Below, piece by piece: positions 1 to 64,000 of a DNA stretch of 64,000 nucleotides. Source of the stretch: Desulfuromonas acetoxidans DSM 684 (GTDB lineage Bacteria > Desulfobacterota > Desulfuromonadia > Desulfuromonadales > Desulfuromonadaceae); the NCBI RefSeq assembly GCF_000167355.1, contig NZ_AAEW02000002.1, positions 124,001 to 188,000 of the forward strand, given 5' to 3'. The translations under genes were made by a program, and so were the position numbers. The notes beneath the pieces were generated by a model. That model saw only the letters and a list, made by a program, of their open reading frames with translations. It did not search any database and was not told the DNA's origin. Positions within the stretch are counted from its first letter, which is position 1, and every line of letters starts with the position of its first letter.

Positions 1-288
1 AACCCACCGGTGATCATTCTTGACGAAGCCACCAGCCACCTTGACGGCGACAGCGAAGAACTGGTTTATGCCGGAATGCGCACCGTGGCCGGAGGCCGAA
101 CTACGCTAATGATCGTCCATCATCTGCGCCTGGCCGCCGAGGCTGACCACATTGTCGTCCTGCATCAGGGGCAGGTCTGCGAACAGGGCACTCACAAACA
201 ATTATTGGCTGCTGACGGTCGCTACGCGCACCTGTGGCGCATTCAACAGCTCGAAGCACGCAGCGAATATCAACAAGAACAGGGATAA
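1..288 (+). CDS. ABC transporter ATP-binding/exporter protein, C-terminal part (partial at window start)
   Basis: The gene begins before the window; the open frame runs from base 1 to a TAA at 286-288. The visible 95 residues are the end of an ABC ATPase domain: the Walker B segment VIILDEATSHLD (D then catalytic E), a D-loop, and the H-loop histidine in MIVHHLRLAAEADHIVVL. The short tail after the ATPase is typical of exporter half-transporters in which the ATPase is C-terminal and fused to a membrane domain. The substrate cannot be told from this end. CydC/CydD-like and lipid or peptide exporters are all possible. rsgA follows 9 bp downstream. Confidence 0.85.
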   Translation, partial: NPPVIILDEATSHLDGDSEELVYAGMRTVAGGRTTLMIVHHLRLAAEADHIVVLHQGQVCEQGTHKQLLAADGRYAHLWRIQQLEARSEYQQEQG

Positions 289-297
289 CGCACGGCC

Positions 298-1251
298 ATG
301 GCACAGAAAAAACCAACAATGCGACGGCAACAAAAGCCCCAACACAACAATGGAAAACCGGGACTGATCATCAGTCATTACGGCGTGGCGGTTTTGGTCC
401 GCTTTGATAATGGTGAGGAGCATCCGGTCAAAGTAAAACGCAACTCCGACCATGTGGTCGGCGACCGAGTGATGGTGGTCGATGAACGGGTCACCTCGCT
501 GGAACGTCGGAATGCCCTGCGCCGCCGCGACCCGTTCGGCAAGGTGCGCACTTTGGCCGCTAACCTTGACCTGCTCGGCATTGTCGTTGCTGTTCGCCCA
601 CAAACACCTTCCGGCTTTATCGAACGTGTCGTGGTCGCTGCCCGCGCCGCCGACATTGCGCCGCTGCTCATCGTCAACAAACAGGACCTGCCCGGCACTA
701 CCGCGTTTGAAGACCAACTGCAGCGCGACTTTCCGGCCATGCCGCGCCTCGCAGTCAGCGCTAAACAGGGCGACGGGCTGGAACTACTCCGCCATGAACT
801 CGCCGAAGCTGGTCGCAGTGCCCTGGTCGGCGTCTCCGGCAGCGGAAAAAGCTCGCTGCTCAATGCCTTGTGCCCCGGCATTGACCTGGAAACCGGCGAT
901 CTCAACGAAGAGGATCACGGCTGCCATACCACCAGCGTCTCCACGCTGCTGGCACTCCCTAACGGCGGCGAGCTGGTTGATACCCCCGGATTTCGCGATT
1001 TTTCTCCCGTGGATGTCAGCAGTGAAGCCCTTGCCCACTGGTTTCCCGGCGTAATGAGCATTCTTGAAGAGCAACCGTGCCGATTCCGTAACTGCCGCCA
1101 TCGCCAGGAACCCGGCTGCCGCATCAAGCAGGCCGTTACTCAGGGAACGTTCAGTGAACAACGCTACCAGCTCTATCTGAACACTCTGGAAGAGCTGGAA
1201 CAGCTCGAAACAGCCCGCAACGAGGGGCGCAAAAACCCTTTCTGTCGTTAA
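298..1251 (+). CDS. rsgA: Ribosome small subunit-dependent GTPase A (RsgA/YjeQ)
   Basis: 317 residues, the usual length. RsgA is a circularly permuted GTPase that acts in late 30S ribosomal subunit maturation. The permuted motif order is visible: G4 NKQD at about 127-130 comes before the P-loop GVSGSGKS at about 178-185 and G3 DTPG at about 228-231. An N-terminal OB-fold region precedes the GTPase. A zinc knuckle follows, with C261, C266, H268 and C274. The very basic, Gln-rich first 20 residues are common in this family. The start is the ATG 9 bp after the ABC gene. Confidence 0.95.
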   Translation: MAQKKPTMRRQQKPQHNNGKPGLIISHYGVAVLVRFDNGEEHPVKVKRNSDHVVGDRVMVVDERVTSLERRNALRRRDPFGKVRTLAANLDLLGIVVAVRPQTPSGFIERVVVAARAADIAPLLIVNKQDLPGTTAFEDQLQRDFPAMPRLAVSAKQGDGLELLRHELAEAGRSALVGVSGSGKSSLLNALCPGIDLETGDLNEEDHGCHTTSVSTLLALPNGGELVDTPGFRDFSPVDVSSEALAHWFPGVMSILEEQPCRFRNCRHRQEPGCRIKQAVTQGTFSEQRYQLYLNTLEELEQLETARNEGRKNPFCR

Positions 1252-1363
1252 TCCACCGACACCACTTTTTTCTGGTCTGACTGCGCGTAGAATTTTGTTT
1301 TGCGGTTTTCATCCAGCAAGAAACCGCTATGATAAGAACAACATTCAAATGGTGGAGGGGATG

Positions 1364-1840
1364 ATGTTGCGAAAACAGATTAAAAAATTCAGTCTCGTTC
1401 TGGTCATTGTATTGTTGACGGTGTCATCGTCTCTTGCTGAGCATCCAGCAAAGCTGTCGAGCGGACAGACCCTCTATGTTCCGGTTTACTCCCACGTTTA
1501 CAGCGGACCGAATGGACAACCCTTTCAATTGGCGGTGATGCTCAGCATTCGCAATACCGATCCTCGCCAGTCACTCACAGTGACCACTCTGGATTTTTAC
1601 AACAATGACGGCCACCTTGTTCACCATTACATGAGCGTCCCCATCACTCTGGGCCCACTTGCCTCCCACCATGTATTCATTGAGGAGAACAACCAGCAAG
1701 GCGGTTTCGGTGCCAATTTCATTGTTCGCTGGCAAGCGAAAAAAGCCATCAACGCCCCTCTGGTGGAAAGTGTCATGATCGGCGCCCGCTCCGGCCAGGG
1801 GATCTCCTTTGTCTGTCCGGCCCAGCCCTTGGTCAATTAA
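1364..1840 (+). CDS. DUF3124 family exported protein
   Basis: About 158 residues from ATG 1364; ATG 1361 is also possible. The purine-rich GGTGGAGGGG at 1351-1360 serves as ribosome binding site. An upstream in-frame ATG at 1295 would add a 23-residue extension with no site, so I reject it. The N-terminus is a signal peptide: basic MLRKQIKK, a hydrophobic stretch, and a likely cleavage near SLAEHP. The mature part matches the DUF3124 family as I know it (LYVPVYSHVYSGPNGQPF, and a C-terminal MIGARSGQGISF). Family function is unknown; a periplasmic or surface location is inferred. Confidence 0.75.
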   Translation: MLRKQIKKFSLVLVIVLLTVSSSLAEHPAKLSSGQTLYVPVYSHVYSGPNGQPFQLAVMLSIRNTDPRQSLTVTTLDFYNNDGHLVHHYMSVPITLGPLASHHVFIEENNQQGGFGANFIVRWQAKKAINAPLVESVMIGARSGQGISFVCPAQPLVN

Positions 1841-1865
1841 CAGAAGAAACGGTTATAAACGCAAA

Positions 1866-1894
1866 AAGGGCTGTTCTCCATGAGAACAGCCCTT
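1866..1894. terminator. Bidirectional intrinsic terminator between convergent genes
   Basis: A perfect 13-bp inverted repeat (AAGGGCTGTTCTC, 1866-1878; complement 1882-1894) with a 3-nt loop lies between the DUF3124 gene and the convergent DEAD-box gene. A-rich sequence precedes it and a T-rich stretch follows, so it can serve both strands. Confidence 0.85.
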
Positions 1895-1917
1895 CGTCTT
1901 AAGTGCGCCTATTCTGA

Positions 1918-3681
1918 TTATTTTTTCTTCTTCGGCACAAATTTTTTAGCACTTTTTTTCGGTTTGTGCGGTACAGTTTTGGCAGCTCGTCCCCGCTCCG
2001 GCCGGGCTGGACCTTTCTTCTTGGCCGGTTTCCTCTCATCACTTGCGGTATGGTCATCAAGCTTGTGCAATTTGATCTCATGATGACGCAGTTGAATCTT
2101 GTTGAGTTTTTCAATCACTTTTGCCGGCAGGCTTTGCGCCAACTCGACGGTGCTGTGCTCGTTGTAGAGACTGATGCGACCGATAAAACCAATCTGCACC
2201 CGACCCTCGTTGCTGAACGCTCCGACAATATCGCGCGGCGTTATGTTGTGGCGTCGCCCAACGCTGATCCGGTAACGGTACATCGGCGGAGCATTGCCAC
2301 GATCACGGGATTTGCGTTCGCTGGCCGAGCGTGACTTGCGATCATCCAATGACGGCAGTTGAATGTTTGACAGTTTGGGGAACAGCGTCTTCTGCATCTG
2401 CTGACGATAGGCCAGGGCCGCTGCCACATCAAGCAACTCCAGCCCGTCCTCTTCCACCATGGTTGTCAACAACTCACGCAAATCGGCCAGACTGTACTGG
2501 TCGAGGGTGTCATGAATCTGCTTCTTGAAGGTGGCAATCCGCCGTGCACCGATCTGATCACTGGTAGGCACGTCAATCGGCTTAATATCACGTTTGGTGG
2601 CGCGCTCAATACTCTTAAGCAGACGGCGTTCCTGTGGTGTAACAAACAGAATCGCCGTGCCGGTACGTCCCGCGCGTCCGGTGCGGCCAATGCGGTGGAT
2701 ATACGCTTCGGTATCAAAGGGGATATCGTAGTTAAACACGTGGCTGATCCGCTCAACATCAAGACCGCGGGCAGCCACATCAGTGGCAATGACAATATCC
2801 AAACTGCCGTTTTTCAACCGACCAATCGTGCGCTCACGCACCTGCTGACTGAGGTCGCCGTTGAGGGGCGCAGCATTGTAACCGCGCGCTTCAAGCCGTT
2901 CGGCCAGCTCGGTGGTCGCGGTTTTGGTACGGACAAACACGATGGTGCCGTCAATCTCCTGAGCCTCAATCAGACGCGTCAACACATCAAACTTCTGATT
3001 GGCGCGCAACATCAGATAGCGTTGCTCAATCTGATCAACAGTGGACGTCCGTGAGGCGATCTGCACTTCCTGGGCATCACCGAGATAGCGTTCGGCAACA
3101 CGGCGTATGGCCGGCGGCATGGTCGCTGAAAACAGCGCACACTGGCAACGTGGCGGCGTGGCCCCGAGAATGGTTTCAACATCCTCAATAAAGCCCATCC
3201 GCAACATCTCATCGGCCTCGTCAAGCACCACAGCACTGATCTGTTCAAGACGCAGGCTCTTGCGCTCCATGTGGTCCATGATCCGGCCCGGTGTGCCGAC
3301 CACCACCTGAACCCCATCGTGCAGAGCTTTAAGTTGCTGATACATGGGTTGTCCGCCATAGACGGCCAACACTTTTACTTTGGGCAGATATTTGGCAAAA
3401 CTTTGCAACGCCTCAGAAACCTGAATGGCCAACTCACGGGTCGGGGCAAGCACCAGCATTTGAGGATACTTTTTACTGGGATCAATTTTTCCCAGCAGCG
3501 GCAGACCAAAGGCGGCGGTTTTCCCGGTACCGGTTTGCGCTGTACCGAGGAGATTATGCCCCTCATTGAGAATTGGAATACTTTGCTCCTGAATGGGTGA
3601 CGGCTGTTGATAGCCGAGATCAGTCAGAGCCTGGAGCAAGGGGGAGGCAATACCTAGGGCGGAAAAGTCAGATGCAGTCAT
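1918..3681 (-). CDS. DEAD-box ATP-dependent RNA helicase (DeaD/CsdA-like)
   Basis: 587 residues. It is an RNA-unwinding ATPase, probably acting in ribosome assembly or RNA turnover. Motifs in order: Q motif around QPSPIQ (27-31), motif I AQTGTGKT (48-55), Ia PTREL, Ib TPGR, II DEAD (154-157), III SAT (185-187), and motif VI HRIGRTGR near 330. A DbpA-type RNA-binding domain (about residues 465-540) follows. The tail is a Lys/Arg/Pro-rich extension ending KFVPKKKK. This layout is that of DeaD/CsdA rather than RhlE. It is convergent with the DUF3124 gene and divergent from sucC. Confidence 0.93.
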   Translation of the reverse strand: MTASDFSALGIASPLLQALTDLGYQQPSPIQEQSIPILNEGHNLLGTAQTGTGKTAAFGLPLLGKIDPSKKYPQMLVLAPTRELAIQVSEALQSFAKYLPKVKVLAVYGGQPMYQQLKALHDGVQVVVGTPGRIMDHMERKSLRLEQISAVVLDEADEMLRMGFIEDVETILGATPPRCQCALFSATMPPAIRRVAERYLGDAQEVQIASRTSTVDQIEQRYLMLRANQKFDVLTRLIEAQEIDGTIVFVRTKTATTELAERLEARGYNAAPLNGDLSQQVRERTIGRLKNGSLDIVIATDVAARGLDVERISHVFNYDIPFDTEAYIHRIGRTGRAGRTGTAILFVTPQERRLLKSIERATKRDIKPIDVPTSDQIGARRIATFKKQIHDTLDQYSLADLRELLTTMVEEDGLELLDVAAALAYRQQMQKTLFPKLSNIQLPSLDDRKSRSASERKSRDRGNAPPMYRYRISVGRRHNITPRDIVGAFSNEGRVQIGFIGRISLYNEHSTVELAQSLPAKVIEKLNKIQLRHHEIKLHKLDDHTASDERKPAKKKGPARPERGRAAKTVPHKPKKSAKKFVPKKKK

Positions 3682-3845
3682 ACGTTTGTGTTGCTTTCAT
3701 GGTTAACCGCGCCCATCAGCGAGCGCGAATTTTTCAGTATCGCCGATCAGGGCAGTTTTTTGCAATGTAAAAGTGTGGATTAGCGGCGTTTTTTTCACAC
3801 CGTTGTTAACGAGGCGAGAACATTGACCTGATTCGCCGGCGATGG

Positions 3846-3874
3846 TTGGCATGTGCCGGGTCAAGCGTTATAGT
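3846..3874 (+). promoter_or_regulatory. Predicted sigma70-type promoter of sucCD
   Basis: TTGGCA (3846-3851) and TATAGT (3869-3874) are 17 bp apart. This predicts a start near 3881 and a 5' leader of about 100 nt before sucC. The rest of the 3682-3980 gap holds the divergent upstream region of the helicase gene. Confidence 0.5.
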
Positions 3875-3980
3875 AAAGACTGTTTTGATTGGTTCATGGA
3901 GAGAGCGGCACGGCTTCGGTGGAACCACTACCCGGATAAACAGCCATGCTGGAGAGAATGTTTCTGACAATGGGGGGTTC

Positions 3981-5150
3981 ATGAAAATTCACGAGTATCA
4001 GGCCAAAGAGATCCTTGGCTCTTTCGACATTCCCGTACCACGCGGGCGTGTGGCAGTGACCGCTGACCAGGTCGAACGGGCAGCGAAAATGATGGGCGGC
4101 CGCTGTGTGGTTAAAGCCCAGATTTATGCCGGTGGTCGCGGCAAGGCCGGCGGCGTGCAAGTGGCACATCATCCAGAGCAAGCCCATGAAATCGCCAAGG
4201 AACTGTTTGGCAAACGCCTAGTCACCCATCAGACCGGCCCCGAAGGACTGAAAGTCCGTCGCATCCTGGTGGAGGAGACCGTTGAAGTTGGCCAGGAATT
4301 TTATCTGTCCATCACCCTGGATCGCCAAACCTCCCGCTACTGCCTGATCGCCTCGGCAGAAGGCGGTGTCAACATCGAAGAAGTGGCAGCAAACGCACCG
4401 GAAAAGATCCACACCCTGACCATTGATCCCTACACCGGGCTGCGCTCCTACCAGGCACGCCAGATTGTCCACAAAATCGGCATGACCGGTGGGGTTGCTG
4501 AAGATTGCGTGCGGTTGATTCTTGACATGTACCGCTGCTGTCTCGACAAGGACTGCTCGCTGGTTGAGATCAATCCGCTGGTAGTCACCAAGGCCGGTTG
4601 GCTGTTGGCGCTGGATGCCAAAATCAACTTTGACGACAATGCCGTGTTCCGCCATTGGGAATATCACGAAATGCAGGACTATTCACAAATGGACCCGCTG
4701 GAGATCAGCGCCGGAAAATTTGACCTGTCCTACATCAAGCTTGACGGCAATATTGGCTGCATGGTCAACGGTGCCGGACTGGCCATGGCCACCCTCGATG
4801 TATTGAAGGAAAACGGCGGCGACCCGGCAAACTTCCTCGATGTTGGTGGCGGAGCCACCCGCGAGAAAGTCGCCGAGGCGTTTAAAATTATTTTACAGGA
4901 CAAGGATGTGGAAGCGGTGTTCGTCAATATCTTCGGCGGCATCATGCGTTGCGATGTTATTGCCCACGGCATTATCGAAGCCGCTGGCGAAATGGCGTGC
5001 CAGTTGCCCATCGTGGTGCGCATGGATGGCTCACAGGTCGAGGAAGGCAAAGCCCTGCTCAAGGAGTCACCCCTGAATGTACAGTGCGCCGATTTTCTCG
5101 GCGAAGGGGCCAAGATGATCGTCGCAATGATGAAGCAGGAAGAACCGTAA
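3981..5150 (+). CDS. sucC: Succinate-CoA ligase (ADP-forming) beta subunit
   Basis: 389 residues from ATG 3981, which has a GGGGGG-type ribosome binding site just upstream. The frame opens earlier (3846), but MKIHEYQAKEIL is the canonical SucC start. With SucD it interconverts succinyl-CoA and succinate with ADP/ATP in the TCA cycle. The N-terminal ATP-grasp domain shows KAQIYAGGRGKAGGV. The C-terminal domain shows the conserved NGAGLAMATLD and VNIFGGIMRCD, which contact the CoA-bearing alpha subunit. sucD follows after 67 bp, so the two are co-transcribed. Confidence 0.96.
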   Translation: MKIHEYQAKEILGSFDIPVPRGRVAVTADQVERAAKMMGGRCVVKAQIYAGGRGKAGGVQVAHHPEQAHEIAKELFGKRLVTHQTGPEGLKVRRILVEETVEVGQEFYLSITLDRQTSRYCLIASAEGGVNIEEVAANAPEKIHTLTIDPYTGLRSYQARQIVHKIGMTGGVAEDCVRLILDMYRCCLDKDCSLVEINPLVVTKAGWLLALDAKINFDDNAVFRHWEYHEMQDYSQMDPLEISAGKFDLSYIKLDGNIGCMVNGAGLAMATLDVLKENGGDPANFLDVGGGATREKVAEAFKIILQDKDVEAVFVNIFGGIMRCDVIAHGIIEAAGEMACQLPIVVRMDGSQVEEGKALLKESPLNVQCADFLGEGAKMIVAMMKQEEP

Positions 5151-5217
5151 CCGTTCTTCTCGGAAGTTGGCTGAATAACGAAATAACAGCGACTCTGACA
5201 ACGGAGAAAAAATAACC

Positions 5218-6096
5218 ATGTCCATATTGATCAATAAAGACACCAAAGTAATTGTCCAGGGCATGACCGGCAAGACCGGCATGTTCCATACCCGTGAGTG
5301 CCGCGATTACGGCACTAACATTGTTGCCGGGGTAACGCCGGGCAAAGGCGGCATCCATGTCGAAGGGATTCCGGTATTCGACACCATGGAAGAAGCCGTC
5401 CGTATCACTGGCGGTAACGTGTCGATGATTTTTGTACCACCGCCGGGCGCGGCTGATGCGATCCTTGAAGCCTGCGAAGCCGGAGTGGATCTGGTCGTGT
5501 GCATTACCGAAGGGGTTCCGGTACGCGATATGGTGATGGCCCGCCAGGTCGTGGAGGACAGCCCCACCAAGCTGGTCGGCCCCAACTGCCCCGGCCTGAT
5601 CACCCCCGGAGCATGCAAAATCGGCATTATGCCGGGCTACATTCACAAGCCGGGCAAGATCGGTGTGGTGTCACGCAGCGGCACCCTGACTTACGAAGCC
5701 GTTAAGCAACTCACCGATGTTGGTCTCGGCCAATCCACCTGTGTCGGCATCGGCGGTGACCCGATCATCGGTCTAAAATTCATCGATGTACTGGAAATGT
5801 TCAACAACGATCCCGAGACCGAAGGGGTGTTGATGATCGGCGAGATCGGCGGCAGCGCCGAAGAGGATGCCGCGCAATGGGTGCAGGAGCATATGACCAA
5901 GCCGGTGGCGGCGTTTATTGCCGGGCAGACAGCGCCTCCGGGCAAACGGATGGGGCATGCCGGAGCGATCATCAGCGGCGGCAAGGGACGCGCGGAAGAC
6001 AAGATTGCCGCGCTGACTGAATGCGGCGTGACGGTTTCGACCAGTCCGACCGGTATGGGGCAGGCCATGCTTAAGGCGTTGGGACGCGAAGCCTGA
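5218..6096 (+). CDS. sucD: Succinate-CoA ligase alpha subunit
   Basis: 292 residues, standard length. The alpha subunit binds CoA and carries the phosphorylated active-site histidine, here H247 in [12 protein letters not shown]. The N-terminal CoA-binding Rossmann fold shows [11 protein letters not shown] and the later [11 protein letters not shown] motif. The start has an upstream GGAGAAAAAA site. Second gene of the sucCD operon, followed by a strong terminator at 6115-6163. Confidence 0.97.
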
Positions 6097-6114
6097 TTGA
6101 CACACAACAAGATA

Positions 6115-6163
6115 AAAAGAAACAGCCCCTTGCCAGTTGAAAACGCAAGGGGCTGTTTCTTTT
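6115..6163 (+). terminator. Intrinsic terminator of sucCD
   Basis: A 19-bp perfect stem (6115-6133 with 6145-6163; core ACAGCCCCTTGC) with an 11-nt loop, flanked by A-rich and T-rich ends, begins 18 bp after the sucD stop. Confidence 0.9.
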
Positions 6164-6183
6164 TATTCCTACACCTTAAAACC

Positions 6184-6660
6184 AAGATCAAAACCGCCGG
6201 GTTTCGTCCCGGCAGCCGACATACTTTTGGCTGGCCGCCCTTTAGGTCGACGAATCGTGCAACTCATCATCTTTGGGGTAAAATGTTGACAACAATCTTC
6301 AGTCGTGCTCTATCTCTGGTGTGGCATCGATCAAACGGGCGGGACGGTGCCCGCCCTGCAGTAGTGTATTATTGAGCAGCCAAGCTCTCCCGTTCAGCAG
6401 CGCCGAACGAAGAGAACGGTCACCGCGATGGTCGTCGGCAACCTGTCTGAGCGTCAGCGAGTTTTGCCGACATCGTGGTGTAAGTGAACGCAGAGAGGGA
6501 ACCCGTAAGGGCGCAATGACGGGAGTCGATTTTGCGGTACTTTTGTCGACGCAAAAGTGCCCCGAAGTGCGGGCGCGGAAGCCCGCGTCACGTGGGTACC
6601 ACCTTCGCGAACGGATGAAGTTCGCCAGAGCGATTCGTTGCGTATTACGAACCACTGAAG
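6184..6660. repeat. Long intergenic repeat, copy 1 (tandem with copy 2)
   Basis: Non-coding repeat unit shared with 6661-7245, about 9685-10345 and about 63005-63620. It starts with a remnant of the hairpin module (CCGGGTTTCGTCCCGG; ACATACTTTTGGCTGGCC). It continues through CCGCCCTTTAGG-CGACGAATCGTGC, the palindrome GGGCGGGACGGTGCCCGCCC (from 6337), CCGTTCAGCAGCGCCGAACG, GAGTTTTGCCGACATCG, and the hairpin CTTTTGTCGACGCAAAAG. The distance from this copy's GGGCGGG to that of copy 2 is 581 bp. No plausible protein is encoded. Confidence 0.85.
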
Positions 6661-7245
6661 CTCAAGATCAAAGTCAAGGTCGCCGGGTCTCGCCCCGGCA
6701 GGCGACATCCTTTTGACTGGCCGCTCAAAAGGATGCAAAAACCGGCTAAACACCTCCTGAACCTGGATTCACCGACAATGAGTTTGTTTCCGTTATGCGT
6801 CACGGATTCGGCTCGCCGCCCTTTAGGACGACGAATCGTGCAACGCATCATCTTTGGCGTAAAACGTTGATAATAACCTTAAGTCGCGCCCTATCTCTGG
6901 TGTGGCACCAATCAAACGGGCGGGACGGTGCCCGCCCTGCAGTCGTGTGTTATTAAGCAGCCCAGCCCTCCTGTTCAGCAGCGCCGAACGAAGAGAACGG
7001 TCAGCGCGATGGTCGTCGGCAACCTGTTTGAGCGGTAGCGAGTTTTGCCGACATCGTGGTGTAAGTGAACGCAGAGAGGGAACCCGTAAGGGCGCAATGA
7101 CGGGAGTCGATTTTGCGGTACTTTTGTCGACGCAAAAGTGCCCCGAAGTGCGGGCGCGGAAGCCCACGTCACGTGGGGACCAGGCCACGAGAACGGATGA
7201 AGTTCGCCAAAGCAACCTGACCACCCCACGAACCACAAAAACCCG
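6661..7245. repeat. Long intergenic repeat, copy 2
   Basis: A nearly complete unit of about 585 bp and close to identical with copy 1 over its second half. It contains the hairpin module GTCGCCGGGTCTCGCCCCGG, CTTTTGACTGGCCGCTCAAAAG, and then the same order of palindromic modules as copy 1. The unit ends just before the thiM stop codon. Between sucD and thiM (6097-7263) there is therefore only a terminator and repeat DNA. Confidence 0.85.
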
Positions 7246-7263
7246 CGTGCCACCAGAGTCTTC

Positions 7264-8064
7264 TTACCCTCTCACCCGCAACCGCCTTTCAACCTCTTCA
7301 CGCGTCAATCCATACAACGCATCAATCACCGCCACCTGCAGCGAACCCGGTCCGACACTACTTTCCGCAGCCAGCTCTCCACATATTCCCAACGTACTCA
7401 TGGCATGCGCAGCTGCCGTCAGCGGCTGATCATTAACCGCACAAAACGCCCCAACCAACGCCGAAGCGGTGCAGCCAAGCCCGGTCACCCGCGGCATCAT
7501 GGCATGGCCGTTATCCACCCACCACAGGGCTTCACCGTCGGTGATCAGGTCACTGGCACCACTAACCACAACCACACACTGCCACTGGTGGGCCAATTGA
7601 CGGGCCGCCCCTTGGGCATCATCAACAGCGGCACCGCTGTCCACGCCACGCGTTTGCACCTGGGCTCCGGCCAGGGCCATGATCTCTGAGGCATTGCCGC
7701 GAATCACCGTTGGCTGCGCCAGCCCCATCAACCGCAAACAACTCTCGGTACGAAAACGGGTGGCACCGGCCCCCACCGGATCAAACACAATGGGGATGGT
7801 GCGCGCCGCTGCCGCCGGAATCGCCTTGGCCATACTGTCGACCCACATCTGGCTCAAAGTTCCAATATTGACCACCAGCGCTGACGCCAGCCCAACCATC
7901 TCCTCCACCTCGTCAGCGGCATGGGCCATCACCGGCGACGCGCCCAGAGACAGCAACGCATTGGCCGTGGTGTTCATGACAACAAAGTTGGTGATATTGT
8001 GCACCAGCGGTGCCTGTTCTCGGATGGCTTCGATATCCCGCCACAGAGTTTCAGTCGAGATCAC
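7264..8064 (-). CDS. thiM: Hydroxyethylthiazole kinase
   Basis: 266 residues. ThiM phosphorylates 4-methyl-5-(2-hydroxyethyl)thiazole, a salvage step to thiamine. Ribokinase-like fold motifs are visible: PLVHNITNFVVMN near the N-terminus, FDPVGAGATRFR in the middle, VIRGNASEI, and the C-terminal catalytic GLGCTASALVGAF (conserved Cys). It lies 9 bp downstream of qmcA, as the last gene of an nfeD-qmcA-thiM cluster. That is an unusual partner, and I see no THI-box riboswitch (no CTGAGA-type motif) upstream of thiM or nfeD. Confidence 0.93.
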   Translation of the reverse strand: MISTETLWRDIEAIREQAPLVHNITNFVVMNTTANALLSLGASPVMAHAADEVEEMVGLASALVVNIGTLSQMWVDSMAKAIPAAAARTIPIVFDPVGAGATRFRTESCLRLMGLAQPTVIRGNASEIMALAGAQVQTRGVDSGAAVDDAQGAARQLAHQWQCVVVVSGASDLITDGEALWWVDNGHAMMPRVTGLGCTASALVGAFCAVNDQPLTAAAHAMSTLGICGELAAESSVGPGSLQVAVIDALYGLTREEVERRLRVRG

Positions 8065-8073
8065 GCGATTTCC

Positions 8074-8997
8074 TTACGATTTTTTTAACGTATTGAGGGT
8101 GGCCATAGCATGGCTGACCATGGAGGACACATCGCTGGCCGAACTTGGCACGATCAACGTATTGGACTCTTTGGCAAGCTTGCCGAATTCCGCCACATAC
8201 TGCTCGGCAACCCGCAGATTAGCGGCATCCAAACCACCAGGGCTTTTCAGCTGCTCGGCGATCATATGCAACCCCTGGGCCGTCGCTTCGGCCACGGCAC
8301 GAATCTGCGCCGCACGACCTTCGGCTTCGTTGATCATGCGCTGCTTTTCACCCTCTGACTTGAGGATAGCATCCTGACGCTCCCCTTCAGCACGGTTAAT
8401 GGTCGACTGGCGCTCCCCTTCGGACTTGGCGATCTCGGCGCGCTTGGCCCGCTCAGCGGTCATTTGCGCCTCCATGGCCTGCTTGACCGACTGCGGCGGC
8501 ACGATGTCGCTCACCTCGTAACGCAGCAACTTGATCCCCCAACTCTGGGCCGCTTCATCAATGGCTTGAACCACCTGAGCATTGATATTTTCACGCTCTT
8601 CAAAGGTTTTATCGAGATCGATGCGACCAATGCAGGAACGCAGAGTGGTCTGAGCCAGTTGCGCGGAGGCAATGCGGTAATCGTTGATACCGTAGGCCGC
8701 GAGTTTGCTGTCCTGTACCTGCAGATAGATCAGACCATCAACTTCAACAGTGACGTTGTCTTTGGTGATACAGGTCTGGCTGGCAATATTGACCACCTCT
8801 TCCTTAAGCATGAAGCGGTATGCGACTTTGTCGATAAACGGCAACAGAATATGAAAACCGGCACCAAGGGTACGGCTGTATTTCCCCAACCGTTCGATGA
8901 TGTATTCGTGTTTCTGCGGAACAATAACCGCTGTTTTGACCAGGACGACAATGACCAAAACAGCAAAGATAATGACGGCAACCAATGACGGATTCAT
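8074..8997 (-). CDS. SPFH/Band 7 stomatin-like membrane protease-associated protein (QmcA-like)
   Basis: 307 residues. A single N-terminal membrane segment (LVAVIIFAVLVIVVLVKTAVI) is followed by the canonical start of the Band 7 domain, VPQKHEYIIERLGKYSRTL. Next come the SPFH core (to about 190), a coiled-coil segment with repeated AEGERQ/SEGEKQ heptads (about 200-240), and a C-terminal region. These proteins form large membrane-bound cages and partner with NfeD proteins; the nfeD gene is directly upstream, 58 bp away. Role in membrane quality control is inferred from the family. Confidence 0.92.
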   Translation of the reverse strand: MNPSLVAVIIFAVLVIVVLVKTAVIVPQKHEYIIERLGKYSRTLGAGFHILLPFIDKVAYRFMLKEEVVNIASQTCITKDNVTVEVDGLIYLQVQDSKLAAYGINDYRIASAQLAQTTLRSCIGRIDLDKTFEERENINAQVVQAIDEAAQSWGIKLLRYEVSDIVPPQSVKQAMEAQMTAERAKRAEIAKSEGERQSTINRAEGERQDAILKSEGEKQRMINEAEGRAAQIRAVAEATAQGLHMIAEQLKSPGGLDAANLRVAEQYVAEFGKLAKESNTLIVPSSASDVSSMVSHAMATLNTLKKS

Positions 8998-9055
8998 AGA
9001 GTGCTCCTTGTGTTAACACAAATAGATTGACGGTAAGGATGTTGGCAGGGTTCAA

Positions 9056-9520
9056 TTATTCTGCAGAATCCAAAGGCTCCACATTGAGAACCGTGCGGGA
9101 ATTTTGCGCATAGCCGTTCACCTTGACCATGGTCTCCGGCTCCAAAGTCGCCGTGGACACGGCATCCCAGAACGAGCCACGATAGGCCACGCGGCCCGGC
9201 GCTTGCGGAGTGATGCGATCGACCACCTTGCCAGTCCCTTGCGGTTGCTCAATCAGCTGATCTTCCGGATTCACATCCTGCGAACCGGAAAATACCCGCA
9301 TGGCATAGCGGCGCAATGCCAGAAGACTGACAATGGTAGCAGCAACAAACAACCACACCTGTTCCGTAACGGTGAGATCCACCACCAGCAACACGCCGGA
9401 CACCACAATACAGCCGACACCAAAAAAGATCAGGATAAAACCCGGCACGGCCAGCTCAAACAAAGCCAGAGCGACTCCGGCGACAAACCACAGCAGCCAC
9501 GGGGTTAACAAGCTTTCCAT
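9056..9520 (-). CDS. NfeD family membrane protein
   Basis: 154 residues. Three to four hydrophobic segments occupy residues 5-80 (LLWFVAGVALALFELAVPGF, then IVVSGVLLVV, then WLFVAATIVSLLAL). A C-terminal soluble OB-fold follows (about 90-150, GRVAYRGSFWDAVS). This is the short NfeD1b-like form, lacking the N-terminal ClpP-like protease domain. NfeD proteins are encoded next to stomatin-like partners, as here. First gene of the minus-strand cluster. Confidence 0.9.
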   Translation of the reverse strand: MESLLTPWLLWFVAGVALALFELAVPGFILIFFGVGCIVVSGVLLVVDLTVTEQVWLFVAATIVSLLALRRYAMRVFSGSQDVNPEDQLIEQPQGTGKVVDRITPQAPGRVAYRGSFWDAVSTATLEPETMVKVNGYAQNSRTVLNVEPLDSAE

Positions 9521-9684
9521 GGTGTTGCTCCTTTCTTACGGAAAAGAGGATTCATCCGCCTGAAATGGCATCGGCCAGCGGATCGTGACAATTTCAAATA
9601 TGAAAGAATATTCATAGCACTTGCGATTGGTCAAGTACAGCACAACCATGTCTGCAAAAAATGAAGGATCGGTTAAATCTCCAG

Positions 9685-10345
9685 CCCAAGACCAAAATCA
9701 AAACCGACTTTTAGACCCGGCGCTCCGAGGAGTCGCAAACCCACTGACACTGAGTTGACTTCCCATTTACATGACGAATTCGGCTCACCGCCCTTTAGCA
9801 GGGTGTTGAAAAAGTCCCATCCGGGGCCTTTTCAACGACGCAAGCCGAAAATGCGATTTCCGTCTTGCTTACAAAATCAAGCACTTGAAAACATGTCCTT
9901 GATTTTGGTCGCCCGTCCATGGGCTCCATAGGCTGTTTTTCAACAGCCTGTTAGAACGACGAATCCTGCTACGCATCAACTCTGGCATAAAACGTTGAGA
10001 ACAAACCTGTGCCGTTCTCTATCTCTTCCGTGGCATCTCCCTCGCCACTGTTTCTGATTTTGCAACCAAGCTCCCCCGTTCAGCAGCGCCGAACGGAGTG
10101 AACGTCACCGCGATGGATGTCGGCAAACTGTTTGAGGACTGATGCCGACTGGGCGAGTTTTGCCGACATCGTGGGGTAAGTGAACAGAGAGAGGGAACCT
10201 AAAGGGCACAATGGTCAGGGGTCGTTTTTCCGTCTCTTTTGTCAACACAAAAGGGACCCGACGGCAGGCGCGGAAGGGGTACCATCAATGCAGACGGATA
10301 AGGTTCGCCAGGGCAATCTGATCCATTCTGCGAACCACCTAAAAT
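9685..10345. repeat. Long intergenic repeat, copy 3 (diverged, interrupted by a mobile element)
   Basis: The same modules as copies 1, 2 and 4 appear in decayed form: CGGCTCACCGCCCTTTAG, then (after the insertion) AACGACGAATCCTGC, CCGTTCAGCAGCGCCGAACG, GAGTTTTGCCGACATCG and CTTTTGTCAACACAAAAG. The unit is split at 9798/9951 by a 152-bp hairpin-ended element. The whole nfeD-ftsK gap (9521-10408) consists of this repeat plus the nfeD upstream region. Confidence 0.8.
9799..9950 (-). mobile_element. 152-bp hairpin-ended MITE-like element (element 1) nested in the long repeat
   Basis: Ends are near-perfect inverted repeats: CAGGGTGTTGAAAAA at the left, and TTTTTCAACAGCCTG (complement CAGGCTGTTGAAAAA) at the right. 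TTAG occurs on both sides (9795-9798 and 9951-9954). The uninterrupted sister repeat reads CCCTTTAGGACGACGAAT at about 6824, consistent with a 4-bp target duplication. Read on the minus strand, an end hairpin AGGCTGTT-GAAA-AACAGCCT is followed by the core TGGAGCCCATGGACGGGC, a central hairpin (AATCAAG...CTTGATT) and a distal hairpin (GTTGAAAA/TTTTCAAC). No ORF, so it would move only with an enzyme supplied elsewhere. Confidence 0.75.
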
Positions 10346-10408
10346 GAATGCTAAAGCTGCTGGAACTCACTTCAGACGCCCAAAAGACTTAAACGCTCAC
10401 CATCGGAA

Positions 10409-12712
10409 TCAATCATTATCATGGGACTGAATCAACACTTCACGCCCCTTACTCGTCCCGTCCGACGGACCAACAATCCCTTCCTGCTCCATCTTCTCAA
10501 TGATCCGCGCCGCACGGTTGTAGCCGATGCGCAAACGTCGCTGAACCATGGAGATCGACGCCTGCTGCGCCTGGGCCACCAGGGCCACGGCTTCGTCCCA
10601 ACGCTCATCGTATTCGAGGTCCTCATCACTGTCTCCACCAGAAGAAGGCGGCGGTGTCAGGATGGTGGTATCGTAATCAGGACTGCCTTGCTTAGTGAGG
10701 AAGTCGACCACTTTTTGCACTTCCAGCTCGGAAACAAACGCACCATGAACGCGTTGCAATGTACTGGTCCCCGGTGGCAAGAACAACATATCACCCATGC
10801 CGAGCAGGTTTTCCGCGCCACTGGTGTCGAGGATAGTACGGGAATCGATGCGCGAGAAGACCTTGAACGAAATGCGTGTCGGGAAGTTCGCTTTAATCAG
10901 ACCGGTAATAACATCAACGCTGGGACGCTGAGTGGCCAGAATCAGGTGGATACCGGCGGCCCGCGCCATCTGGGCGAGACGGGCAATATGCTCTTCAATC
11001 TCACGCCCGGCCACCAGCATCAGGTCGGCCAGCTCATCGACAATGACTACAATATAGGGCAGATGACCGTGATCCAGTTCCTCTTCAGCGGCTGGCGGCA
11101 AATCGAGAGGGGCCTGCGCTTCGTCTTCAAACGGCATCTCCTCGCCGGACAGTTCACTGGCCGCAGCGGCAGCTTCAAGACGTGCCAACCGTTCTTTGTC
11201 TTTTTCTTCCTTGGCGATCTTCTTGTTGTAACCGTCGATATTGCGCACACCTTTATCAGCCATCAGCCGATAACGCCGCTCCATCTCACGCACCGCCCAG
11301 CCCAGAGCCAGCGAAGCTTTTTTCGGATCAGTGACCACCGGCAACAGCAGATGGGGAATCCCTTCATAGATGGACAGTTCGAGCATCTTCGGGTCGACCA
11401 TGATGATCCGCACATCTTCGGGATTGGCGCGATACAACAGCGACAGGATCATGGTGTTGATCGACACCGACTTACCACTGCCCGTGGAACCGGCCACTAG
11501 CAGATGCGGCATCTTGGCCAGGTCGCTGACGCAGGTCTGGCCAAAAATGTCTTTGCCCAGCGCCATGGGCAGACGGCCGCCGCTCTTGCGGAACTGATCC
11601 GATTCGAGAATATCCTTGAGATACACGGTCTCGCGATTATTGTTGGGGATCTCAATTCCCACCACACCACGACCGGGGATCGGGGCGACAATGCGGATCG
11701 ACGTGGCGCGCAGCGCCATGGACAGGTCGTCTGACAGACCGGCAATCTTGTTGACCTTGATACCGGGCGCCGGAGAAAACTCAAACATGGTCACCACCGG
11801 ACCGGGCTTCACTTCGACCACCTCGCCATCGACGTTAAAGTCCTTGAGTTTAGCTTCGAGAATCCGCGCCATGGCCATCAGTGCTTCACGGTCCGCCGGA
11901 GGTGTCGGCTCCCCTTCATAATCGAGCAATGACAACGAGGGCAGTTGGTAGTTGCCGGTGATTTCGAGAAAATCAAACGATTCCTGCTCGGCGGGCACCT
12001 CTTTACGGGCTTTTTTCTTACGGGTCGGCTTGGCCGGGGCCGCTGCTTTGGTGATCGGTGCCGTCGGTGCAGCAATCACCGGGCCATCCGCTTTCTTCTT
12101 ACCGGAGGAAACCTTTTTCTGTTCACGCCGTTCCCGGCGTCGCTCCAGTCGTGCCGCCAACCGCGCGCTGAGCCCTTCGAGAAACAGCACCAGAGAAAAA
12201 CGGGTCAGTAACATGGTGGACACCAGGAAGAACACCACCAGCACCAGAGCTGCGCCACCGATATTCAGCGCTCCGGCAAGGATATCGACCAGCAGGCGGC
12301 CAATGGCGCCCCCGGCCTCGGAAATGGTCTGGCCCATGAGGGAGACCTCTCCGACTTTGAGCGCAATCAGGCCGTCGAGGGCAAACACCATGGCCAGAAA
12401 CGCGCCAACCTTGTACCAACGCGGATGCAGATCGCGAAAGCGAAACAGTCGCCAAGCAAAGAAGAAACATGCGGGCGGCAACAGCAGCGATGCCAGACCA
12501 AACAGTTGATAGAACAGGTCAGCCAGATGGGCACCGATGGGCCCACCGAAATTCTGAATCACCTCAGGATGGAGATTATTGTTGAAAGACGGATCACCGT
12601 TGTCAAACGAGAGCAGGCAGATGCACAGGTAGGCACCCAGCGCCGCCCAGAACAGAGCGGAGATCTCTTTTTTCAGATGTTCACGGCGACTGCTTTGTTG
12701 ATCATCATCCAT
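10409..12712 (-). CDS. ftsK: DNA translocase FtsK/SpoIIIE
   Basis: 767 residues. It pumps chromosomal DNA at the division septum during segregation. Four or five membrane segments lie within residues 1-175. A charged Ala/Lys/Pro linker (about 190-245) leads to the alpha/beta RecA-type motor, with Walker A AGSTGSGKSVSIN and Walker B YIVVIVDELADLM. The C-terminal winged-helix gamma domain (about 700-760, SMVQRRLRIGYNRAARIIE) reads polar KOPS-type sequences. The linker is short compared with E. coli FtsK, which is usual outside gammaproteobacteria. Confidence 0.95.
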   Translation of the reverse strand: MDDDQQSSRREHLKKEISALFWAALGAYLCICLLSFDNGDPSFNNNLHPEVIQNFGGPIGAHLADLFYQLFGLASLLLPPACFFFAWRLFRFRDLHPRWYKVGAFLAMVFALDGLIALKVGEVSLMGQTISEAGGAIGRLLVDILAGALNIGGAALVLVVFFLVSTMLLTRFSLVLFLEGLSARLAARLERRRERREQKKVSSGKKKADGPVIAAPTAPITKAAAPAKPTRKKKARKEVPAEQESFDFLEITGNYQLPSLSLLDYEGEPTPPADREALMAMARILEAKLKDFNVDGEVVEVKPGPVVTMFEFSPAPGIKVNKIAGLSDDLSMALRATSIRIVAPIPGRGVVGIEIPNNNRETVYLKDILESDQFRKSGGRLPMALGKDIFGQTCVSDLAKMPHLLVAGSTGSGKSVSINTMILSLLYRANPEDVRIIMVDPKMLELSIYEGIPHLLLPVVTDPKKASLALGWAVREMERRYRLMADKGVRNIDGYNKKIAKEEKDKERLARLEAAAAASELSGEEMPFEDEAQAPLDLPPAAEEELDHGHLPYIVVIVDELADLMLVAGREIEEHIARLAQMARAAGIHLILATQRPSVDVITGLIKANFPTRISFKVFSRIDSRTILDTSGAENLLGMGDMLFLPPGTSTLQRVHGAFVSELEVQKVVDFLTKQGSPDYDTTILTPPPSSGGDSDEDLEYDERWDEAVALVAQAQQASISMVQRRLRIGYNRAARIIEKMEQEGIVGPSDGTSKGREVLIQSHDND

Positions 12713-12822
12713 AGCGGCTTGAATCCTTTTAGTCCAGACCGGGTTTCAGCGGTGTTACTGGTTTGACAACGTGTTTTCAACGCCTTTAAAAACACGGACT
12801 TGCGTTCTGTTTTATCCACGTC

Positions 12823-13611
12823 CTACGATAGCATAAAAAACACCGCTCCGGCACCCCAGCAATAGAGGGCAAATGCCGCCAGGCGACGCTTGCGTACCAC
12901 GGCCATCAACAGATGGATCGACAACAGGCCACTGACGAACGCCATGCCGCCCCCGGCGAGATACAAGGGCAGTTGCCCGGCAGCCAAGCCGTCCAGATCC
13001 TTGAGTGAGATCAACGTCGCCCCGGCAACAGCCGGCATGGACAGCAGAAATGAAAAGCGTGCCGCCACCGCTCCGTCAACACCGCGAAACAGCAGGGCAG
13101 CAATGGTCGATCCCGAACGGGAGATGCCGGGCAAAATAGCAAAGCCCTGGACCAGTCCGGTGATCAGAGCATCGGCCAGGGTCAGTTGCTCCTGACTACG
13201 GGCTCCACGGCGCCAGCGTTCCGCAGCAAACAAAATGGTTCCAGTGACCAACAGCATGGCACAGACCAGCGGAATATTGTGAAACACCGAGGTCAAAGCA
13301 TCTTTAAACGTCAACCCGATAATCGCCGTGGGCACGGATCCGGCAATTATCAACCACAGCAAACGGCGCCGGACAACACCGTCGTTTCCCGAAGCCCAGG
13401 GGGCCGTCAGTAATGAGCAGACATCTTTCCAGAAATAGATCAGCACCGCGCACAAAGTGCCGCAGTGCAGCACCACGTCAAACAGCACGCCCGGCTGTTC
13501 AAAACCCTTGATGAAATACTGAGCGATGGCCAGATGGCCCGAAGAGGATACCGGCAGAAATTCGGTGGCGCCTTGCAGCAAGCCAAGCAATAGTGCGTGA
13601 ATCAGGTTCAT
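12823..13611 (-). CDS. uppP: Undecaprenyl-diphosphatase (UppP/BacA)
   Basis: 262 residues, integral membrane. It dephosphorylates undecaprenyl pyrophosphate to recycle the peptidoglycan lipid carrier, and confers bacitracin tolerance. The two signature loops are present: LLQGATEFLPVSSSGHL near the N-terminus (catalytic Glu and the Ser-rich motif) and ILPGISRSGSTIAAL near residue 165. About eight hydrophobic segments are visible. The gap of 110 bp to ftsK makes co-transcription uncertain. Confidence 0.95.
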   Translation of the reverse strand: MNLIHALLLGLLQGATEFLPVSSSGHLAIAQYFIKGFEQPGVLFDVVLHCGTLCAVLIYFWKDVCSLLTAPWASGNDGVVRRRLLWLIIAGSVPTAIIGLTFKDALTSVFHNIPLVCAMLLVTGTILFAAERWRRGARSQEQLTLADALITGLVQGFAILPGISRSGSTIAALLFRGVDGAVAARFSFLLSMPAVAGATLISLKDLDGLAAGQLPLYLAGGGMAFVSGLLSIHLLMAVVRKRRLAAFALYCWGAGAVFFMLS

Positions 13612-13690
13612 GAATCCAACGACCTCGTTAAAATGAATACCCTCGCAAGAGGTGAACTATCGATGCGAGCGCCAGGTGCACTGCGTGCCC

Positions 13691-15421
13691 TTAAAGTTGT
13701 ATGATAACCGGCAGCACCAATGGACGGCGCTGCAAGCGGCGCTTGAAAAACCGCGTCAGTGTCTGACGAATTTCGATCCGCACATCATCCCAATCCGTTA
13801 AAGATGAGAGATGATGCTCGCCGAGCATATCGCGCACCTTCTCGGCCGCCTCGGCCAACAAAACATCGCTGTTCGGCTCAGGCAGGCAACCGCGACTGAC
13901 CAGCTCCGGCCCATGGAGCAACGTCCCCTTGCTGCGACTCACGGCCAGTACTGCCATCACCGTGCCATGGCGGGCCAGACGATGGCGATCGCGCAGTTCC
14001 ATCATGCCGACATCGCCAACTCCTTTTCCATCAACCAGCACCCTTCCGGTTTCTACCGGCTCCAACAGCTTCATGCCATGTGCGCTGACCAGCACCGGCT
14101 GGCCGTTTTCAACCACCAGGCTGCGCTCTTGTGCTACCCCCACCTGCTGCGCCAGACGCGCATGTTGCATCAGATGGCGGAATTCACCATGGATGGGGAT
14201 AAAACTCTGGGGTCGTACCAGAGCCAGCAGTTGTTTCAACTCTTCGCGACTGGCATGGCCCGACACATGAACACCACTGGTACGTTGATAATGCACCTCG
14301 GCACCGAGCCGGTATAACTGGTTAATCACTGAGGTGATCGCTTTTTCATTGCCGGGAATAAACCGCGACGACAGAATAACGCAATCGTTCTCCTCAATGG
14401 CAAACTGAGGATGATCATCTGCAGCCAAGCGTGCCAGGGCACTGCGCGGTTCGCCCTGGCTACCGGTGGTGATCACCGCCACCTGATCGCGCGGATAATC
14501 CGCCAGCTGACGCACGTCAATCAGCTCCGATTCCGGGATGGTCAAGGCATCGTAGACACGAGCAACCCCGCAGTTACTCACCATGCTGCGCCCGTACAAA
14601 GCCACTTTACGTCCACAGGCCAGAGCGGCATCCACCGCCTGTTGAACCCGGTGAATATTGGATGAGAAGGTGGCGACAAACACCATACCATTCGCCTGCT
14701 CCATAATGTCACGAAAGCGTGGTCCCACATCCCGTTCCGACCCAGCGAAGCCGGGCGTTTCCACATTGGTGGAATCCGCCAGTAACAACAGCACACCCTC
14801 TTCACCGTATTGGGCCAAGCGGGCGACATCGGTAGACTGGCCATCCAAAGGCGTGGCATCCAACTTGAAATCGCCACTGTGGACGACCAAACCAGCTCCA
14901 CAACGAACCGCCAGGCCAACACCGTCCGGAACAGAATGCGCAACCCGAAACGGTTCGATGGTAAAGGGCCCCACATCAAAGGTTTCTCGCGGAACAATCT
15001 GCGTCATGCTTTGATTAAGGTTCAGCTCAAACTCTTCAAGTTTCTTTTTTAACAGAGCCAGAGTCAACCGCGTCGCAAACAGCGGCGGCCGGCCGAGCTG
15101 CTCGTAAAGAAACGGAATCGCCCCGATATGGTCTTCATGTCCATGGGTAATCACCAGGCCACAGATATCCTCACGGCGCTCTTCCAAACAACTGACATCG
15201 GGCAACACCAGATCAATGCCCAACATGTGCGCTTCTGGAAACATCAAGCCACAATCGATCAACACAATTTTTCCGGCATACTCCAGAGCCATCATATTAA
15301 GACCGATTTCGCCGAGGCCCCCCAGAGGCAGCATCGTCAGTTGATCTGGATTGTGAAGAGAGGTTTGCGTCACAACACTCGCCGGAGATAGAGGTCGGCC
15401 CTGCCATTGCCAGAGATTCAA
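13691..15421 (-). CDS. rnj: Ribonuclease J (metallo-beta-lactamase/beta-CASP nuclease)
   Basis: Up to 576 residues. RNase J is a 5'-3' exo- and endoribonuclease in mRNA decay and processing. The zinc site HGHEDH (ITHGHEDHIGAIPFLY) lies at about residue 94. The beta-CASP motif region includes SGHASREELKQLLALVRP, and IPIHGEFRHL is the later metal-ligand segment. The open frame begins with a TTG at 15421 without a convincing site. A GTG at 15371-15373, preceded by GGCGAG, is a good alternative and gives about 560 residues. Confidence 0.9.
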   Translation of the reverse strand: MNLWQWQGRPLSPASVVTQTSLHNPDQLTMLPLGGLGEIGLNMMALEYAGKIVLIDCGLMFPEAHMLGIDLVLPDVSCLEERREDICGLVITHGHEDHIGAIPFLYEQLGRPPLFATRLTLALLKKKLEEFELNLNQSMTQIVPRETFDVGPFTIEPFRVAHSVPDGVGLAVRCGAGLVVHSGDFKLDATPLDGQSTDVARLAQYGEEGVLLLLADSTNVETPGFAGSERDVGPRFRDIMEQANGMVFVATFSSNIHRVQQAVDAALACGRKVALYGRSMVSNCGVARVYDALTIPESELIDVRQLADYPRDQVAVITTGSQGEPRSALARLAADDHPQFAIEENDCVILSSRFIPGNEKAITSVINQLYRLGAEVHYQRTSGVHVSGHASREELKQLLALVRPQSFIPIHGEFRHLMQHARLAQQVGVAQERSLVVENGQPVLVSAHGMKLLEPVETGRVLVDGKGVGDVGMMELRDRHRLARHGTVMAVLAVSRSKGTLLHGPELVSRGCLPEPNSDVLLAEAAEKVRDMLGEHHLSSLTDWDDVRIEIRQTLTRFFKRRLQRRPLVLPVIIQL

Positions 15422-15543
15422 CCGTCATGACAGAGCTCACGATAGGGTATTGATTATTCACGGAAAATCATGAACCAACCTGACTCGTCAGTTTAGGTCA
15501 GCCGTTAAAACGAGTCAATGGCTTAATCATGGCTGAACAGGCT

Positions 15544-15590
15544 ACAAACAAAAGAGCCTCGACACAGCTGGTCGAGGCTCTTTTGTTTGT
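15544..15590 (-). terminator. Intrinsic terminator after the chemoreceptor gene
   Basis: A perfect 20-bp stem (15544-15563 with 15571-15590, core AAAAGAGCCTCGAC) with a 7-nt loop and T-run ends. It is downstream of the minus-strand chemoreceptor gene and upstream of RNase J. Confidence 0.9.
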
Positions 15591-15612
15591 AGTGGCAGGG
15601 AATAATCGCGGA

Positions 15613-17838
15613 TCAATCCATGCCGAGTTTCAGCACACCATTGCCTGATGGCCTTGCAGCAGAAGCGTTCTCCGTGCGCAGGGTGAAATGGGACAACATC
15701 TGTTTGAGCTGTTGCGCCTGTGCGGAAAGCTCTTCGGAGGCCGAGGCACTCTCTTCTGCAGTCGCTGTATTTTGCTGAGTCACCTGATCAATCTGTCCCA
15801 ACCCCAGGTTGATCTGGCCGATCCCTTGCGCCTGCTCTTCAGCAGCAATGGCAATATCACCAACTAAGGCACTGACTTTATTGACATCCGTCATGATCTC
15901 ATCAAGAGCCACAGCGGTTTTTTCGGCGATCTCGGTCCCTTTTTCCGTCTTCGATACCGAACCCTCGATCAACTCAGCTGTCTCACCAGCCGCTTTGGCA
16001 CTGCGCGCCGCCAGATTGCGCACCTCTTCGGCGACAACGGCAAATCCTTTGCCGTGTTGACCGGCCCGCGCCGCTTCAACAGCGGCATTTAAGGCTAACA
16101 GGTTGGTCTGAAAAGCAATTTCGTCAATCACCTTGATAATTTTAGAGATATTCTGACCCGACTCATAGATATCGCCCATAGCCGCGACCATCTCTTTCAT
16201 CTGACCATTACCGCTTTCAGCACTATTTTTAGCTTCATCCGACAAGCGGCTGGCCTCACGGGCATTTTCGGTATTCTGATCGGTTTGAGACGCGACCTGT
16301 TGCATGGAACTGGTGACCTGTTCCAGCGAACTGGCCTGCTCTGTCGCCCCCTGCGACAGAGTCTGACTGGAATCAGACACCTGATAACTCCCCGCCGCCA
16401 CTTGTTCAACACTGATGGACACCTGACCTAGCAAATCATTCAAACTGTTGGTCATGTGTTGCAATGCCAGACCAAGCTGATCCTGTTCTGATGCCAGTTG
16501 AACATCGACATCGAGATTACCATGGGCAATTTCTTCGGCGAGACGTGCTTTTTCTTGCAAGCTGTCTGCCATACTGTCCAGAGCTCGGCCCAACTGACCA
16601 ATCTCATCCTGACTTGTCATCTTCAGGCGGCTGTCGAAACGCCCCTGGGCAATCTCCTCAGCCAGGCGAACCCCACGCAACACCGGCTTGGACAAGCTCG
16701 CGGCAAAAAACCACAACAATGCAATTGATACGACGGTCACACCACCACCAATGATCAGCAGCCAGTTGATATTCCGACTTTCACGTTCCGTCAGTTGCTT
16801 ATTTAACGCATGAGCTTCCGCCATCACCACATCGGAATGAATACGAATCATCACGGCCCACGGCTTGCCGGTGTTGCCCAATCGGATTGGGGCGATCGCT
16901 TTAATTTCACCTGTTTCAGTGTTTTGCTCAACAAGGGTACGCCCCTGCTGAATGACCTTCAGGTCGGCAGCGGCATCGTCATCGAACACCTTAAAACTCT
17001 GCCCAATCCACTGCGGCTGTTCACTGTGGGCAATAATCAGCCCCTGATTGCTGACAATGATCACTTCACCCTGGCCATCGAACAATTTCTGATCTGCAGC
17101 CACAGCGAGTTTCTGGACAAAATCAAGCACATAGTCGGTTCCGGCTACACCGTAAAACGTGCCGTTATGAAGAATAGGCACCGACAATGTGGCCAACCAG
17201 ACCTTTTTGCCCTGAACAATGTAAGGCAGCGGCCCTAAAACACTCTCCTTATGCGTGGTCTGCGGCACACGATACCAGCCGCCCTTGGCCACCCCATTGG
17301 GATGCAGAGCATCAGAATCGTACTCGACCAGATGCTGGACATCAACGCGCCCCTGGTCATCGCGGGTCCAGTACGGTGTAAACCGGCCGGTTTGCGGGTT
17401 ATTGCCATCCCGCTTAACCCGAAAAGCCTCATCGTTACCATCAATGGCATTGGGTTCCCAACAACTGTAAGTGCCATTGAAGCTCCTGTTGTGCTTGAGC
17501 ACATTGAGCAAGATGGCATTGGCCGCTTTACGGTCCAATGTTAACAAAGGAACACCCGCGTCATCGACCTGCTTAGACATCTCAAAACTATGCGCCATGG
17601 TGCGCGCCGCATTCAACGCGACATCAAACTCCTGCTGAATGCTGAAGGCGGCGACTTTGGCCGACTCCTCCAAGCGCACTTGGGCATTTTCATCCAACAG
17701 CCCAGACACTTTTTCGTCAACATATGCCTGTGTATTATGCGTTGCCGTCAGACTGTAGCCGACCAAGATGGCGGCGCACAGCAACAGACACGCTCCCGCC
17801 AACAGGGCGATCTTTAATTGAATTGATTTGAATTGCAT
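15613..17838 (-). CDS. Methyl-accepting chemotaxis protein with Cache sensor and tandem HAMP
   Basis: 741 residues from the ATG at 17838, preceded by GGGGAGG; a longer in-frame start lacks a site. First membrane segment at about 8-30. A large periplasmic dCache-type sensor (about 35-355) carries [13 protein letters not shown], and the second membrane segment is near 365-385. A HAMP domain ([18 protein letters not shown]) is followed at once by a second HAMP-like unit ([17 protein letters not shown]). The cytoplasmic signalling hairpin has the conserved tip [20 protein letters not shown]. The C-terminus has no CheR-binding pentapeptide. The ligand is unknown; dCache sensors often bind small organic acids or amino acids. 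Confidence 0.93.
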
Positions 17839-18219
17839 ACGGTTCCTCCCCAAAGATAAGTGATGGGAGCTATGCAATTGCAAAGTCGATACCAAACTTT
17901 ATTAAAAAATATTACTTGGTTAAAAGCATCTCCAGCCCGCATTTCCAGACCTTCACCACCACGACGGCAGGTGAACGACAACAGCCACACGCTCTATTCC
18001 GATACAGTTCGCACCACAAATGATACACAGTGGCGAAATATTGCCACACAAGGGAACTGGCCACACCTCACCTCTTTAAAATCACTCGTCACGCCGCCGC
18101 CAAAATTGCCTTTAAGTCATTTGGCCAAACGTGTACACTATTCAATCCAAACACCAAGCCATACCCCTTGCCAAAGAGGGGATTTTGACGAAACAATTTA
18201 TGCTGGAGGAACAGAACTT
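17839..18219. other. Intergenic region between chemoreceptor and ssb
   Basis: Divergent upstream region of 381 bp. A small hairpin (CCCCTT-GCCAA-AGAGGGG, about 18165-18182) lies just ahead of the ssb ribosome binding site. No convincing coding frame, repeat copy or promoter pair was recognised in the rest. Confidence 0.4.
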
Positions 18220-18765
18220 ATGTCGGTAAACAAGGTGATCCTGGTTGGTAATCTCGGTAAAGACCCTGAACTGCGCTACACCCCCTCCGGTGCCGCTGTA
18301 GTCAACTTCTCACTGGCCACCAGCGAAACCTATAAAGACCGCGACGGTAACCGTCAGACGAAAACGGAGTGGCACAACATTGTTGCCTGGCGACAACTGG
18401 CGGAAATTTGCGGCAAATACCTGCACAAAGGCAAGCAGATCTACATTGAAGGGGCTCTACAGACCCGCAAATGGCAGGATCGCGACGGCAATGATCGCTA
18501 CACCACGGAAATTGTTGCCAACCAGATGCAGATGCTCGGTCGCGCCGACGAGAATGGTGGCGGAGGCTATCAGAGTGGTGGTCAAGGTGGCTACGACAAC
18601 ACTTCCGGCCAACAATACGGCGGCCAGCCGCAACAATCCTACAACAACACGGCAGCGCAACCCCAGCAACCGCAACAGCCCCAACAACAGCGGCCACAGC
18701 AACAACGTCCGGCACCAGTCTACGAAGAGCCGGTATTCAACCCGGACGACGAGATCCCGTTCTAG
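18220..18765 (+). CDS. ssb: Single-stranded DNA-binding protein
   Basis: 181 residues from ATG 18220 with GGAGGA at 18205-18210; the longer frame from 17860 is not credible. SSB coats single-stranded DNA in replication, repair and recombination. N-terminal OB-fold (about 1-105): [19 protein letters not shown], then [18 protein letters not shown]. The intrinsically disordered linker is rich in Gly and then in Gln/Pro (QQPQQPQQQ-type runs). The acidic protein-interaction tip DDEIPF is intact. Confidence 0.96.
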
Positions 18766-18802
18766 TAGAGAGTGTTCTAGAAAAAGCTGAAATAAAGCAA
18801 CT

Positions 18803-18837
18803 ATCCCCAGTCATTTTATATGGTTGGGGATTTTTTT
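18803..18837 (+). terminator. Intrinsic terminator of ssb
   Basis: Stem ATCCCCA (18803-18809) / TGGGGAT (18825-18831) followed by a seven-T run. Confidence 0.75.
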
Positions 18838-18983
18838 CAAAAAAATTGACAGCCCCAAACAAAACCTCAGCTTCCCGCATCTGCTCAATGCGCTTTTTGC
18901 CACTTTTCGAGGTGGCAAAATGCTACAATAGGAACATTGGCTATTTTTCAAGAGAAAAAGTCCATTTCAGGGAGTACTTCATT

Positions 18984-19679
18984 GTGACGTTACAGGTTCT
19001 GATTGTTGCAGAATTTCCAGTCGTTGAAGAGGGACTTGACTACCTGTTGCGGGACTACCCCGATATCGAAGTTGTCGCAACCGCGAGCAACGGCGTCGAG
19101 GGGTTGGAGCAGTTACGAAAAACGCCCATTGATATTGTTGTGCATGACCTCTGTTCCGTCGAACTCGGTGGCCCCGAAGCGATCACCCTTTACCTTGAGG
19201 AGAAACCGCAACTCGGCGTCATCGAATACAGCAGCCAATCAGATGAAGTCGCCGTGTTCGAATCGCTCAAAGCCGGTGCCAGAGGCTATGTCCTGAAGAG
19301 TTCATCAATTGATGAGCTGGTAAACGCAATTCGCGAAGTTCACCAGGGTGGCTACTTCATCAGTGCGGAGTTAAACCCGGCCATTATCCAATTCTACCTT
19401 GACCACCGTGAAAATGCCTCTGACCAGCTCTCCGAATATCAACTACTGACAGACCGCGAAAAGCAGGTCTTCCGTCTGCTGGCCAATGGCAAACAGACCC
19501 ATGAAATCAGCGAAATTCTCTGCATCAGCCCCAAGACGGTTGCTAAGCATCGCGCCGCGGTCAAGAAAAAATTATCTCTGAACACAACGGCCGAAATGGC
19601 CAAATATGCCATCCAGATCGGCGTGATCAATCTGCCTTCCAACGAAGCACCCTCTCCGACACACATCAAATCATCCTAG
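18984..19679 (+). CDS. LuxR/NarL-type response regulator with altered acidic pocket
   Basis: 231 residues from GTG 18984, preceded by AGGGAG. The upstream in-frame ATG at 18846 would add 46 non-conserved residues. Receiver domain (1-120): phosphoacceptor candidate D55 in VVHDL and conserved K105 in GYVLK. The usual acidic pair after the first strand is E-F (AEFPVV) instead of D-D. The NarL-type HTH at about 155-200 reads LTDREKQVFRLLANGK and ISPKTVAKHR. No sensor kinase gene is adjacent. It could be phosphorylated weakly or not at all; promoter targets are unknown. The sulfur operon starts 285 bp downstream on the same strand. Confidence 0.85.
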   Translation: MTLQVLIVAEFPVVEEGLDYLLRDYPDIEVVATASNGVEGLEQLRKTPIDIVVHDLCSVELGGPEAITLYLEEKPQLGVIEYSSQSDEVAVFESLKAGARGYVLKSSSIDELVNAIREVHQGGYFISAELNPAIIQFYLDHRENASDQLSEYQLLTDREKQVFRLLANGKQTHEISEILCISPKTVAKHRAAVKKKLSLNTTAEMAKYAIQIGVINLPSNEAPSPTHIKSS

Positions 19680-19964
19680 CCCGAAGCGCAACAAAGCATC
19701 CTTAACGGCAACGAGATGCCAACAGCCGGCCCTTGACGATTTGCATAAAAAAGGGAGGCGAAATGCTCCCGGCAAAAGTAGCAAACTGTCCATTGTCACT
19801 CTTCCGTCACTTGTTACGCTTTTAAATCATCATGTTATCAGACCGTAACGACGACACGCGTTATTGGCTTTGAATGATTGCGGGCGAGAGCCAGAACCGT
19901 CCTGCGCCTGCAGCGTGACACACGCCACACCGTCGGCAATGCTTATTTTCCAAGGAGAGTAACT

Positions 19965-21065
19965 ATGCAGAAACCTTTTCGTGTTCGTTTGGCCACAATC
20001 ACCCTGGTGCTGCTTCTCGGTGTCTGGTGGGCGTTGGCCTCCGCAGCCACCGGACAAAAAGCCTTTCCGAACGGCCAATACCTGTTGACTGCCAGCGAAT
20101 TGATGCAACGCCAGAAAAAAGAACCGCTGGTGATTGTTGACGTGCGCACCGATGAAGATTTTGACGGCAAGGTGATTCCCGGAGCGATCCGATTGCCATG
20201 GAGCGCATTCCGCAGTGAAGACCCTGCTCGAAATATGGAGGGCCTGTTTGTTGGCCCGGCACAGGCACAACAGATTCTTGGTGAGCACGGCCTGTTTCGT
20301 AACGACATGATTGTACTTTACGATTCGGTTGCCAGCGATGGTGGCGCTACCGCGTCATACATTTTCTGGGTTCTCGACATGCTTGGCCATAAAAAGATGG
20401 CCATCCTTGAGCGCGGTATCGATGGCTGGCTGGCGGCCGGTGGCAAGGTCGTTAACAAACCACAAAAACGTGAGCCGCTGCTCTACCAGGCTCCAACTGA
20501 CGAGATTAACCTGCGCCGTAAGGTTGACGAGCAATTCATCCTCCCACGCCTTGGTGATCCCTACTATCAGATTCTCGACGTCCGCTCATCAGGCGAGTAT
20601 CTCGGACAAACCCTGAACACCGGACTGAATGGGGATCCGCTCAAAGCCGGTCATATCCCGGGGGCATTTAACATCAACTACGAGAACAACTGGGCAGATG
20701 CAGAACGCAAGACCCTGAAAAGTTACGCAGATCTGGCCAAGATGTATCAAGGGCTGAACCCGACGGCAGGCGTCATTGCGTACTGTCACTCGGCACGCCG
20801 CAGTTCATTCAGTTATTTTGTCCTGCGTCTACTCGGTTTTAAAGATGTTCTGCTCTATGACAACTCCTGGTTCGGCTGGGGGGGACAAGAGCGTTACTAT
20901 CCGGCTGAAACCACAGTCAATTTGCTGAGTGGGCAAGCCCCTCCTCAGGTTGAGCAAACAGCAAAAGCCGATACAAAAGGACAACAGCCCCCAGCTCAGA
21001 ACAAAACATCACAGGGGCCGGCATCAGGTAGCCAGAAAAAAGGCTACATTTCCTGTGGAGGTTAA
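19965..21065 (+). CDS. Exported two-domain rhodanese (thiosulfate/3-mercaptopyruvate sulfurtransferase family)
   Basis: 366 residues from ATG 19965 with AAGGAGAG upstream. Signal peptide or N-terminal anchor: RVRLATITLVLLLGVWWALASA. Two rhodanese domains follow: residues about 40-160 (VIVDVRTDEDFDGKVIPGA) and about 190-325 (ILDVRSSGEYLG). Only the second has the catalytic Cys (AYCHSARRSS); the first has LYDSVASDGG there. The tail is Gln/Lys/Pro-rich and ends GYISCGG, an extra terminal Cys. First gene of an operon with two YeeE/YedE proteins, so periplasmic sulfane-sulfur handling is likely. Confidence 0.9.
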   Translation: MQKPFRVRLATITLVLLLGVWWALASAATGQKAFPNGQYLLTASELMQRQKKEPLVIVDVRTDEDFDGKVIPGAIRLPWSAFRSEDPARNMEGLFVGPAQAQQILGEHGLFRNDMIVLYDSVASDGGATASYIFWVLDMLGHKKMAILERGIDGWLAAGGKVVNKPQKREPLLYQAPTDEINLRRKVDEQFILPRLGDPYYQILDVRSSGEYLGQTLNTGLNGDPLKAGHIPGAFNINYENNWADAERKTLKSYADLAKMYQGLNPTAGVIAYCHSARRSSFSYFVLRLLGFKDVLLYDNSWFGWGGQERYYPAETTVNLLSGQAPPQVEQTAKADTKGQQPPAQNKTSQGPASGSQKKGYISCGG

Positions 21066-21067
21066 CC

Positions 21068-21592
21068 ATGAATAAATCCAACACACCATACTGGTCGATC
21101 CTGCCCAGTGCCATTGCCCTGGCGGGCATCATGGTTTTTATTTTTGCCAGCTTCGGTCCCCCGGCATCTTCAAGTGGGTTTGTCACCACGCTCAAGGGAC
21201 TGTTTCTTGAAATCGCACCCGAATATGTCGCATCCAAAGCCCATTACCGGATGATGCCGGGCCCAGGATCCTGGTTAATGGCTTTCGTGCTCGGCATGGC
21301 GATCGGCGGCTTTATCGGCGGACGCAGTTTTAAGCAGCCCATCAGCGATGTACCGCACGCCTGGGAAAAATGCTACGGACCAAGCCGGGGCAAACGTTAC
21401 CTGGCGACTTTTGTCGGGGGATTCTTGATCCTATTTGGGGCTCGACTGGCCGGTGGTTGCACTCTTGGGCTGTTTCTTTCAGGCTCCACCCAACTTGGAA
21501 TCAGCGGCCTTTATTTTGGTGCAATCATTTTTTCTGTCGCCATGTTGACCACTCGAATCGTTTACAAGCACAGGAGGCAAACGCATGACTGA
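21068..21592 (+). CDS. YeeE/YedE (TsuA-like) membrane protein, first half-size paralogue
   Basis: 174 residues, starting 2 bp after the rhodanese stop. Four or so hydrophobic segments. The family signature with its conserved Cys is ARLAGGCTLGLFLSG (about 140-155). YeeE/YedE proteins such as TsuA import thiosulfate or other sulfur species, handing them along a path of cysteines. Here the protein is about half the usual 330-350 residues, and the next gene supplies a second, non-identical half. It overlaps that gene by 8 bp. Confidence 0.88.
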   Translation: MNKSNTPYWSILPSAIALAGIMVFIFASFGPPASSSGFVTTLKGLFLEIAPEYVASKAHYRMMPGPGSWLMAFVLGMAIGGFIGGRSFKQPISDVPHAWEKCYGPSRGKRYLATFVGGFLILFGARLAGGCTLGLFLSGSTQLGISGLYFGAIIFSVAMLTTRIVYKHRRQTHD

Positions 21593-22118
21593 TGTCTGGA
21601 TCGGACTTTTTTCCGGGATCGCGTTCGGCTTTGTCATTCAACGAGTCGGCGCGACCAACCCACAGAAGATGGTACTCGCCCACCTGATGAAAGAACGCCA
21701 CATTCCCCAGTTCATGTTGCTGGTGGTTATCTTTTCCGCCATGGGTCTGTTTGCGCTTCAGGCTACAGGTGTCGGCACCACCCGGGTATTACCAACCAGC
21801 CTGGTGGCTACCGGACTCGGCGGCATTCTTTTCGGCATCGGCTGGGGGCTGGCCGGATATTGTCCCGGCACGTGCTGGGCTGCTGTCGGCGAAGGCCGCA
21901 TGGACGCCATTTTCGCCCTGCTCGGCGGTCTGGTCGGTACAGCGTTTTTTGCCCACCTACATGAATTTTTGGTTCCGGCACTGTATATGCCGACCAATCT
22001 CGGACAAATCACCCTGACGGACGGGTTCGGTCACCCTGCTGTTGCACTGGGATTTTTGGTGCTACTGTTCGGTGGCGGCATCCTTTTGATTGGTCGTCTG
22101 TGGGGAAGACAAGCATGA
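21585..22118 (+). CDS. YeeE/YedE (TsuA-like) membrane protein, second half-size paralogue
   Basis: 177 residues, five hydrophobic segments. The signature Cys motif is GWGLAGYCPGTCWAAVG (about 88-105), with two Cys three residues apart. Overlap with the preceding gene (8 bp) and an ATGA overlap with the next gene indicate tight translational coupling. The two halves probably form one heterodimeric channel (inference from the full-length fused family members). Confidence 0.88.
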   Translation: MTDVWIGLFSGIAFGFVIQRVGATNPQKMVLAHLMKERHIPQFMLLVVIFSAMGLFALQATGVGTTRVLPTSLVATGLGGILFGIGWGLAGYCPGTCWAAVGEGRMDAIFALLGGLVGTAFFAHLHEFLVPALYMPTNLGQITLTDGFGHPAVALGFLVLLFGGGILLIGRLWGRQA

Positions 22119-22696
22119 TCTTTCGAGCGTTGATAGTTGGCCTTCTATTGTTGCCCACAGTCACCATCGCGGCTGAAATGCCGCGAGGTTATTATGCAAA
22201 ACTGGAAATCAGCGTTGACGGACAACGACTTATCTTCGGCCCTTTTGTCGGCTATTATTTTAAGCCGGTTCACGGCAACGATCTGAAAAAGTTGACATTC
22301 CGGTGCTATAACGAACGGCAGTTTTACACCGATCAGCTACCAGCAGGCACCCTGCTGTTCACGGGAGAAGCGCAGTTCAGATCGTTGCCTCAGGTCCGTG
22401 ATCTCCCCCCACGCAATGCCCGTATTGAACCGGTTTTTTTCGGCAACGCTCCGCAGCAGTGGCTGCAAACACGGCCCGCTCCGAAAAATGAATTTGTTCA
22501 TTTCCACTCGACCTACAACGCCGCCGGTCCAAGCTACAAGGGCTATTGGTTACGACACCAACCAGCCACGTCGTTCATTTACAATATGGGCGGACGTATC
22601 GATCAAGACAGCCCGCTCTACCATCAGGCTGAGCCCGGAGCAGGGCAGAGATTCCCCCACATCATCGAATTTGATGCCGGGCCCGGACCTTATTAA
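22115..22696 (+). CDS. Unknown exported protein of the sulfur operon
   Basis: 193 residues from ATG 22115, overlapping the preceding stop as ATGA. Clear signal peptide (MIFRALIVGLLLLPTVTIAA, cleavage before EMPRG). The mature ~170 residues are rich in Tyr, Phe and Pro with a single Cys (RCYNERQFY) and no family I recognise. Fourth and last gene of the rhodanese-YeeE-YedE operon, followed by a terminator. A periplasmic accessory role in sulfur transfer is a guess from position only. Confidence 0.7.
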   Translation: MIFRALIVGLLLLPTVTIAAEMPRGYYAKLEISVDGQRLIFGPFVGYYFKPVHGNDLKKLTFRCYNERQFYTDQLPAGTLLFTGEAQFRSLPQVRDLPPRNARIEPVFFGNAPQQWLQTRPAPKNEFVHFHSTYNAAGPSYKGYWLRHQPATSFIYNMGGRIDQDSPLYHQAEPGAGQRFPHIIEFDAGPGPY

Positions 22697-22701
22697 TCCC
22701 A

Positions 22702-22746
22702 TAAAAAAACGCCGCGGCGCTGACCGTAATGCGCGGCGGCGTTTTT
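22702..22746. terminator. Bidirectional terminator between sulfur operon and ferritin-like gene
   Basis: The inverted repeat AAAAACGCCGC...GCGGCGTTTTT encloses a short GCGC/GCGC inner pairing. T-run on the plus strand and A-run on the minus side. Confidence 0.8.
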
Positions 22747-22815
22747 GTCTGTGAACATTTGCTTGATGACCGCTCAGCAGAATATTGAGCGATCACCTTT
22801 CGGCTCAACAGCCTG

Positions 22816-23100
22816 TTAGTGACCGATCGGCTTGTCGGTAAACAGGTATTCCTTCAATTCTTTATTGAACACGTCATCCTGACGACGCAGCCACTCGATA
22901 ACCATCGCCGCATGCTCAATTTCCTCATCGCGGTTGTGGATAAGAATTTTCTTCAAGGACTCATCCGTGCACACATCCACCCGCTGGTTATACCAGTCGA
23001 TCGCTTCAAGTTCTTCCATCAATGATTGCAGTGCCCGGTGATACTCTTTGGTTTTTAGCGACAATTCACTCACTGGTTCGTGATAACTATCACTTGCCAT
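22816..23100 (-). CDS. Encapsulated-ferritin-like protein (EncFtn family), solitary
   Basis: 94 residues. The core matches the EncFtn family as I know it from Rhodospirillum rubrum: LMEELEAIDWYNQRVD, then HNRDEEIEHAAMVIEWLRR, ending EYLFTDKPIGH. Metal ligands of the ferroxidase site inferred by alignment are E30, E60 and H63. EncFtn is a two-helix protein that assembles into a ring inside an encapsulin nanocompartment and oxidises Fe(II). Two things are missing. There is no C-terminal encapsulin-targeting extension, since the protein stops right after the ferritin-like core. There is also no encapsulin shell gene nearby. Start ATG 23100 with AAAGGATC upstream. Confidence 0.85.
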   Translation of the reverse strand: MASDSYHEPVSELSLKTKEYHRALQSLMEELEAIDWYNQRVDVCTDESLKKILIHNRDEEIEHAAMVIEWLRRQDDVFNKELKEYLFTDKPIGH

Positions 23101-23227
23101 TCGACAGATCCTTTCAATTGCTATTCAACATGATTTCACGGTTTCAGAAGGCGGCAATAACGCGACTCGCAGAGTCAATGGCATCTTTGTGGCGCGCTGC
23201 CAACCATGTAATCCAACAATAAAAGGA

Positions 23228-23515
23228 CTATTGAAAGTGGGAGGTCGCAGATTTGAGCGCTGCGTTAAAATCACTCCACGCTTTATCGATCCCCTCCTTG
23301 AGATCTTCCCATGCATCATCGCTGGCCGCTTTCAGCTCATCAAGTTTATCCTCGGCGAGGTTCCGCTTCATACGCAACGCTTCTAGAGTATCGGCGTAGC
23401 TGATCTTTGTTGACGATTCCGCTTTTGCCGCTTTGGCCTTCAAAAGGTCAATTCTGGCATTGAATTCATCCAACTGGGCTTGAAGTTTTTCTTCATAGGC
23501 GTGTTTTTTGTCCAT
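23228..23515 (-). CDS. Small coiled-coil protein of unknown function
   Basis: 95 residues from ATG 23515, preceded on its strand by GAGAGG. The sequence is almost entirely predicted alpha-helix with heptad-like spacing (KLQAQLDEFNARIDLLKAK, then DKLDELKAASDDAWEDLKEG), and is charged and soluble. It resembles short stress-response coiled-coil proteins often annotated as hypothetical. It sits 127 bp upstream of the EncFtn-like gene on the same strand, so co-expression is possible but not shown. Confidence 0.7.
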   Translation of the reverse strand: MDKKHAYEEKLQAQLDEFNARIDLLKAKAAKAESSTKISYADTLEALRMKRNLAEDKLDELKAASDDAWEDLKEGIDKAWSDFNAALKSATSHFQ

Positions 23516-23521
23516 AACCAA

Positions 23522-23873
23522 ATCCTCTCGATTGCGTTCAAATGGGTCACAACATGGTAAAAAGTCACTGTCCTCGTGCCACCTAAGCAGGATTGCGCTT
23601 AGAACCCAAACTCTTCAAATACAACGAGGGTCATAAAAACTCCTTCTTAGAGAATGTCAAAATCCACTGCAAATCTTTCACTCACGCAAGCCAACAGCAC
23701 AATGTCCGACGTGCCTGAAAACCGTTTAACAACGGTAAGTCACTGATAAGTTTAACAAGCTGAGCATTTAAAACAACAGAGCGGTTTGCTACTCCTTGGG
23801 GTAGCAAACCGCTCTGTTGAGAATCGGGTGGGAATTGATTAAATTTATACAGGCACCAAACGACAATAAAATA
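23522..23873. other. Intergenic region with terminator hairpin
   Basis: Upstream region of the coiled-coil gene, about 350 bp. It contains the 19-bp hairpin listed separately at 23774-23819. Nothing else was recognised. Confidence 0.5.
23774..23819 (-). terminator. Strong hairpin after the PsiE-like gene
   Basis: A 19-bp perfect stem (23774-23792, CAACAGAGCGGTTTGCTAC, with 23801-23819) and an 8-nt loop, located 60 bp beyond the minus-strand psiE-like stop. On that strand it is followed by TTTTAAATG. Confidence 0.75.
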
Positions 23874-23879
23874 GCCCGA

Positions 23880-24338
23880 TCACTCTTCCATCTCGACAGG
23901 CTCGTCGCGACCATGGCGACGCAGCAGAAAAATACAAAAAACGAAGCTGAGAATCATGGCAGCCAACAGCCCCAGCTCCAGCATGGTCATACGAAACACT
24001 GCGGCATGCTCCGGGGTCGGATTGACCTGCTCAGCGGTGATAATCAAAACACGGCGAATGGCCGCAATAATGCCGACGGCAAGAAAAGGTTCGATAACCA
24101 GTTTACGCTTTTTCAAGAAAATACCGACGGTGTGGAGAATTTCAACCAGCATCAAAACCAGCAACAACCCATCAAGAAGCTGAGAGATCTGTTGCCCGAT
24201 ATGGCCGTTGAAACCCTCAAAGAAGTTAAAGACTGAAAAAGCAAGCAGAGTAATGGCTGCAACGATCAGCACAACGGCAGTTGCGATGTAAATCATGTCC
24301 TCTGCAGAGGAAAGGCTCTTTTCAACGCGTTCTTGCAT
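23880..24338 (-). CDS. PsiE-like phosphate-starvation-type membrane protein
   Basis: 152 residues. Four hydrophobic segments: MIYIATAVVLIVAAITLLAF, LLDGLLLVLMLVEIL, FLAVGIIAAIRRVLII and LGLLAAMILSFVFCIFLL. The family-typical VEILHTVGIFLKKRKLVIEPF and GIIAAIRR segments are present. The biochemical role of PsiE is unknown. Divergent from the PLD gene. Confidence 0.8.
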   Translation of the reverse strand: MQERVEKSLSSAEDMIYIATAVVLIVAAITLLAFSVFNFFEGFNGHIGQQISQLLDGLLLVLMLVEILHTVGIFLKKRKLVIEPFLAVGIIAAIRRVLIITAEQVNPTPEHAAVFRMTMLELGLLAAMILSFVFCIFLLRRHGRDEPVEMEE

Positions 24339-24468
24339 GACATCCTTTTCTTAAGAGTGATTGAAAGTTAATTTTTACGTCTGCTAACTCTAACAAGCCC
24401 AATACCGACTTTCAACATGCGCAGTGTCCCTCTGAATAGGATCTGCCACCAGCAAAGGATTGCGCCAA

Positions 24469-26610
24469 ATGGGTCAACAAAAGCAGCAACACTCATTTTT
24501 CAACCCGGGAGAGAATTGCTGGCAACTGACAAACGCGCAACGCGGAGCCTTCCTGATTGATGGCGAAGCGTATTATCGAGCCGTTGCTGAAGCGTTTGAG
24601 CAGGCACGCCATTCCATTTACATCGTCGGCTGGGATGTTGACAGTCGTGTGCGCCTGCGTCGCGACACAAATAACGAAGAGACGTTTGGCCAATTACTAA
24701 ATCGACTGGCCACGACCCATCCGCAGCTGCAGATCTATGTTCTGGAATGGGACTTCGCTGTCTTTTATTCCCTTGAAAGGGAATTCTGGTCACAGCTCAG
24801 CTTTGGCTGGATGACCCACGAACGGGTTCATTTCGAACTCGACGATGCCCATCCGGCCGGAGGATCCCAGCATCAGAAAATTGTTGTCGTCGATGACCAA
24901 CTGGCGTTTGTCGGTGGTTTTGACCTGGCCAGTTTTCGCTGGGACACATCGGAGCACCTTGCCCAACAGCCACAGCGTCGCGACAATGATCAGAAGTATG
25001 GCCCTGTCCATGATATTCAGGTACTCGTGACAGGTGAGGCGGCACAAAAGCTGGCGGACATCGCCCGCTGGCGCTGGCAACGGGCCACGGGAGAAACACC
25101 CCCTGCAACCAACACTGAGGCCAACGACTTCTGGCCGGTCAGTGCCGATGTGGACTTTTCCCAACAGCAGGTCGCAATTCTACGCACGCTGCCGGCATAC
25201 GATGCGCAAAGCGAAGTTCGTGAAATTGAGGAATTTTATGTGCAGGCCATTGAACAGACGGAACAGTATCTCTACCTGGAAAACCAGTATTTAACCTCAC
25301 ACCGAATCGCCATGGCTCTAGAAAACTCGCTACGCCAAACACAGGGGCCTGAACTGGTTATTGTTCTTCCACGCCACTGCCCCGGATGGCTGGAAGAAGA
25401 GACCATGGGCATATTACGCATGCGCCTGCATCAGCGGCTTCTTGACGCAGACACCCATCACCGACTGTTGATCTGCTATCCCGACCGAGCTGGTCTCAAC
25501 GAGGATTTCATCATTGTTCACAGCAAAGTTCTGATTGCTGACGATCAACTGCTGACCATTGGTTCAGCAAACTTGAGCAATCGCTCCATGAGCTTTGACA
25601 GCGAGTGCAACTTTGCCCTGGCAGCCGACGGCGACAATAACCGTGCTGCCATTATCCGCGGTCTGCTACATCGCTTACTGGCAGAACATTTAGGCTGCGA
25701 AACGCAAAAAATAAATAAAATACTCTCGGAAAATGGCTCTTTGCTGGCAACCATCTCAGAGTTGAGCAACGATGAACGCTGCTTGAAAAAATTACCCCTT
25801 GAGGAGACCCCTCTCGAATGGCGTGCTCTGCCGGGGAAATTGATTGCTGATCCTGAAAAGCCAATCGGCTTGGAGCAACTGCTCGATTATTGCGGTATTG
25901 CGGTTGAGTCGGACGAAGGGGAAAAACATAGCTATCGTCGCAAAGCGTTATTCTTTTTAATAACGCTACTTATGGCCCTTTTTCTCGGCGGGTTGTGGCG
26001 CTGGTCACCGCTTAACCAGTGGCTGAGCGTAGAACACTTATCAACGGCTGCCGATTATGTGCGGCAAAGTCCTTTCAGTGTCCCGATTGTTCTGACGATT
26101 TATCTGGTTGCAAGTTTCCTGATGTTTCCAATCAACCTGTTGATTTTGGCAACAGCACTGAGTTTTGACTCGGTGACCGGTTTTTTTCTTGCTCTGAGTG
26201 GTAGTCTTATTGGTGGGCTAGGCAGTTATTTTCTGGGACGGTGGCTGGGGCGAGACGCCGTACAAAAACTGGCCGGTAAAAAGATCAACCAGCTCAGTCG
26301 CAAATTGGCGCGTCGCGGCTGGCTGACTGTTTCGCTGATCCGCGTTGTTCCGATTGCGCCTTACGCCATTGTCAACATGGCCGCCGGAGCCAGCCATATT
26401 TCTGCACGCTCTTTCATCATCGGCACTGCAGTCGGCATGTGTCCAGGCATCCTTGCCATCATTATCTTTGAAGAAGGGCTGGAGCGCGCGCTGCGTAATC
26501 CGGACTGGCAAACTCTGTTGCTGGCGTTTGCGGCTCTGCTGGCAGGCGTACTGGTACTCCTGGTAGGCAAAAAACTCCTACTGAAGAAAAGTGAGCACGA
26601 CAATGACTGA
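24469..26610 (+). CDS. Phospholipase D domain protein fused to a VTT/DedA membrane domain
   Basis: 713 residues from ATG 24469, 9 bp after AAAGGA; the in-frame TTG at 24460 is too close to the site. The N-terminal half carries two HKD motifs: SQHQKIVVVDDQLAFVGG (about 143-160) and IVHSKVLIADDQLLTIGSA (about 350-370), giving phosphatidyl transfer or phosphodiesterase activity as in cardiolipin synthases. The C-terminal half (about 500-700) is a membrane domain of the VTT/SNARE-associated type (FPINLLILATALSF, GSLIGGLGSYFLGRWLGR, IRVVPIAPYAIVNMAAG), a lipid scramblase-like fold. It overlaps the EEP gene by 8 bp. Confidence 0.9.
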   Translation: MGQQKQQHSFFNPGENCWQLTNAQRGAFLIDGEAYYRAVAEAFEQARHSIYIVGWDVDSRVRLRRDTNNEETFGQLLNRLATTHPQLQIYVLEWDFAVFYSLEREFWSQLSFGWMTHERVHFELDDAHPAGGSQHQKIVVVDDQLAFVGGFDLASFRWDTSEHLAQQPQRRDNDQKYGPVHDIQVLVTGEAAQKLADIARWRWQRATGETPPATNTEANDFWPVSADVDFSQQQVAILRTLPAYDAQSEVREIEEFYVQAIEQTEQYLYLENQYLTSHRIAMALENSLRQTQGPELVIVLPRHCPGWLEEETMGILRMRLHQRLLDADTHHRLLICYPDRAGLNEDFIIVHSKVLIADDQLLTIGSANLSNRSMSFDSECNFALAADGDNNRAAIIRGLLHRLLAEHLGCETQKINKILSENGSLLATISELSNDERCLKKLPLEETPLEWRALPGKLIADPEKPIGLEQLLDYCGIAVESDEGEKHSYRRKALFFLITLLMALFLGGLWRWSPLNQWLSVEHLSTAADYVRQSPFSVPIVLTIYLVASFLMFPINLLILATALSFDSVTGFFLALSGSLIGGLGSYFLGRWLGRDAVQKLAGKKINQLSRKLARRGWLTVSLIRVVPIAPYAIVNMAAGASHISARSFIIGTAVGMCPGILAIIIFEEGLERALRNPDWQTLLLAFAALLAGVLVLLVGKKLLLKKSEHDND

Positions 26611-27295
26611 CACCTCCTTACGCCTGGCAACCTGGAATATTCACATGGCCGTTGGCAGCGATGGCCAACGCGATCTGTCGCGGATCATAAAAGTGATCCG
26701 ACAACTCCGCGCCGATGTCATTGGATTGCAGGAAGTGGACAATCAGATCGACAACGACCAAGACGATCTGCACAGACTTGCAACACAGACAGGGCAACAA
26801 ATCATCGCCGGACCAACCATGAAACGCTCCCGTGGCGACTATGGCAATGCCCTTCTCACCAGCTTGCCAGTCAACAACGTTGAACGCTACGACCTGAGCT
26901 TCAAAAACAGAGAACCACGCGGTCTGCTGATCGTTGAACTCGAATGGCAACACAGTCCACTCCACGTTGCCGTAACCCATCTCGGCTTAAGGCCGAGAGA
27001 ACGTCGTGACCAGGTCCGTCGCCTTTGCACTCACCTGACGGCCAAGGAACGCACCCCTCTGGTTTTGATGGGCGATTTTAACGAGTGGTTCATCTGGGGC
27101 CGCCCACTACGAAGGCTGAAACAGCACTTTGGCCCAATCCACTCGCCAGCCACATTCCCATCACGCTGGCCCCTGCTACAGCTTGATCACATACTAACTG
27201 AGCCACAGAAATGTCTTGTAAAAAAGGATGTGTATCGCCACACCAGCGTCCGCTATGCGTCGGACCACTTGCCGCTGGTGGCAGAGATCCGCTGA
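26603..27295 (+). CDS. Endonuclease/exonuclease/phosphatase (EEP) family protein
   Basis: 230 residues from ATG 26603, overlapping the PLD gene end; GTG 26591 is an alternative. EEP motifs: TWNIHMAVG (Asn), GLQEVD (metal-binding Glu), GNALLTSLPV, VTHLGL, MGDFNEW and the terminal SDHLPLVAEI (Asp-His pair). The fold cleaves phosphodiester or phosphomonoester bonds in nucleic acids or lipids. Pairing with a PLD-type enzyme recalls E. coli ybhP next to clsB (ybhO), suggesting a phospholipid substrate (inference). Confidence 0.87.
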   Translation: MTDTSLRLATWNIHMAVGSDGQRDLSRIIKVIRQLRADVIGLQEVDNQIDNDQDDLHRLATQTGQQIIAGPTMKRSRGDYGNALLTSLPVNNVERYDLSFKNREPRGLLIVELEWQHSPLHVAVTHLGLRPRERRDQVRRLCTHLTAKERTPLVLMGDFNEWFIWGRPLRRLKQHFGPIHSPATFPSRWPLLQLDHILTEPQKCLVKKDVYRHTSVRYASDHLPLVAEIR

Positions 27296-27517
27296 TGTCA
27301 GACCAGATCTACAGGCTGAAAGAAACCGGATGGAACGTTTTCAACATACTCCCCCTTTAATCAGCTCAAGGGGCTATTTTTCGCCCCAGAGAAACCAAAA
27401 AAGAATTTACGTTGTCAAAATAGACAATAAACATAATAATTATTACTATAGACTTTTCAATAGACGCACCTGAACTGTTGCTTGCACCGAATCTTATCCT
27501 GAAAGCACCTGTCCCCT

Positions 27518-28774
27518 ATGAAGACACGTGAAAGAATCAAATTGCTGACAGCCGTTAGTTTCGCTGTCTTCGTCTTGGCGATTTATTGCATTTGGGGGTA
27601 TATCCACGAACGAACTCGGCTGTTGGCGCAAATCGATGAAAAGCTCTATGCCGCAGCGGTGGCTGTTCCTTTCGTTCTCGAAGACGACTTTCATGATCGC
27701 GCCGTCGGTGAACACAGCATCAGCTCTGCAGAGGATAACCGCAACATCGATAATCTTTCCAAGCTCAATGACCGTCTCGGCATAAAATTTCTCTACACCG
27801 TTATACGTGACCACAACGGAGACTACCGTTTGACCAGCTCAAGTGCCCCCAAAGATGAGCTGGAACACGGCGACGAAGTACGCTACTACACCGCCTATCC
27901 CGATGTCAGTGTCACGCTGAAACAGAGCTTTGAAGAATCCCATATCAATTTCAGCCGCCGCAACGAACCATATCACGCGTTGTACGTGCCGGTGTTCAGT
28001 GACCGTTGGGGCACCTATCGCTCCATCTTTGTCCCGATACGCACCCCCTCCGGACACACTTACGTTGTCGGTGCCGACCTGGATATCTCCTATGTTACCG
28101 CTAGGTTGCGCAACAATACGCTGAAAACGATTTTGAGCTTTGTCATTTTCACCTTGGCGATCCTGCCGATTATTTATGCCTACATCCAGGCCTTGAAGCA
28201 GAAAAACCGCGAATACCAGCAGGTCCACCAGCTCTACCTTGATCAATCCAAGCGCTCCATCACAGATCCTCTCACCCGGCTTTACAATCGCTTCAAGCTC
28301 GATGAAGAACTCGAAACCGCGTTCAGCCTGTTTCAGAACTACAACCGGACATTTGCTTTAATCATGACCGATCTGGATTATTTCAAAGCCATCAACGACC
28401 GCTATGGCCATCAGGTCGGCGATACCGTGTTGCAGAGTATTGCCACCCTGCTCAAAGAATCTTCGCGATCTGCGGATGTTGTCGGGCGTTGGGGCGGCGA
28501 AGAGTTTATGATCATCTGCCGCGACGCTGACAGTAACGGTGCCTTCCATCTTGCAGAAAAGCTCAGAACGGAAATTGCCAGCTATGCCCGCAAACATGAA
28601 TACTCCCTTACTGCGAGTTTTGGCGTCGCGGAGCCACAAACACAACAATCGCTGCCCCAATTATTGCAAAGTGTTGACGAAGCGCTGTATGCCGCCAAAC
28701 GTGCGGGAAGAAACCAGACGGTCAAAGCCTCCGATGACCTCCGCGCAACGCCCCTTTTCGACACGGACGAGTAA
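27518..28774 (+). CDS. Membrane-bound diguanylate cyclase (GGDEF) with periplasmic sensor
   Basis: 418 residues. N-terminal membrane segment (about 10-28), a periplasmic sensor of about 175 residues that looks Cache-like, and a second membrane segment (LSFVIFTLAILPIIYAYIQAL, about 205-227). A short coiled coil leads to the GGDEF domain (about 245-405). The active-site motif is GGEEF in RWGGEEFMII. The product-inhibition I-site RxxD (RSAD) lies five residues before it, so the enzyme should make c-di-GMP and be feedback-controlled. No EAL domain. Confidence 0.92.
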   Translation: MKTRERIKLLTAVSFAVFVLAIYCIWGYIHERTRLLAQIDEKLYAAAVAVPFVLEDDFHDRAVGEHSISSAEDNRNIDNLSKLNDRLGIKFLYTVIRDHNGDYRLTSSSAPKDELEHGDEVRYYTAYPDVSVTLKQSFEESHINFSRRNEPYHALYVPVFSDRWGTYRSIFVPIRTPSGHTYVVGADLDISYVTARLRNNTLKTILSFVIFTLAILPIIYAYIQALKQKNREYQQVHQLYLDQSKRSITDPLTRLYNRFKLDEELETAFSLFQNYNRTFALIMTDLDYFKAINDRYGHQVGDTVLQSIATLLKESSRSADVVGRWGGEEFMIICRDADSNGAFHLAEKLRTEIASYARKHEYSLTASFGVAEPQTQQSLPQLLQSVDEALYAAKRAGRNQTVKASDDLRATPLFDTDE

Positions 28775-28853
28775 ATCCAAGAGGCAGCAATGTTTCATCT
28801 AGCGGCCAAGCCCATTTTGAATTCTTAAAGTTAAAGGTTCAAAAAACTCCGCA

Positions 28854-28925
28854 TATAGCCAATAAGCTATATTTTCATTTTATAACGTATTGACTATATT
28901 TTTATTTTATAGCTTAATAACTATA
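28854..28925 (+). promoter_or_regulatory. Three HipB-type operator palindromes at 27-bp spacing
   Basis: TATAG-N8-CTATA at 28854-28871, TATAA-N8-CTATA at 28881-28898 and TATAG-N8-CTATA at 28908-28925. Starts are exactly 27 bp apart, and the intervening spacers (TTTTCATTT / TTTTTATTT) also match. E. coli HipB binds TATCC-N8-GGATA, so the arm-spacer-arm geometry is the same with a changed arm sequence. The array lies 28 bp before hipB in strongly AT-rich DNA and should mediate autorepression. Confidence 0.75.
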
Positions 28926-28952
28926 AAACATCCAAAACCAAAGGAGGTGGCC

Positions 28953-29201
28953 ATGAGAACCAAAACAACATCCCCGCAAAGCCTTGGTCTCATTTTGCGT
29001 GCGGCGCGCAAACGCAAAGGCCTCAGCCAAACAAAAGCCGGAAAATCCGTCGGTATCGATCAGCCCACTTTATCCAAAATTGAACGCGGCGAATCCAATG
29101 CCCGTCTCGACACGCTGTTTCGTCTCTTGGCTGCGTTGGATATGGAACTGATCATCAAGCCACGCGAAACCTCCTCAGCAACCGAGGGAGATCGCTGGTA
29201 A
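28953..29201 (+). CDS. hipB: HipB antitoxin (XRE-type HTH repressor)
   Basis: 82 residues from ATG 28953 with the strong site AAGGAGGTGG at 28941-28950. HTH_3 fold: LGLILRAARKRKGLSQTKAG, then VGIDQPTLSKIERGES. The flexible C-terminal tail ends in a terminal Trp (TEGDRW), as in E. coli HipB, where the tail controls Lon degradation. The stop codon is followed directly by the hipA ATG. It should bind the three upstream palindromes and neutralise HipA. Confidence 0.92.
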   Translation: MRTKTTSPQSLGLILRAARKRKGLSQTKAGKSVGIDQPTLSKIERGESNARLDTLFRLLAALDMELIIKPRETSSATEGDRW

Positions 29202-30509
29202 ATGGGCCGCAAACGACACGGATCAGAGCTGTTCATTTTTATGAACGGCGAAAAAGTGGGCCAGCTCACCCGCACTGCCGGCGGCAGACTGGAATGCCGC
29301 TATGCCGACTCCTGGCTGAACAGTAGCGCGGGACGCGGACTCTCCTTGTCCATGCCACTGACCGACCAGGTCTACTCCGGCCAGGTCGTCGAAAATTACT
29401 TCGACAACCTGCTTCCCGACAGTCAACCGATCCGTGACCGTATCCAGAAACGTTTTGCTGCCCAATCCAATCGCGGCTTTGATCTGTTGTGGCACATCGG
29501 CCGCGATTGTGTCGGCGCCATTCAACTCCTCCCGGAAGACCGCGCGCCGGATGTACACCACATCGAAGCGGAACCTCTCACGGACGATGACATTGCCCAA
29601 ACTCTGAAAAACTACGCCACCATGCCGCTGGGCATGCAGCAAGACAAAGACTTCCGCATTTCCATCGCCGGAGCTCAGGAAAAAACCGCACTGCTTAACC
29701 ACCATGGCCAATGGCACCGTCCACTAGGAGCAACACCGACCAGTCACCTGTTCAAACTGCCCATTGGCCGTATTGACCACAGCGGCATGGACTTAAGCGA
29801 CAGCGTTGAAAATGAATGGCTGTGCCTGGCTATCCTCACGGCCTACGGCCTACCTACTGCGCACAGTAAAATTATGAATTTTGCAGGCACGAAAACCCTG
29901 GTTGTCGAACGCTTTGACCGCCGCTGGTCCACGGACAACTCCTGGCTAATCCGCCTGCCGCAGGAAGATATGTGTCAGGCTCTCAACGTACCGCCGGCCC
30001 TGAAATACGAATCCGATGGCGGCCCCGGCATTGAAGCGATCATGACCTTGCTGCTGGGCTCAGCGCGCAGCCTGGAAGACCGCCGCACCTTTATGACCCA
30101 GGTGTTCCTGTTCTGGCTACTCGGCGCCATTGACGGCCACGGCAAAAACTTCAGCATTGCCTTGGGACCTGGAGGATCTTTTCAACTCACCCCGGCCTAT
30201 GATGTCATTTCCGCCTATCCCCTGATCGTCCAAAAACAGCTCAATCAAAAACGGCTGACCATGGCCATGTCGCTCCAGGGAAAAAACAGCCATTATCACT
30301 GGGAGCGGATGTTTCGTCGCCATTGGCTGGCCACGGCCAAACGGTGTAAATTCCCCGCGGAAGAGATGAACCGCATCATGGATGAAACGCTCGAAAGATT
30401 GGATGGTGCGATTGAGCAGGTGGAGAACATGCTGCCCCAAGGCTTTCCCGAGGAGATTGCAGCGTCTCTCTTTGAGGGGATGAGAAAAGCACGGGATCGG
30501 ATGGATTGA
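29202..30509 (+). CDS. hipA: HipA toxin, serine/threonine kinase
   Basis: 435 residues, close to E. coli HipA in length and motif sequence. N-terminal Couple_hipA region, then the kinase domain: SIAGAQEKTALL, GATPTSHLFKLPIG (Ser-containing P-loop-like ejectable segment), VERFDRRW, LPQEDMCQALNVPP, YESDGGPG. The catalytic loop GAIDGHGKNFS retains Asp and Asn, and metal-binding PAYDVISAYP follows. E. coli HipA phosphorylates glutamyl-tRNA synthetase and induces persistence. All visible catalytic residues are intact, so it is probably active and held by HipB. Confidence 0.95.
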   Translation: MGRKRHGSELFIFMNGEKVGQLTRTAGGRLECRYADSWLNSSAGRGLSLSMPLTDQVYSGQVVENYFDNLLPDSQPIRDRIQKRFAAQSNRGFDLLWHIGRDCVGAIQLLPEDRAPDVHHIEAEPLTDDDIAQTLKNYATMPLGMQQDKDFRISIAGAQEKTALLNHHGQWHRPLGATPTSHLFKLPIGRIDHSGMDLSDSVENEWLCLAILTAYGLPTAHSKIMNFAGTKTLVVERFDRRWSTDNSWLIRLPQEDMCQALNVPPALKYESDGGPGIEAIMTLLLGSARSLEDRRTFMTQVFLFWLLGAIDGHGKNFSIALGPGGSFQLTPAYDVISAYPLIVQKQLNQKRLTMAMSLQGKNSHYHWERMFRRHWLATAKRCKFPAEEMNRIMDETLERLDGAIEQVENMLPQGFPEEIAASLFEGMRKARDRMD

Positions 30510-30835
30510 TGAGATGGAGATTGCTAAATTTCTATTTTCAACGTGGCCGCACCAAAAGTCTCAACACCGTTGAGAGAATTACCCTCCTTGCTTCACTCAT
30601 GCCCTTAAAGACAATTATGTGCCGGAGCCCTACAGATCTTAAACCCCTTGATCGCGATGTGAAAAAAGCCGCACAAAAATCCCTGCATCGCGTGCTGCCG
30701 TGTCGAGACAACGACGACGAGGTGATGGAGTATACCGCCACAGATTGCCAAAAACAATGGCCGCCGCTGGACAAAAAAACACCTGCAACGAAGTTGCATA
30801 CGTTGGCAACAGAGGAAAAGGGGCGTGACGAGTAA
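30509..30835 (+). CDS. Possible small ORF overlapping the hipA stop (doubtful)
   Basis: An ATG overlaps the hipA stop as TGATG and opens 108 residues with a basic middle and acidic end. No recognised domain, low-complexity-free but unlike any family I know. Translational coupling to hipA would be natural, yet composition is unremarkable and the stretch 30510-30855 between hipA and convergent hsdR could simply be non-coding. Confidence 0.25.
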   Translation: MRWRLLNFYFQRGRTKSLNTVERITLLASLMPLKTIMCRSPTDLKPLDRDVKKAAQKSLHRVLPCRDNDDEVMEYTATDCQKQWPPLDKKTPATKLHTLATEEKGRDE

Positions 30836-30855
30836 AACACCTGCTCAACAGCTAC

Positions 30856-33800
30856 TTACCCGATCTCTAGAGGATTATTTTCACCAATATCGTTCTGCAA
30901 ACCACTGGCGGCATCAAGCTCAAAGCCACCTTGAAGGACAAAATCATGCAGCAAATTGGCGGCTTTGATATTCACTTTAAATGCCGGAAGGGCTTGGCCT
31001 TCAAGCTCTTCAAAATAGTCTTTGGCTTTTTGTCTGTCGATCGTTGCCACAAGGTTATCAAAGCGGCCGTATTCATTCAGATTGGCTTCTGTGGTGTTGG
31101 TGTTCATCAACGTGGTGAGTTGGTCGGCATCAACACCCAAAGATTCAACAAGGGCTTCAACTTCCCTGTTCTTTGCCTTGGCTTGGTAGTCGGTCAGGTA
31201 ATCGCGGAAGCTACGCTGCGGATCGATCTCAACGTCGCCACGCTGGATATCATGCAGAAAGATTGCGGCAATCTTTTGCTGTTCCTGCGAGAGCGAAGAA
31301 AACGAGCGTTGCAACTCAATCAGCGTTGCCTCCAGTGCCTCAGCGTCACCACCATTCTGCAAGACTTTGAGGTATTTCTCGAAACGCGAGTTCATGTAAT
31401 CGGCATCGATCTTACCGGTGTCGATCTCGGTAATGTGACTGTCGATATCGAAAGGAACGTCATCACCAGCGCCACCACCGCCGTTGGCCAGCTCTTTATA
31501 ACGTTGCAGCAGCGTCAGATATTGCTGGTGAGAGATATCTAGCGTTATCGTCAGACCACCTTCAAATTCATAGATGGTTTTCTCCCAGGTAAAGCCCTGT
31601 ATTTTCGCCGCCTCGAGAATAGCGCTGAATTCCTGAAAACATTTGGCAAAAGCAGCCCGTTCACTCTGATCATCCGGCAGTTTTTTGAAATCATCGATAC
31701 CTGCATCAGTGAAAATTGCCGCAATCTCGGCAAAAACCCCATTCATCCGTTCGAGATTTATCGGCAAACGGTTTGCAAAAAGACCTATAGGTTTATCACC
31801 GGAATAGAGTTTTACCGCAGCATCGACATTGCGTTTCATGGTGTGCGGTCTACGGTAATAGCGGACGGTGCCAAACGGCTTATCCGGCCCAAACAAACGA
31901 TTTGTTCGGGAAAAGGCCTGAATGATATTCTCATATTTCAGCACCTTATCCAGATAAAGGGTGTTCACCCATTTTGAATCAAAACCAGTAAGCATCTGGT
32001 CCACGACAATCAGCAGATTAAGCTGTTTGTTCGGCTCATTGGCAATACGCTTATAGGATTCTTTGTGAGCAAGCCTGTTGGCGATATCTTTTTTAAACTT
32101 CCCGTGGCTGCCCAAATCAAAATTTTGCCCATACGCCTGATTATAATCCTTCAGCAGCTCTACAAGCCCGTCAGTTTTAAAAACAGGATCACAGCCACCA
32201 TCTTCATCACTGATATGCGGATCAAACAGCGCGGTAATTTTTAAGTCTGGGAATCTCGCTTTGAACCGTCGGTAATATTCAATCGCCTCTTGAATGCTGC
32301 TGGTGGCAAAAATTGCGTGGAATTTTCCGCCCTGACTCAGAGTAGGCCAATTGTCGGCAATATCCTGAACCACCGCTTCGCGATGTTCATCACGGCGGTA
32401 TTGGCTATTAAGCAGATAATCTTCAATTCCTTTTTGGTAAACGCCTAAACCATCCCGGTAGCCCGCCATCGGCACATCATTCATATAGCGATTAAAGATC
32501 TTCTTTTTCTTCGGATCAGCAAAGGCTTCTTGCGGTGTAACGGCTTTGGCTCTTTCCAGGGCGACGGCCTGACGCACATCCCGGTCGCGGTAGGTGGCGA
32601 CTTGGTAAGGATCAAAGCCCAACACGTTCTTATCGCGGATGCCATCGGCAATGCTGTAACGGTGCAACTCATTGCCGAACACATCGGTGGTGGTGTTGTC
32701 TTTGCGAGTATTTTCCTTGTGAATGGGCGTACCGCTAAAGCCAAAGAACACCGCGCCTTTGAAGCTGTGTTTAATATCGATCAGCATGTCGCCAAAGGTC
32801 GAACGGTGACACTCATCGATGATAAACACAATGCGCTGAGCACGGATTTTTTCCAGATCGTGCGCGTTCAAACCACCCTCTTCATCCTTAAGTCGGCTCA
32901 TTTTCTGGATGGAGGTCACAATCAGGGTATCGGCCGGGTCGGTGCTTTTGAGTTTCGTCACCAGAATGCCGGTATGTTCGGTCGCCTGCACCGTATTGCC
33001 ATCACCGGCAAAGTCCCGATAGGCTTCAAAAGTCTGTGTGCCCAGCTCGACGCGATCCAGCAAAAAAACCACCTTATCCGCATCCTTGGAGTTGGCGATC
33101 AACTGAGCGGACTTGAAGCTGGTCATGGTTTTACCCGAGCCGGTGGTGTGCCAGATGTAGCCACCAAGGCGGTTGGGATTTTTCCAGTCCGTCTTCGCCA
33201 CCTGATCGGAAATGGCATGGGCGGCATAATACTGATAGCTGCGCATCACTTTCAGCACACCGTCGGACTCATCCGCCACGGTGTAAAAACCAATCAACTG
33301 GTGCGCCATAGGGATGGAGAGCAAGCCGGAGGTAAACGCCTTCCAGTCGTTAATCGGCTCGTTGTTAAAGTCCGCCCAGTGAAAAGCGTAATCTTTATTA
33401 AAAACACCGTCCGGCCCAGGATTGGCAAAATAAAGTGCCTCTTGTGGTTCCATGGCAACAAACAGCTGCACCAGGGAAAACAGACCAGTAAAAATCCCCT
33501 CACGGGAATACTTCTGAATCTGGTTATAGGCCTGACTCACCGGCACACCGCTTTTTTTCAGCTCGATGTGAATCACCGGCATGCCATTGATCAACAACAG
33601 CAGATCACCACGGCGGTCGTTGAGAATCTTGGAACCACGAGCAAAACGCGGCTGTTGGACAATCTGGTAGCGACTCTGCCCCGCAGCGATCTCGTGGCGA
33701 TCGTAAATTTTCAGGCTGACTTCCTTACCGAAGTGCAAGGTGTCATCCGGGTTGTCGCGGGTAATGGCAACGGTCTTGCCATTGATAAAGCCGTTCAACT

Positions 33801-34035
33801 TCAGTGGAGTGCGCAGCTCAATCACCTGCTCCATGATCTGCTGCATTTCGCTCTCCGTCAGTGGGACATCATTGAGCCGGTCCACCCCGCGATTATTCTC
33901 AAACAGGATGGTAGCCCAGTTTTCCAGCAGCTCTTTTTCGCTTGGATTCTTAATCACCTGCGACTCCCAGCCGCGCTGGGACAACTCATGGATAACGGCC
34001 TGCTCAAAGTCGGCCTCTTTGGAAAACGTGGTCAT
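30856..34035 (-). CDS. hsdR: Type I restriction enzyme, R (motor/endonuclease) subunit
   Basis: 1059 residues, normal length. N-terminal PD-(D/E)xK nuclease: D in RRGDLLLLING and ExK in VIHIELKKSGVP (about 150-185). SF2 translocase: Walker A WHTTGSGKTMTS (about 295), DExx box IIDECHRSTFGD, SFSGTP-like GFSGTPIHKEN, and the second RecA domain with QMLTGFDSKW and QAFSRTNRL. A helical C-terminal domain follows. HsdR cleaves unmodified DNA away from the recognition site after ATP-driven translocation. Last gene of the hsdM-hsdS-hsdR operon. Confidence 0.96.
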   Translation of the reverse strand: MTTFSKEADFEQAVIHELSQRGWESQVIKNPSEKELLENWATILFENNRGVDRLNDVPLTESEMQQIMEQVIELRTPLKLNGFINGKTVAITRDNPDDTLHFGKEVSLKIYDRHEIAAGQSRYQIVQQPRFARGSKILNDRRGDLLLLINGMPVIHIELKKSGVPVSQAYNQIQKYSREGIFTGLFSLVQLFVAMEPQEALYFANPGPDGVFNKDYAFHWADFNNEPINDWKAFTSGLLSIPMAHQLIGFYTVADESDGVLKVMRSYQYYAAHAISDQVAKTDWKNPNRLGGYIWHTTGSGKTMTSFKSAQLIANSKDADKVVFLLDRVELGTQTFEAYRDFAGDGNTVQATEHTGILVTKLKSTDPADTLIVTSIQKMSRLKDEEGGLNAHDLEKIRAQRIVFIIDECHRSTFGDMLIDIKHSFKGAVFFGFSGTPIHKENTRKDNTTTDVFGNELHRYSIADGIRDKNVLGFDPYQVATYRDRDVRQAVALERAKAVTPQEAFADPKKKKIFNRYMNDVPMAGYRDGLGVYQKGIEDYLLNSQYRRDEHREAVVQDIADNWPTLSQGGKFHAIFATSSIQEAIEYYRRFKARFPDLKITALFDPHISDEDGGCDPVFKTDGLVELLKDYNQAYGQNFDLGSHGKFKKDIANRLAHKESYKRIANEPNKQLNLLIVVDQMLTGFDSKWVNTLYLDKVLKYENIIQAFSRTNRLFGPDKPFGTVRYYRRPHTMKRNVDAAVKLYSGDKPIGLFANRLPINLERMNGVFAEIAAIFTDAGIDDFKKLPDDQSERAAFAKCFQEFSAILEAAKIQGFTWEKTIYEFEGGLTITLDISHQQYLTLLQRYKELANGGGGAGDDVPFDIDSHITEIDTGKIDADYMNSRFEKYLKVLQNGGDAEALEATLIELQRSFSSLSQEQQKIAAIFLHDIQRGDVEIDPQRSFRDYLTDYQAKAKNREVEALVESLGVDADQLTTLMNTNTTEANLNEYGRFDNLVATIDRQKAKDYFEELEGQALPAFKVNIKAANLLHDFVLQGGFELDAASGLQNDIGENNPLEIG

Positions 34036-34071
34036 GCGTTCAGTCCTTGGTTTAATTTCATGGCGTGCAAT

Positions 34072-35325
34072 TTATACAAACATCTTCCCCAGACAGGCTG
34101 ATTTGATCTGTTTTAGTTTTTTCAGCTGGGTGGCGTGTTGTGAGATCAGCGCGTCGAATTTGCGGAAATAAGTACCAATTTTTTTTTGTTCGGTAACCGA
34201 TGGCACTAGAAAAGTATATTCTGAATACTCTTTCGCATTAATTCCGGGTTGTCCAGACCTCTGAGAGGTAATCGTCACAAAGTTTTCATAGTTGCTAGAC
34301 AATGTTGTATAAAAAATGAAATCAGTGGATTCAGTATTTGACACTCTGGCACGAATTAAAAAACCTGCAAAGAAGACCCTCCCGTCAATTTCTCTGTAGA
34401 GATAGGTCTTTCCTACGGAAGCACCAGTTCGAGCGAACAAAATATCTCCTTCGCACAATAAATAGTTCTGAGAACTTGGGAGGTCCGCCTCTGGTGAAGT
34501 GAGATCTGTTTGGGAGAAACAGCGAGAAAATTCATCAATATCTGTAATGCGAATATATTTATTTCTACCATCATATTTTTTTGCTGCAGCGTTCAGCCCG
34601 TAGTCGAATGAATTACAAACATCACGCAGCTTTTTCTTTTCCCAATCCCCCTCAAAACCATTAAAGCGAATTTCTGGGGTAGAAGCACCATCTTGCGGAA
34701 ACATCTTTTGCAGCATCGCCTGTTTCAGCGTGACCAATTTGTCGTGCTTGCGCTGATGCAGCTCAATTATTCGATCAAGCTTTTTGAAATAGGTGCCAAT
34801 TTTTGTTTGTTCTTCATAAGGAGGAAAAAAAACGTTAAATCGTTTAATATCAGTGGCAAGAATATGTTTGATTGTATTGCCAGTAGTTATATTTCCAATA
34901 TCTTGTTTAGCCCTATATGTCTGAAAATAAAAATTCAAATAATAAGGGCAGCTTTTTTTTAATGGTTTGGATATAATTATTAGAGCGTGCGCTGCGGAGT
35001 TGTTAAGTTCATTCGGAATGACTGCAGTGTGCCCAACATGTCCAGATTGAACCATTACAATATCATTTGTTCTTAGCCAGTTTTTTTCTTGTTTAAAATA
35101 AAATTCTTCATCAATAAAAATTTCTGTTTTTCTATTTATTTTCCCATTTTTCACATTATTTGATTGAAGATAAAAATAACCATTTTTCGTGTAATAAGGT
35201 GTTGCTGTACCTACGAATGCATTTCTTATTTTTGTATAAATTTCACCTAAAGGATTCTCGGTCCACCCATTCACATAGCCAAGAAACCGAATCTCTGGCA
35301 CATTACTATCCTTTTTATTCGCCAT
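34072..35325 (-). CDS. hsdS: Type I restriction-modification specificity subunit
   Basis: 417 residues with the expected two target-recognition domains. Each TRD is followed by a conserved helical spacer: YEEQTKIGTYFKKLDRIIELHQRK (about 168-195) and TEQKKIGTYFRKFDALISQHATQ (about 380-405). The repeated KIGTYF..FD segments show the internal symmetry. The TRDs define a bipartite DNA target that cannot be read from sequence. The gene is clearly more AT-rich than its neighbours, common for hsdS. It overlaps hsdM by 11 bp. Confidence 0.94.
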   Translation of the reverse strand: MANKKDSNVPEIRFLGYVNGWTENPLGEIYTKIRNAFVGTATPYYTKNGYFYLQSNNVKNGKINRKTEIFIDEEFYFKQEKNWLRTNDIVMVQSGHVGHTAVIPNELNNSAAHALIIISKPLKKSCPYYLNFYFQTYRAKQDIGNITTGNTIKHILATDIKRFNVFFPPYEEQTKIGTYFKKLDRIIELHQRKHDKLVTLKQAMLQKMFPQDGASTPEIRFNGFEGDWEKKKLRDVCNSFDYGLNAAAKKYDGRNKYIRITDIDEFSRCFSQTDLTSPEADLPSSQNYLLCEGDILFARTGASVGKTYLYREIDGRVFFAGFLIRARVSNTESTDFIFYTTLSSNYENFVTITSQRSGQPGINAKEYSEYTFLVPSVTEQKKIGTYFRKFDALISQHATQLKKLKQIKSACLGKMFV

Positions 35326-37921
35326 CGTATCCGCCCCTCAGAAGAATTTTCAGTTCAGCGAGACCTTTCAGATCAAACTCATTGCCATCCAGCTCGTCGA
35401 TCATGTCGGCGAGTTCTTCTTCCGTCTGCTGAATCTCACGGGCATTGTCTGAGTAAGTGATTTGGTACTTTTCTACCAGCGCTTGCAGTCTGGTCGTTAA
35501 GGTATCAACCTGCTGACCGGGTAACTGGTGAAGAACGATATTGAGTGGCGTAATCCACTTGTGTTCCAGCAGTTCGTTCACCTGTGCATCACTTAAACTT
35601 TCAATGGTCTTCTTGGTCAGCAGATGCAGAGCATCGGCGTCTTTTTTGACAGCGGCTTTAAGGGTTTTCTCTTCAGCAATCCAGTTGGCAACTTGAATAA
35701 TTTTGCCTTCGAACGTGTCTGCATTAAATCCCCCGGACTTTTTTGACTCGGCTCTCAGCTGTTTTGCCTCTTTGGTGACAGCGGAATTGACAAACTTCTC
35801 GCCGGATTCATGCACGAATTCCTGCGCAATGGCGCTTTCCTTTTCCTCTTCGCTGAAACTCTCCAAGGTTTCCTCAAAGGATGCACTGATTTCACTCAGT
35901 CGGTTTTCTTTATCGCGCAGCGCATCCAGCTGCGGTTTCAGGTAAGTCGTTTGCACCAGCTCAAAAGGCATAATACGGCCTTTCCAGCCCTCTTGCACTT
36001 CAACGTCCTTACCGTTTTTCTTTTTAATCACCAGGTTCGGCTCCACCACACGAGAGGCTTCAAAACCTTCGGTCTGGAGAATTTCAAGGTCGATGGCGAT
36101 TTGTTGCCAGTGATCGTCCAGCAACTGGTACGCCTGGTATTTGTCAATCAGCGGTAACGGCTCAAGACGGGTGAAAATTTCCTCTCCCATGCGAGATTCC
36201 TGGCGTGGGACGTGGAGCGTCAACATGCTGTCGATCAGCTCACCCCGCAAATAGCCGGGAAAATCGGCAAAAACTTCGGCAAACCGTGCTTCAAAGTTCT
36301 GCACTTCGACATGTTCGCGAATACCCTGAGCAAGATCATCCACCTTGAGGGCCACATAAGGCGTGCCATCATCACTAAAGAGTACGTCACGCAAGCCGGG
36401 AAAGGCCTGCCAATAGTCGTTTAAAACGTCTAGCTCGCTTTGTGGAATGCCACCGAACATGGAGGCATAGAGATCCCACCTTTCCGCAGGTTCGGAGGAA
36501 TCCACATAGCGGGGAATATTGAGGTTGTAATCGTTTTCCCGAATCTCTTTTTTGCTGACTAGACGGCTGTAGCACGGGACGCTTTGCCGCTTAATGACGG
36601 TATCGCAGATTTTTTTGATGTCGCAGGCGCGCAGTTTGTTGTTTTTGCCCTCTTTGGCAAAGCCCTTGGAAGCATCAACAATAAGCACATCATTTTTTTG
36701 GCGTTTTTGCTTGAGTACCAGAATGATGGTGGGGATACCGGTGCCAAAGAAAATATTGGCCGGCAAACCAATAATGGTATCGAGATGATTGTCCTCAATC
36801 AGGTTCTTACGGATTTCTCCTTCTTCCCCGCCGCGAAACAGCACACCGTGAGGCAAAACAATGGCCATGATACCATCAGGCTTCAGGTGGTAAAGATCAT
36901 GCAGCAAAAAGGCATAGTCGGCTTTGGATTTGGGCGCAAGGCCAAAACGGGAGTAACGCGGGTCGCTGTCCTTGTGGTCAGGGTCCCATTGTTGCGAGTA
37001 CGGTGGATTTGATACCACGGCATCAAGATAGAGTGGTTCGTAAGAGTTGACGGGATCGTTGTCGTCAAAAAAAGGCCAGTCATCCTCCAATGTATCGCCG
37101 TTGCGCGTGACGATATTCGTCGGCAGGATACCGCGCATTACAAGATTCATGCGCGTAAGGTTGTAGGTGTTTTCTTTCAATTCCTGAGCAAAGTATTTGA
37201 TCGTGCCTTGATTGCCCATGTGCTTGGCAATGGATTTACCGATATTGAGCAGCAACGAGCCGGAGCCGCTGGTGGAGTCGTAAATATCGATTTTCTCTTT
37301 GCCCTTAACGTGATCGGCAATGATCTCAGACATGAGCACGGAAACCTCGTGCGGCGTGTAAAACTCACCGGCCTTTTTGCCCGCATTGGCGGCAAACATG
37401 CTGATCAGATACTCGTAGATAAAGCCGAGGACATCGTATCCCTGGCGGCCATCCATCGGGATATCTTTAATCAGCTGAATAAGTTCACTGATGGCCTTGG
37501 TCTGTTTGGCCGCCGTGTCGCCAAGTTTGCTTAGGCCGGTTTCCAGAGTCTTAAAGATGCCCTCAAACAGGTCTTTATGGTCAGTATGAATGAGGCGACT
37601 GAACGCAGACAGAGCATCACGCACATGGGCAACCTCGAAGTCGCCACCCTGCTCAATCCAGGTCGAAAACAGATGCTCGTGGGCGATAAAGTACCCCAAG
37701 TTGCGTTTGATAAAATCGACCGTTTCTGTGTCGTCTTCTGAGAGTGCACGAATGTCCTCTGCACTGAAGTCCTGACTTTTTGCGAACTGTTCCAGCTTGT
37801 CTGAGAGGTATTTATAAAAGATAAAGCCGAGGATGTAGTCTTTATATTCGTTCGCCTCAATTTTTGACCGCATCTGATTGGCGGATTCCCAAATTTTGGC
37901 GGCGAGTTGTTGTTTATTCAC
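35315..37921 (-). CDS. hsdM: Type I restriction-modification DNA methyltransferase subunit, long form
   Basis: 868 residues against about 500-550 for most HsdM. N-terminal HsdM_N helical domain (about 1-150), and an N6-adenine methyltransferase domain with SAM motif I region (YDSTSGSGSLLLNIGKS, about 214-230) and catalytic NPPY (VVSNPPYSQQW, about 310). After residue ~480 comes a ~390-residue extension, with VQEGWKGRIMPFELVQTTY and a helical, coiled-coil-like C-terminus (REIQQTEEELADMIDELDG). The enzyme methylates both strands of the site in complex with HsdS. Confidence 0.93.
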   Translation of the reverse strand: MNKQQLAAKIWESANQMRSKIEANEYKDYILGFIFYKYLSDKLEQFAKSQDFSAEDIRALSEDDTETVDFIKRNLGYFIAHEHLFSTWIEQGGDFEVAHVRDALSAFSRLIHTDHKDLFEGIFKTLETGLSKLGDTAAKQTKAISELIQLIKDIPMDGRQGYDVLGFIYEYLISMFAANAGKKAGEFYTPHEVSVLMSEIIADHVKGKEKIDIYDSTSGSGSLLLNIGKSIAKHMGNQGTIKYFAQELKENTYNLTRMNLVMRGILPTNIVTRNGDTLEDDWPFFDDNDPVNSYEPLYLDAVVSNPPYSQQWDPDHKDSDPRYSRFGLAPKSKADYAFLLHDLYHLKPDGIMAIVLPHGVLFRGGEEGEIRKNLIEDNHLDTIIGLPANIFFGTGIPTIILVLKQKRQKNDVLIVDASKGFAKEGKNNKLRACDIKKICDTVIKRQSVPCYSRLVSKKEIRENDYNLNIPRYVDSSEPAERWDLYASMFGGIPQSELDVLNDYWQAFPGLRDVLFSDDGTPYVALKVDDLAQGIREHVEVQNFEARFAEVFADFPGYLRGELIDSMLTLHVPRQESRMGEEIFTRLEPLPLIDKYQAYQLLDDHWQQIAIDLEILQTEGFEASRVVEPNLVIKKKNGKDVEVQEGWKGRIMPFELVQTTYLKPQLDALRDKENRLSEISASFEETLESFSEEEKESAIAQEFVHESGEKFVNSAVTKEAKQLRAESKKSGGFNADTFEGKIIQVANWIAEEKTLKAAVKKDADALHLLTKKTIESLSDAQVNELLEHKWITPLNIVLHQLPGQQVDTLTTRLQALVEKYQITYSDNAREIQQTEEELADMIDELDGNEFDLKGLAELKILLRGGYDGE

Positions 37922-38307
37922 GAAAGGTCCTTTTGAAAAAAATATTTAAGCTTAGATTGGTATATCTGACGAGATCTTTGCTGGCAATGAAGCTCTCGGC
38001 AGCATGAGGAAGTAAGCCCGAGAGCCTCGCCCAATAAAGTGGAGTTCACCCATAAAGAACGTTAATAGATAAATATGGTAGCAGGATCGTAACCCTCTCA
38101 CCGCTACAAAAGCCAGTATAATGACAAGGGTTCAAATCATTTACAAAACAACAAATTTCAAGCTACTTAAAGAGGAATCAATAATCAACACCTTAATTTG
38201 AAAGAACATCAAGAGAGAAAGCACCCACTCTAGCCATCCAAAAGTGCAGTCAGAAACTAGAAAAACGTATGGTAAGCTGTAAGAAACCACTTTCTCGGAG
38301 GAACCTC
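37922..38307. other. Intergenic region upstream of hsdM and of the DUF1499 lipoprotein gene
   Basis: A divergent AT-rich region of 386 bp. It contains an imperfect hairpin (GCTCTCGG...CCCGAGAGCC, about 37991-38020). No coding frame or repeat copy was recognised; promoters for both strands are expected here but not resolved. Confidence 0.4.
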
Positions 38308-38760
38308 ATGAAACATAAATCCACCCTTGCCCTGCTCACCCTCACCGGCATGGTATGGGGCTGTGCCGGAACCCCGCCGGACGATCTGGGCATTCACAAT
38401 GGTCAACTTCGCTCCTGCCCTTCCTCGCCCAACTGTGTCAACAGCCAGAGTCCGGAGGCGGACGAAAAGCATGCCATTGCCCCGCTGGGATACACAGATT
38501 CACAACCCCAGGCATGTAATACGCTACTTTCCATTCTGAAAGAATGGCCGCGCGCGACCCTGATCGAACAACGTGACGATTACATCCGCTGTGAATTCTC
38601 CAGTGCGGTGATGGGCTTTGTCGATGATGTGGAGTTTTATTTTTCCGCACCAGGACGGATTGATGTGCGCTCGGCGTCGCGGTTGGGGCACAGCGATCTG
38701 GGCGTGAATCGCAAGCGTATTGAGGCTATTCGGGAGAAATTCGCCGCCGCATTGCCATAA
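38308..38760 (+). CDS. DUF1499 family lipoprotein
   Basis: 150 residues from ATG 38308 (CGGAGGA upstream). Lipoprotein signal with lipobox-like VWGC at Cys17 (MVWGCAGTPP). The mature part shows the DUF1499 pattern: SCPSSPNCVNSQ near the start, IRCEFSSAVMGFVDDVEFYF, and RSASRLGHSDLGVNRKRIE. Function unknown; predicted to be attached to a membrane from the periplasmic side. Confidence 0.85.
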   Translation: MKHKSTLALLTLTGMVWGCAGTPPDDLGIHNGQLRSCPSSPNCVNSQSPEADEKHAIAPLGYTDSQPQACNTLLSILKEWPRATLIEQRDDYIRCEFSSAVMGFVDDVEFYFSAPGRIDVRSASRLGHSDLGVNRKRIEAIREKFAAALP

Positions 38761-38925
38761 ATTAGTGATTTTAGCGCCCTGGGCCGACAAAAATGTGACT
38801 GCTGAGAGTTCCTTTGAACTCCAGCTATGTTCACTTTTTATATCTGTACACGATCTCATGGAGAGTTTACACTCACGGGCAAATATCATGGCAACGCCCT
38901 ATTTTCACCTGTGAGCCTTTTTATT

Positions 38926-40005
38926 ATGAGCCAACCGACTTCGCGTGAAAAAAAACTGATTCAGGCGGTCATTGACATTCTCCACAAACGCCCCGGAATG
39001 GATGCCGAGTTTATTGCGGACGATGCTCCGCCACCGTTCAGCGGTTCACTGCGTCTATTCGGCGACTGGGGCAGCATCACGCGCCCGGTACGTCTGGCCT
39101 GGCGCATCACGCCGCAGCAGGGGCAACTGCTGACCTTTCAGCTCGAAACGCTGAAACAACATCAACCGCTCCTGCTGGCTGACTATATTCCGGAAAGCCT
39201 GTCGAGTCAGTTACAGCACCACCATATTGATTTTCTTGATACCATCGGCAACGGCTCGATCTGCGCACCACCGCTGTTTTATGAAGTGAGCGGTCGACGC
39301 AAAAAAAGCCCCAAGCTTCCGCCCAACCGCAGCCAACAGAGCACCGGCGCCAAAATTCTCTTTCAACTGCTGCGCGACCCACAATTGTGCCAGCAGTCTT
39401 ATCGCATTATCGCAGAACGGGCGAGTGTCGCCCTGGGCGCTGTCGGCCCGGTGATCAATGAGCTCAAAGCGAAAAACCTGCTCATTGATCCAGGGAATAA
39501 AAAATTCGTGATCAGCGATCTGACGGCGTTGCGCCAACTGTGGGAAACCGCCTATACCAGCCGCCTGCGTCCAAAGCTGGAGGTGGATCGCTGCAACCTG
39601 AGCGCTCCGTGGAAACTCGACAGCCTGCCGTTGCTGATCCGCGAGCAACACCTGGAAGATCATGTACTCATCGGTGGCGAACTGGCGGCTTCCTTCTATT
39701 GTGAAAACGTCAATCCGCGCCGCTGCACCCTGCACCTCCCGGCACGTGCGGCCCTCAAGCAGATGTTGCAATTACGCTTGACGCCGTGTGAAGATGGTCC
39801 GATTACGGTGGTGCGTCAGTTTGCCGACAATCTGGCTTTTGAGCATCGGTCGCCGGAGGGCCTGCAACTGGCAGACCCGCGCCTGGTACGCTGCGAACTG
39901 CTGCTCAATGAACACCACGATATGGCGCACATTGCTGAAGCCATTGAGAGCCTGTATCTTTTCGGTGCCGAACACCCCAGCCAATCAGACCCCTCTCACA
40001 ACTAG
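38926..40005 (+). CDS. AbiEi-like antitoxin/transcriptional regulator, solitary
   Basis: 359 residues from ATG 38926. The earlier in-frame ATG 38827 adds an unlikely leader. A winged-helix-like segment lies in the middle (IIAERASVALGAVGPVINELKAKNLL, residues about 165-190). A C-terminal AbiEi-type region follows (LIREQHLEDHVLIGGELAA, RCTLHLP, LVRCELLLN). I recall such proteins being annotated as type IV toxin-antitoxin AbiEi antitoxins. The AbiEii nucleotidyltransferase toxin is not present: pgpA follows after 14 bp. It may act as a regulator only. Confidence 0.6.
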   Translation: MSQPTSREKKLIQAVIDILHKRPGMDAEFIADDAPPPFSGSLRLFGDWGSITRPVRLAWRITPQQGQLLTFQLETLKQHQPLLLADYIPESLSSQLQHHHIDFLDTIGNGSICAPPLFYEVSGRRKKSPKLPPNRSQQSTGAKILFQLLRDPQLCQQSYRIIAERASVALGAVGPVINELKAKNLLIDPGNKKFVISDLTALRQLWETAYTSRLRPKLEVDRCNLSAPWKLDSLPLLIREQHLEDHVLIGGELAASFYCENVNPRRCTLHLPARAALKQMLQLRLTPCEDGPITVVRQFADNLAFEHRSPEGLQLADPRLVRCELLLNEHHDMAHIAEAIESLYLFGAEHPSQSDPSHN

Positions 40006-40019
40006 GACATTGAACCCTT

Positions 40020-40481
40020 ATGAAACATGTGATTTTATTTTTCTCTTCCAATGCCGGTCTCGGTTATGCGCCGGTGGCCTCGGGCACTTTCGGCACCCTG
40101 ATGGGTATCCCTCTGTACTGGTTGCTGGCACGCCTGGAACAACAGGAATTTGTTCTGGCCTGGGTGTTTATTTTGTTGCTTTCGTTCTGGAGCGCCCATC
40201 GCGCTGGAGAAATTTATGGTGTGGTCGATGATGGACGTATTGTCATCGACGAGTTGATCGGCTACTTAACGGCCATTGCCTTTGTCCCGTTCAGCTGGCC
40301 GTCCGCCATCGTCGCATTTTTACTGTTCCGCCTGTTTGACATTGTCAAACTGTGGCCGGCCAACTGGTTTGACAGCAACGTCAAAAATGGTGTCGGTGTG
40401 GTCCTTGATGATGTGGTGGCCGGGATCTACGCCTGGCTGAGCCTCTATGCCCTGATGAGCTTTTTCCCCGATTTCTTTTAA
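40020..40481 (+). CDS. pgpA: Phosphatidylglycerophosphatase A
   Basis: 153 residues, membrane protein. It hydrolyses phosphatidylglycerophosphate to phosphatidylglycerol. Family motifs: YAPVASGTFGTLMGIP near the N-terminus, DDGRIVIDELIGYL with the acidic pair, FRLFDIVKLWPANW and NGVGVVLDDVVAGIYAW. About four hydrophobic segments. It lies 21 bp upstream of cinA, as in many Geobacter-type genomes. Confidence 0.94.
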   Translation: MKHVILFFSSNAGLGYAPVASGTFGTLMGIPLYWLLARLEQQEFVLAWVFILLLSFWSAHRAGEIYGVVDDGRIVIDELIGYLTAIAFVPFSWPSAIVAFLLFRLFDIVKLWPANWFDSNVKNGVGVVLDDVVAGIYAWLSLYALMSFFPDFF

Positions 40482-40502
40482 CGCCATTGATGGGATCAAA
40501 TA

Positions 40503-41729
40503 ATGAAAATTGCAGTGGTGACCATTGGAGATGAACTGCTCAACGGCGAGGTGGTAGACACCAACACGGCTGAAATCGCCCGCGCCCTGCGCTGTGAAGG
40601 CTATGAAATTGATCAGGCGGTCACCCTGTCCGATCAACCGCAATTGATCGCCGCCACTTTACAACAACTCAACAAACAGAAAGTGATCGCCCTAGTCAGC
40701 GGTGGCCTCGGACCGACCCGCGATGATGTCACAGCCCGCGCGGCGGCCCAGGCGTTTCATCTCACTCTGGCCCTTAACGACCTGGCCCTGCGTCAAATTG
40801 AAGCTTTTTTCAAAAAATCGGGTCGCGCGTTTCCTCCCGGCAACGAAAAGCAAGCGCTGATCCCCCACAAAGCACAAGTGATGGAAAACTGTTGCGGCAC
40901 GGCACCGGGCTTTATCATCACCCACAACAACTGCCCGGCGTTTTTCATGCCCGGCGTACCGCATGAAATGATAGCCATGCTTCAGCAGCAGGTGATTCCG
41001 GCGTTACGACGTCTGGTCACTCCGACCCTGTTCTGCGGCGAGCGGGTCTTAAAGGTCTTCGGCCTGCCAGAAAACGATATAGAACGCCAGCTGCCGGCAA
41101 GTCTGTTCCCGCAATCGGTCGCCTTGACATTCCGCCTTGAATACCCGCTGGTCCTGATCAAACTCAACACCAGCGGCAAACAGGAGAGCGATTTGGACGA
41201 GGCGGAACACATTGTCCGCAACCGGCTCAAACATCATGTGGTCGCCAGTGGTGATCAGACCCTGCCCGAAGTGGTCCACCACCTGTTGTGTCATGCAGAG
41301 GTCACGCTGTCACTTGCCGAATCTTGCACCGGCGGCCTGATCGCCAAACTGCTTACCGATTTGCCCGGCAGCTCAGCCTACCTGGAACGGGGCGCCGTCA
41401 CTTACGCCAATTCCGCCAAACACGATTGGCTGGGGATCTCCAACGAATTGCTGCTGGAAAAAGGTGCGGTCAGCACCGAATGCGCCCGCGGCATGGTCAC
41501 CGGGATTCGCCAACGCGCCCGCACGGATTACGCCATCGCCGTCACCGGTATTGCCGGCCCCGGTGGTGGCACAGCGGAAAAGCCCTGCGGCACGGTATTT
41601 ATCGGGCTGGCAACACCGCAACACACGGAAGTGCGCGAATGCCATTTCAGCGGTGACCGCAACCAGGTGCGCGTCAAAACAGCGTACACGGCTCTGGACT
41701 GGCTGCGCCGCACCCTCAGCCCGACATAA
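40503..41729 (+). CDS. cinA: CinA: competence/damage-inducible protein with nicotinamide-nucleotide amidase domain
   Basis: 408 residues. N-terminal MoCF/COG1058 domain: VVTIGDELLNGEVVDTN, VSGGLGPTRDDVT, FFMPGVPHEM (ADP-ribose pyrophosphatase activity in characterised members). C-terminal PncC domain: SLAESCTGGLIAKLLTD, GAVTYANSAKHDWLG, TGIAGPGGGT (nicotinamide mononucleotide deamidation). Position just upstream of recA is the classical arrangement. Confidence 0.95.
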   Translation: MKIAVVTIGDELLNGEVVDTNTAEIARALRCEGYEIDQAVTLSDQPQLIAATLQQLNKQKVIALVSGGLGPTRDDVTARAAAQAFHLTLALNDLALRQIEAFFKKSGRAFPPGNEKQALIPHKAQVMENCCGTAPGFIITHNNCPAFFMPGVPHEMIAMLQQQVIPALRRLVTPTLFCGERVLKVFGLPENDIERQLPASLFPQSVALTFRLEYPLVLIKLNTSGKQESDLDEAEHIVRNRLKHHVVASGDQTLPEVVHHLLCHAEVTLSLAESCTGGLIAKLLTDLPGSSAYLERGAVTYANSAKHDWLGISNELLLEKGAVSTECARGMVTGIRQRARTDYAIAVTGIAGPGGGTAEKPCGTVFIGLATPQHTEVRECHFSGDRNQVRVKTAYTALDWLRRTLSPT

Positions 41730-41779
41730 ACACCAGCAGCCGTCAGCAATAAATGTGGCAGAACCACCCCAAGAAACGG

Positions 41780-41827
41780 TTGAAAATTGAGCCTTTTCTA
41801 TGCTATCCGTAACAATTCAGAATTGTT
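41780..41827 (+). promoter_or_regulatory. recA promoter candidate with a perfect 17-bp palindrome
   Basis: A possible -35 TTGAAA (41780-41785) and -10 TATCCG (41804-41809) are 18 bp apart. They are followed directly by the perfect palindrome AACAATTC-A-GAATTGTT (41811-41827), which would overlap the transcription start. It is neither the E. coli SOS box nor the Geobacter-type GGTT...ACC LexA site. Confidence 0.45.
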
Positions 41828-41906
41828 CGTAAAACCTTCCGGTTTTCCCCGGTTTTCAAACAGGGCAGACCGTTTCCCGACACTTTCCACAGGAGAACGC
41901 ATTATC

Positions 41907-42929
41907 ATGGCAACTGACAACCGTAAGCAGGCCATTGATCTGGCCATGGGCCAGATCGAGAAACAGTTCGGCAAAGGCAGTATCATGCGATTGGGTGAAG
42001 ATAATGTCATGCGCGATATCTCCACCATCTCAACAGGGTCCATCGGTCTGGATATCGCGCTGGGTATCGGTGGCGTGCCCCGCGGCCGAATCATTGAGGT
42101 CTACGGCCCGGAATCTTCCGGTAAAACCACTTTGGCCCTGCACATTGTCGCCGAAGCCCAGAAAAAAGGCGGCATTGCCGCATTTGTCGATGCCGAGCAC
42201 GCCTTGGACATCACCTACGCCCGCAAGCTCGGCGTTAATGCCGACGACCTGCTGGTGTCGCAGCCCGATACCGGCGAACAGGCCCTGGAGATCGTCGAAG
42301 TGCTGGTCCGTAGCGGTGCCATTGACGTACTGGTTGTTGACTCGGTTGCCGCCCTGGTCCCCCGCGCCGAGATCGAAGGTGAAATGGGCGACTCCCACAT
42401 GGGCCTGCAGGCACGCCTCATGTCACAAGCGTTGCGCAAACTGACCGCCACCATCAGTAAATCCAACTGCTGTGTGATCTTCATCAATCAGATCCGCATG
42501 AAGATAGGCGTCATGTTCGGCAACCCCGAAACCACCACCGGCGGCAACGCGCTGAAATTCTACTCCTCGGTGCGCATGGATATCCGCAAGATCGCCACCC
42601 TCAAGCAAGGGCAGGATGTGATCGGCAGCCGTACCCGCGTCAAAGTGGTGAAAAACAAAACCGCCCCCCCGTTTAAAGAAGCCGAATTTGACATCATGTA
42701 CGGTGAAGGGATCTCAAAAGTGGGTGAACTGGTTGATTTGGGCGTAGCAAATGATATCGTCAACAAGAGCGGTGCCTGGTTCTCCTACGGTGACGAACGG
42801 ATCGGTCAGGGCCGCGAGAATTCCAAACAGTACCTCAAGGATAATGCCGAAGTGGCCAGCGAGATTGAGCAACAGATCCTTGAACTATACGGCCTGTCCA
42901 GCATCGACGAACCCGCTGCGGAGGAATAA
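41907..42929 (+). CDS. recA: Recombinase RecA
   Basis: 340 residues from ATG 41907, AGGAG upstream; the longer frame from 41787 is leader. Walker [10 protein letters not shown], Walker [11 protein letters not shown], the MAW-type [11 protein letters not shown] loop, L1 [18 protein letters not shown] and L2 with [19 protein letters not shown]. It catalyses strand exchange and activates LexA autocleavage. Second in cinA-recA-pilT-recX-alaS. Confidence 0.98.
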
Positions 42930-42932
42930 TCT

Positions 42933-44075
42933 ATGGAGCTGAACGACATTCTCGGCATGGCGATTAAAGCCAACGCCTCGGACGTTCATATCAAAGCCGG
43001 CCTGCCACCGGTCTACCGGATTGACGGCCAGTTACGCCCGCTCCCCAAGGCACCGAGGTTGTCACCGGAAGACATCCGCAAAATGGCCTATGCCATGATG
43101 AGCGAGCTCCAGCGCAAAAAGTTTGAGGACAGCCACGAAGTGGACTTGTCCTACGGCGTGAAGGGCATGGGCCGCTTCCGTGTCAACATGTTTACCCAGC
43201 GTGGCTCCATCTCCATGGTACTGCGGACCATCCCGTTCAATGTTCAGACCATTGAAGAGCTGATGTTACCGGCCGTCATCAAAAAACTGACCAATGAAAC
43301 CCGCGGTCTGATTCTGGTCACCGGCACCACAGGTTCCGGTAAATCGACCACTCTGGCCAGCATGATCGACGCCATCAACGCCAACCACACCGCCCACATT
43401 ATCACCATTGAGGACCCGATCGAGTTCCTCCATCGCGATAAAAAAAGTATCATCAATCAACGCGAGATCGGTGTGGATACCGACACCTTTGCCAACGCCC
43501 TCAAAGCCGCCCTGCGTCAGGACCCCGACGTCATCCTCGTCGGTGAGATGCGTGACTATGAAACCATTGAAACCGCACTGACCGCCGCTGAAACCGGCCA
43601 CCTGGTTCTCTCCACCCTGCATACGGTTGACGCCCAGGAGAGTATCAACCGGATTGTCGGTGCCTTTCCACCGTATCAACAACGCCAGATTCGCCTGCAA
43701 CTGTCGGCGATTCTTAAAGGCGTGGTTTCCCAGCGCCTGGTTCCTCGCGCCGACGGCAAAGGCCGGGTCCCGGCCGTCGAGGTCATGGTATCGACGGCCC
43801 GGGTACGGGAGCTGATCGACGACAAGGAGAAAACCAAGCTGCTGCGTGATACCATTCAGCAAGGGTTTGATTCCTACGGCATGCAGACCTTTGACCAGTC
43901 GCTGATGAGCCTGATGCATAAAAAGCTCATCTCCTTTGATGAAGCATTACGGCAAAGCTCCAACCCGGACGATTTCAAACTCAAAGTCTCCGGGATCTCC
44001 TCATCGTCCGACCTGTCCTGGGATCAGTTCAGTGGCGACAATGACGGGGACGAAGGAGAAAACAACGACTCGTGA
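42933..44075 (+). CDS. pilT: Type IV pilus retraction ATPase PilT
   Basis: 380 residues, 3 bp after the recA stop. PAS-like N-terminal domain (IKANASDVHIKAGLPPVYRI), Walker A TGTTGSGKSTTLAS (about 130), Asp box IEDPIEFLH, atypical Walker B VILVGEMRDYETI, and His box HLVLSTLHTVDA. The AIRNLIRE-type C-terminal segment of PilT is changed to RELIDDKEKTKLLRDTIQQG. Longer acidic C-terminal tail than usual. Drives pilus disassembly and twitching. Confidence 0.94.
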   Translation: MELNDILGMAIKANASDVHIKAGLPPVYRIDGQLRPLPKAPRLSPEDIRKMAYAMMSELQRKKFEDSHEVDLSYGVKGMGRFRVNMFTQRGSISMVLRTIPFNVQTIEELMLPAVIKKLTNETRGLILVTGTTGSGKSTTLASMIDAINANHTAHIITIEDPIEFLHRDKKSIINQREIGVDTDTFANALKAALRQDPDVILVGEMRDYETIETALTAAETGHLVLSTLHTVDAQESINRIVGAFPPYQQRQIRLQLSAILKGVVSQRLVPRADGKGRVPAVEVMVSTARVRELIDDKEKTKLLRDTIQQGFDSYGMQTFDQSLMSLMHKKLISFDEALRQSSNPDDFKLKVSGISSSSDLSWDQFSGDNDGDEGENNDS

Positions 44076-44542
44076 CCGCGCCCGACGCCTATGCTCTGTG
44101 CCTGCGCTGGCTGACCCGCCGCGCCCGCTGCGAAGCAGACCTGCGCCGCCGCCTGCAACAACGTGGCTGTGTGGATAACGATATTGAACAGGCATTGCAA
44201 CGCTGCCGCGAACTCGGCTATATTGACGATCCCCGATTTGCTGTGGAACGCGCCTCACAACTGATGCGTCAGGGGCGTGCCGTCGGTCCACGACTGCTGA
44301 TGGAGCTGAAAAAAGAGGGGCTGCCGGAAACTCTGGCAACAGAAGCCGTCCAGCACTGCCATGAGCACTACGACCAAATGGACTTGCTGGCGGATCTGGT
44401 GGAACGGCGCTACGCCAAGCTCGATTTCACCGCGCTGGAAGACCGCGACAAACGACGTATCATCAATTATTTGCAACGCCGGGGGTTTCCCCTTGCCATG
44501 ATATTGGACCATCTCAAAGAGAAAGAAAGGCAGATCGACTGA
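44072..44542 (+). CDS. recX: Regulatory protein RecX
   Basis: 156 residues from GTG 44072, overlapping the pilT stop. Three three-helix repeats of the RecX fold are visible: [32 protein letters not shown], and [27 protein letters not shown] (split here only as family pattern). RecX binds the RecA filament and limits its activity. Position downstream of recA supports the call. Confidence 0.92.
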
Positions 44543-44543
44543 C

Positions 44544-47186
<2,643 letters not shown>

Positions 47187-47190
47187 CGCG

Positions 47191-47352
47191 CGAGCCTTTT
47201 GCAAAAAAGGCTCGTGGAGCCCATGGATGGGCGACCAAAATAATCGGTTTCGCTAACGAGTATCCCTGTTAGTCCGATGATTTTGTGAGCTTTTGGAAAT
47301 GACACTTTTCAAAAGCGTGTTTTCAAAAAGCAGAGACAGCTTTTTGCAAAAA
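47191..47352 (+). repeat. Hairpin-ended intergenic element 2 (alaS-cupin gap)
   Basis: Same family as 9799-9950 and 58971-59116. The end hairpin GAGCCTTTT-GCAA-AAAAGGCTC (47192-47213) leads into the core GTGGAGCCCATGGATGGGC (from 47214). A middle segment ends GATTTTGTGAGC, and the distal hairpin is CAAAAAGC-AGAGACA-GCTTTTTG. The first hairpin could also terminate alaS transcripts. No flanking direct repeat was recognised here. Confidence 0.65.
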
Positions 47353-47372
47353 CCTACATCATGGAGTAAGAC

Positions 47373-47714
47373 ATGGCGTCAACCATCATCCGTACTGCAG
47401 AACAGGACGAGTACGATCTTGCCGATCATCCGTTGTTCTTCGTTCGTGACGTGGTGACGAAAGAGCACACCCCGCACCTGTCACTGCACCGCGGCCGGAT
47501 TGAACCCGGCGGGGAGATCACTCCGCACCGACAGGAGCATACCGAAACCATGTACATTCTCTCGGGAGACGTGGAGTGTACTCTGGACGACGAAAAATTC
47601 GAACTCGGTACCGGCACCTGTCTGGTGATCGAACCGCACACCATGCGCGGTTTAAAAAACATCGGCGACCAACCGGTGGAATTATTGGTGGTCTTCACCC
47701 CGCCCTTAGCCTGA
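47373..47714 (+). CDS. Small single-domain cupin
   Basis: 113 residues. One cupin barrel: motif 1 GRIEPGGEITPHRQEHTETMYILSG (His-His-Glu metal ligands pattern) and motif 2 GTCLVIEPHTMRGLKN with the last His. Ligand unknown; such stand-alone cupins are often metal-dependent sensors or isomerases. An intrinsic terminator follows at 47784. Confidence 0.85.
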   Translation: MASTIIRTAEQDEYDLADHPLFFVRDVVTKEHTPHLSLHRGRIEPGGEITPHRQEHTETMYILSGDVECTLDDEKFELGTGTCLVIEPHTMRGLKNIGDQPVELLVVFTPPLA

Positions 47715-47783
47715 CAGGATGTGATCCATCGCCAACAGGATTTTTTCAATATCCTGCGAAGGGCGCCGCAACAGAACGTTTTT

Positions 47784-47820
47784 AAACAGCCTCCCTCCCT
47801 GCAGCGGCGGCTGTTTTTTC
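47784..47820 (+). terminator. Intrinsic terminator of the cupin gene
   Basis: Stem AAACAGCC (47784-47791) / GGCTGTTT (47809-47816), followed by a T-rich run. Confidence 0.75.
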
Positions 47821-47823
47821 TTT

Positions 47824-47853
47824 TTGCCTCACCATGGGGGCAAATGGTATAAG
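47824..47853 (+). promoter_or_regulatory. Candidate promoter of hslVU
   Basis: TTGCCT (47824-47829) and TATAAG (47848-47853) with an 18-bp spacer, about 90 bp before hslV. Whether it is a heat-shock (sigma32) promoter cannot be decided by eye. Confidence 0.35.
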
Positions 47854-47941
47854 TGGAATCTTTCCCTGAAAACGCCTGACTTTGGGCGGTTAGCACGCCG
47901 TTTGCCCTTCGGAGGTCAACGGATGCAGATAGGACAACAAC

Positions 47942-48472
47942 ATGTTTCGAGGAACCACCATCGTCTGTGTTCGCCGGGATGACCAAGTAACCTTGGCCGG
48001 AGACGGTCAGGTGACGCTGGGACATACCGTCATGAAACACGGTGCCTGTAAAATTAGGCGCATGCACAACGATCAGATTATCGCTGGCTTTGCCGGCAGT
48101 ACAGCAGATGCGTTCACTCTGTTTGAAAAGTTCGAGGCCAAACTGCAGGAGTTTCGCGGCCAACTGGCCCGCGCAGCCGTAGCCCTGGCCAAAGACTGGC
48201 GCAATGACCGTGTATTACGCCGCCTTGAAGCTCTGTTACTCGTCGCCGATCGCGACCAGACTCTGGTTATCTCCGGCGTTGGCGACGTTATTGAAAGCGA
48301 CGATGGCGTTGCTGCCATCGGCTCCGGTGGTCCATATGCCCAGGCGGCAGCACGCGCCTTGTTGCGCAACACCGACATGGTGCCGGAGCAAATTGCCGAG
48401 CAGGCACTGACCATTGCGGCAGAGATTTGCATTTACACCAACGACAACATCAGTATGGAAACATTGTCATGA
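47942..48472 (+). CDS. hslV: ATP-dependent protease proteolytic subunit HslV
   Basis: 176 residues. N-terminal nucleophile threonine protease: the start [12 protein letters not shown] should be processed to expose the catalytic Thr5. Beta-type proteasome motifs [14 protein letters not shown] and [10 protein letters not shown] are present. It forms a double hexamer capped by HslU. The stop overlaps the hslU start (ATGA). Confidence 0.97.
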
Positions 48473-49797
48473 CCAATTTTACCCCGCGGGAGATTGTCTC
48501 GGAGCTGGATCGTTACATCATCGGCCAGCGCGGCGCCAAGCGTGCCGTGGCTGTCGCCCTGCGCAACCGCTGGCGACGTCAACAGGTCCCAGCGGAGTTG
48601 CGCGACGAGATCTCGCCGAAGAATATCATTATGATCGGTGCCACCGGCGTCGGTAAAACCGAAATTGCCCGGCGACTGGCCAAACTGGCCCAGGCACCAT
48701 TTATCAAAGTCGAAGCCAGCAAATTTACCGAAGTCGGCTATGTTGGCCGCGATGTCGAAAGCATGGTGCGCGACCTGGTGGAACTGGCTATTATCATGGT
48801 ACGCGAACAGGAAGCCAAGAAGGTCCGTCTCAAAGCAGAAGAGCGCGCTGAAGAGAAGCTGCTTGACCTGCTGCTGCCCGGGGAGCGCAAAAACCTCGAC
48901 AGCGAAGACGACAGCAGCAGTTCGACCCGAGACAAACTACGCCGCCTGTTGCGCATGGGTGAGCTGGATAACCGTTTTGTCGAACTGGAAACCGAGGAGA
49001 GCACCATTCCGGCCATGGAGGTGTTAACGCCACCGGGAGCTGAAGATATGGGCCTGAACATCAAGGAGATGTTCGGCAACATGTTCCCGAAGAAAACCAA
49101 GCGCCGCCGCATTGCCGTCAGCGAAGCACGCCAGATTCTCATTGATCAGGAAGCGGAAAAACTGGTCGATATGGACAATGTCCAACAACAAGCCCGTGAC
49201 CTCACCGAACAAAGTGGTATCATCTTTATTGATGAAATCGACAAAGTGGCGAGCAAAGACGGTGGTCAAGGACCGGAAGTGTCCCGTGAGGGCGTACAAC
49301 GCGACATTCTGCCCATTGTTGAAGGCAGTACCGTGAACACCAAGTACGGTGCGGTCAAAACCGACCACATACTGTTCGTGGCCGCCGGAGCATTTCATGT
49401 GGCCAAGCCATCGGACCTGATCCCGGAGTTGCAGGGGCGCTTTCCAATCCGCGTTGAGCTGGACAATCTGGGTGAGGAGGAGTTTGTTCGCATCCTCACC
49501 GAGCCGAAAAATTCGCTGGTCAACCAGTATCAGGCCCTGATGTCCACAGAAAACATCACCCTGAGTTTTACCAGCGAGGCAATTCACGAAATTGCCCGCA
49601 CGGCCGCCCAAGTCAACGAACAGACAGAAAATATCGGTGCACGTCGTTTACACACCATCATGGAGAAACTGCTCGAAGAGCTCTCTTTTGACGCTCCGGA
49701 AATGAACGAGAAAACCCTGACCATTGACGTGGCTCAGGTCCGGGAAAGTCTTGGTGATATCGTTGGTGACGAAGACTTGTCCCGCTTTATTCTCTAG
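48469..49797 (+). CDS. hslU: ATP-dependent protease ATPase subunit HslU
   Basis: 442 residues from ATG 48469 (overlapping hslV). AAA+ unfoldase: N-terminal [17 protein letters not shown], Walker [13 protein letters not shown], pore loop [16 protein letters not shown], intermediate domain around 110-225, Walker [12 protein letters not shown], sensor/arginine finger region [11 protein letters not shown] and the C-terminal YLSRFIL-type docking tail (DLSRFIL). Confidence 0.98.
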
Positions 49798-49817
49798 CGG
49801 TTGAAAGGGTTTCAAGC

Positions 49818-50708
49818 ATGCAGGAAATTATCAATAAAGCCAAAGTGCTGGTCGAGGCATTGCCGTATATCCAGCGCTTCAACAATAAAACCATTGTCAT
49901 CAAGTACGGCGGCAATGCCATGGTCGAAGAGCACCTTAAAGAGAGCTTTGCCAACGACATCATCCTGCTCAAGCTGATCGGCCTTAATCCGGTCATCGTC
50001 CACGGTGGTGGACCACAAATCGGCAAAGTGCTTAAGGAGATGGGCCGTGAAACGGACTTTGTCCAGGGCATGCGCGTCACCGATCACGAAACCATGAACG
50101 TCGTCGAAATGGTGCTTGGCGGCAAGGTGAACAAAGAGATCGTCGGCAACATCAACCACTTCGGCGGCAAAGCGGTTGGCTTGTCCGGCAAGGACGGCAA
50201 CCTGATCACCGCCCGCAAGCTGGAGATGAAACGCATCAATCCAGACACTCTGACTCCGGAAATCATCGATGTCGGCATGGTCGGCGAAGTGGCTTCCATC
50301 AATCCGGCGGTCCTCACCGCCCTTGAGGAGAGCAGCTTTATCCCGGTCATTGCTCCGGTGGGTGTTGGTGTCAACGGTGAAACCTATAATATCAACGCCG
50401 ATCTGGTTGCCGGTCGAGTGGCTGGAGCCCTGCATGCCGAGAAGCTGATTCTGCTTACCGACATTGAAGGGGTCAAAGACAAACAGGGCGAGCTGATTTC
50501 GACCATTGACATTGATGAAGTTCCCGGCTTAATAGACGATGGCACCATTGGCGGCGGCATGATCCCCAAAGTCAATTGCTGTGTCGATGCGGTGATGGAA
50601 GGGGTGAAAAAAGCCCACATTATCGATGGCCGCATGGAACATGCCTGTCTGCTGGAAATCTTTACCGACCAAGGGATCGGCACCGCTGTAGCGAGGTTTA
50701 AACGATGA
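49818..50708 (+). CDS. argB: Acetylglutamate kinase
   Basis: 296 residues. Second step of arginine synthesis: phosphorylates N-acetylglutamate. Amino-acid kinase fold: [36 protein letters not shown], and C-terminal [21 protein letters not shown]. The N-terminal helix (about 1-20) is the element used by arginine-sensitive, hexameric forms, so feedback inhibition by arginine is plausible. Starts the argB-argD run 20 bp after hslU. Confidence 0.96.
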
Positions 50709-51910
50709 GCACATCACAAGACTGGATCACCCGCGGTGATCAGCATATTACAACCACGTACGGCCGCTACCCGCTGGTTGCGGTGAAAGGCGAAGGCTGC
50801 TGGCTGTGGGATGCCGATGGCAACAAATATCTCGATTTTCTCGCCGGTGTCGCGGTCAACAACCTGGGCCATTGTCATCCCAAAGTGGTTGAGGCCCTGC
50901 AGCGGCAGGCGGCAACGTTGATCCACTGCTCGAATTACTACCATATTCCAAGCCAGATTGAGCTGGCGGAGATTCTCTGCGAGCACTCTTTCGGCGACCG
51001 GGTGTTCTTCTGCAACTCTGGGGCTGAAGCCAACGAAGCGGCCATGAAACTGGTGCGCAAGTACAGCGCTGAAAAGCACGGTGAAAACCGCTTTGAAGTG
51101 ATCACCGCGCTGGCCTCGTTCCACGGCCGCACCATCGGCACCATCAGTGCCACCGGCCAGGACGCCGTACGCAAAGGGTTCACTCCGGTGGTTCCCGGTT
51201 TCAAATATGTGCCGTTCGGCGATATCGACGCCATGCGTAGTGCCATCAGCCCCAACACCTGTGCGGTCATGCTGGAACCGGTTCAGGGTGAAGGCGGCGT
51301 CAATGTCCCACCTGAAGGCTACCTCAAGGCGGTGCGTCAACTGTGCGATGAGCAGGACCTGCTGCTGGTATTTGACGAGGTTCAGGTCGGCTGCGGTCGT
51401 ACCGGAACCCTGTTCGCCTATCAACACGACGAGATCGCTCCGGACATTATGACTCTGGCCAAAGCTCTGGCCGGCGGTCCGCCCATCGGTGCCATGGTCG
51501 CCACTGAAGAGGTCGCCGCAACCTTTGTCCCTGGTACGCACGGCTCCACGTTTGGCGGCAACCCGCTAATGACCAGCGCTGCCGTCGCCGCCATGCGTTG
51601 TCTGCTTGATGACGGCGTGCTCGACAACTGCGTGGCCATGGGTGATTATCTGCGTGAGCAACTCGAAGCACTGAGCAGCCGGTTTTCCTTCGCCGGAGCC
51701 GTGCGTGGTCGTGGTTTGATTCTCGGCCTGCAACTGGAGACTCCCGGTGCGGACATCGTCAAACAAGCCATGGCCAAAGGGCTGTTGATCAACTGCACTG
51801 CCGGCAGCGTGTTGCGTTTCGTGCCGCCATTGATCGTCAGCCGCGAAGAGATCGACCAGGCCATGACGATCCTTGGCGAGGTGTTGAGCGAGGTGGAGAA
51901 AAACAGATAA
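50705..51910 (+). CDS. argD: Acetylornithine aminotransferase
   Basis: 401 residues, ATG overlapping the argB stop. PLP-dependent class III aminotransferase: [37 protein letters not shown] with the PLP Asp, and the Schiff-base Lys in [10 protein letters not shown]. It converts acetylglutamate semialdehyde to acetylornithine; many ArgD also serve succinyl-diaminopimelate transamination, but here DapL covers lysine. Confidence 0.95.
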
Positions 51911-51945
51911 CAACACGGCATGACTTTTAAGCTAGTGAGGAGTCA

Positions 51946-52098
51946 ATGAAACCATCCAGAGAAGCCATCATCGGAACGATTATTATCCTTTCGCTGGTGA
52001 TTGCCGCCCTGATTTGGAATCATTTTGCACCAAGTCGCGGCAAGTATCATGCACCGTATAAATATTACGAGGGAGATCGTCCCAACTATAACCGCTAA
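51946..52098 (+). CDS. 50-residue single-membrane-segment protein in the arg cluster
   Basis: ATG 51946 with GAGGAG just upstream, TAA at 52096-52098. Begins MKPSREAIIGTIIILSLV; a hydrophobic helix spans residues 8-24 (through ALIW). The remainder is polar and Tyr/Lys-rich (RGKYHAPYKYYEGD), ending in NYNR. Good ribosome binding site and placement 35 bp after argD and 56 bp before argF support a real gene. No family recognised. Confidence 0.65.
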   Translation: MKPSREAIIGTIIILSLVIAALIWNHFAPSRGKYHAPYKYYEGDRPNYNR

Positions 52099-52154
52099 GC
52101 GGTTCACTGATCGGGCTGCCGCCAGGCGATGGCCCCATAAACAGGAGTGTTATT

Positions 52155-53069
52155 GTGACTAACCATTTTCTCTGTCTGACCGACTGGACGGCTGCAGAGC
52201 TTGATGCCATTTTTGCTCTGACCAAAGAGCTCAAGGACAAACAGAAGCAAGGCATTGCCCATCCGCTGCTGGCCGGAAAAACCCTGGGAATGATTTTTGA
52301 GAAGAGTTCCACCCGCACCCGCATCTCCTTTGAAGTGGGCATGTACCAATTGGGTGGTCACGCATTGTTTTTGTCATCAAGCAACACCCAGCTTGGCCGC
52401 GGAGAACCGATCAAAGACACGGCGCGAGTGATGTCACGCTACGTTGACGGCATCATGATCCGCACCTTCTCCCAAGAGGGGATCGAGGAGCTGGCCCGTT
52501 ATGCCGATGTGCCGGTGATCAATGCCCTGACCGACAGTTATCACCCCTGCCAGGTAATGGCCGACCTGTTTACGGTTCTGGAACACAAAGGCAGCTACAA
52601 AGATCAGGTCTACTGTTGGATCGGCGACGGCAACAACATGGCCCATTCGTGGATCAATGCCGCGGCTGTGCTCGGATTTGAGCTGCGCGTGGCCACGCCG
52701 AAAGGCTATGAGCCGGATACCTCGGTGATTGAACGGGCTGAACAACTGGGTGCCAAGATCACCTACACCAATGATCCGTTGCAAGCCGCCTGGGGTGCTG
52801 ATGTGCTGAATACCGATGTATGGGCGAGCATGGGCCAGGAGCAGGAACAGTTGCAGCGCGAAAAAGATTTTGTTGGCTTCCAGATCAATGCCGAAGTGAT
52901 TGATGCCGCCGATGGTGACTGCCTGGTGCTCCATTGCCTGCCGGCACATCGCGGCGAAGAGATTACCGACGACGTTATCGAAGGTCGCCATTCGGTGGTC
53001 TTTGATGAAGCGGAAAACCGCCTTCACGTCCAGAAAGCGATCATGGCCACCCTGATGAACAAGGAGTAA
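52155..53069 (+). CDS. argF: Ornithine carbamoyltransferase
   Basis: 304 residues from GTG 52155. Makes citrulline from ornithine and carbamoyl phosphate. Carbamoyl-phosphate loop EKSSTRTRISFE (about 50), HPCQVMADL with the active-site His, and the ornithine-binding HCLPAHRGEEI (about 265). The SMG-like WASMGQE loop is present. Confidence 0.96.
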   Translation: MTNHFLCLTDWTAAELDAIFALTKELKDKQKQGIAHPLLAGKTLGMIFEKSSTRTRISFEVGMYQLGGHALFLSSSNTQLGRGEPIKDTARVMSRYVDGIMIRTFSQEGIEELARYADVPVINALTDSYHPCQVMADLFTVLEHKGSYKDQVYCWIGDGNNMAHSWINAAAVLGFELRVATPKGYEPDTSVIERAEQLGAKITYTNDPLQAAWGADVLNTDVWASMGQEQEQLQREKDFVGFQINAEVIDAADGDCLVLHCLPAHRGEEITDDVIEGRHSVVFDEAENRLHVQKAIMATLMNKE

Positions 53070-53072
53070 GCG

Positions 53073-53726
53073 ATGAACATTGAATGTCCACACTGTCAGT
53101 TCAGCAAAGAGATTGCCGACGACAAACTGCCGCCGTTACCGGCCAAGGTGACCTGTCCGCAATGTTCTGAACAGTTCACCCTTGAGGCACCCAACGTTGT
53201 CATTGAGGAAGAACCACTGCTGACAGAAGATGCGACCATGCCGACAACGGCACCCGTTCCTCCGACACCACCCGTCGCTCAACCGGCGACCACAACGGCG
53301 ATGGAGGATGTTCCAGCGGGTTTCTGGGTTCGTGTTCTGGCATCCATTATCGATTCAGTGCTGCTACAAGTCATCGGTTTCGGCATGGGCTTTGGCATGC
53401 AGATGGTTCTCGGCGGCACCATGGACCCGGAAGCGGACCCCACGGTGGCCCTGTTGATGTTGGCCATGGGTATGGTCCTGTCAATCGCTTATTATGTCTT
53501 TTTCACCGGCTACAATGGCCAGACGCCGGGCAAAATGGCCTTGCGTATCAAGGTCATCCATAACGATGGCGGCGGTGTCGGCTACGGTCAGGCGTTTGTT
53601 CGTGAAGTCATTGGCAAGTTTTTCTCCGGGGTGCTGTTGTGTATCGGCTACCTGATGGTCGCGTTCCGTGCCGACAAGCGTGGTCTGCACGACCTGATGG
53701 CCCGAACCCGGGTTATTAAAGTATAA
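53073..53726 (+). CDS. RDD family membrane protein with N-terminal MJ0042-type zinc ribbon
   Basis: 217 residues, 3 bp after argF. The N-terminal zinc ribbon has two CxxC pairs (IECPHCQ and [10 protein letters not shown], residues about 5-35). A Pro/Thr-rich linker follows, then an RDD domain (about 85-215) beginning [18 protein letters not shown] with three hydrophobic segments and [16 protein letters not shown] proteins include possible ion antiporters; function here unknown. Placement inside the arginine cluster suggests co-expression. Confidence 0.85.
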
Positions 53727-53779
53727 TTCCACAGGCGGTGAACACCACCGTCACTGTTTTGTGTCACAAGGAGACGCTC

Positions 53780-54997
53780 ATGCAAAAAAAAGGCACTATC
53801 AAAAAAGCGGTCCTCGCCTACTCCGGAGGCCTGGACACCTCAATCATCCTCAAATGGCTGGTCGAAGAATATGGTTGTGAAGTGATTGCTTTCGCAGCCG
53901 ACCTCGGTCAGGGTGAAGAACTCGATTTCATCCCTGAGAAAGCCAAGAAAACCGGCGCCAGCAAATGCTTTATCGAAGATCTGCGCGAAGAGTTTGTCCG
54001 CGACTTCGTATTCCCGATGTTCCGCGCCAACGCCATTTACGAAGGCCGTTACTTCCTCGGCACATCCATTGCCCGTCCGTTGATCGCCAAAAAGCAGATG
54101 GAGATCGCCCTCGCCGAAGGCGCTGATGCGGTATCCCACGGCGCCACCGGCAAAGGCAACGACCAGGTCCGTTTTGAGCTGGGCTACTACCACTTCGATC
54201 CGAGTATCCATGTCATCGCACCATGGCGCGAATGGGATCTCAACAGCCGCAGTGCTCTGGAGGCCTACGCCAAGAAGCACGGCATTCCGGTACCGACCAG
54301 CAAGAAATTCCCCTGGAGCAGCGACCGCAACCTGCTGCACATCTCTTTTGAGGGTGACATTCTTGAAGACCCCTGGGCAGAAGCACCGGAGGAGATGTAC
54401 GTCCTATCCACTCGTCCCGAAGATGCCCCGGACCAACCGGAATTCGTTGAGATCGAGTTCAAAAATGGTGACCCGGTCGCCATCAACGGCGAACAACTGT
54501 CCCCGGCCAACCTGCTGGCCAAGCTCAACGAGTTGGGTGGCAAGCACGGCATCGGTCGTATCGACCTGATGGAAAACCGTTACGTCGGCATGAAGAGCCG
54601 TGGCGTCTATGAAACACCGGGCGGCACTATTCTCGAAGAAGCTCATCGCGGCGTTGAGTCCATCACCATGGACCGCGAAGTGATGCATCTGCGTGATTCA
54701 CTGATCCCGCGCTATGCGGAGATGGTCTACAACGGTTACTGGTTCGCCCCGGAGCGTGAAGCCCTGCAAACGCTGATCGATGACACCCAGAAAACCGTTA
54801 ACGGTATGGCGCGCGTCAAACTGTACAAAGGCCACTGCCGCGTGGTTGGACGCAAGTCGGACACCGACAGCCTGTTCAATGTTGAATTCGCCACCTTTGA
54901 GGCGGATGAAGTGTACAACCAGGCGGATGCCGAAGGTTTCATCAAGCTCAACGCTCTGCGTCTGCGCATTCGCAGCATGATGAACAAAAAAGCGTAA
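53780..54997 (+). CDS. argG: Argininosuccinate synthase
   Basis: 405 residues from ATG 53780 with AAGGAG; the upstream frame start at 53738 is not needed. ATP-pyrophosphatase P-loop AYSGGLDTS at about 14-22, then [16 protein letters not shown] and the citrulline/aspartate site region. Couples citrulline with aspartate. Terminator at 55012-55039. Confidence 0.97.
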
Positions 54998-55011
54998 CCG
55001 CACGATCCTGC

Positions 55012-55046
55012 AAGCCGGGGTCCGTTGCGGCCCCGGCTTTTCCCGT
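55012..55046 (+). terminator. Intrinsic terminator after argG
   Basis: Stem AAGCCGGGG (55012-55020) / CCCCGGCTT (55031-55039), followed by a T-rich stretch. Confidence 0.75.
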
Positions 55047-55062
55047 TTTTTGTGTAGGTTCC

Positions 55063-55560
55063 ATGGACTATCCGTTACAAAAACAGATCAAGACCTCTGT
55101 GGTCGCCTGTATTGTCGACGAACAGCAGCGCATCCTGCTGACCCGGCGCAACATTCCGCCGTTTTTCGGTCAATGGGTGATGCCGGGCGGAAAAATTGAT
55201 CACGGTGAGCCGATCCACACGGCATTAAAACGGGAAGTCCAGGAAGAGGTCGGTCTTGAAGTCACGGTTGAATCCCTGATCGACGTCTATGAACACGTTA
55301 CCGTTGGAGAACGGCGCGACCACTACATCATCCTCTATTACCGCGCCACGCCGCAGAGTTTTGAGCTGTCCATCAATCCGGATGAGCTCAGTGAAGCGGT
55401 GTGGTTTGCGCCGGAGCAGTTGCCGAAGATTGACGTGCCCCCCGGCTGCCGCCATATTCTCGCCCAGCTCCATCCACAACTGGCCTGGAGCCACCTTGAG
55501 CCACCCGGAGATCTGGCCAACTGTGAAATTCCCGGCGTCTGCCCTGTGGAAAAAGGCTAG
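55063..55560 (+). CDS. Nudix hydrolase
   Basis: 165 residues. Nudix box at about 43-65: GGKIDHGEPIHTALKREVQ followed by EEVGLEV, with the metal-binding REVQEE. Cleaves nucleoside diphosphates linked to other moieties; the substrate is not predictable. Starts 66 bp after argG and is followed after 6 bp by the nitrilase-like gene. Confidence 0.88.
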   Translation: MDYPLQKQIKTSVVACIVDEQQRILLTRRNIPPFFGQWVMPGGKIDHGEPIHTALKREVQEEVGLEVTVESLIDVYEHVTVGERRDHYIILYYRATPQSFELSINPDELSEAVWFAPEQLPKIDVPPGCRHILAQLHPQLAWSHLEPPGDLANCEIPGVCPVEKG

Positions 55561-55566
55561 AGCGGC

Positions 55567-56718
55567 ATGTTCACCATCGTTGACAAAACGGTTCAGCTCG
55601 ATTTTCCACTCGGACACCATCTTCATTGTATGATCGGCCAACTGCCGAACCATATCCGCTTTGACCAGGAAGAGTATCCAGAACAGATCAGTGCCCAAAA
55701 ATGGCAGCGGATACGTTCCGTACTCGATCTGGTCGCCACGGGCCCGGGAAATCTGAAAAAGCTCCATTTCCTGTTGTTCCCGGAAGCGACTTTGCCGGTG
55801 GACTATCTTGATGAAGCTCTGACCATCATCGACCAGCAGTTTTGCGTCAACACCGTTACCATGTTCGGCATGGAACACATGCCATTGCACGCTTTTACCC
55901 GATTAGTCGAAGCCTATGCTGACGACAATCAGGAGATGTTAGACGCTATTGAGACCGATCGGAACAGTGGCGAGATCGATGAATTACGCGTCAACTGGGC
56001 CGCCATCGTCGTGAAAGAATCGGATCGGCGGATGCGGGTGTTTTTTCAGGCAAAAAGCCATCCGTTTGCCGGTGAAGAGAGCCTCGACAATCACGACCTC
56101 TACCACGGCAAAGTTTTCCCACTGTTTCACAGTGAAGCAACCGGATTCAATTTCATGGCGATGATCTGCTTCGATTACATCTACCGCACCATCTACCAAT
56201 CGAATATCAGTACGGTGATTCAGCACGCCAATGAACTGTTTTTCAGAACCCGGCAGCATCTGGATTTTCTGGCGATTCTCGAATGCAACCCCAAGCCGGA
56301 GCACACCACCTTCCGTGATGTGATCAACGGTTTTTATGGTGAATACCTGGCCTCGGCTCCGGGAGTCCGCGAAACCATCACCGTGTTCTGCAACAGCGCC
56401 GAAGCGACCCGCGACAGCCTACCGGAACTCTCTGCGCAAGACACCTTCGGCCACTCGTCGGTGATCATTCACAAAAACCACAAAATGGCTCCGCGCAAAC
56501 TTGACGAATTTTCCGTCGACACCTTTGGCGGTCTGTCGGTGTGCCGATTACGCTTTGGCGCGGAGACGCGTTTGTATTATTTTAACTTACCGGTGTTCCA
56601 TGAGTTTGACCCGCGCACCACGCGCATGCCACTCAAGGTTCACAGCATTTTCGCCCCGGACACCTCCGGCGGCTGGCAGCGGATCAATTTCAGTCCGGTT
56701 GATACGGACACTGTTTAA
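55567..56718 (+). CDS. Divergent nitrilase-superfamily (carbon-nitrogen hydrolase-like) protein
   Basis: 383 residues. The Glu-Lys-Cys triad of nitrilase-type amidases seems present: E73 in LLFPEATLP, K163 in FQAKSHPF and C201 in MICFDYIYR. Outside these motifs it is unlike standard ~260-residue family members. It has about 100 extra residues, including RQHLDFLAILECNPKPEHT and a C-terminal beta-rich part. Amide or nitrile hydrolysis is predicted by motif only. It sits between the Nudix gene and argH (12 bp away), so it may be part of the arginine cluster transcript. Confidence 0.6.
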   Translation: MFTIVDKTVQLDFPLGHHLHCMIGQLPNHIRFDQEEYPEQISAQKWQRIRSVLDLVATGPGNLKKLHFLLFPEATLPVDYLDEALTIIDQQFCVNTVTMFGMEHMPLHAFTRLVEAYADDNQEMLDAIETDRNSGEIDELRVNWAAIVVKESDRRMRVFFQAKSHPFAGEESLDNHDLYHGKVFPLFHSEATGFNFMAMICFDYIYRTIYQSNISTVIQHANELFFRTRQHLDFLAILECNPKPEHTTFRDVINGFYGEYLASAPGVRETITVFCNSAEATRDSLPELSAQDTFGHSSVIIHKNHKMAPRKLDEFSVDTFGGLSVCRLRFGAETRLYYFNLPVFHEFDPRTTRMPLKVHSIFAPDTSGGWQRINFSPVDTDTV

Positions 56719-56730
56719 AGGAGCAAACAT

Positions 56731-58119
56731 ATGAGCGAAAAACTCTGGGGTGGCCGTTTCACCCAGCCTACCGATAAATTTGTCGAGGAGTTCACTGCCT
56801 CCATCGACTTTGACCAGCGCATGTACCGTTACGACATCCAGGGCTCAATGGCTCACGCCCGCATGCTGGGTCGTCAGGAGATCATCACCGTTGATGAAGC
56901 GCAGCAGATCTGTGCCGGGCTTCAGGATATTCTCACCGACATGGAAGCGGGCAACATTGAGTTTTCCGTGGCTCTGGAAGATATCCACATGAACATTGAG
57001 GCACGTCTCATTGAGCGAATCGGCTCGGTGGGCGGAAAGCTGCACACCGGTCGCTCCCGCAACGACCAGGTTGCCGTTGATATCCGCCTCTATCTGCGTG
57101 ACGAGATGAAAGAGATCCTCACCTATCTCGATAAACTGCAGGGTGCGCTGCTCGATCAGGCCGAGGCCAACCTCAACACCATCATGCCGGGCTATACCCA
57201 TCTGCAAACCGCGCAGCCGGTGCTGTTTGCCCATCATATGCTGGCCTACTATGAGATGTTTATGCGTGATAGCGGCCGCATGAACGACTGCCTGCAACGG
57301 ATGAACGTCCTGCCGCTCGGTGCCGGCGCGTTGGCCGGAACCACCTTTCCCATTGACCGTGAATCCGTGGCCAAAGATCTCGGTTTTGACGGCGTGACCC
57401 GCAACAGCCTCGATTCGGTGTCCGACCGCGATTTCGCCCTGGAATTCTGCGCCGCGTCCGCCACGTTGATGATGCACCTGTCACGCCTGAGCGAAGAGCT
57501 GATTCTGTGGTCGAGTGCTGATTTTAACTTCATCGAACTGACGGATGCGTTCTGCACCGGTAGCTCAATCATGCCGCAAAAGAAGAACCCGGATGTCCCG
57601 GAACTGGTGCGCGGCAAGACCGGCCGTGTCTACGGCAACCTGATCAGCCTGCTGACCCTGATGAAATCACTGCCGTTGGCCTATAACAAGGACATGCAGG
57701 AGGATAAGGAACCCCTGTTCGACAGCATCGACACCGTTAAAGGCAGCCTGAAAATCTTTGCCGACATGATCGCTGAAATGGGTGTTAAAGCCGACAACAT
57801 GCGCATTGCCGCAGCACGGGGTTTCTCCACGGCCACTGACGTGGCCGACTACTGCGTCACCAAAGGCATCCCGTTCCGCAATGCCCACGAGATCGTCGGC
57901 AAAACCGTGCGTTACTGCATTGAGAACGGCAAAGATATTCCCGAGCTGACCATCGACGAATTCAAGCAGTTCAGCGATGCCATCGAAGACGACATCTACA
58001 ACTTCGTTACCCTTGAAGCATCAGTCAATGCCCGCCGCGCCACCGGCGGAACCGCACGTAGCGCTGTCGAATCGGAGATCGCCCGTGCCCGCCAGCAACG
58101 CCAGGAGACAACCTCATGA
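56731..58119 (+). CDS. argH: Argininosuccinate lyase
   Basis: 462 residues. Last step of arginine synthesis. Fumarase/aspartase fold: [25 protein letters not shown], and the signature [16 protein letters not shown] (about 280) with the catalytic Ser. Start ATG 56731 after AAAGGAGC. Overlaps the lipoprotein gene by 4 bp. Confidence 0.97.
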
Positions 58120-58874
58120 AGCTGCGACACGGCCTGACCATTATGATCTGCCTGACCCTGCTTGTGGCCTGCGGCAAGGTTGGACCGGTCAAACCGTTAC
58201 AAAAAGCCCTGCCCTCGGCGGTGAACAACGCCACTCTGGATCAGAAAGGCAACGCCCTGCTACTGGCCTGGGACATCCCGACCACCAACCAGGACGGCAG
58301 CCCGCTGAACAACTTAAAGGGCTTTGACATCTACCGTTCCGATTACAACCTGGCCAAAGGCTGCCCGGAGTGTCGTCCGCCCAAGAACCTGCTGCGCCAG
58401 GTGGATCTGGCCTACTACCAGAGCACCAACCGCAACAGCAAACGGATCTTTGTGTGGGACAGTGGCATCGAAGAGGAGGTCGGCTTTCGCTATCGTATCG
58501 TTCCAATAACGATCGAGGGGCATGCCGGTGCCGAAATTCTGATCCACCGCCCCTGCTACAGCGCGCCGTACCCGCCCATGGATGTGAGCGGAGAAGCACT
58601 CGACAAACAGGTACGCTTGAGCTGGTCGGCGGCAGAAGAATCACGCCAAGGTGTGACCATCGTCGGCTACAACATCTACCGACGTAGCGGCGACAACTAC
58701 TTTGCCGCACAGCCTCTCAATGACACACCGGTGATTGAAACCGCGTATGAGGATTTCCAAGTGAATAACGGCACGCTGTATACGTATGCCGTGCGCACCG
58801 TCATTGACCTCGCCGACCAACGCTTGGAAAGTCCGCTGTCGTCACCCATCAACCTGAAGCCGCAACGGCCCTGA
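58116..58874 (+). CDS. Fibronectin type III-like lipoprotein downstream of argH
   Basis: 252 residues. Lipobox LLVACG with Cys19. The remainder looks like two FN3-type beta domains (ALLLAWDIP...FDIYRS and [11 protein letters not shown]...GYNIYRRS), a CxxC pair in GCPECRPP and an isolated Cys in RPCYSAP. As I recall, a lipoprotein of this kind lies between argH and lysA in Geobacter-type genomes. Start overlaps argH (ATGA). Confidence 0.8.
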
Positions 58875-58970
58875 TAAGCAGCGAAATTGCGCTGTGCCAC
58901 ACGGCAGAGTAACTTTACTTTAGCAGTCAGTTATGTTATCAGGTTGTTTTTGCGCCTGTTTATTTATGCA

Positions 58971-59116
58971 GTCCTTGCCAAAAGCCCTCCTTGGCTTTTG
59001 GCAAAAACGCTTTTAAAAGCATCGTTTTGAAAAGCTCTCAAAATCGCCGAGTCGTAAACGAACTCGGCTGTTTGGTTGCCCATCCATGGGCTCCACGAGC
59101 CTTTGACAAAAGGCTC
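58971..59116 (-). mobile_element. Hairpin-ended element 3, flanked by 8-bp direct repeats, before dapA
   Basis: Bounded by TTTATGCA at 58963-58970 and again at 59117-59124, a candidate target-site duplication. The left end is the 12-bp hairpin TTGCCAAAAGCC/GGCTTTTGGCAA. Read on the minus strand, the right end hairpin GAGCCTTTT-GTC-AAAGGCTC leads to the core GTGGAGCCCATGGATGGGC. Same family as 9799-9950 and 47191-47352. It occupies most of the lipoprotein-dapA gap (58875-59150). Confidence 0.7.
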
Positions 59117-59150
59117 TTTATGCATTCTCGTTTGTCTGGAGGAGGACAAC

Positions 59151-60026
59151 ATGTTTAAAGGTTCCATGGTCGCCATCATCACCCCGTTCAACAGTGATGG
59201 CTCCGTCAATGAAGACAAATTTCGTGAACTGGTTGAATTTCAAATTGAAAACGGCACTGACGTCATCGTGCCCTGTGGCACCACCGGTGAATCCGCAACC
59301 CTCAATTACGAGGAACACGATCTGGTGATCCGTGCCTGCATCGATCAGGTCAATGGCCGCGTTCCGGTTGTCGCAGGCACCGGATCCAACTCCACGGCTG
59401 AAGCGACCGAACTGAGCCGTCACGCCAAAGAGATGGGTGCTGACGGTTTACTGCTGGTCAGCCCGTATTATAATAAGCCGTCCCAGGAAGGTCTCTATCA
59501 GCACTACAGGACCATCGCTGAAGAAGTGGCCCTGCCGCAAATTCTCTACAATGTTCCCGGCCGTACCGGTATGAACATGCTGCCGGGCACCACCATCCGT
59601 CTGGCAGAGATCGACAATATCGTTGCCATCAAAGAAGCGTCCGGTGATGTGACTCAGGCCAGTGAAATTATCAGCAAGGCCGGCGACAAAATCGATGTGC
59701 TGTCCGGCGACGACTTCCTGACGCTGCCGCTGATGGCATGTGGTGCCAAGGGGATCATCTCCGTCACCGCCAACATCATGCCCAAAGAGGTTAAAGCCAT
59801 GGTGACAGCGATTGAGGAAAATCGCTGGGATGACGCCCGCGCCATGCATCTGAAGATGCTCGACATCCATAACGCCATGTTCATTGAGTCCAACCCGGTA
59901 CCGGTCAAGACGGCGGTTTCCCTGCTTGGTAAATGCGAGCCGACCATACGTCAGCCGTTGTGCGACCTGCAGCCGGCCAGCCTTGAAACGCTCAAAACGG
60001 TCATGCAAGGTTACGGACTGCTGTAA
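59151..60026 (+). CDS. dapA: 4-hydroxy-tetrahydrodipicolinate synthase
   Basis: 291 residues from ATG 59151 with GGAGGAGG upstream; the longer frame from 59076 runs through the mobile element. First committed step of the diaminopimelate/lysine pathway. PCGTTGESATL pyruvate-binding loop, YYNKPSQEGLYQHY with the catalytic Tyr, and Schiff-base Lys in NIVAIKEASGD. Confidence 0.97.
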   Translation: MFKGSMVAIITPFNSDGSVNEDKFRELVEFQIENGTDVIVPCGTTGESATLNYEEHDLVIRACIDQVNGRVPVVAGTGSNSTAEATELSRHAKEMGADGLLLVSPYYNKPSQEGLYQHYRTIAEEVALPQILYNVPGRTGMNMLPGTTIRLAEIDNIVAIKEASGDVTQASEIISKAGDKIDVLSGDDFLTLPLMACGAKGIISVTANIMPKEVKAMVTAIEENRWDDARAMHLKMLDIHNAMFIESNPVPVKTAVSLLGKCEPTIRQPLCDLQPASLETLKTVMQGYGLL

Positions 60027-60056
60027 GTCTCACAATTACAACAATTACTGATTCAT

Positions 60057-60094
60057 CAGCATATCCGGAGTCGCCCGCGACCCCGGATATGCTG
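60057..60094. other. Intercistronic hairpin between dapA and dapB
   Basis: Stem CAGCATATCCGG (60057-60068) / CCGGATATGCTG (60083-60094) with a 14-nt loop and no T-run. It may stabilise or attenuate the dapA-dapB message. Confidence 0.6.
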
Positions 60095-60130
60095 TATTCA
60101 CCCGATTCAAACGTTACGAAAGAGAGTTTT

Positions 60131-60934
60131 ATGCTGAAGATTGCAGTCACAGGAGCCGCCGGTCGCATGGGCGGCCATCTGATCAAAGCGGTTACCGACG
60201 CCGAAGGAATCACCCTCGCCGCAGCCATTGAACGCCCAGGCCACCCTATGGTTGGCCAGGACGCCGGTATTTTGGCGGGTTGTGGTGCTCTGAATGTGCT
60301 GATCAGCGACCAGCTTGAAGCCTCCCTGAAAGCAGTAGACGTCCTTATCGATTTTACATTTCCCGACGTTACCCTGGCCAATGCCGAAATCTGCGCCAAA
60401 GTGAAGACCAACATGGTGATCGGCTCTACCGGATTCACTCCGGAGCAACGTCAACAACTGGCCGATACCACCGGCAACATCGCCGTGATGCTGGCACCAA
60501 ATATGAGTGTCGGCGTTAATGCCTGCTTCAAACTGCTCAAAGAAGCGGCCAACATTCTCGGTGACGGCTTTGATGTTGAAGTGGTGGAGCTGCACCACAA
60601 TAAAAAGAAAGATTCCCCCTCCGGCACTGCAGTGCGCATGGGTGAAGTGGTCGCCGATGCGTTGGGCCGCGACTACAACAAAGTGGCCAACTACCATCGC
60701 GAAGGGATGTGCGGCGAGCGCACCAAGGAGGAGATCGGCATGCAGACAGTGCGTGGCGGTGACATCGTCGGTGAGCACACGGTCTACTTTATCGGCATGG
60801 GTGAACGCATTGAGATCACTCACCGCGCCATGAGCCGTGAAATGTTTTCCCGTGGGGCGGCGCGCGCCTGTCAATGGATCAAAGACAAGGCTCCCGGCAT
60901 GTACGACATGCAGGATGTTCTCGATCTGAAATAA
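60131..60934 (+). CDS. dapB: 4-hydroxy-tetrahydrodipicolinate reductase
   Basis: 267 residues from ATG 60131 (the in-frame ATG at 60089 has no site). NAD(P)H-binding KIAVTGAAGRMGGHL, DFTFPDVTL, and the active-site loop VELHHNKKKDSPSGTA. Second step of the DapL-type lysine pathway. Confidence 0.97.
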   Translation: MLKIAVTGAAGRMGGHLIKAVTDAEGITLAAAIERPGHPMVGQDAGILAGCGALNVLISDQLEASLKAVDVLIDFTFPDVTLANAEICAKVKTNMVIGSTGFTPEQRQQLADTTGNIAVMLAPNMSVGVNACFKLLKEAANILGDGFDVEVVELHHNKKKDSPSGTAVRMGEVVADALGRDYNKVANYHREGMCGERTKEEIGMQTVRGGDIVGEHTVYFIGMGERIEITHRAMSREMFSRGAARACQWIKDKAPGMYDMQDVLDLK

Positions 60935-60937
60935 CCC

Positions 60938-61069
60938 ATGTCCCGATCTATTGCCATCATGGCTGCAGTGGCCATTATCCTGTTAAGCGGCTGCGAAACA
61001 TCACGGGGACTCTACCGCGATATGCAACACGCCGGGGACTGGATCCACGAAAAACTTTCAGATCAATAA
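60938..61069 (+). CDS. 43-residue entericidin-like lipoprotein
   Basis: ATG 60938 is 3 bp after the dapB stop; TAA 61067-61069. The hydrophobic signal IAIMAAVAIILLSGC has a lipobox LSGC (Cys19). The remainder ETSRGLYRDMQHAGDWIHEK resembles the entericidin A/B pattern (GC.T..G...D...G). Entericidins are small cell-envelope lipoproteins of a toxin/antidote pair in E. coli; here only one copy is present, between dapB and dapL. Confidence 0.65.
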   Translation: MSRSIAIMAAVAIILLSGCETSRGLYRDMQHAGDWIHEKLSDQ

Positions 61070-61170
61070 CGCCTTTACAAAAAACATCACGAATTACCCT
61101 GATCGGAACCGGCAGTTGGGCGACCGGTTCTGCACTCTGTCTTTTCGCCCTCAGGAGGACATGATTTTCC

Positions 61171-62406
61171 ATGGCACGTTTAAACGACAACTATCTCAAA
61201 CTTCAAGCGGGATACCTGTTTCCTGAAATCAGCCGCCGAGTTACCGCGTTTGCTGATGCCCATCCCAACGATAAAGTGATCCGTCTCGGCATCGGTGATG
61301 TCACTAAGCCCTTGGTTCCCGCTGTTCTTAAAGCGTTCCATGACGGTGTTGATGATCTGGCCAAAGGTGCATCTTTCCACGGCTACGGTCCGGAACAAGG
61401 GTATAGCTGGCTGTCCCAAACCATCATCGACAAAGCCTACAAGCCCCTTGGTGTCGAGCTGGAAGCCTCTGAGGTCTTCATCTCCGACGGCTCAAAATGC
61501 GACAGTGCCAACATCCTCGACATCTTCGATTTGAGCTGCAAGGTGGCCATCGGCGATCCTGTCTATCCGGTGTACAACGACACCAATGTCATGGTCGGCC
61601 GTACCGGCAAAGCCGATGAAAAAGGTTATTACGAGGGAATCGTCTATATGCCGTGCACCGAGGAAAACGGCTTTGCACCGGCTTTCCCAAGTGAGAAAGT
61701 CGACATTATCTACCTGTGCTTCCCCAACAATCCCACCGGTACTGTCGCCACCAAAGAGGTGCTGAAAAGCTGGGTGGATTATGCGCTGGACAACGACGCC
61801 GTCATCCTGTTTGACGCCGCCTACGAAGCGTTTATCACCGAGCCGGGCATTCCCCACTCCATCTATGAAATCGACGGGGCCAAGAAGTGCGCTATCGAAT
61901 TTCGCAGTTTCTCCAAGACTGCGGGTTTCACTGGAGTTCGCTGCGGCCTGACCGTGGTTCCCCACGACCTGATGGCCAGCACAGCCGACGGCGAGAAAGT
62001 TTCTCTCAACCAACTGTGGAACCGTCGTCAATGCACCAAGTTCAATGGTGTGTCCTACCCGGTACAAAAAGCGGCTGCCGCTGTCTACTCTGACGAAGGC
62101 TGGGCGCAGGTTCAGGAGATCATCGCCTATTACATGGAAAACGCACGCATCATCCGTGAAGGTCTGCAGGAAGCCGGCATCACCTGCTACGGCGGTGTTA
62201 ACGCTCCTTATATCTGGCTGAAGACTCCGGAAGGTATGACCAGCTGGGATTTCTTTGACAAGCTGCTCAACGAATGCTTCGTTGTCGGAACTCCGGGCAG
62301 TGGCTTTGGCCCCAGTGGTGAAGGCTACTTCCGTCTCAGCGCCTTTGGCGAGCGGGAAAATGTCGAAGAAGCGGTTAAGCGGATTCGGCAGAAATGGGGC
62401 AAATAA
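61171..62406 (+). CDS. dapL: LL-diaminopimelate aminotransferase
   Basis: 411 residues. Converts tetrahydrodipicolinate directly to LL-diaminopimelate, bypassing DapD/C/E. N-terminal [41 protein letters not shown] Lys in [12 protein letters not shown], and C-terminal [10 protein letters not shown] and [15 protein letters not shown]. The DapL variant is shared by Desulfuromonadales, plants, chlamydiae and other phyla. Confidence 0.96.
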
Positions 62407-62428
62407 ACCCCACGTAATCGCACCAATC

Positions 62429-62470
62429 AACAACAGGACGGCTCTTGGTCGTCCTGTTGTTGTGTTTTTC
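62429..62470 (+). terminator. Intrinsic terminator of the dap cluster
   Basis: Stem AACAACAGGACG (62429-62440) / CGTCCTGTTGTT (62450-62461), 9-nt loop, then GTGTTTTT. Confidence 0.85.
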
Positions 62471-62519
62471 AGCATAACAGCACAACCAGCTCACCACTCT
62501 TACGACAAGGATCACACCG

Positions 62520-62963
62520 GTGTCACGACAAACCGACTTTCAACGAACAGTGCACTATTCCATTTCGCAACAACCCCAGCAGGGTGATTTTATCCTTAAA
62601 GCCCACCTTGAAGATCGCTTGCACGACATTGAAACCGTGTTGACCACGACACCGGACACGTTGGAGATCCGCACAGCAACGGTACAGTTCCACCGCAGCC
62701 CATCACCGCTCTGTTCTCAGGCGGAGAAGCGTTTTTCCAGACTGGAAGGGCTGACCATTGGCAAAGGCCTCAGTGAACAACTACGCGAGCGCCTGGGCGG
62801 TAGTGAAGGATGTGGCAATCTGCGCACCATGATGCTCGGTCTGCTGCCGTTGGCCATTAATGCCCGGGTCAGTCAGGACTGCGAATCTGACGAACAGGCT
62901 CTGGAACTGATGCAACAAAATCTGCAAGGTACTTGCGCAGGCTTTCCACCCAACTGCAAATAA
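62520..62963 (+). CDS. DUF2889 family protein
   Basis: 147 residues from GTG 62520 (AAGGA upstream). The family pattern is visible: HLEDRLHDIETVLT, an early Cys/FSRLEGLTIGKGL segment, EGCGNLRTMMLGLLPLAIN, and a C-terminal CAGFPPNC. Cys-rich end could bind metal. Function unknown. Confidence 0.75.
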   Translation: MSRQTDFQRTVHYSISQQPQQGDFILKAHLEDRLHDIETVLTTTPDTLEIRTATVQFHRSPSPLCSQAEKRFSRLEGLTIGKGLSEQLRERLGGSEGCGNLRTMMLGLLPLAINARVSQDCESDEQALELMQQNLQGTCAGFPPNCK

Positions 62964-63004
62964 CCCGCAGTTCCTTTTTCTTCGCTTAGCGCTGCATTTC
63001 TGAT

Positions 63005-63620
63005 TTAGCAGTGGTTCCCCCCTACAATAGTATGTTATTTCGCACCCCAGCCCTCCCGTTCAGCAGCACCGAACGCAATGAACGTCAGCGCGATGGTCGT
63101 CGGCAACCTGTTTGAGCGTCAGCGAGTTTTGCCGACATCGCGATGTAAGAGAATGAAGAGAGGGAACCCGCAGGGGGCAATGACGGGAGTCGATTTTACG
63201 CCTCTTTTGTCGACGCAAAAGGGGCCCGACGTGTGGGCGCGGAAGCCCACGTCACGTGCGTACCAGAATTGCGAACGGATGATGTTCGCCAGCGTGATTT
63301 GTTCCGAATTGCGAACCACTGAAGATCAAGATCAAAGTCAAGGTCGCCGGGTCTCGTCCCGGCAGCCGACATACTTTTGACTAGCCGCTCAAAAGTATGC
63401 AAAAACCAGCTTGGATACCTCCTGAACCTGGACCAACCGACAATGCGTCTGTTTCCGTGATGCTTCACAGATCCGGCTCGCCGCCCTTTAGGTCGTCGAA
63501 TCGTGCAACTCATCATCTCTAGTGTAAAACGGTGATAACGGTTTAACGCAGCGCCCTACTTCTTTCGTGGCACCTGTTAAATGGGTGGGCAGTGCCCACC
63601 CTGCCGAGGTTTGTTATTGA
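63005..63620. repeat. Long intergenic repeat, copy 4
   Basis: About one full unit plus a partial duplicate of its own start. The order is the GTTATT..CAGCCCTCCCGTTCAGCAGC module, GAGTTTTGCCGACATCG, the hairpin CTTTTGTCGACGCAAAAG, then GTCGCCGGGTCTCGTCCCGG, CTTTTGACTAGCCGCTCAAAAG, CCGCCCTTTAGGTCGTCGAATCG. It closes with GGGTGGGCAGTGCCCACC (from 63583), about 580 bp after the module at its start. It fills the gap (62964-63701) between the DUF2889 gene and the EAL gene. Confidence 0.85.
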
Positions 63621-63701
63621 GCACCAAACGGAACGTGTAGACCTAAATATGTCATTCAAGCCACGACGGTATCAACGCCAACCACACAGGACAATCATCA
63701 T

Positions 63702-64000
63702 TTAATCAAGCCGACTCAACGGAAACTTCTCCGGCGCACTGAGCCAGTCATGCACCCCTTCAATGGGACACGGCTTGCCGGTCAGATAGCCTTGAATCGC
63801 ATCACAATTGAGTTTACGCAACTGTTGGAGCTGATCAAAGGTCTCCACACCTTCGGCCACAATGGTCAAATCCAAGTCATGGCCGAGGCGCACTACGGCA
63901 TCGATAATCCGCTGGGCTGAATGGGTTTCGGCAATATTAACGACCAGCGAGCGATCCAGCTTGATGATATCGACATCAAACTGTTGCAAATAACTCAGTG
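63702..64000 (-). CDS. EAL-domain protein, C-terminal end (partial)
   Basis: The gene enters from beyond the window end; the open frame is continuous to base 64000. The visible ~99 residues are the end of an EAL c-di-GMP phosphodiesterase domain: LSYLQQFDVDIIKLDRSLV with the KxD metal site, RIIDAVVRLGHDLDLTIVAEGVE, and the late GYLTGKPCP. The catalytic E-x-L motif itself lies outside the window, so activity cannot be judged. A linked GGDEF or sensor domain is likely but not seen. Confidence 0.88.
   Translation of the reverse strand, partial: LSYLQQFDVDIIKLDRSLVVNIAETHSAQRIIDAVVRLGHDLDLTIVAEGVETFDQLQQLRKLNCDAIQGYLTGKPCPIEGVHDWLSAPEKFPLSRLD

Follow-up and report, generated by a model that had tools for sequence, protein, structure and literature searches.

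The repeat of about 580 bp found in four copies in the window, the 64,000-nucleotide stretch of the Desulfuromonas acetoxidans DSM 684 genome analyzed here, is probably a non-autonomous, intergenic DNA element of about 545 bp that resembles MITEs and REPINs. It is dispersed and amplified in the genome and avoids the spacers between divergent genes. In other phyla, the same kind of end appears to bracket cargo genes. The best reading of our data is that the elements of the window are cargo-less here and belong to a wider, cassette-like superfamily, the evidence for cargo coming from taxa other than the genome of the window.

Anatomy and genomic context of the element

The repeat is real, intergenic, non-coding and multicopy, as the original prediction had it. 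Its 20-nt central hairpin has 118 matches with at most 3 mismatches in the 3.82-Mb assembly (51 contigs), versus 0 for the reversed pattern. A DNA search of the genome with the repeat returned at least 100 pieces (best 40 of 115 candidates scored), and R1, the model of the element's end described below, gave at least 133 matches at E ≤ 0.01 (best 150 of 1885 candidates scored); left ends predominate among those listed, and some of the weak matches are right ends. The features of the four copies in the window are as follows.

6184..6660, + strand: element copy 1, an internally deleted module B followed by module A, with a tail that runs into copy 2
6194-6267, + strand: left end of copy 1 (R1, 27 bits)
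6390..6409, + strand: central hairpin CCGTTCAGCAGCGCCGAACG at the B/A junction; in the other copies it starts at 6971, 10076 and 63056
6526..6588, - strand: right end of copy 1, a two-hairpin end reading inward (R1, 24.9 bits, E 6.9e-5)
6661..7245, + strand: element copy 2, a complete B-A element with a tail (direct-repeat alignment and unit mapping)
6680..6745, + strand: left end of copy 2, a two-hairpin end (R1, 78.4 bits)
7107..7169, - strand: right end of copy 2 (R1, 22.1 bits, E 3.9e-4)
9685..10345, + strand: element copy 3, a degenerate B-A element with a nested insertion
9799..9950, no strand assigned: nested MITE-like insertion in copy 3, with ends CAGGGTGTTGAAAAA / TTTTTCAACAGCCTG and TTAG on either side (read directly)
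10222-10273, - strand: right end of copy 3 (R1, E 0.036)
63005..63310, + strand: copy 4, module A, the right half of the element
63190-63252, - strand: right end of copy 4 (R1, E 2e-5)
63326..63627, + strand: copy 4, module B, the left half of the element
63344-63409, + strand: left end of copy 4 (R1, 80.2 bits)

Copies 1 and 2 are direct repeats in tandem, with a start-to-start spacing of 581 (300 nt ungapped at 88% identity), as had been noticed. The claim that all copies share the same ordered set of palindromic modules was borne out in part. Copies 1, 2 and 4 have every named module, as such or as a variant. In the degenerate copy 3, the CCGTTCAGCAGC hairpin and a variant of CTTTTGTCGACGCAAAAG were recognized, GGGCGGG...CCCGCCC and CCGGGTCTCGTCCCGG are not clearly present, and R1 finds no left end. 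The order is conserved only cyclically, copy 4 being rotated, with A (about 63005-63310) preceding B (about 63326-63627). By the coordinates first given, the four stretches sum to 2339 bases, or 3.7% of the window, close to the estimate of about 4%. All copies lie strictly between genes, in the SucD/ThiM, NfeD-like/FtsK and DUF2889/EAL spacers. The flanking proteins match CoA-ligase (SucD), hydroxyethylthiazole kinase (ThiM), FtsK, DUF2889 and EAL in Pfam, the NfeD match of the protein flanking copy 3 being below the cut-off.

The absence of coding capacity was confirmed: six ORFs of 100 to 175 aa across the copies, three per strand, had no Pfam match, and the spacings between hairpins vary freely rather than in multiples of three. 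Both observations argue against remnants of one protein-coding insertion sequence, with which the inverted ends and dispersed copies would agree. The elements of other genera also conserve their ends but not their interior (by eye), and none of the copies throughout the genome shows a coding insertion sequence, making such an origin highly improbable.

To define the unit, 56 stretches around element matches and the window were aligned to a 579-bp consensus, and 80 element segments were mapped in them. Their start and end phases cluster, delimiting two half-modules, B from about phase 266 to 565 and A from about 560 to 250. The basic element of about 545 bp consists of module B (about 300 bp) followed by module A (about 265 bp), and carries at either margin, in inverted orientation, a 66-nt end composed of two hairpins side by side. 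Elements with a single B-A unit, about 525 to 575 bp long, are common (e.g., L041, L044, L045 and L048), and B-only, A-only and A-B forms occur together with longer alternating arrays, in which copies join head to tail into mosaics. Such arrays would grow through head-to-tail joining and unequal recombination. Units within a locus are more similar than units of different loci (0.895 versus 0.819, with only 4 within-locus comparisons). In many copies, a variable hexamer run of the AAGGTC type lies before the left edge of B; at L055, L084 and L091, runs of the AAGGTC, AAGAGC and AACCAA types lie immediately outside the left end.

The nested insertion was found in module A of 10 copies and measures 161 bp in the 5 in which both of its ends were recognized. 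In 8 of the 10, the alignment to the consensus breaks at one point, at phases 123-126/129, which indicates that these copies derive from one another. An eleventh pattern match, at L056, was not the insertion.

The genomic context of the element is strongly biased. By crude ORF-based gene calls, 38 of the 80 segments lie in convergent spacers, versus 16 of 125 other spacers (Fisher 8e-8), and 4 of 80 lie in divergent ones, versus 37 of 125 (Fisher 1e-5). This preference, the avoidance of divergent spacers and the conservation of the palindromes would suit a BIME-like site of DNA architecture or bidirectional termination maintained for the host, serving gyrase, a nucleoid protein or transcription end. 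However, such a preference is also expected from selection against promoter damage, genomes of the order differ in their number of matches, from 0 to at least 89, and a terminator-like inverted repeat (its role by reading) is already present at 6112-6166, upstream of the copy-1 array. We therefore regard a site maintained for the host as rather unlikely.

Two-hairpin ends and their covariation

The design of the end was recognized in a genome of another family (G031), where locus L129 holds a 480-bp element with a different interior. Its left and right ends are inverted copies of one two-hairpin design, in which hairpin 1 has a loop complementary to the bases just after it and is followed by a T-rich/A-rich hairpin 2. 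Alignment A2, on which R1 is based, comprises 38 chosen ends, 17 from outside the order, going by record titles, and 2 being left ends of the window's genome; five right ends of this genus and family, which are shifted by one base, were left out. In A2, 98% of the 758 cells are paired, both sides change in 10 pairs and a one-sided change is seen in a single cell. The covariation score is 0.368, compared with 0.078 in shuffled alignments, and none of 500 shuffles reached it; the count of further pair types was not above the shuffles (230/500). Several columns of A2 are fixed by the search pattern; stem 1 in its outer pairs, the loop-downstream pair 15-24 and pairs 28-62, 29-61, 31-59 and 37-53 of stem 2 are among those free of it. 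Compensatory changes, whose lack would have counted against the original prediction, are plentiful in the ends. The loop of hairpin 2 is also complementary to downstream bases, with at least 5 pairs in 69 of 233 ends, versus a mean of 18.6 and a maximum of 29 when the partners are re-dealt; this complementarity was not seen in the Nitrospirales rows, whose loop is TTTCGG.

R1 detects the ends well. Built without the right ends of the genus, it recovers, on the - strand, the right ends of all four copies in the window, at E 2e-5 to 0.036. It also finds three left ends on the + strand, which are not independent, as the 38 training rows include 2 left ends from this genome. All 14 matches listed in the window fall within the four copies. 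REP palindromes of 20 to 40 bp are marked by a GTAG or CGTC tag. By eye, GTAG is not present at the hairpin feet of left ends, and CGTC lies beside hairpin 1 in the right ends of the genus and in the outer hairpin of the Methylomonas elements.

The original prediction proposed aligning the copies with a covariance model. Such a model serves well to detect the ends, but the palindromes seem to covary like DNA, and it gives no support for a transcript. In the outer four pairs of hairpin 2 of 233 distinct ends, we counted 894 Watson-Crick, 12 G-T, 14 A-C and 12 other pairs, the hairpin scan having accepted G-T but not A-C in the two inner of those four pairs. G-T is thus no commoner than A-C, whereas RNA or one preferred strand should favor G-T, and strand-specific G-U tolerance in the covarying helices is absent from both A2 and the 233-end counts. 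In addition, the element is evenly oriented between tandem genes (19:19). Both observations point to palindromes that act as DNA, not RNA. A structured non-coding RNA family could account for the very strong covariation of the ends, with the two loop-downstream complementarities as possible pseudoknots. It is nevertheless improbable, since one of two inverted ends is always antisense, G-U pairs are almost lacking, G-T is as frequent as A-C even though hairpin selection allowed only G-T of the two in the inner pairs, and neither orientation prevails between tandem genes. No Rfam family matched the window at the gathering threshold, a sub-threshold miRNA match being alone at E ≤ 5. In the DNA-element reading, the paired palindromes would serve as DNA sites for an enzyme supplied in trans that cuts out or copies the element.

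Distribution of the ends and evidence for mobility

The R1 end is patchily distributed: dense in the order, rare in the rest of the phylum and present in other phyla. Within the order, 52 of 58 genomes, including that of the window, have matches at E ≤ 1e-4, with 0 to at least 89 per genome. In a sample of the phylum, 4 of 148 genomes have matches at E ≤ 1e-6 (best 34 candidates per genome scored), namely, the window's genome, another of the order and two others. The left-end pattern derived from L129 of G031 hit at least 120 loci; by record title, the matches listed are from Methylomonas, Comamonas, Delftia, Variovorax, Acidovorax, Polaromonas, Nitrospirales/Nitrospirota, Desulfuromonas and others. 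In the 120 listed loci, 42 of 58 adjacent ends face inward, 5 outward and 11 in the same direction (binomial p about 5e-14 for inward versus 25%), and 72 loci have a single end only. The inward distances fall into 26 of 423 to 922 bp and 16 above 1.4 kb. Plasmids and viruses were rejected as carriers, as no match to the window repeat or to one Methylomonas end was found in 72,556 plasmid records, a collection in which near genomes may be absent, and the viral collection yielded one pattern match.

We compared the element sites with those of relatives. The SucD-ThiM array is retained in G008 and G002, whose ThiM proteins are 99% and 95% identical, respectively, with different numbers of units, and the nested insertion of copy 3 is present at the same site in G008. 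Sites that lack the element, which had been suggested as a check, were found in part. In G007, the NfeD-FtsK spacer is 136 bp long and has no element, nor does the copy-4 site. In G002, the copy-4 site is nearly empty and still has a right-end relic, which indicates deletion rather than a clean empty site; site S3 in L267, the other candidate for a clean empty site, was rejected likewise, as it also kept relics. Visual inspection of 47 end pairs, two of them repeating one contig, revealed no target-site duplication. Where comparison was possible, most arrays occupy the same positions in the closest species and thus do not demonstrate recent movement. We infer mobility from dispersal, presence or absence at given sites and the common nested insertion, no transposition event having been seen. 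The proposal of a mobile or structural non-coding element rather than a decayed gene is therefore supported, with two qualifications: its mobility is deduced in this way, and its covariation resembles that of DNA palindromes.

The same comparison revealed two other differences in the window. A hairpin-rich insertion of 176 bp at 47185-47361, upstream of an apparent gene start, is absent from G002, G007 and G008. The segment 18769-27396 spans about 8.6 kb, compared with 78 to 82 bp at the equivalent place in G002 and G007 and a different 20 kb in G008, and is a candidate island.

Cassette-like pairs, RAYT transposases and known systems

Methylomonas sp. LW13 has at least 56 R1 ends (best 150 of 2544 candidates scored). 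Among the ends listed, 21 of 24 neighboring pairs less than 4 kb apart face inward, over 0.6 to 3.8 kb. We read 20 of these 21 inward pairs: in most, one or a few ORFs lie between the ends, no convincing gene being seen in L304 and L307, and nearly all have an outer hairpin of the TGTCGC...GCGACGG type on both sides (by eye). Beyond 280 bp inside the ends, no gene is common among the 20 pairs, except for RAYT genes, shared by L300, L316 and, as a fragment, L308; the other shared stretches are of at most 40 codons and lie near the inner module edge. A second short common module is seen near this edge at about 960-1075 of L303 (GGGCGCATTAGCGATAGCGTAATGCGCC) and in L298, L302, L313 and L316; we take it to resemble repeats of other Proteobacteria. 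Six of 20 LW13 ORFs scanned have Pfam matches at E ≤ 0.01: an Mrr endonuclease, PIN, cupin, TrmO, DUF1152 and a weak Y1_Tnp.

In other taxa, DUF4145, caspase-like, DUF2971, MEKHLA, Lcl_C and DUF3825 proteins lie between inward ends, and a TIR-domain ORF at L161 is flanked by two ends of the same direction. PADLOC matched 3 of 10 proteins. Some of the proteins between ends outside LW13 may be ordinary neighbors. Inward pairs 1.4 to 6 kb apart outside LW13 were rejected as autonomous elements because the genes between them differ. These genes include unrelated transposases (by reading, IS30-like in L246 and IS110-like in L247) and perhaps ordinary neighbors; no transposase gene is common to the end pairs read. 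In the window's genome, the only inward pair with genes that we saw encloses lrgA/lrgB (L362, 1769-3430), the B module lying 1.6 kb from the inward R1 match, and these may be chance neighbors.

A cluster of four elements lies in the urease and urea-transport region of LW13 (gene names by reading). The site between ureA-like and ureD-like genes could be compared in three genomes, which have the left end module in common (about 271 bp, 91 to 93%) and the right one in parts, and no match links the DNA between the ends across the three. The cargo is a 216-aa ORF in LW13, a DUF3825 gene in Methylomonas sp. SURF-2 (L273), and a RAYT-like ORF and another ORF in Methylomonas sp. WSC-7 (L236). The left end of LW13 is 93.0% identical to that of L273 and 90.9% to that of L236, versus 88.6% for the best other LW13 end; it is 94.2% identical to an end of FW.007 (L267) that is located on the right side there. 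The right end of LW13 (about 262 bp) is closest to the LW13 element L299 (92.0%), its counterparts having 85.4 to 89.2% over their own lengths, and inheritance of the ends in place therefore holds for the left end only. We read this as a replacement of the cargo with one end, which would have occurred through recombination within the modules, together with exchange between sites. Alternatively, transposition beside a retained end might have produced this arrangement. ORFs resembling a YefM/YoeB toxin-antitoxin pair adjoin the cassette in L236 and L273 and were not seen there in LW13 (by eye).

In our reading, swapping of cargo at a site would proceed through recombination within the end modules. 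We put forward, tentatively, a cross-phylum system of chromosomal gene cassettes that lacks an integrase, of which the window repeats might be cargo-less members: inverted end modules of about 270 to 300 bp, with palindromes acting as DNA, would keep the site, and genes would be exchanged by recombination of the modules.

As REPINs and TIRtrons use RAYTs, we tested the association of the ends with these transposases. TIRtron inverted repeats, some of them double-palindromic, flank Y1 transposase genes, and some share GGGGWSAS, according to Di Nocera et al. (2013; PMC3733652), where RAYTs with long, partly double-palindromic inverted repeats on their flanks are also described. Our ends might thus be sites of a RAYT or TIRYT (a Y1 tyrosine transposase), making the element a long REPIN or TIRtron derivative. 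In LW13, the inward end pairs cover 0.7% of the genome and contain 4 of the 16 RAYT-like matches; 2 more are near solo ends. R1 and PF01797 counts over the 58 genomes are correlated (Spearman 0.29, p = 0.03), but the correlation vanishes at constant genome size (partial rank correlation 0.07; top R1 counts at least 89). Moreover, none of 20 PF01797 loci fetched from the order is bracketed by R1 ends (two have weak single matches), which sets the element apart from TIRtrons. Three of six PF01797 loci checked for inverted repeats (L321, L329 and L335) have their own GGGGAGTGTCCC-type repeats, the RAYT of L300 in LW13 has its own repeat inside the cassette, and no PF01797 match at E ≤ 0.001 was found in G031, a genome that does have elements. 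RAYTs are thus disfavored as mobilizers of the element, and its origin as a long REPIN or TIRtron derivative is unlikely. The GGGGAGTGTCCC-type repeats of L321, L329 and L335 fit the TIRtron motif given in PMC3733652. At L318 (G000:C8:68500-74000), two RAYT-like genes lie close together with no R1 ends.

The non-autonomous element that we favor shares with REPINs and BIMEs the inverted pairs of hairpin units, high copy number, mosaic arrays and positions downstream of genes. It differs in scale: REP units measure 20 to 40 bp (PMC3733652), whereas here a 66-nt hairpin pair is part of a module of about 270 to 300 bp and an element of about 545 bp. Like MITEs, it is non-coding and multicopy, has inverted ends and is presumably moved in trans, but it is longer and its ends are rich in hairpins, and in the end pairs read we found neither a parental insertion sequence nor a target duplication. 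Mobile insertion cassettes carry cargo between the ends of a known IS family, and integron gene cassettes have a single attC recognized by IntI. The Methylomonas forms resemble both in carrying one or a few differing genes between common ends, and differ from integron cassettes in that the ends are inverted pairs. Palindrome-based intergenic families in Geobacter bemidjiensis and multicopy sequences in Pelobacter carbinolicus are mentioned in PMC2996986 and PMC3543383, and they resemble our element by description. In the open-access literature searched, we found no description of these ends or of such cassettes.

An unnamed 580-bp repeat of one genome of the Desulfuromonas group is now tied to a structured DNA end present in several phyla, for which R1 is a working detector. 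The data point to chromosomal slots of a cassette-like kind, with retained ends and differing genes, and how such slots are filled without a known integrase becomes a testable question. If the integrase-free cassette reading is true, genomes would have dozens of interchangeable small gene slots each.
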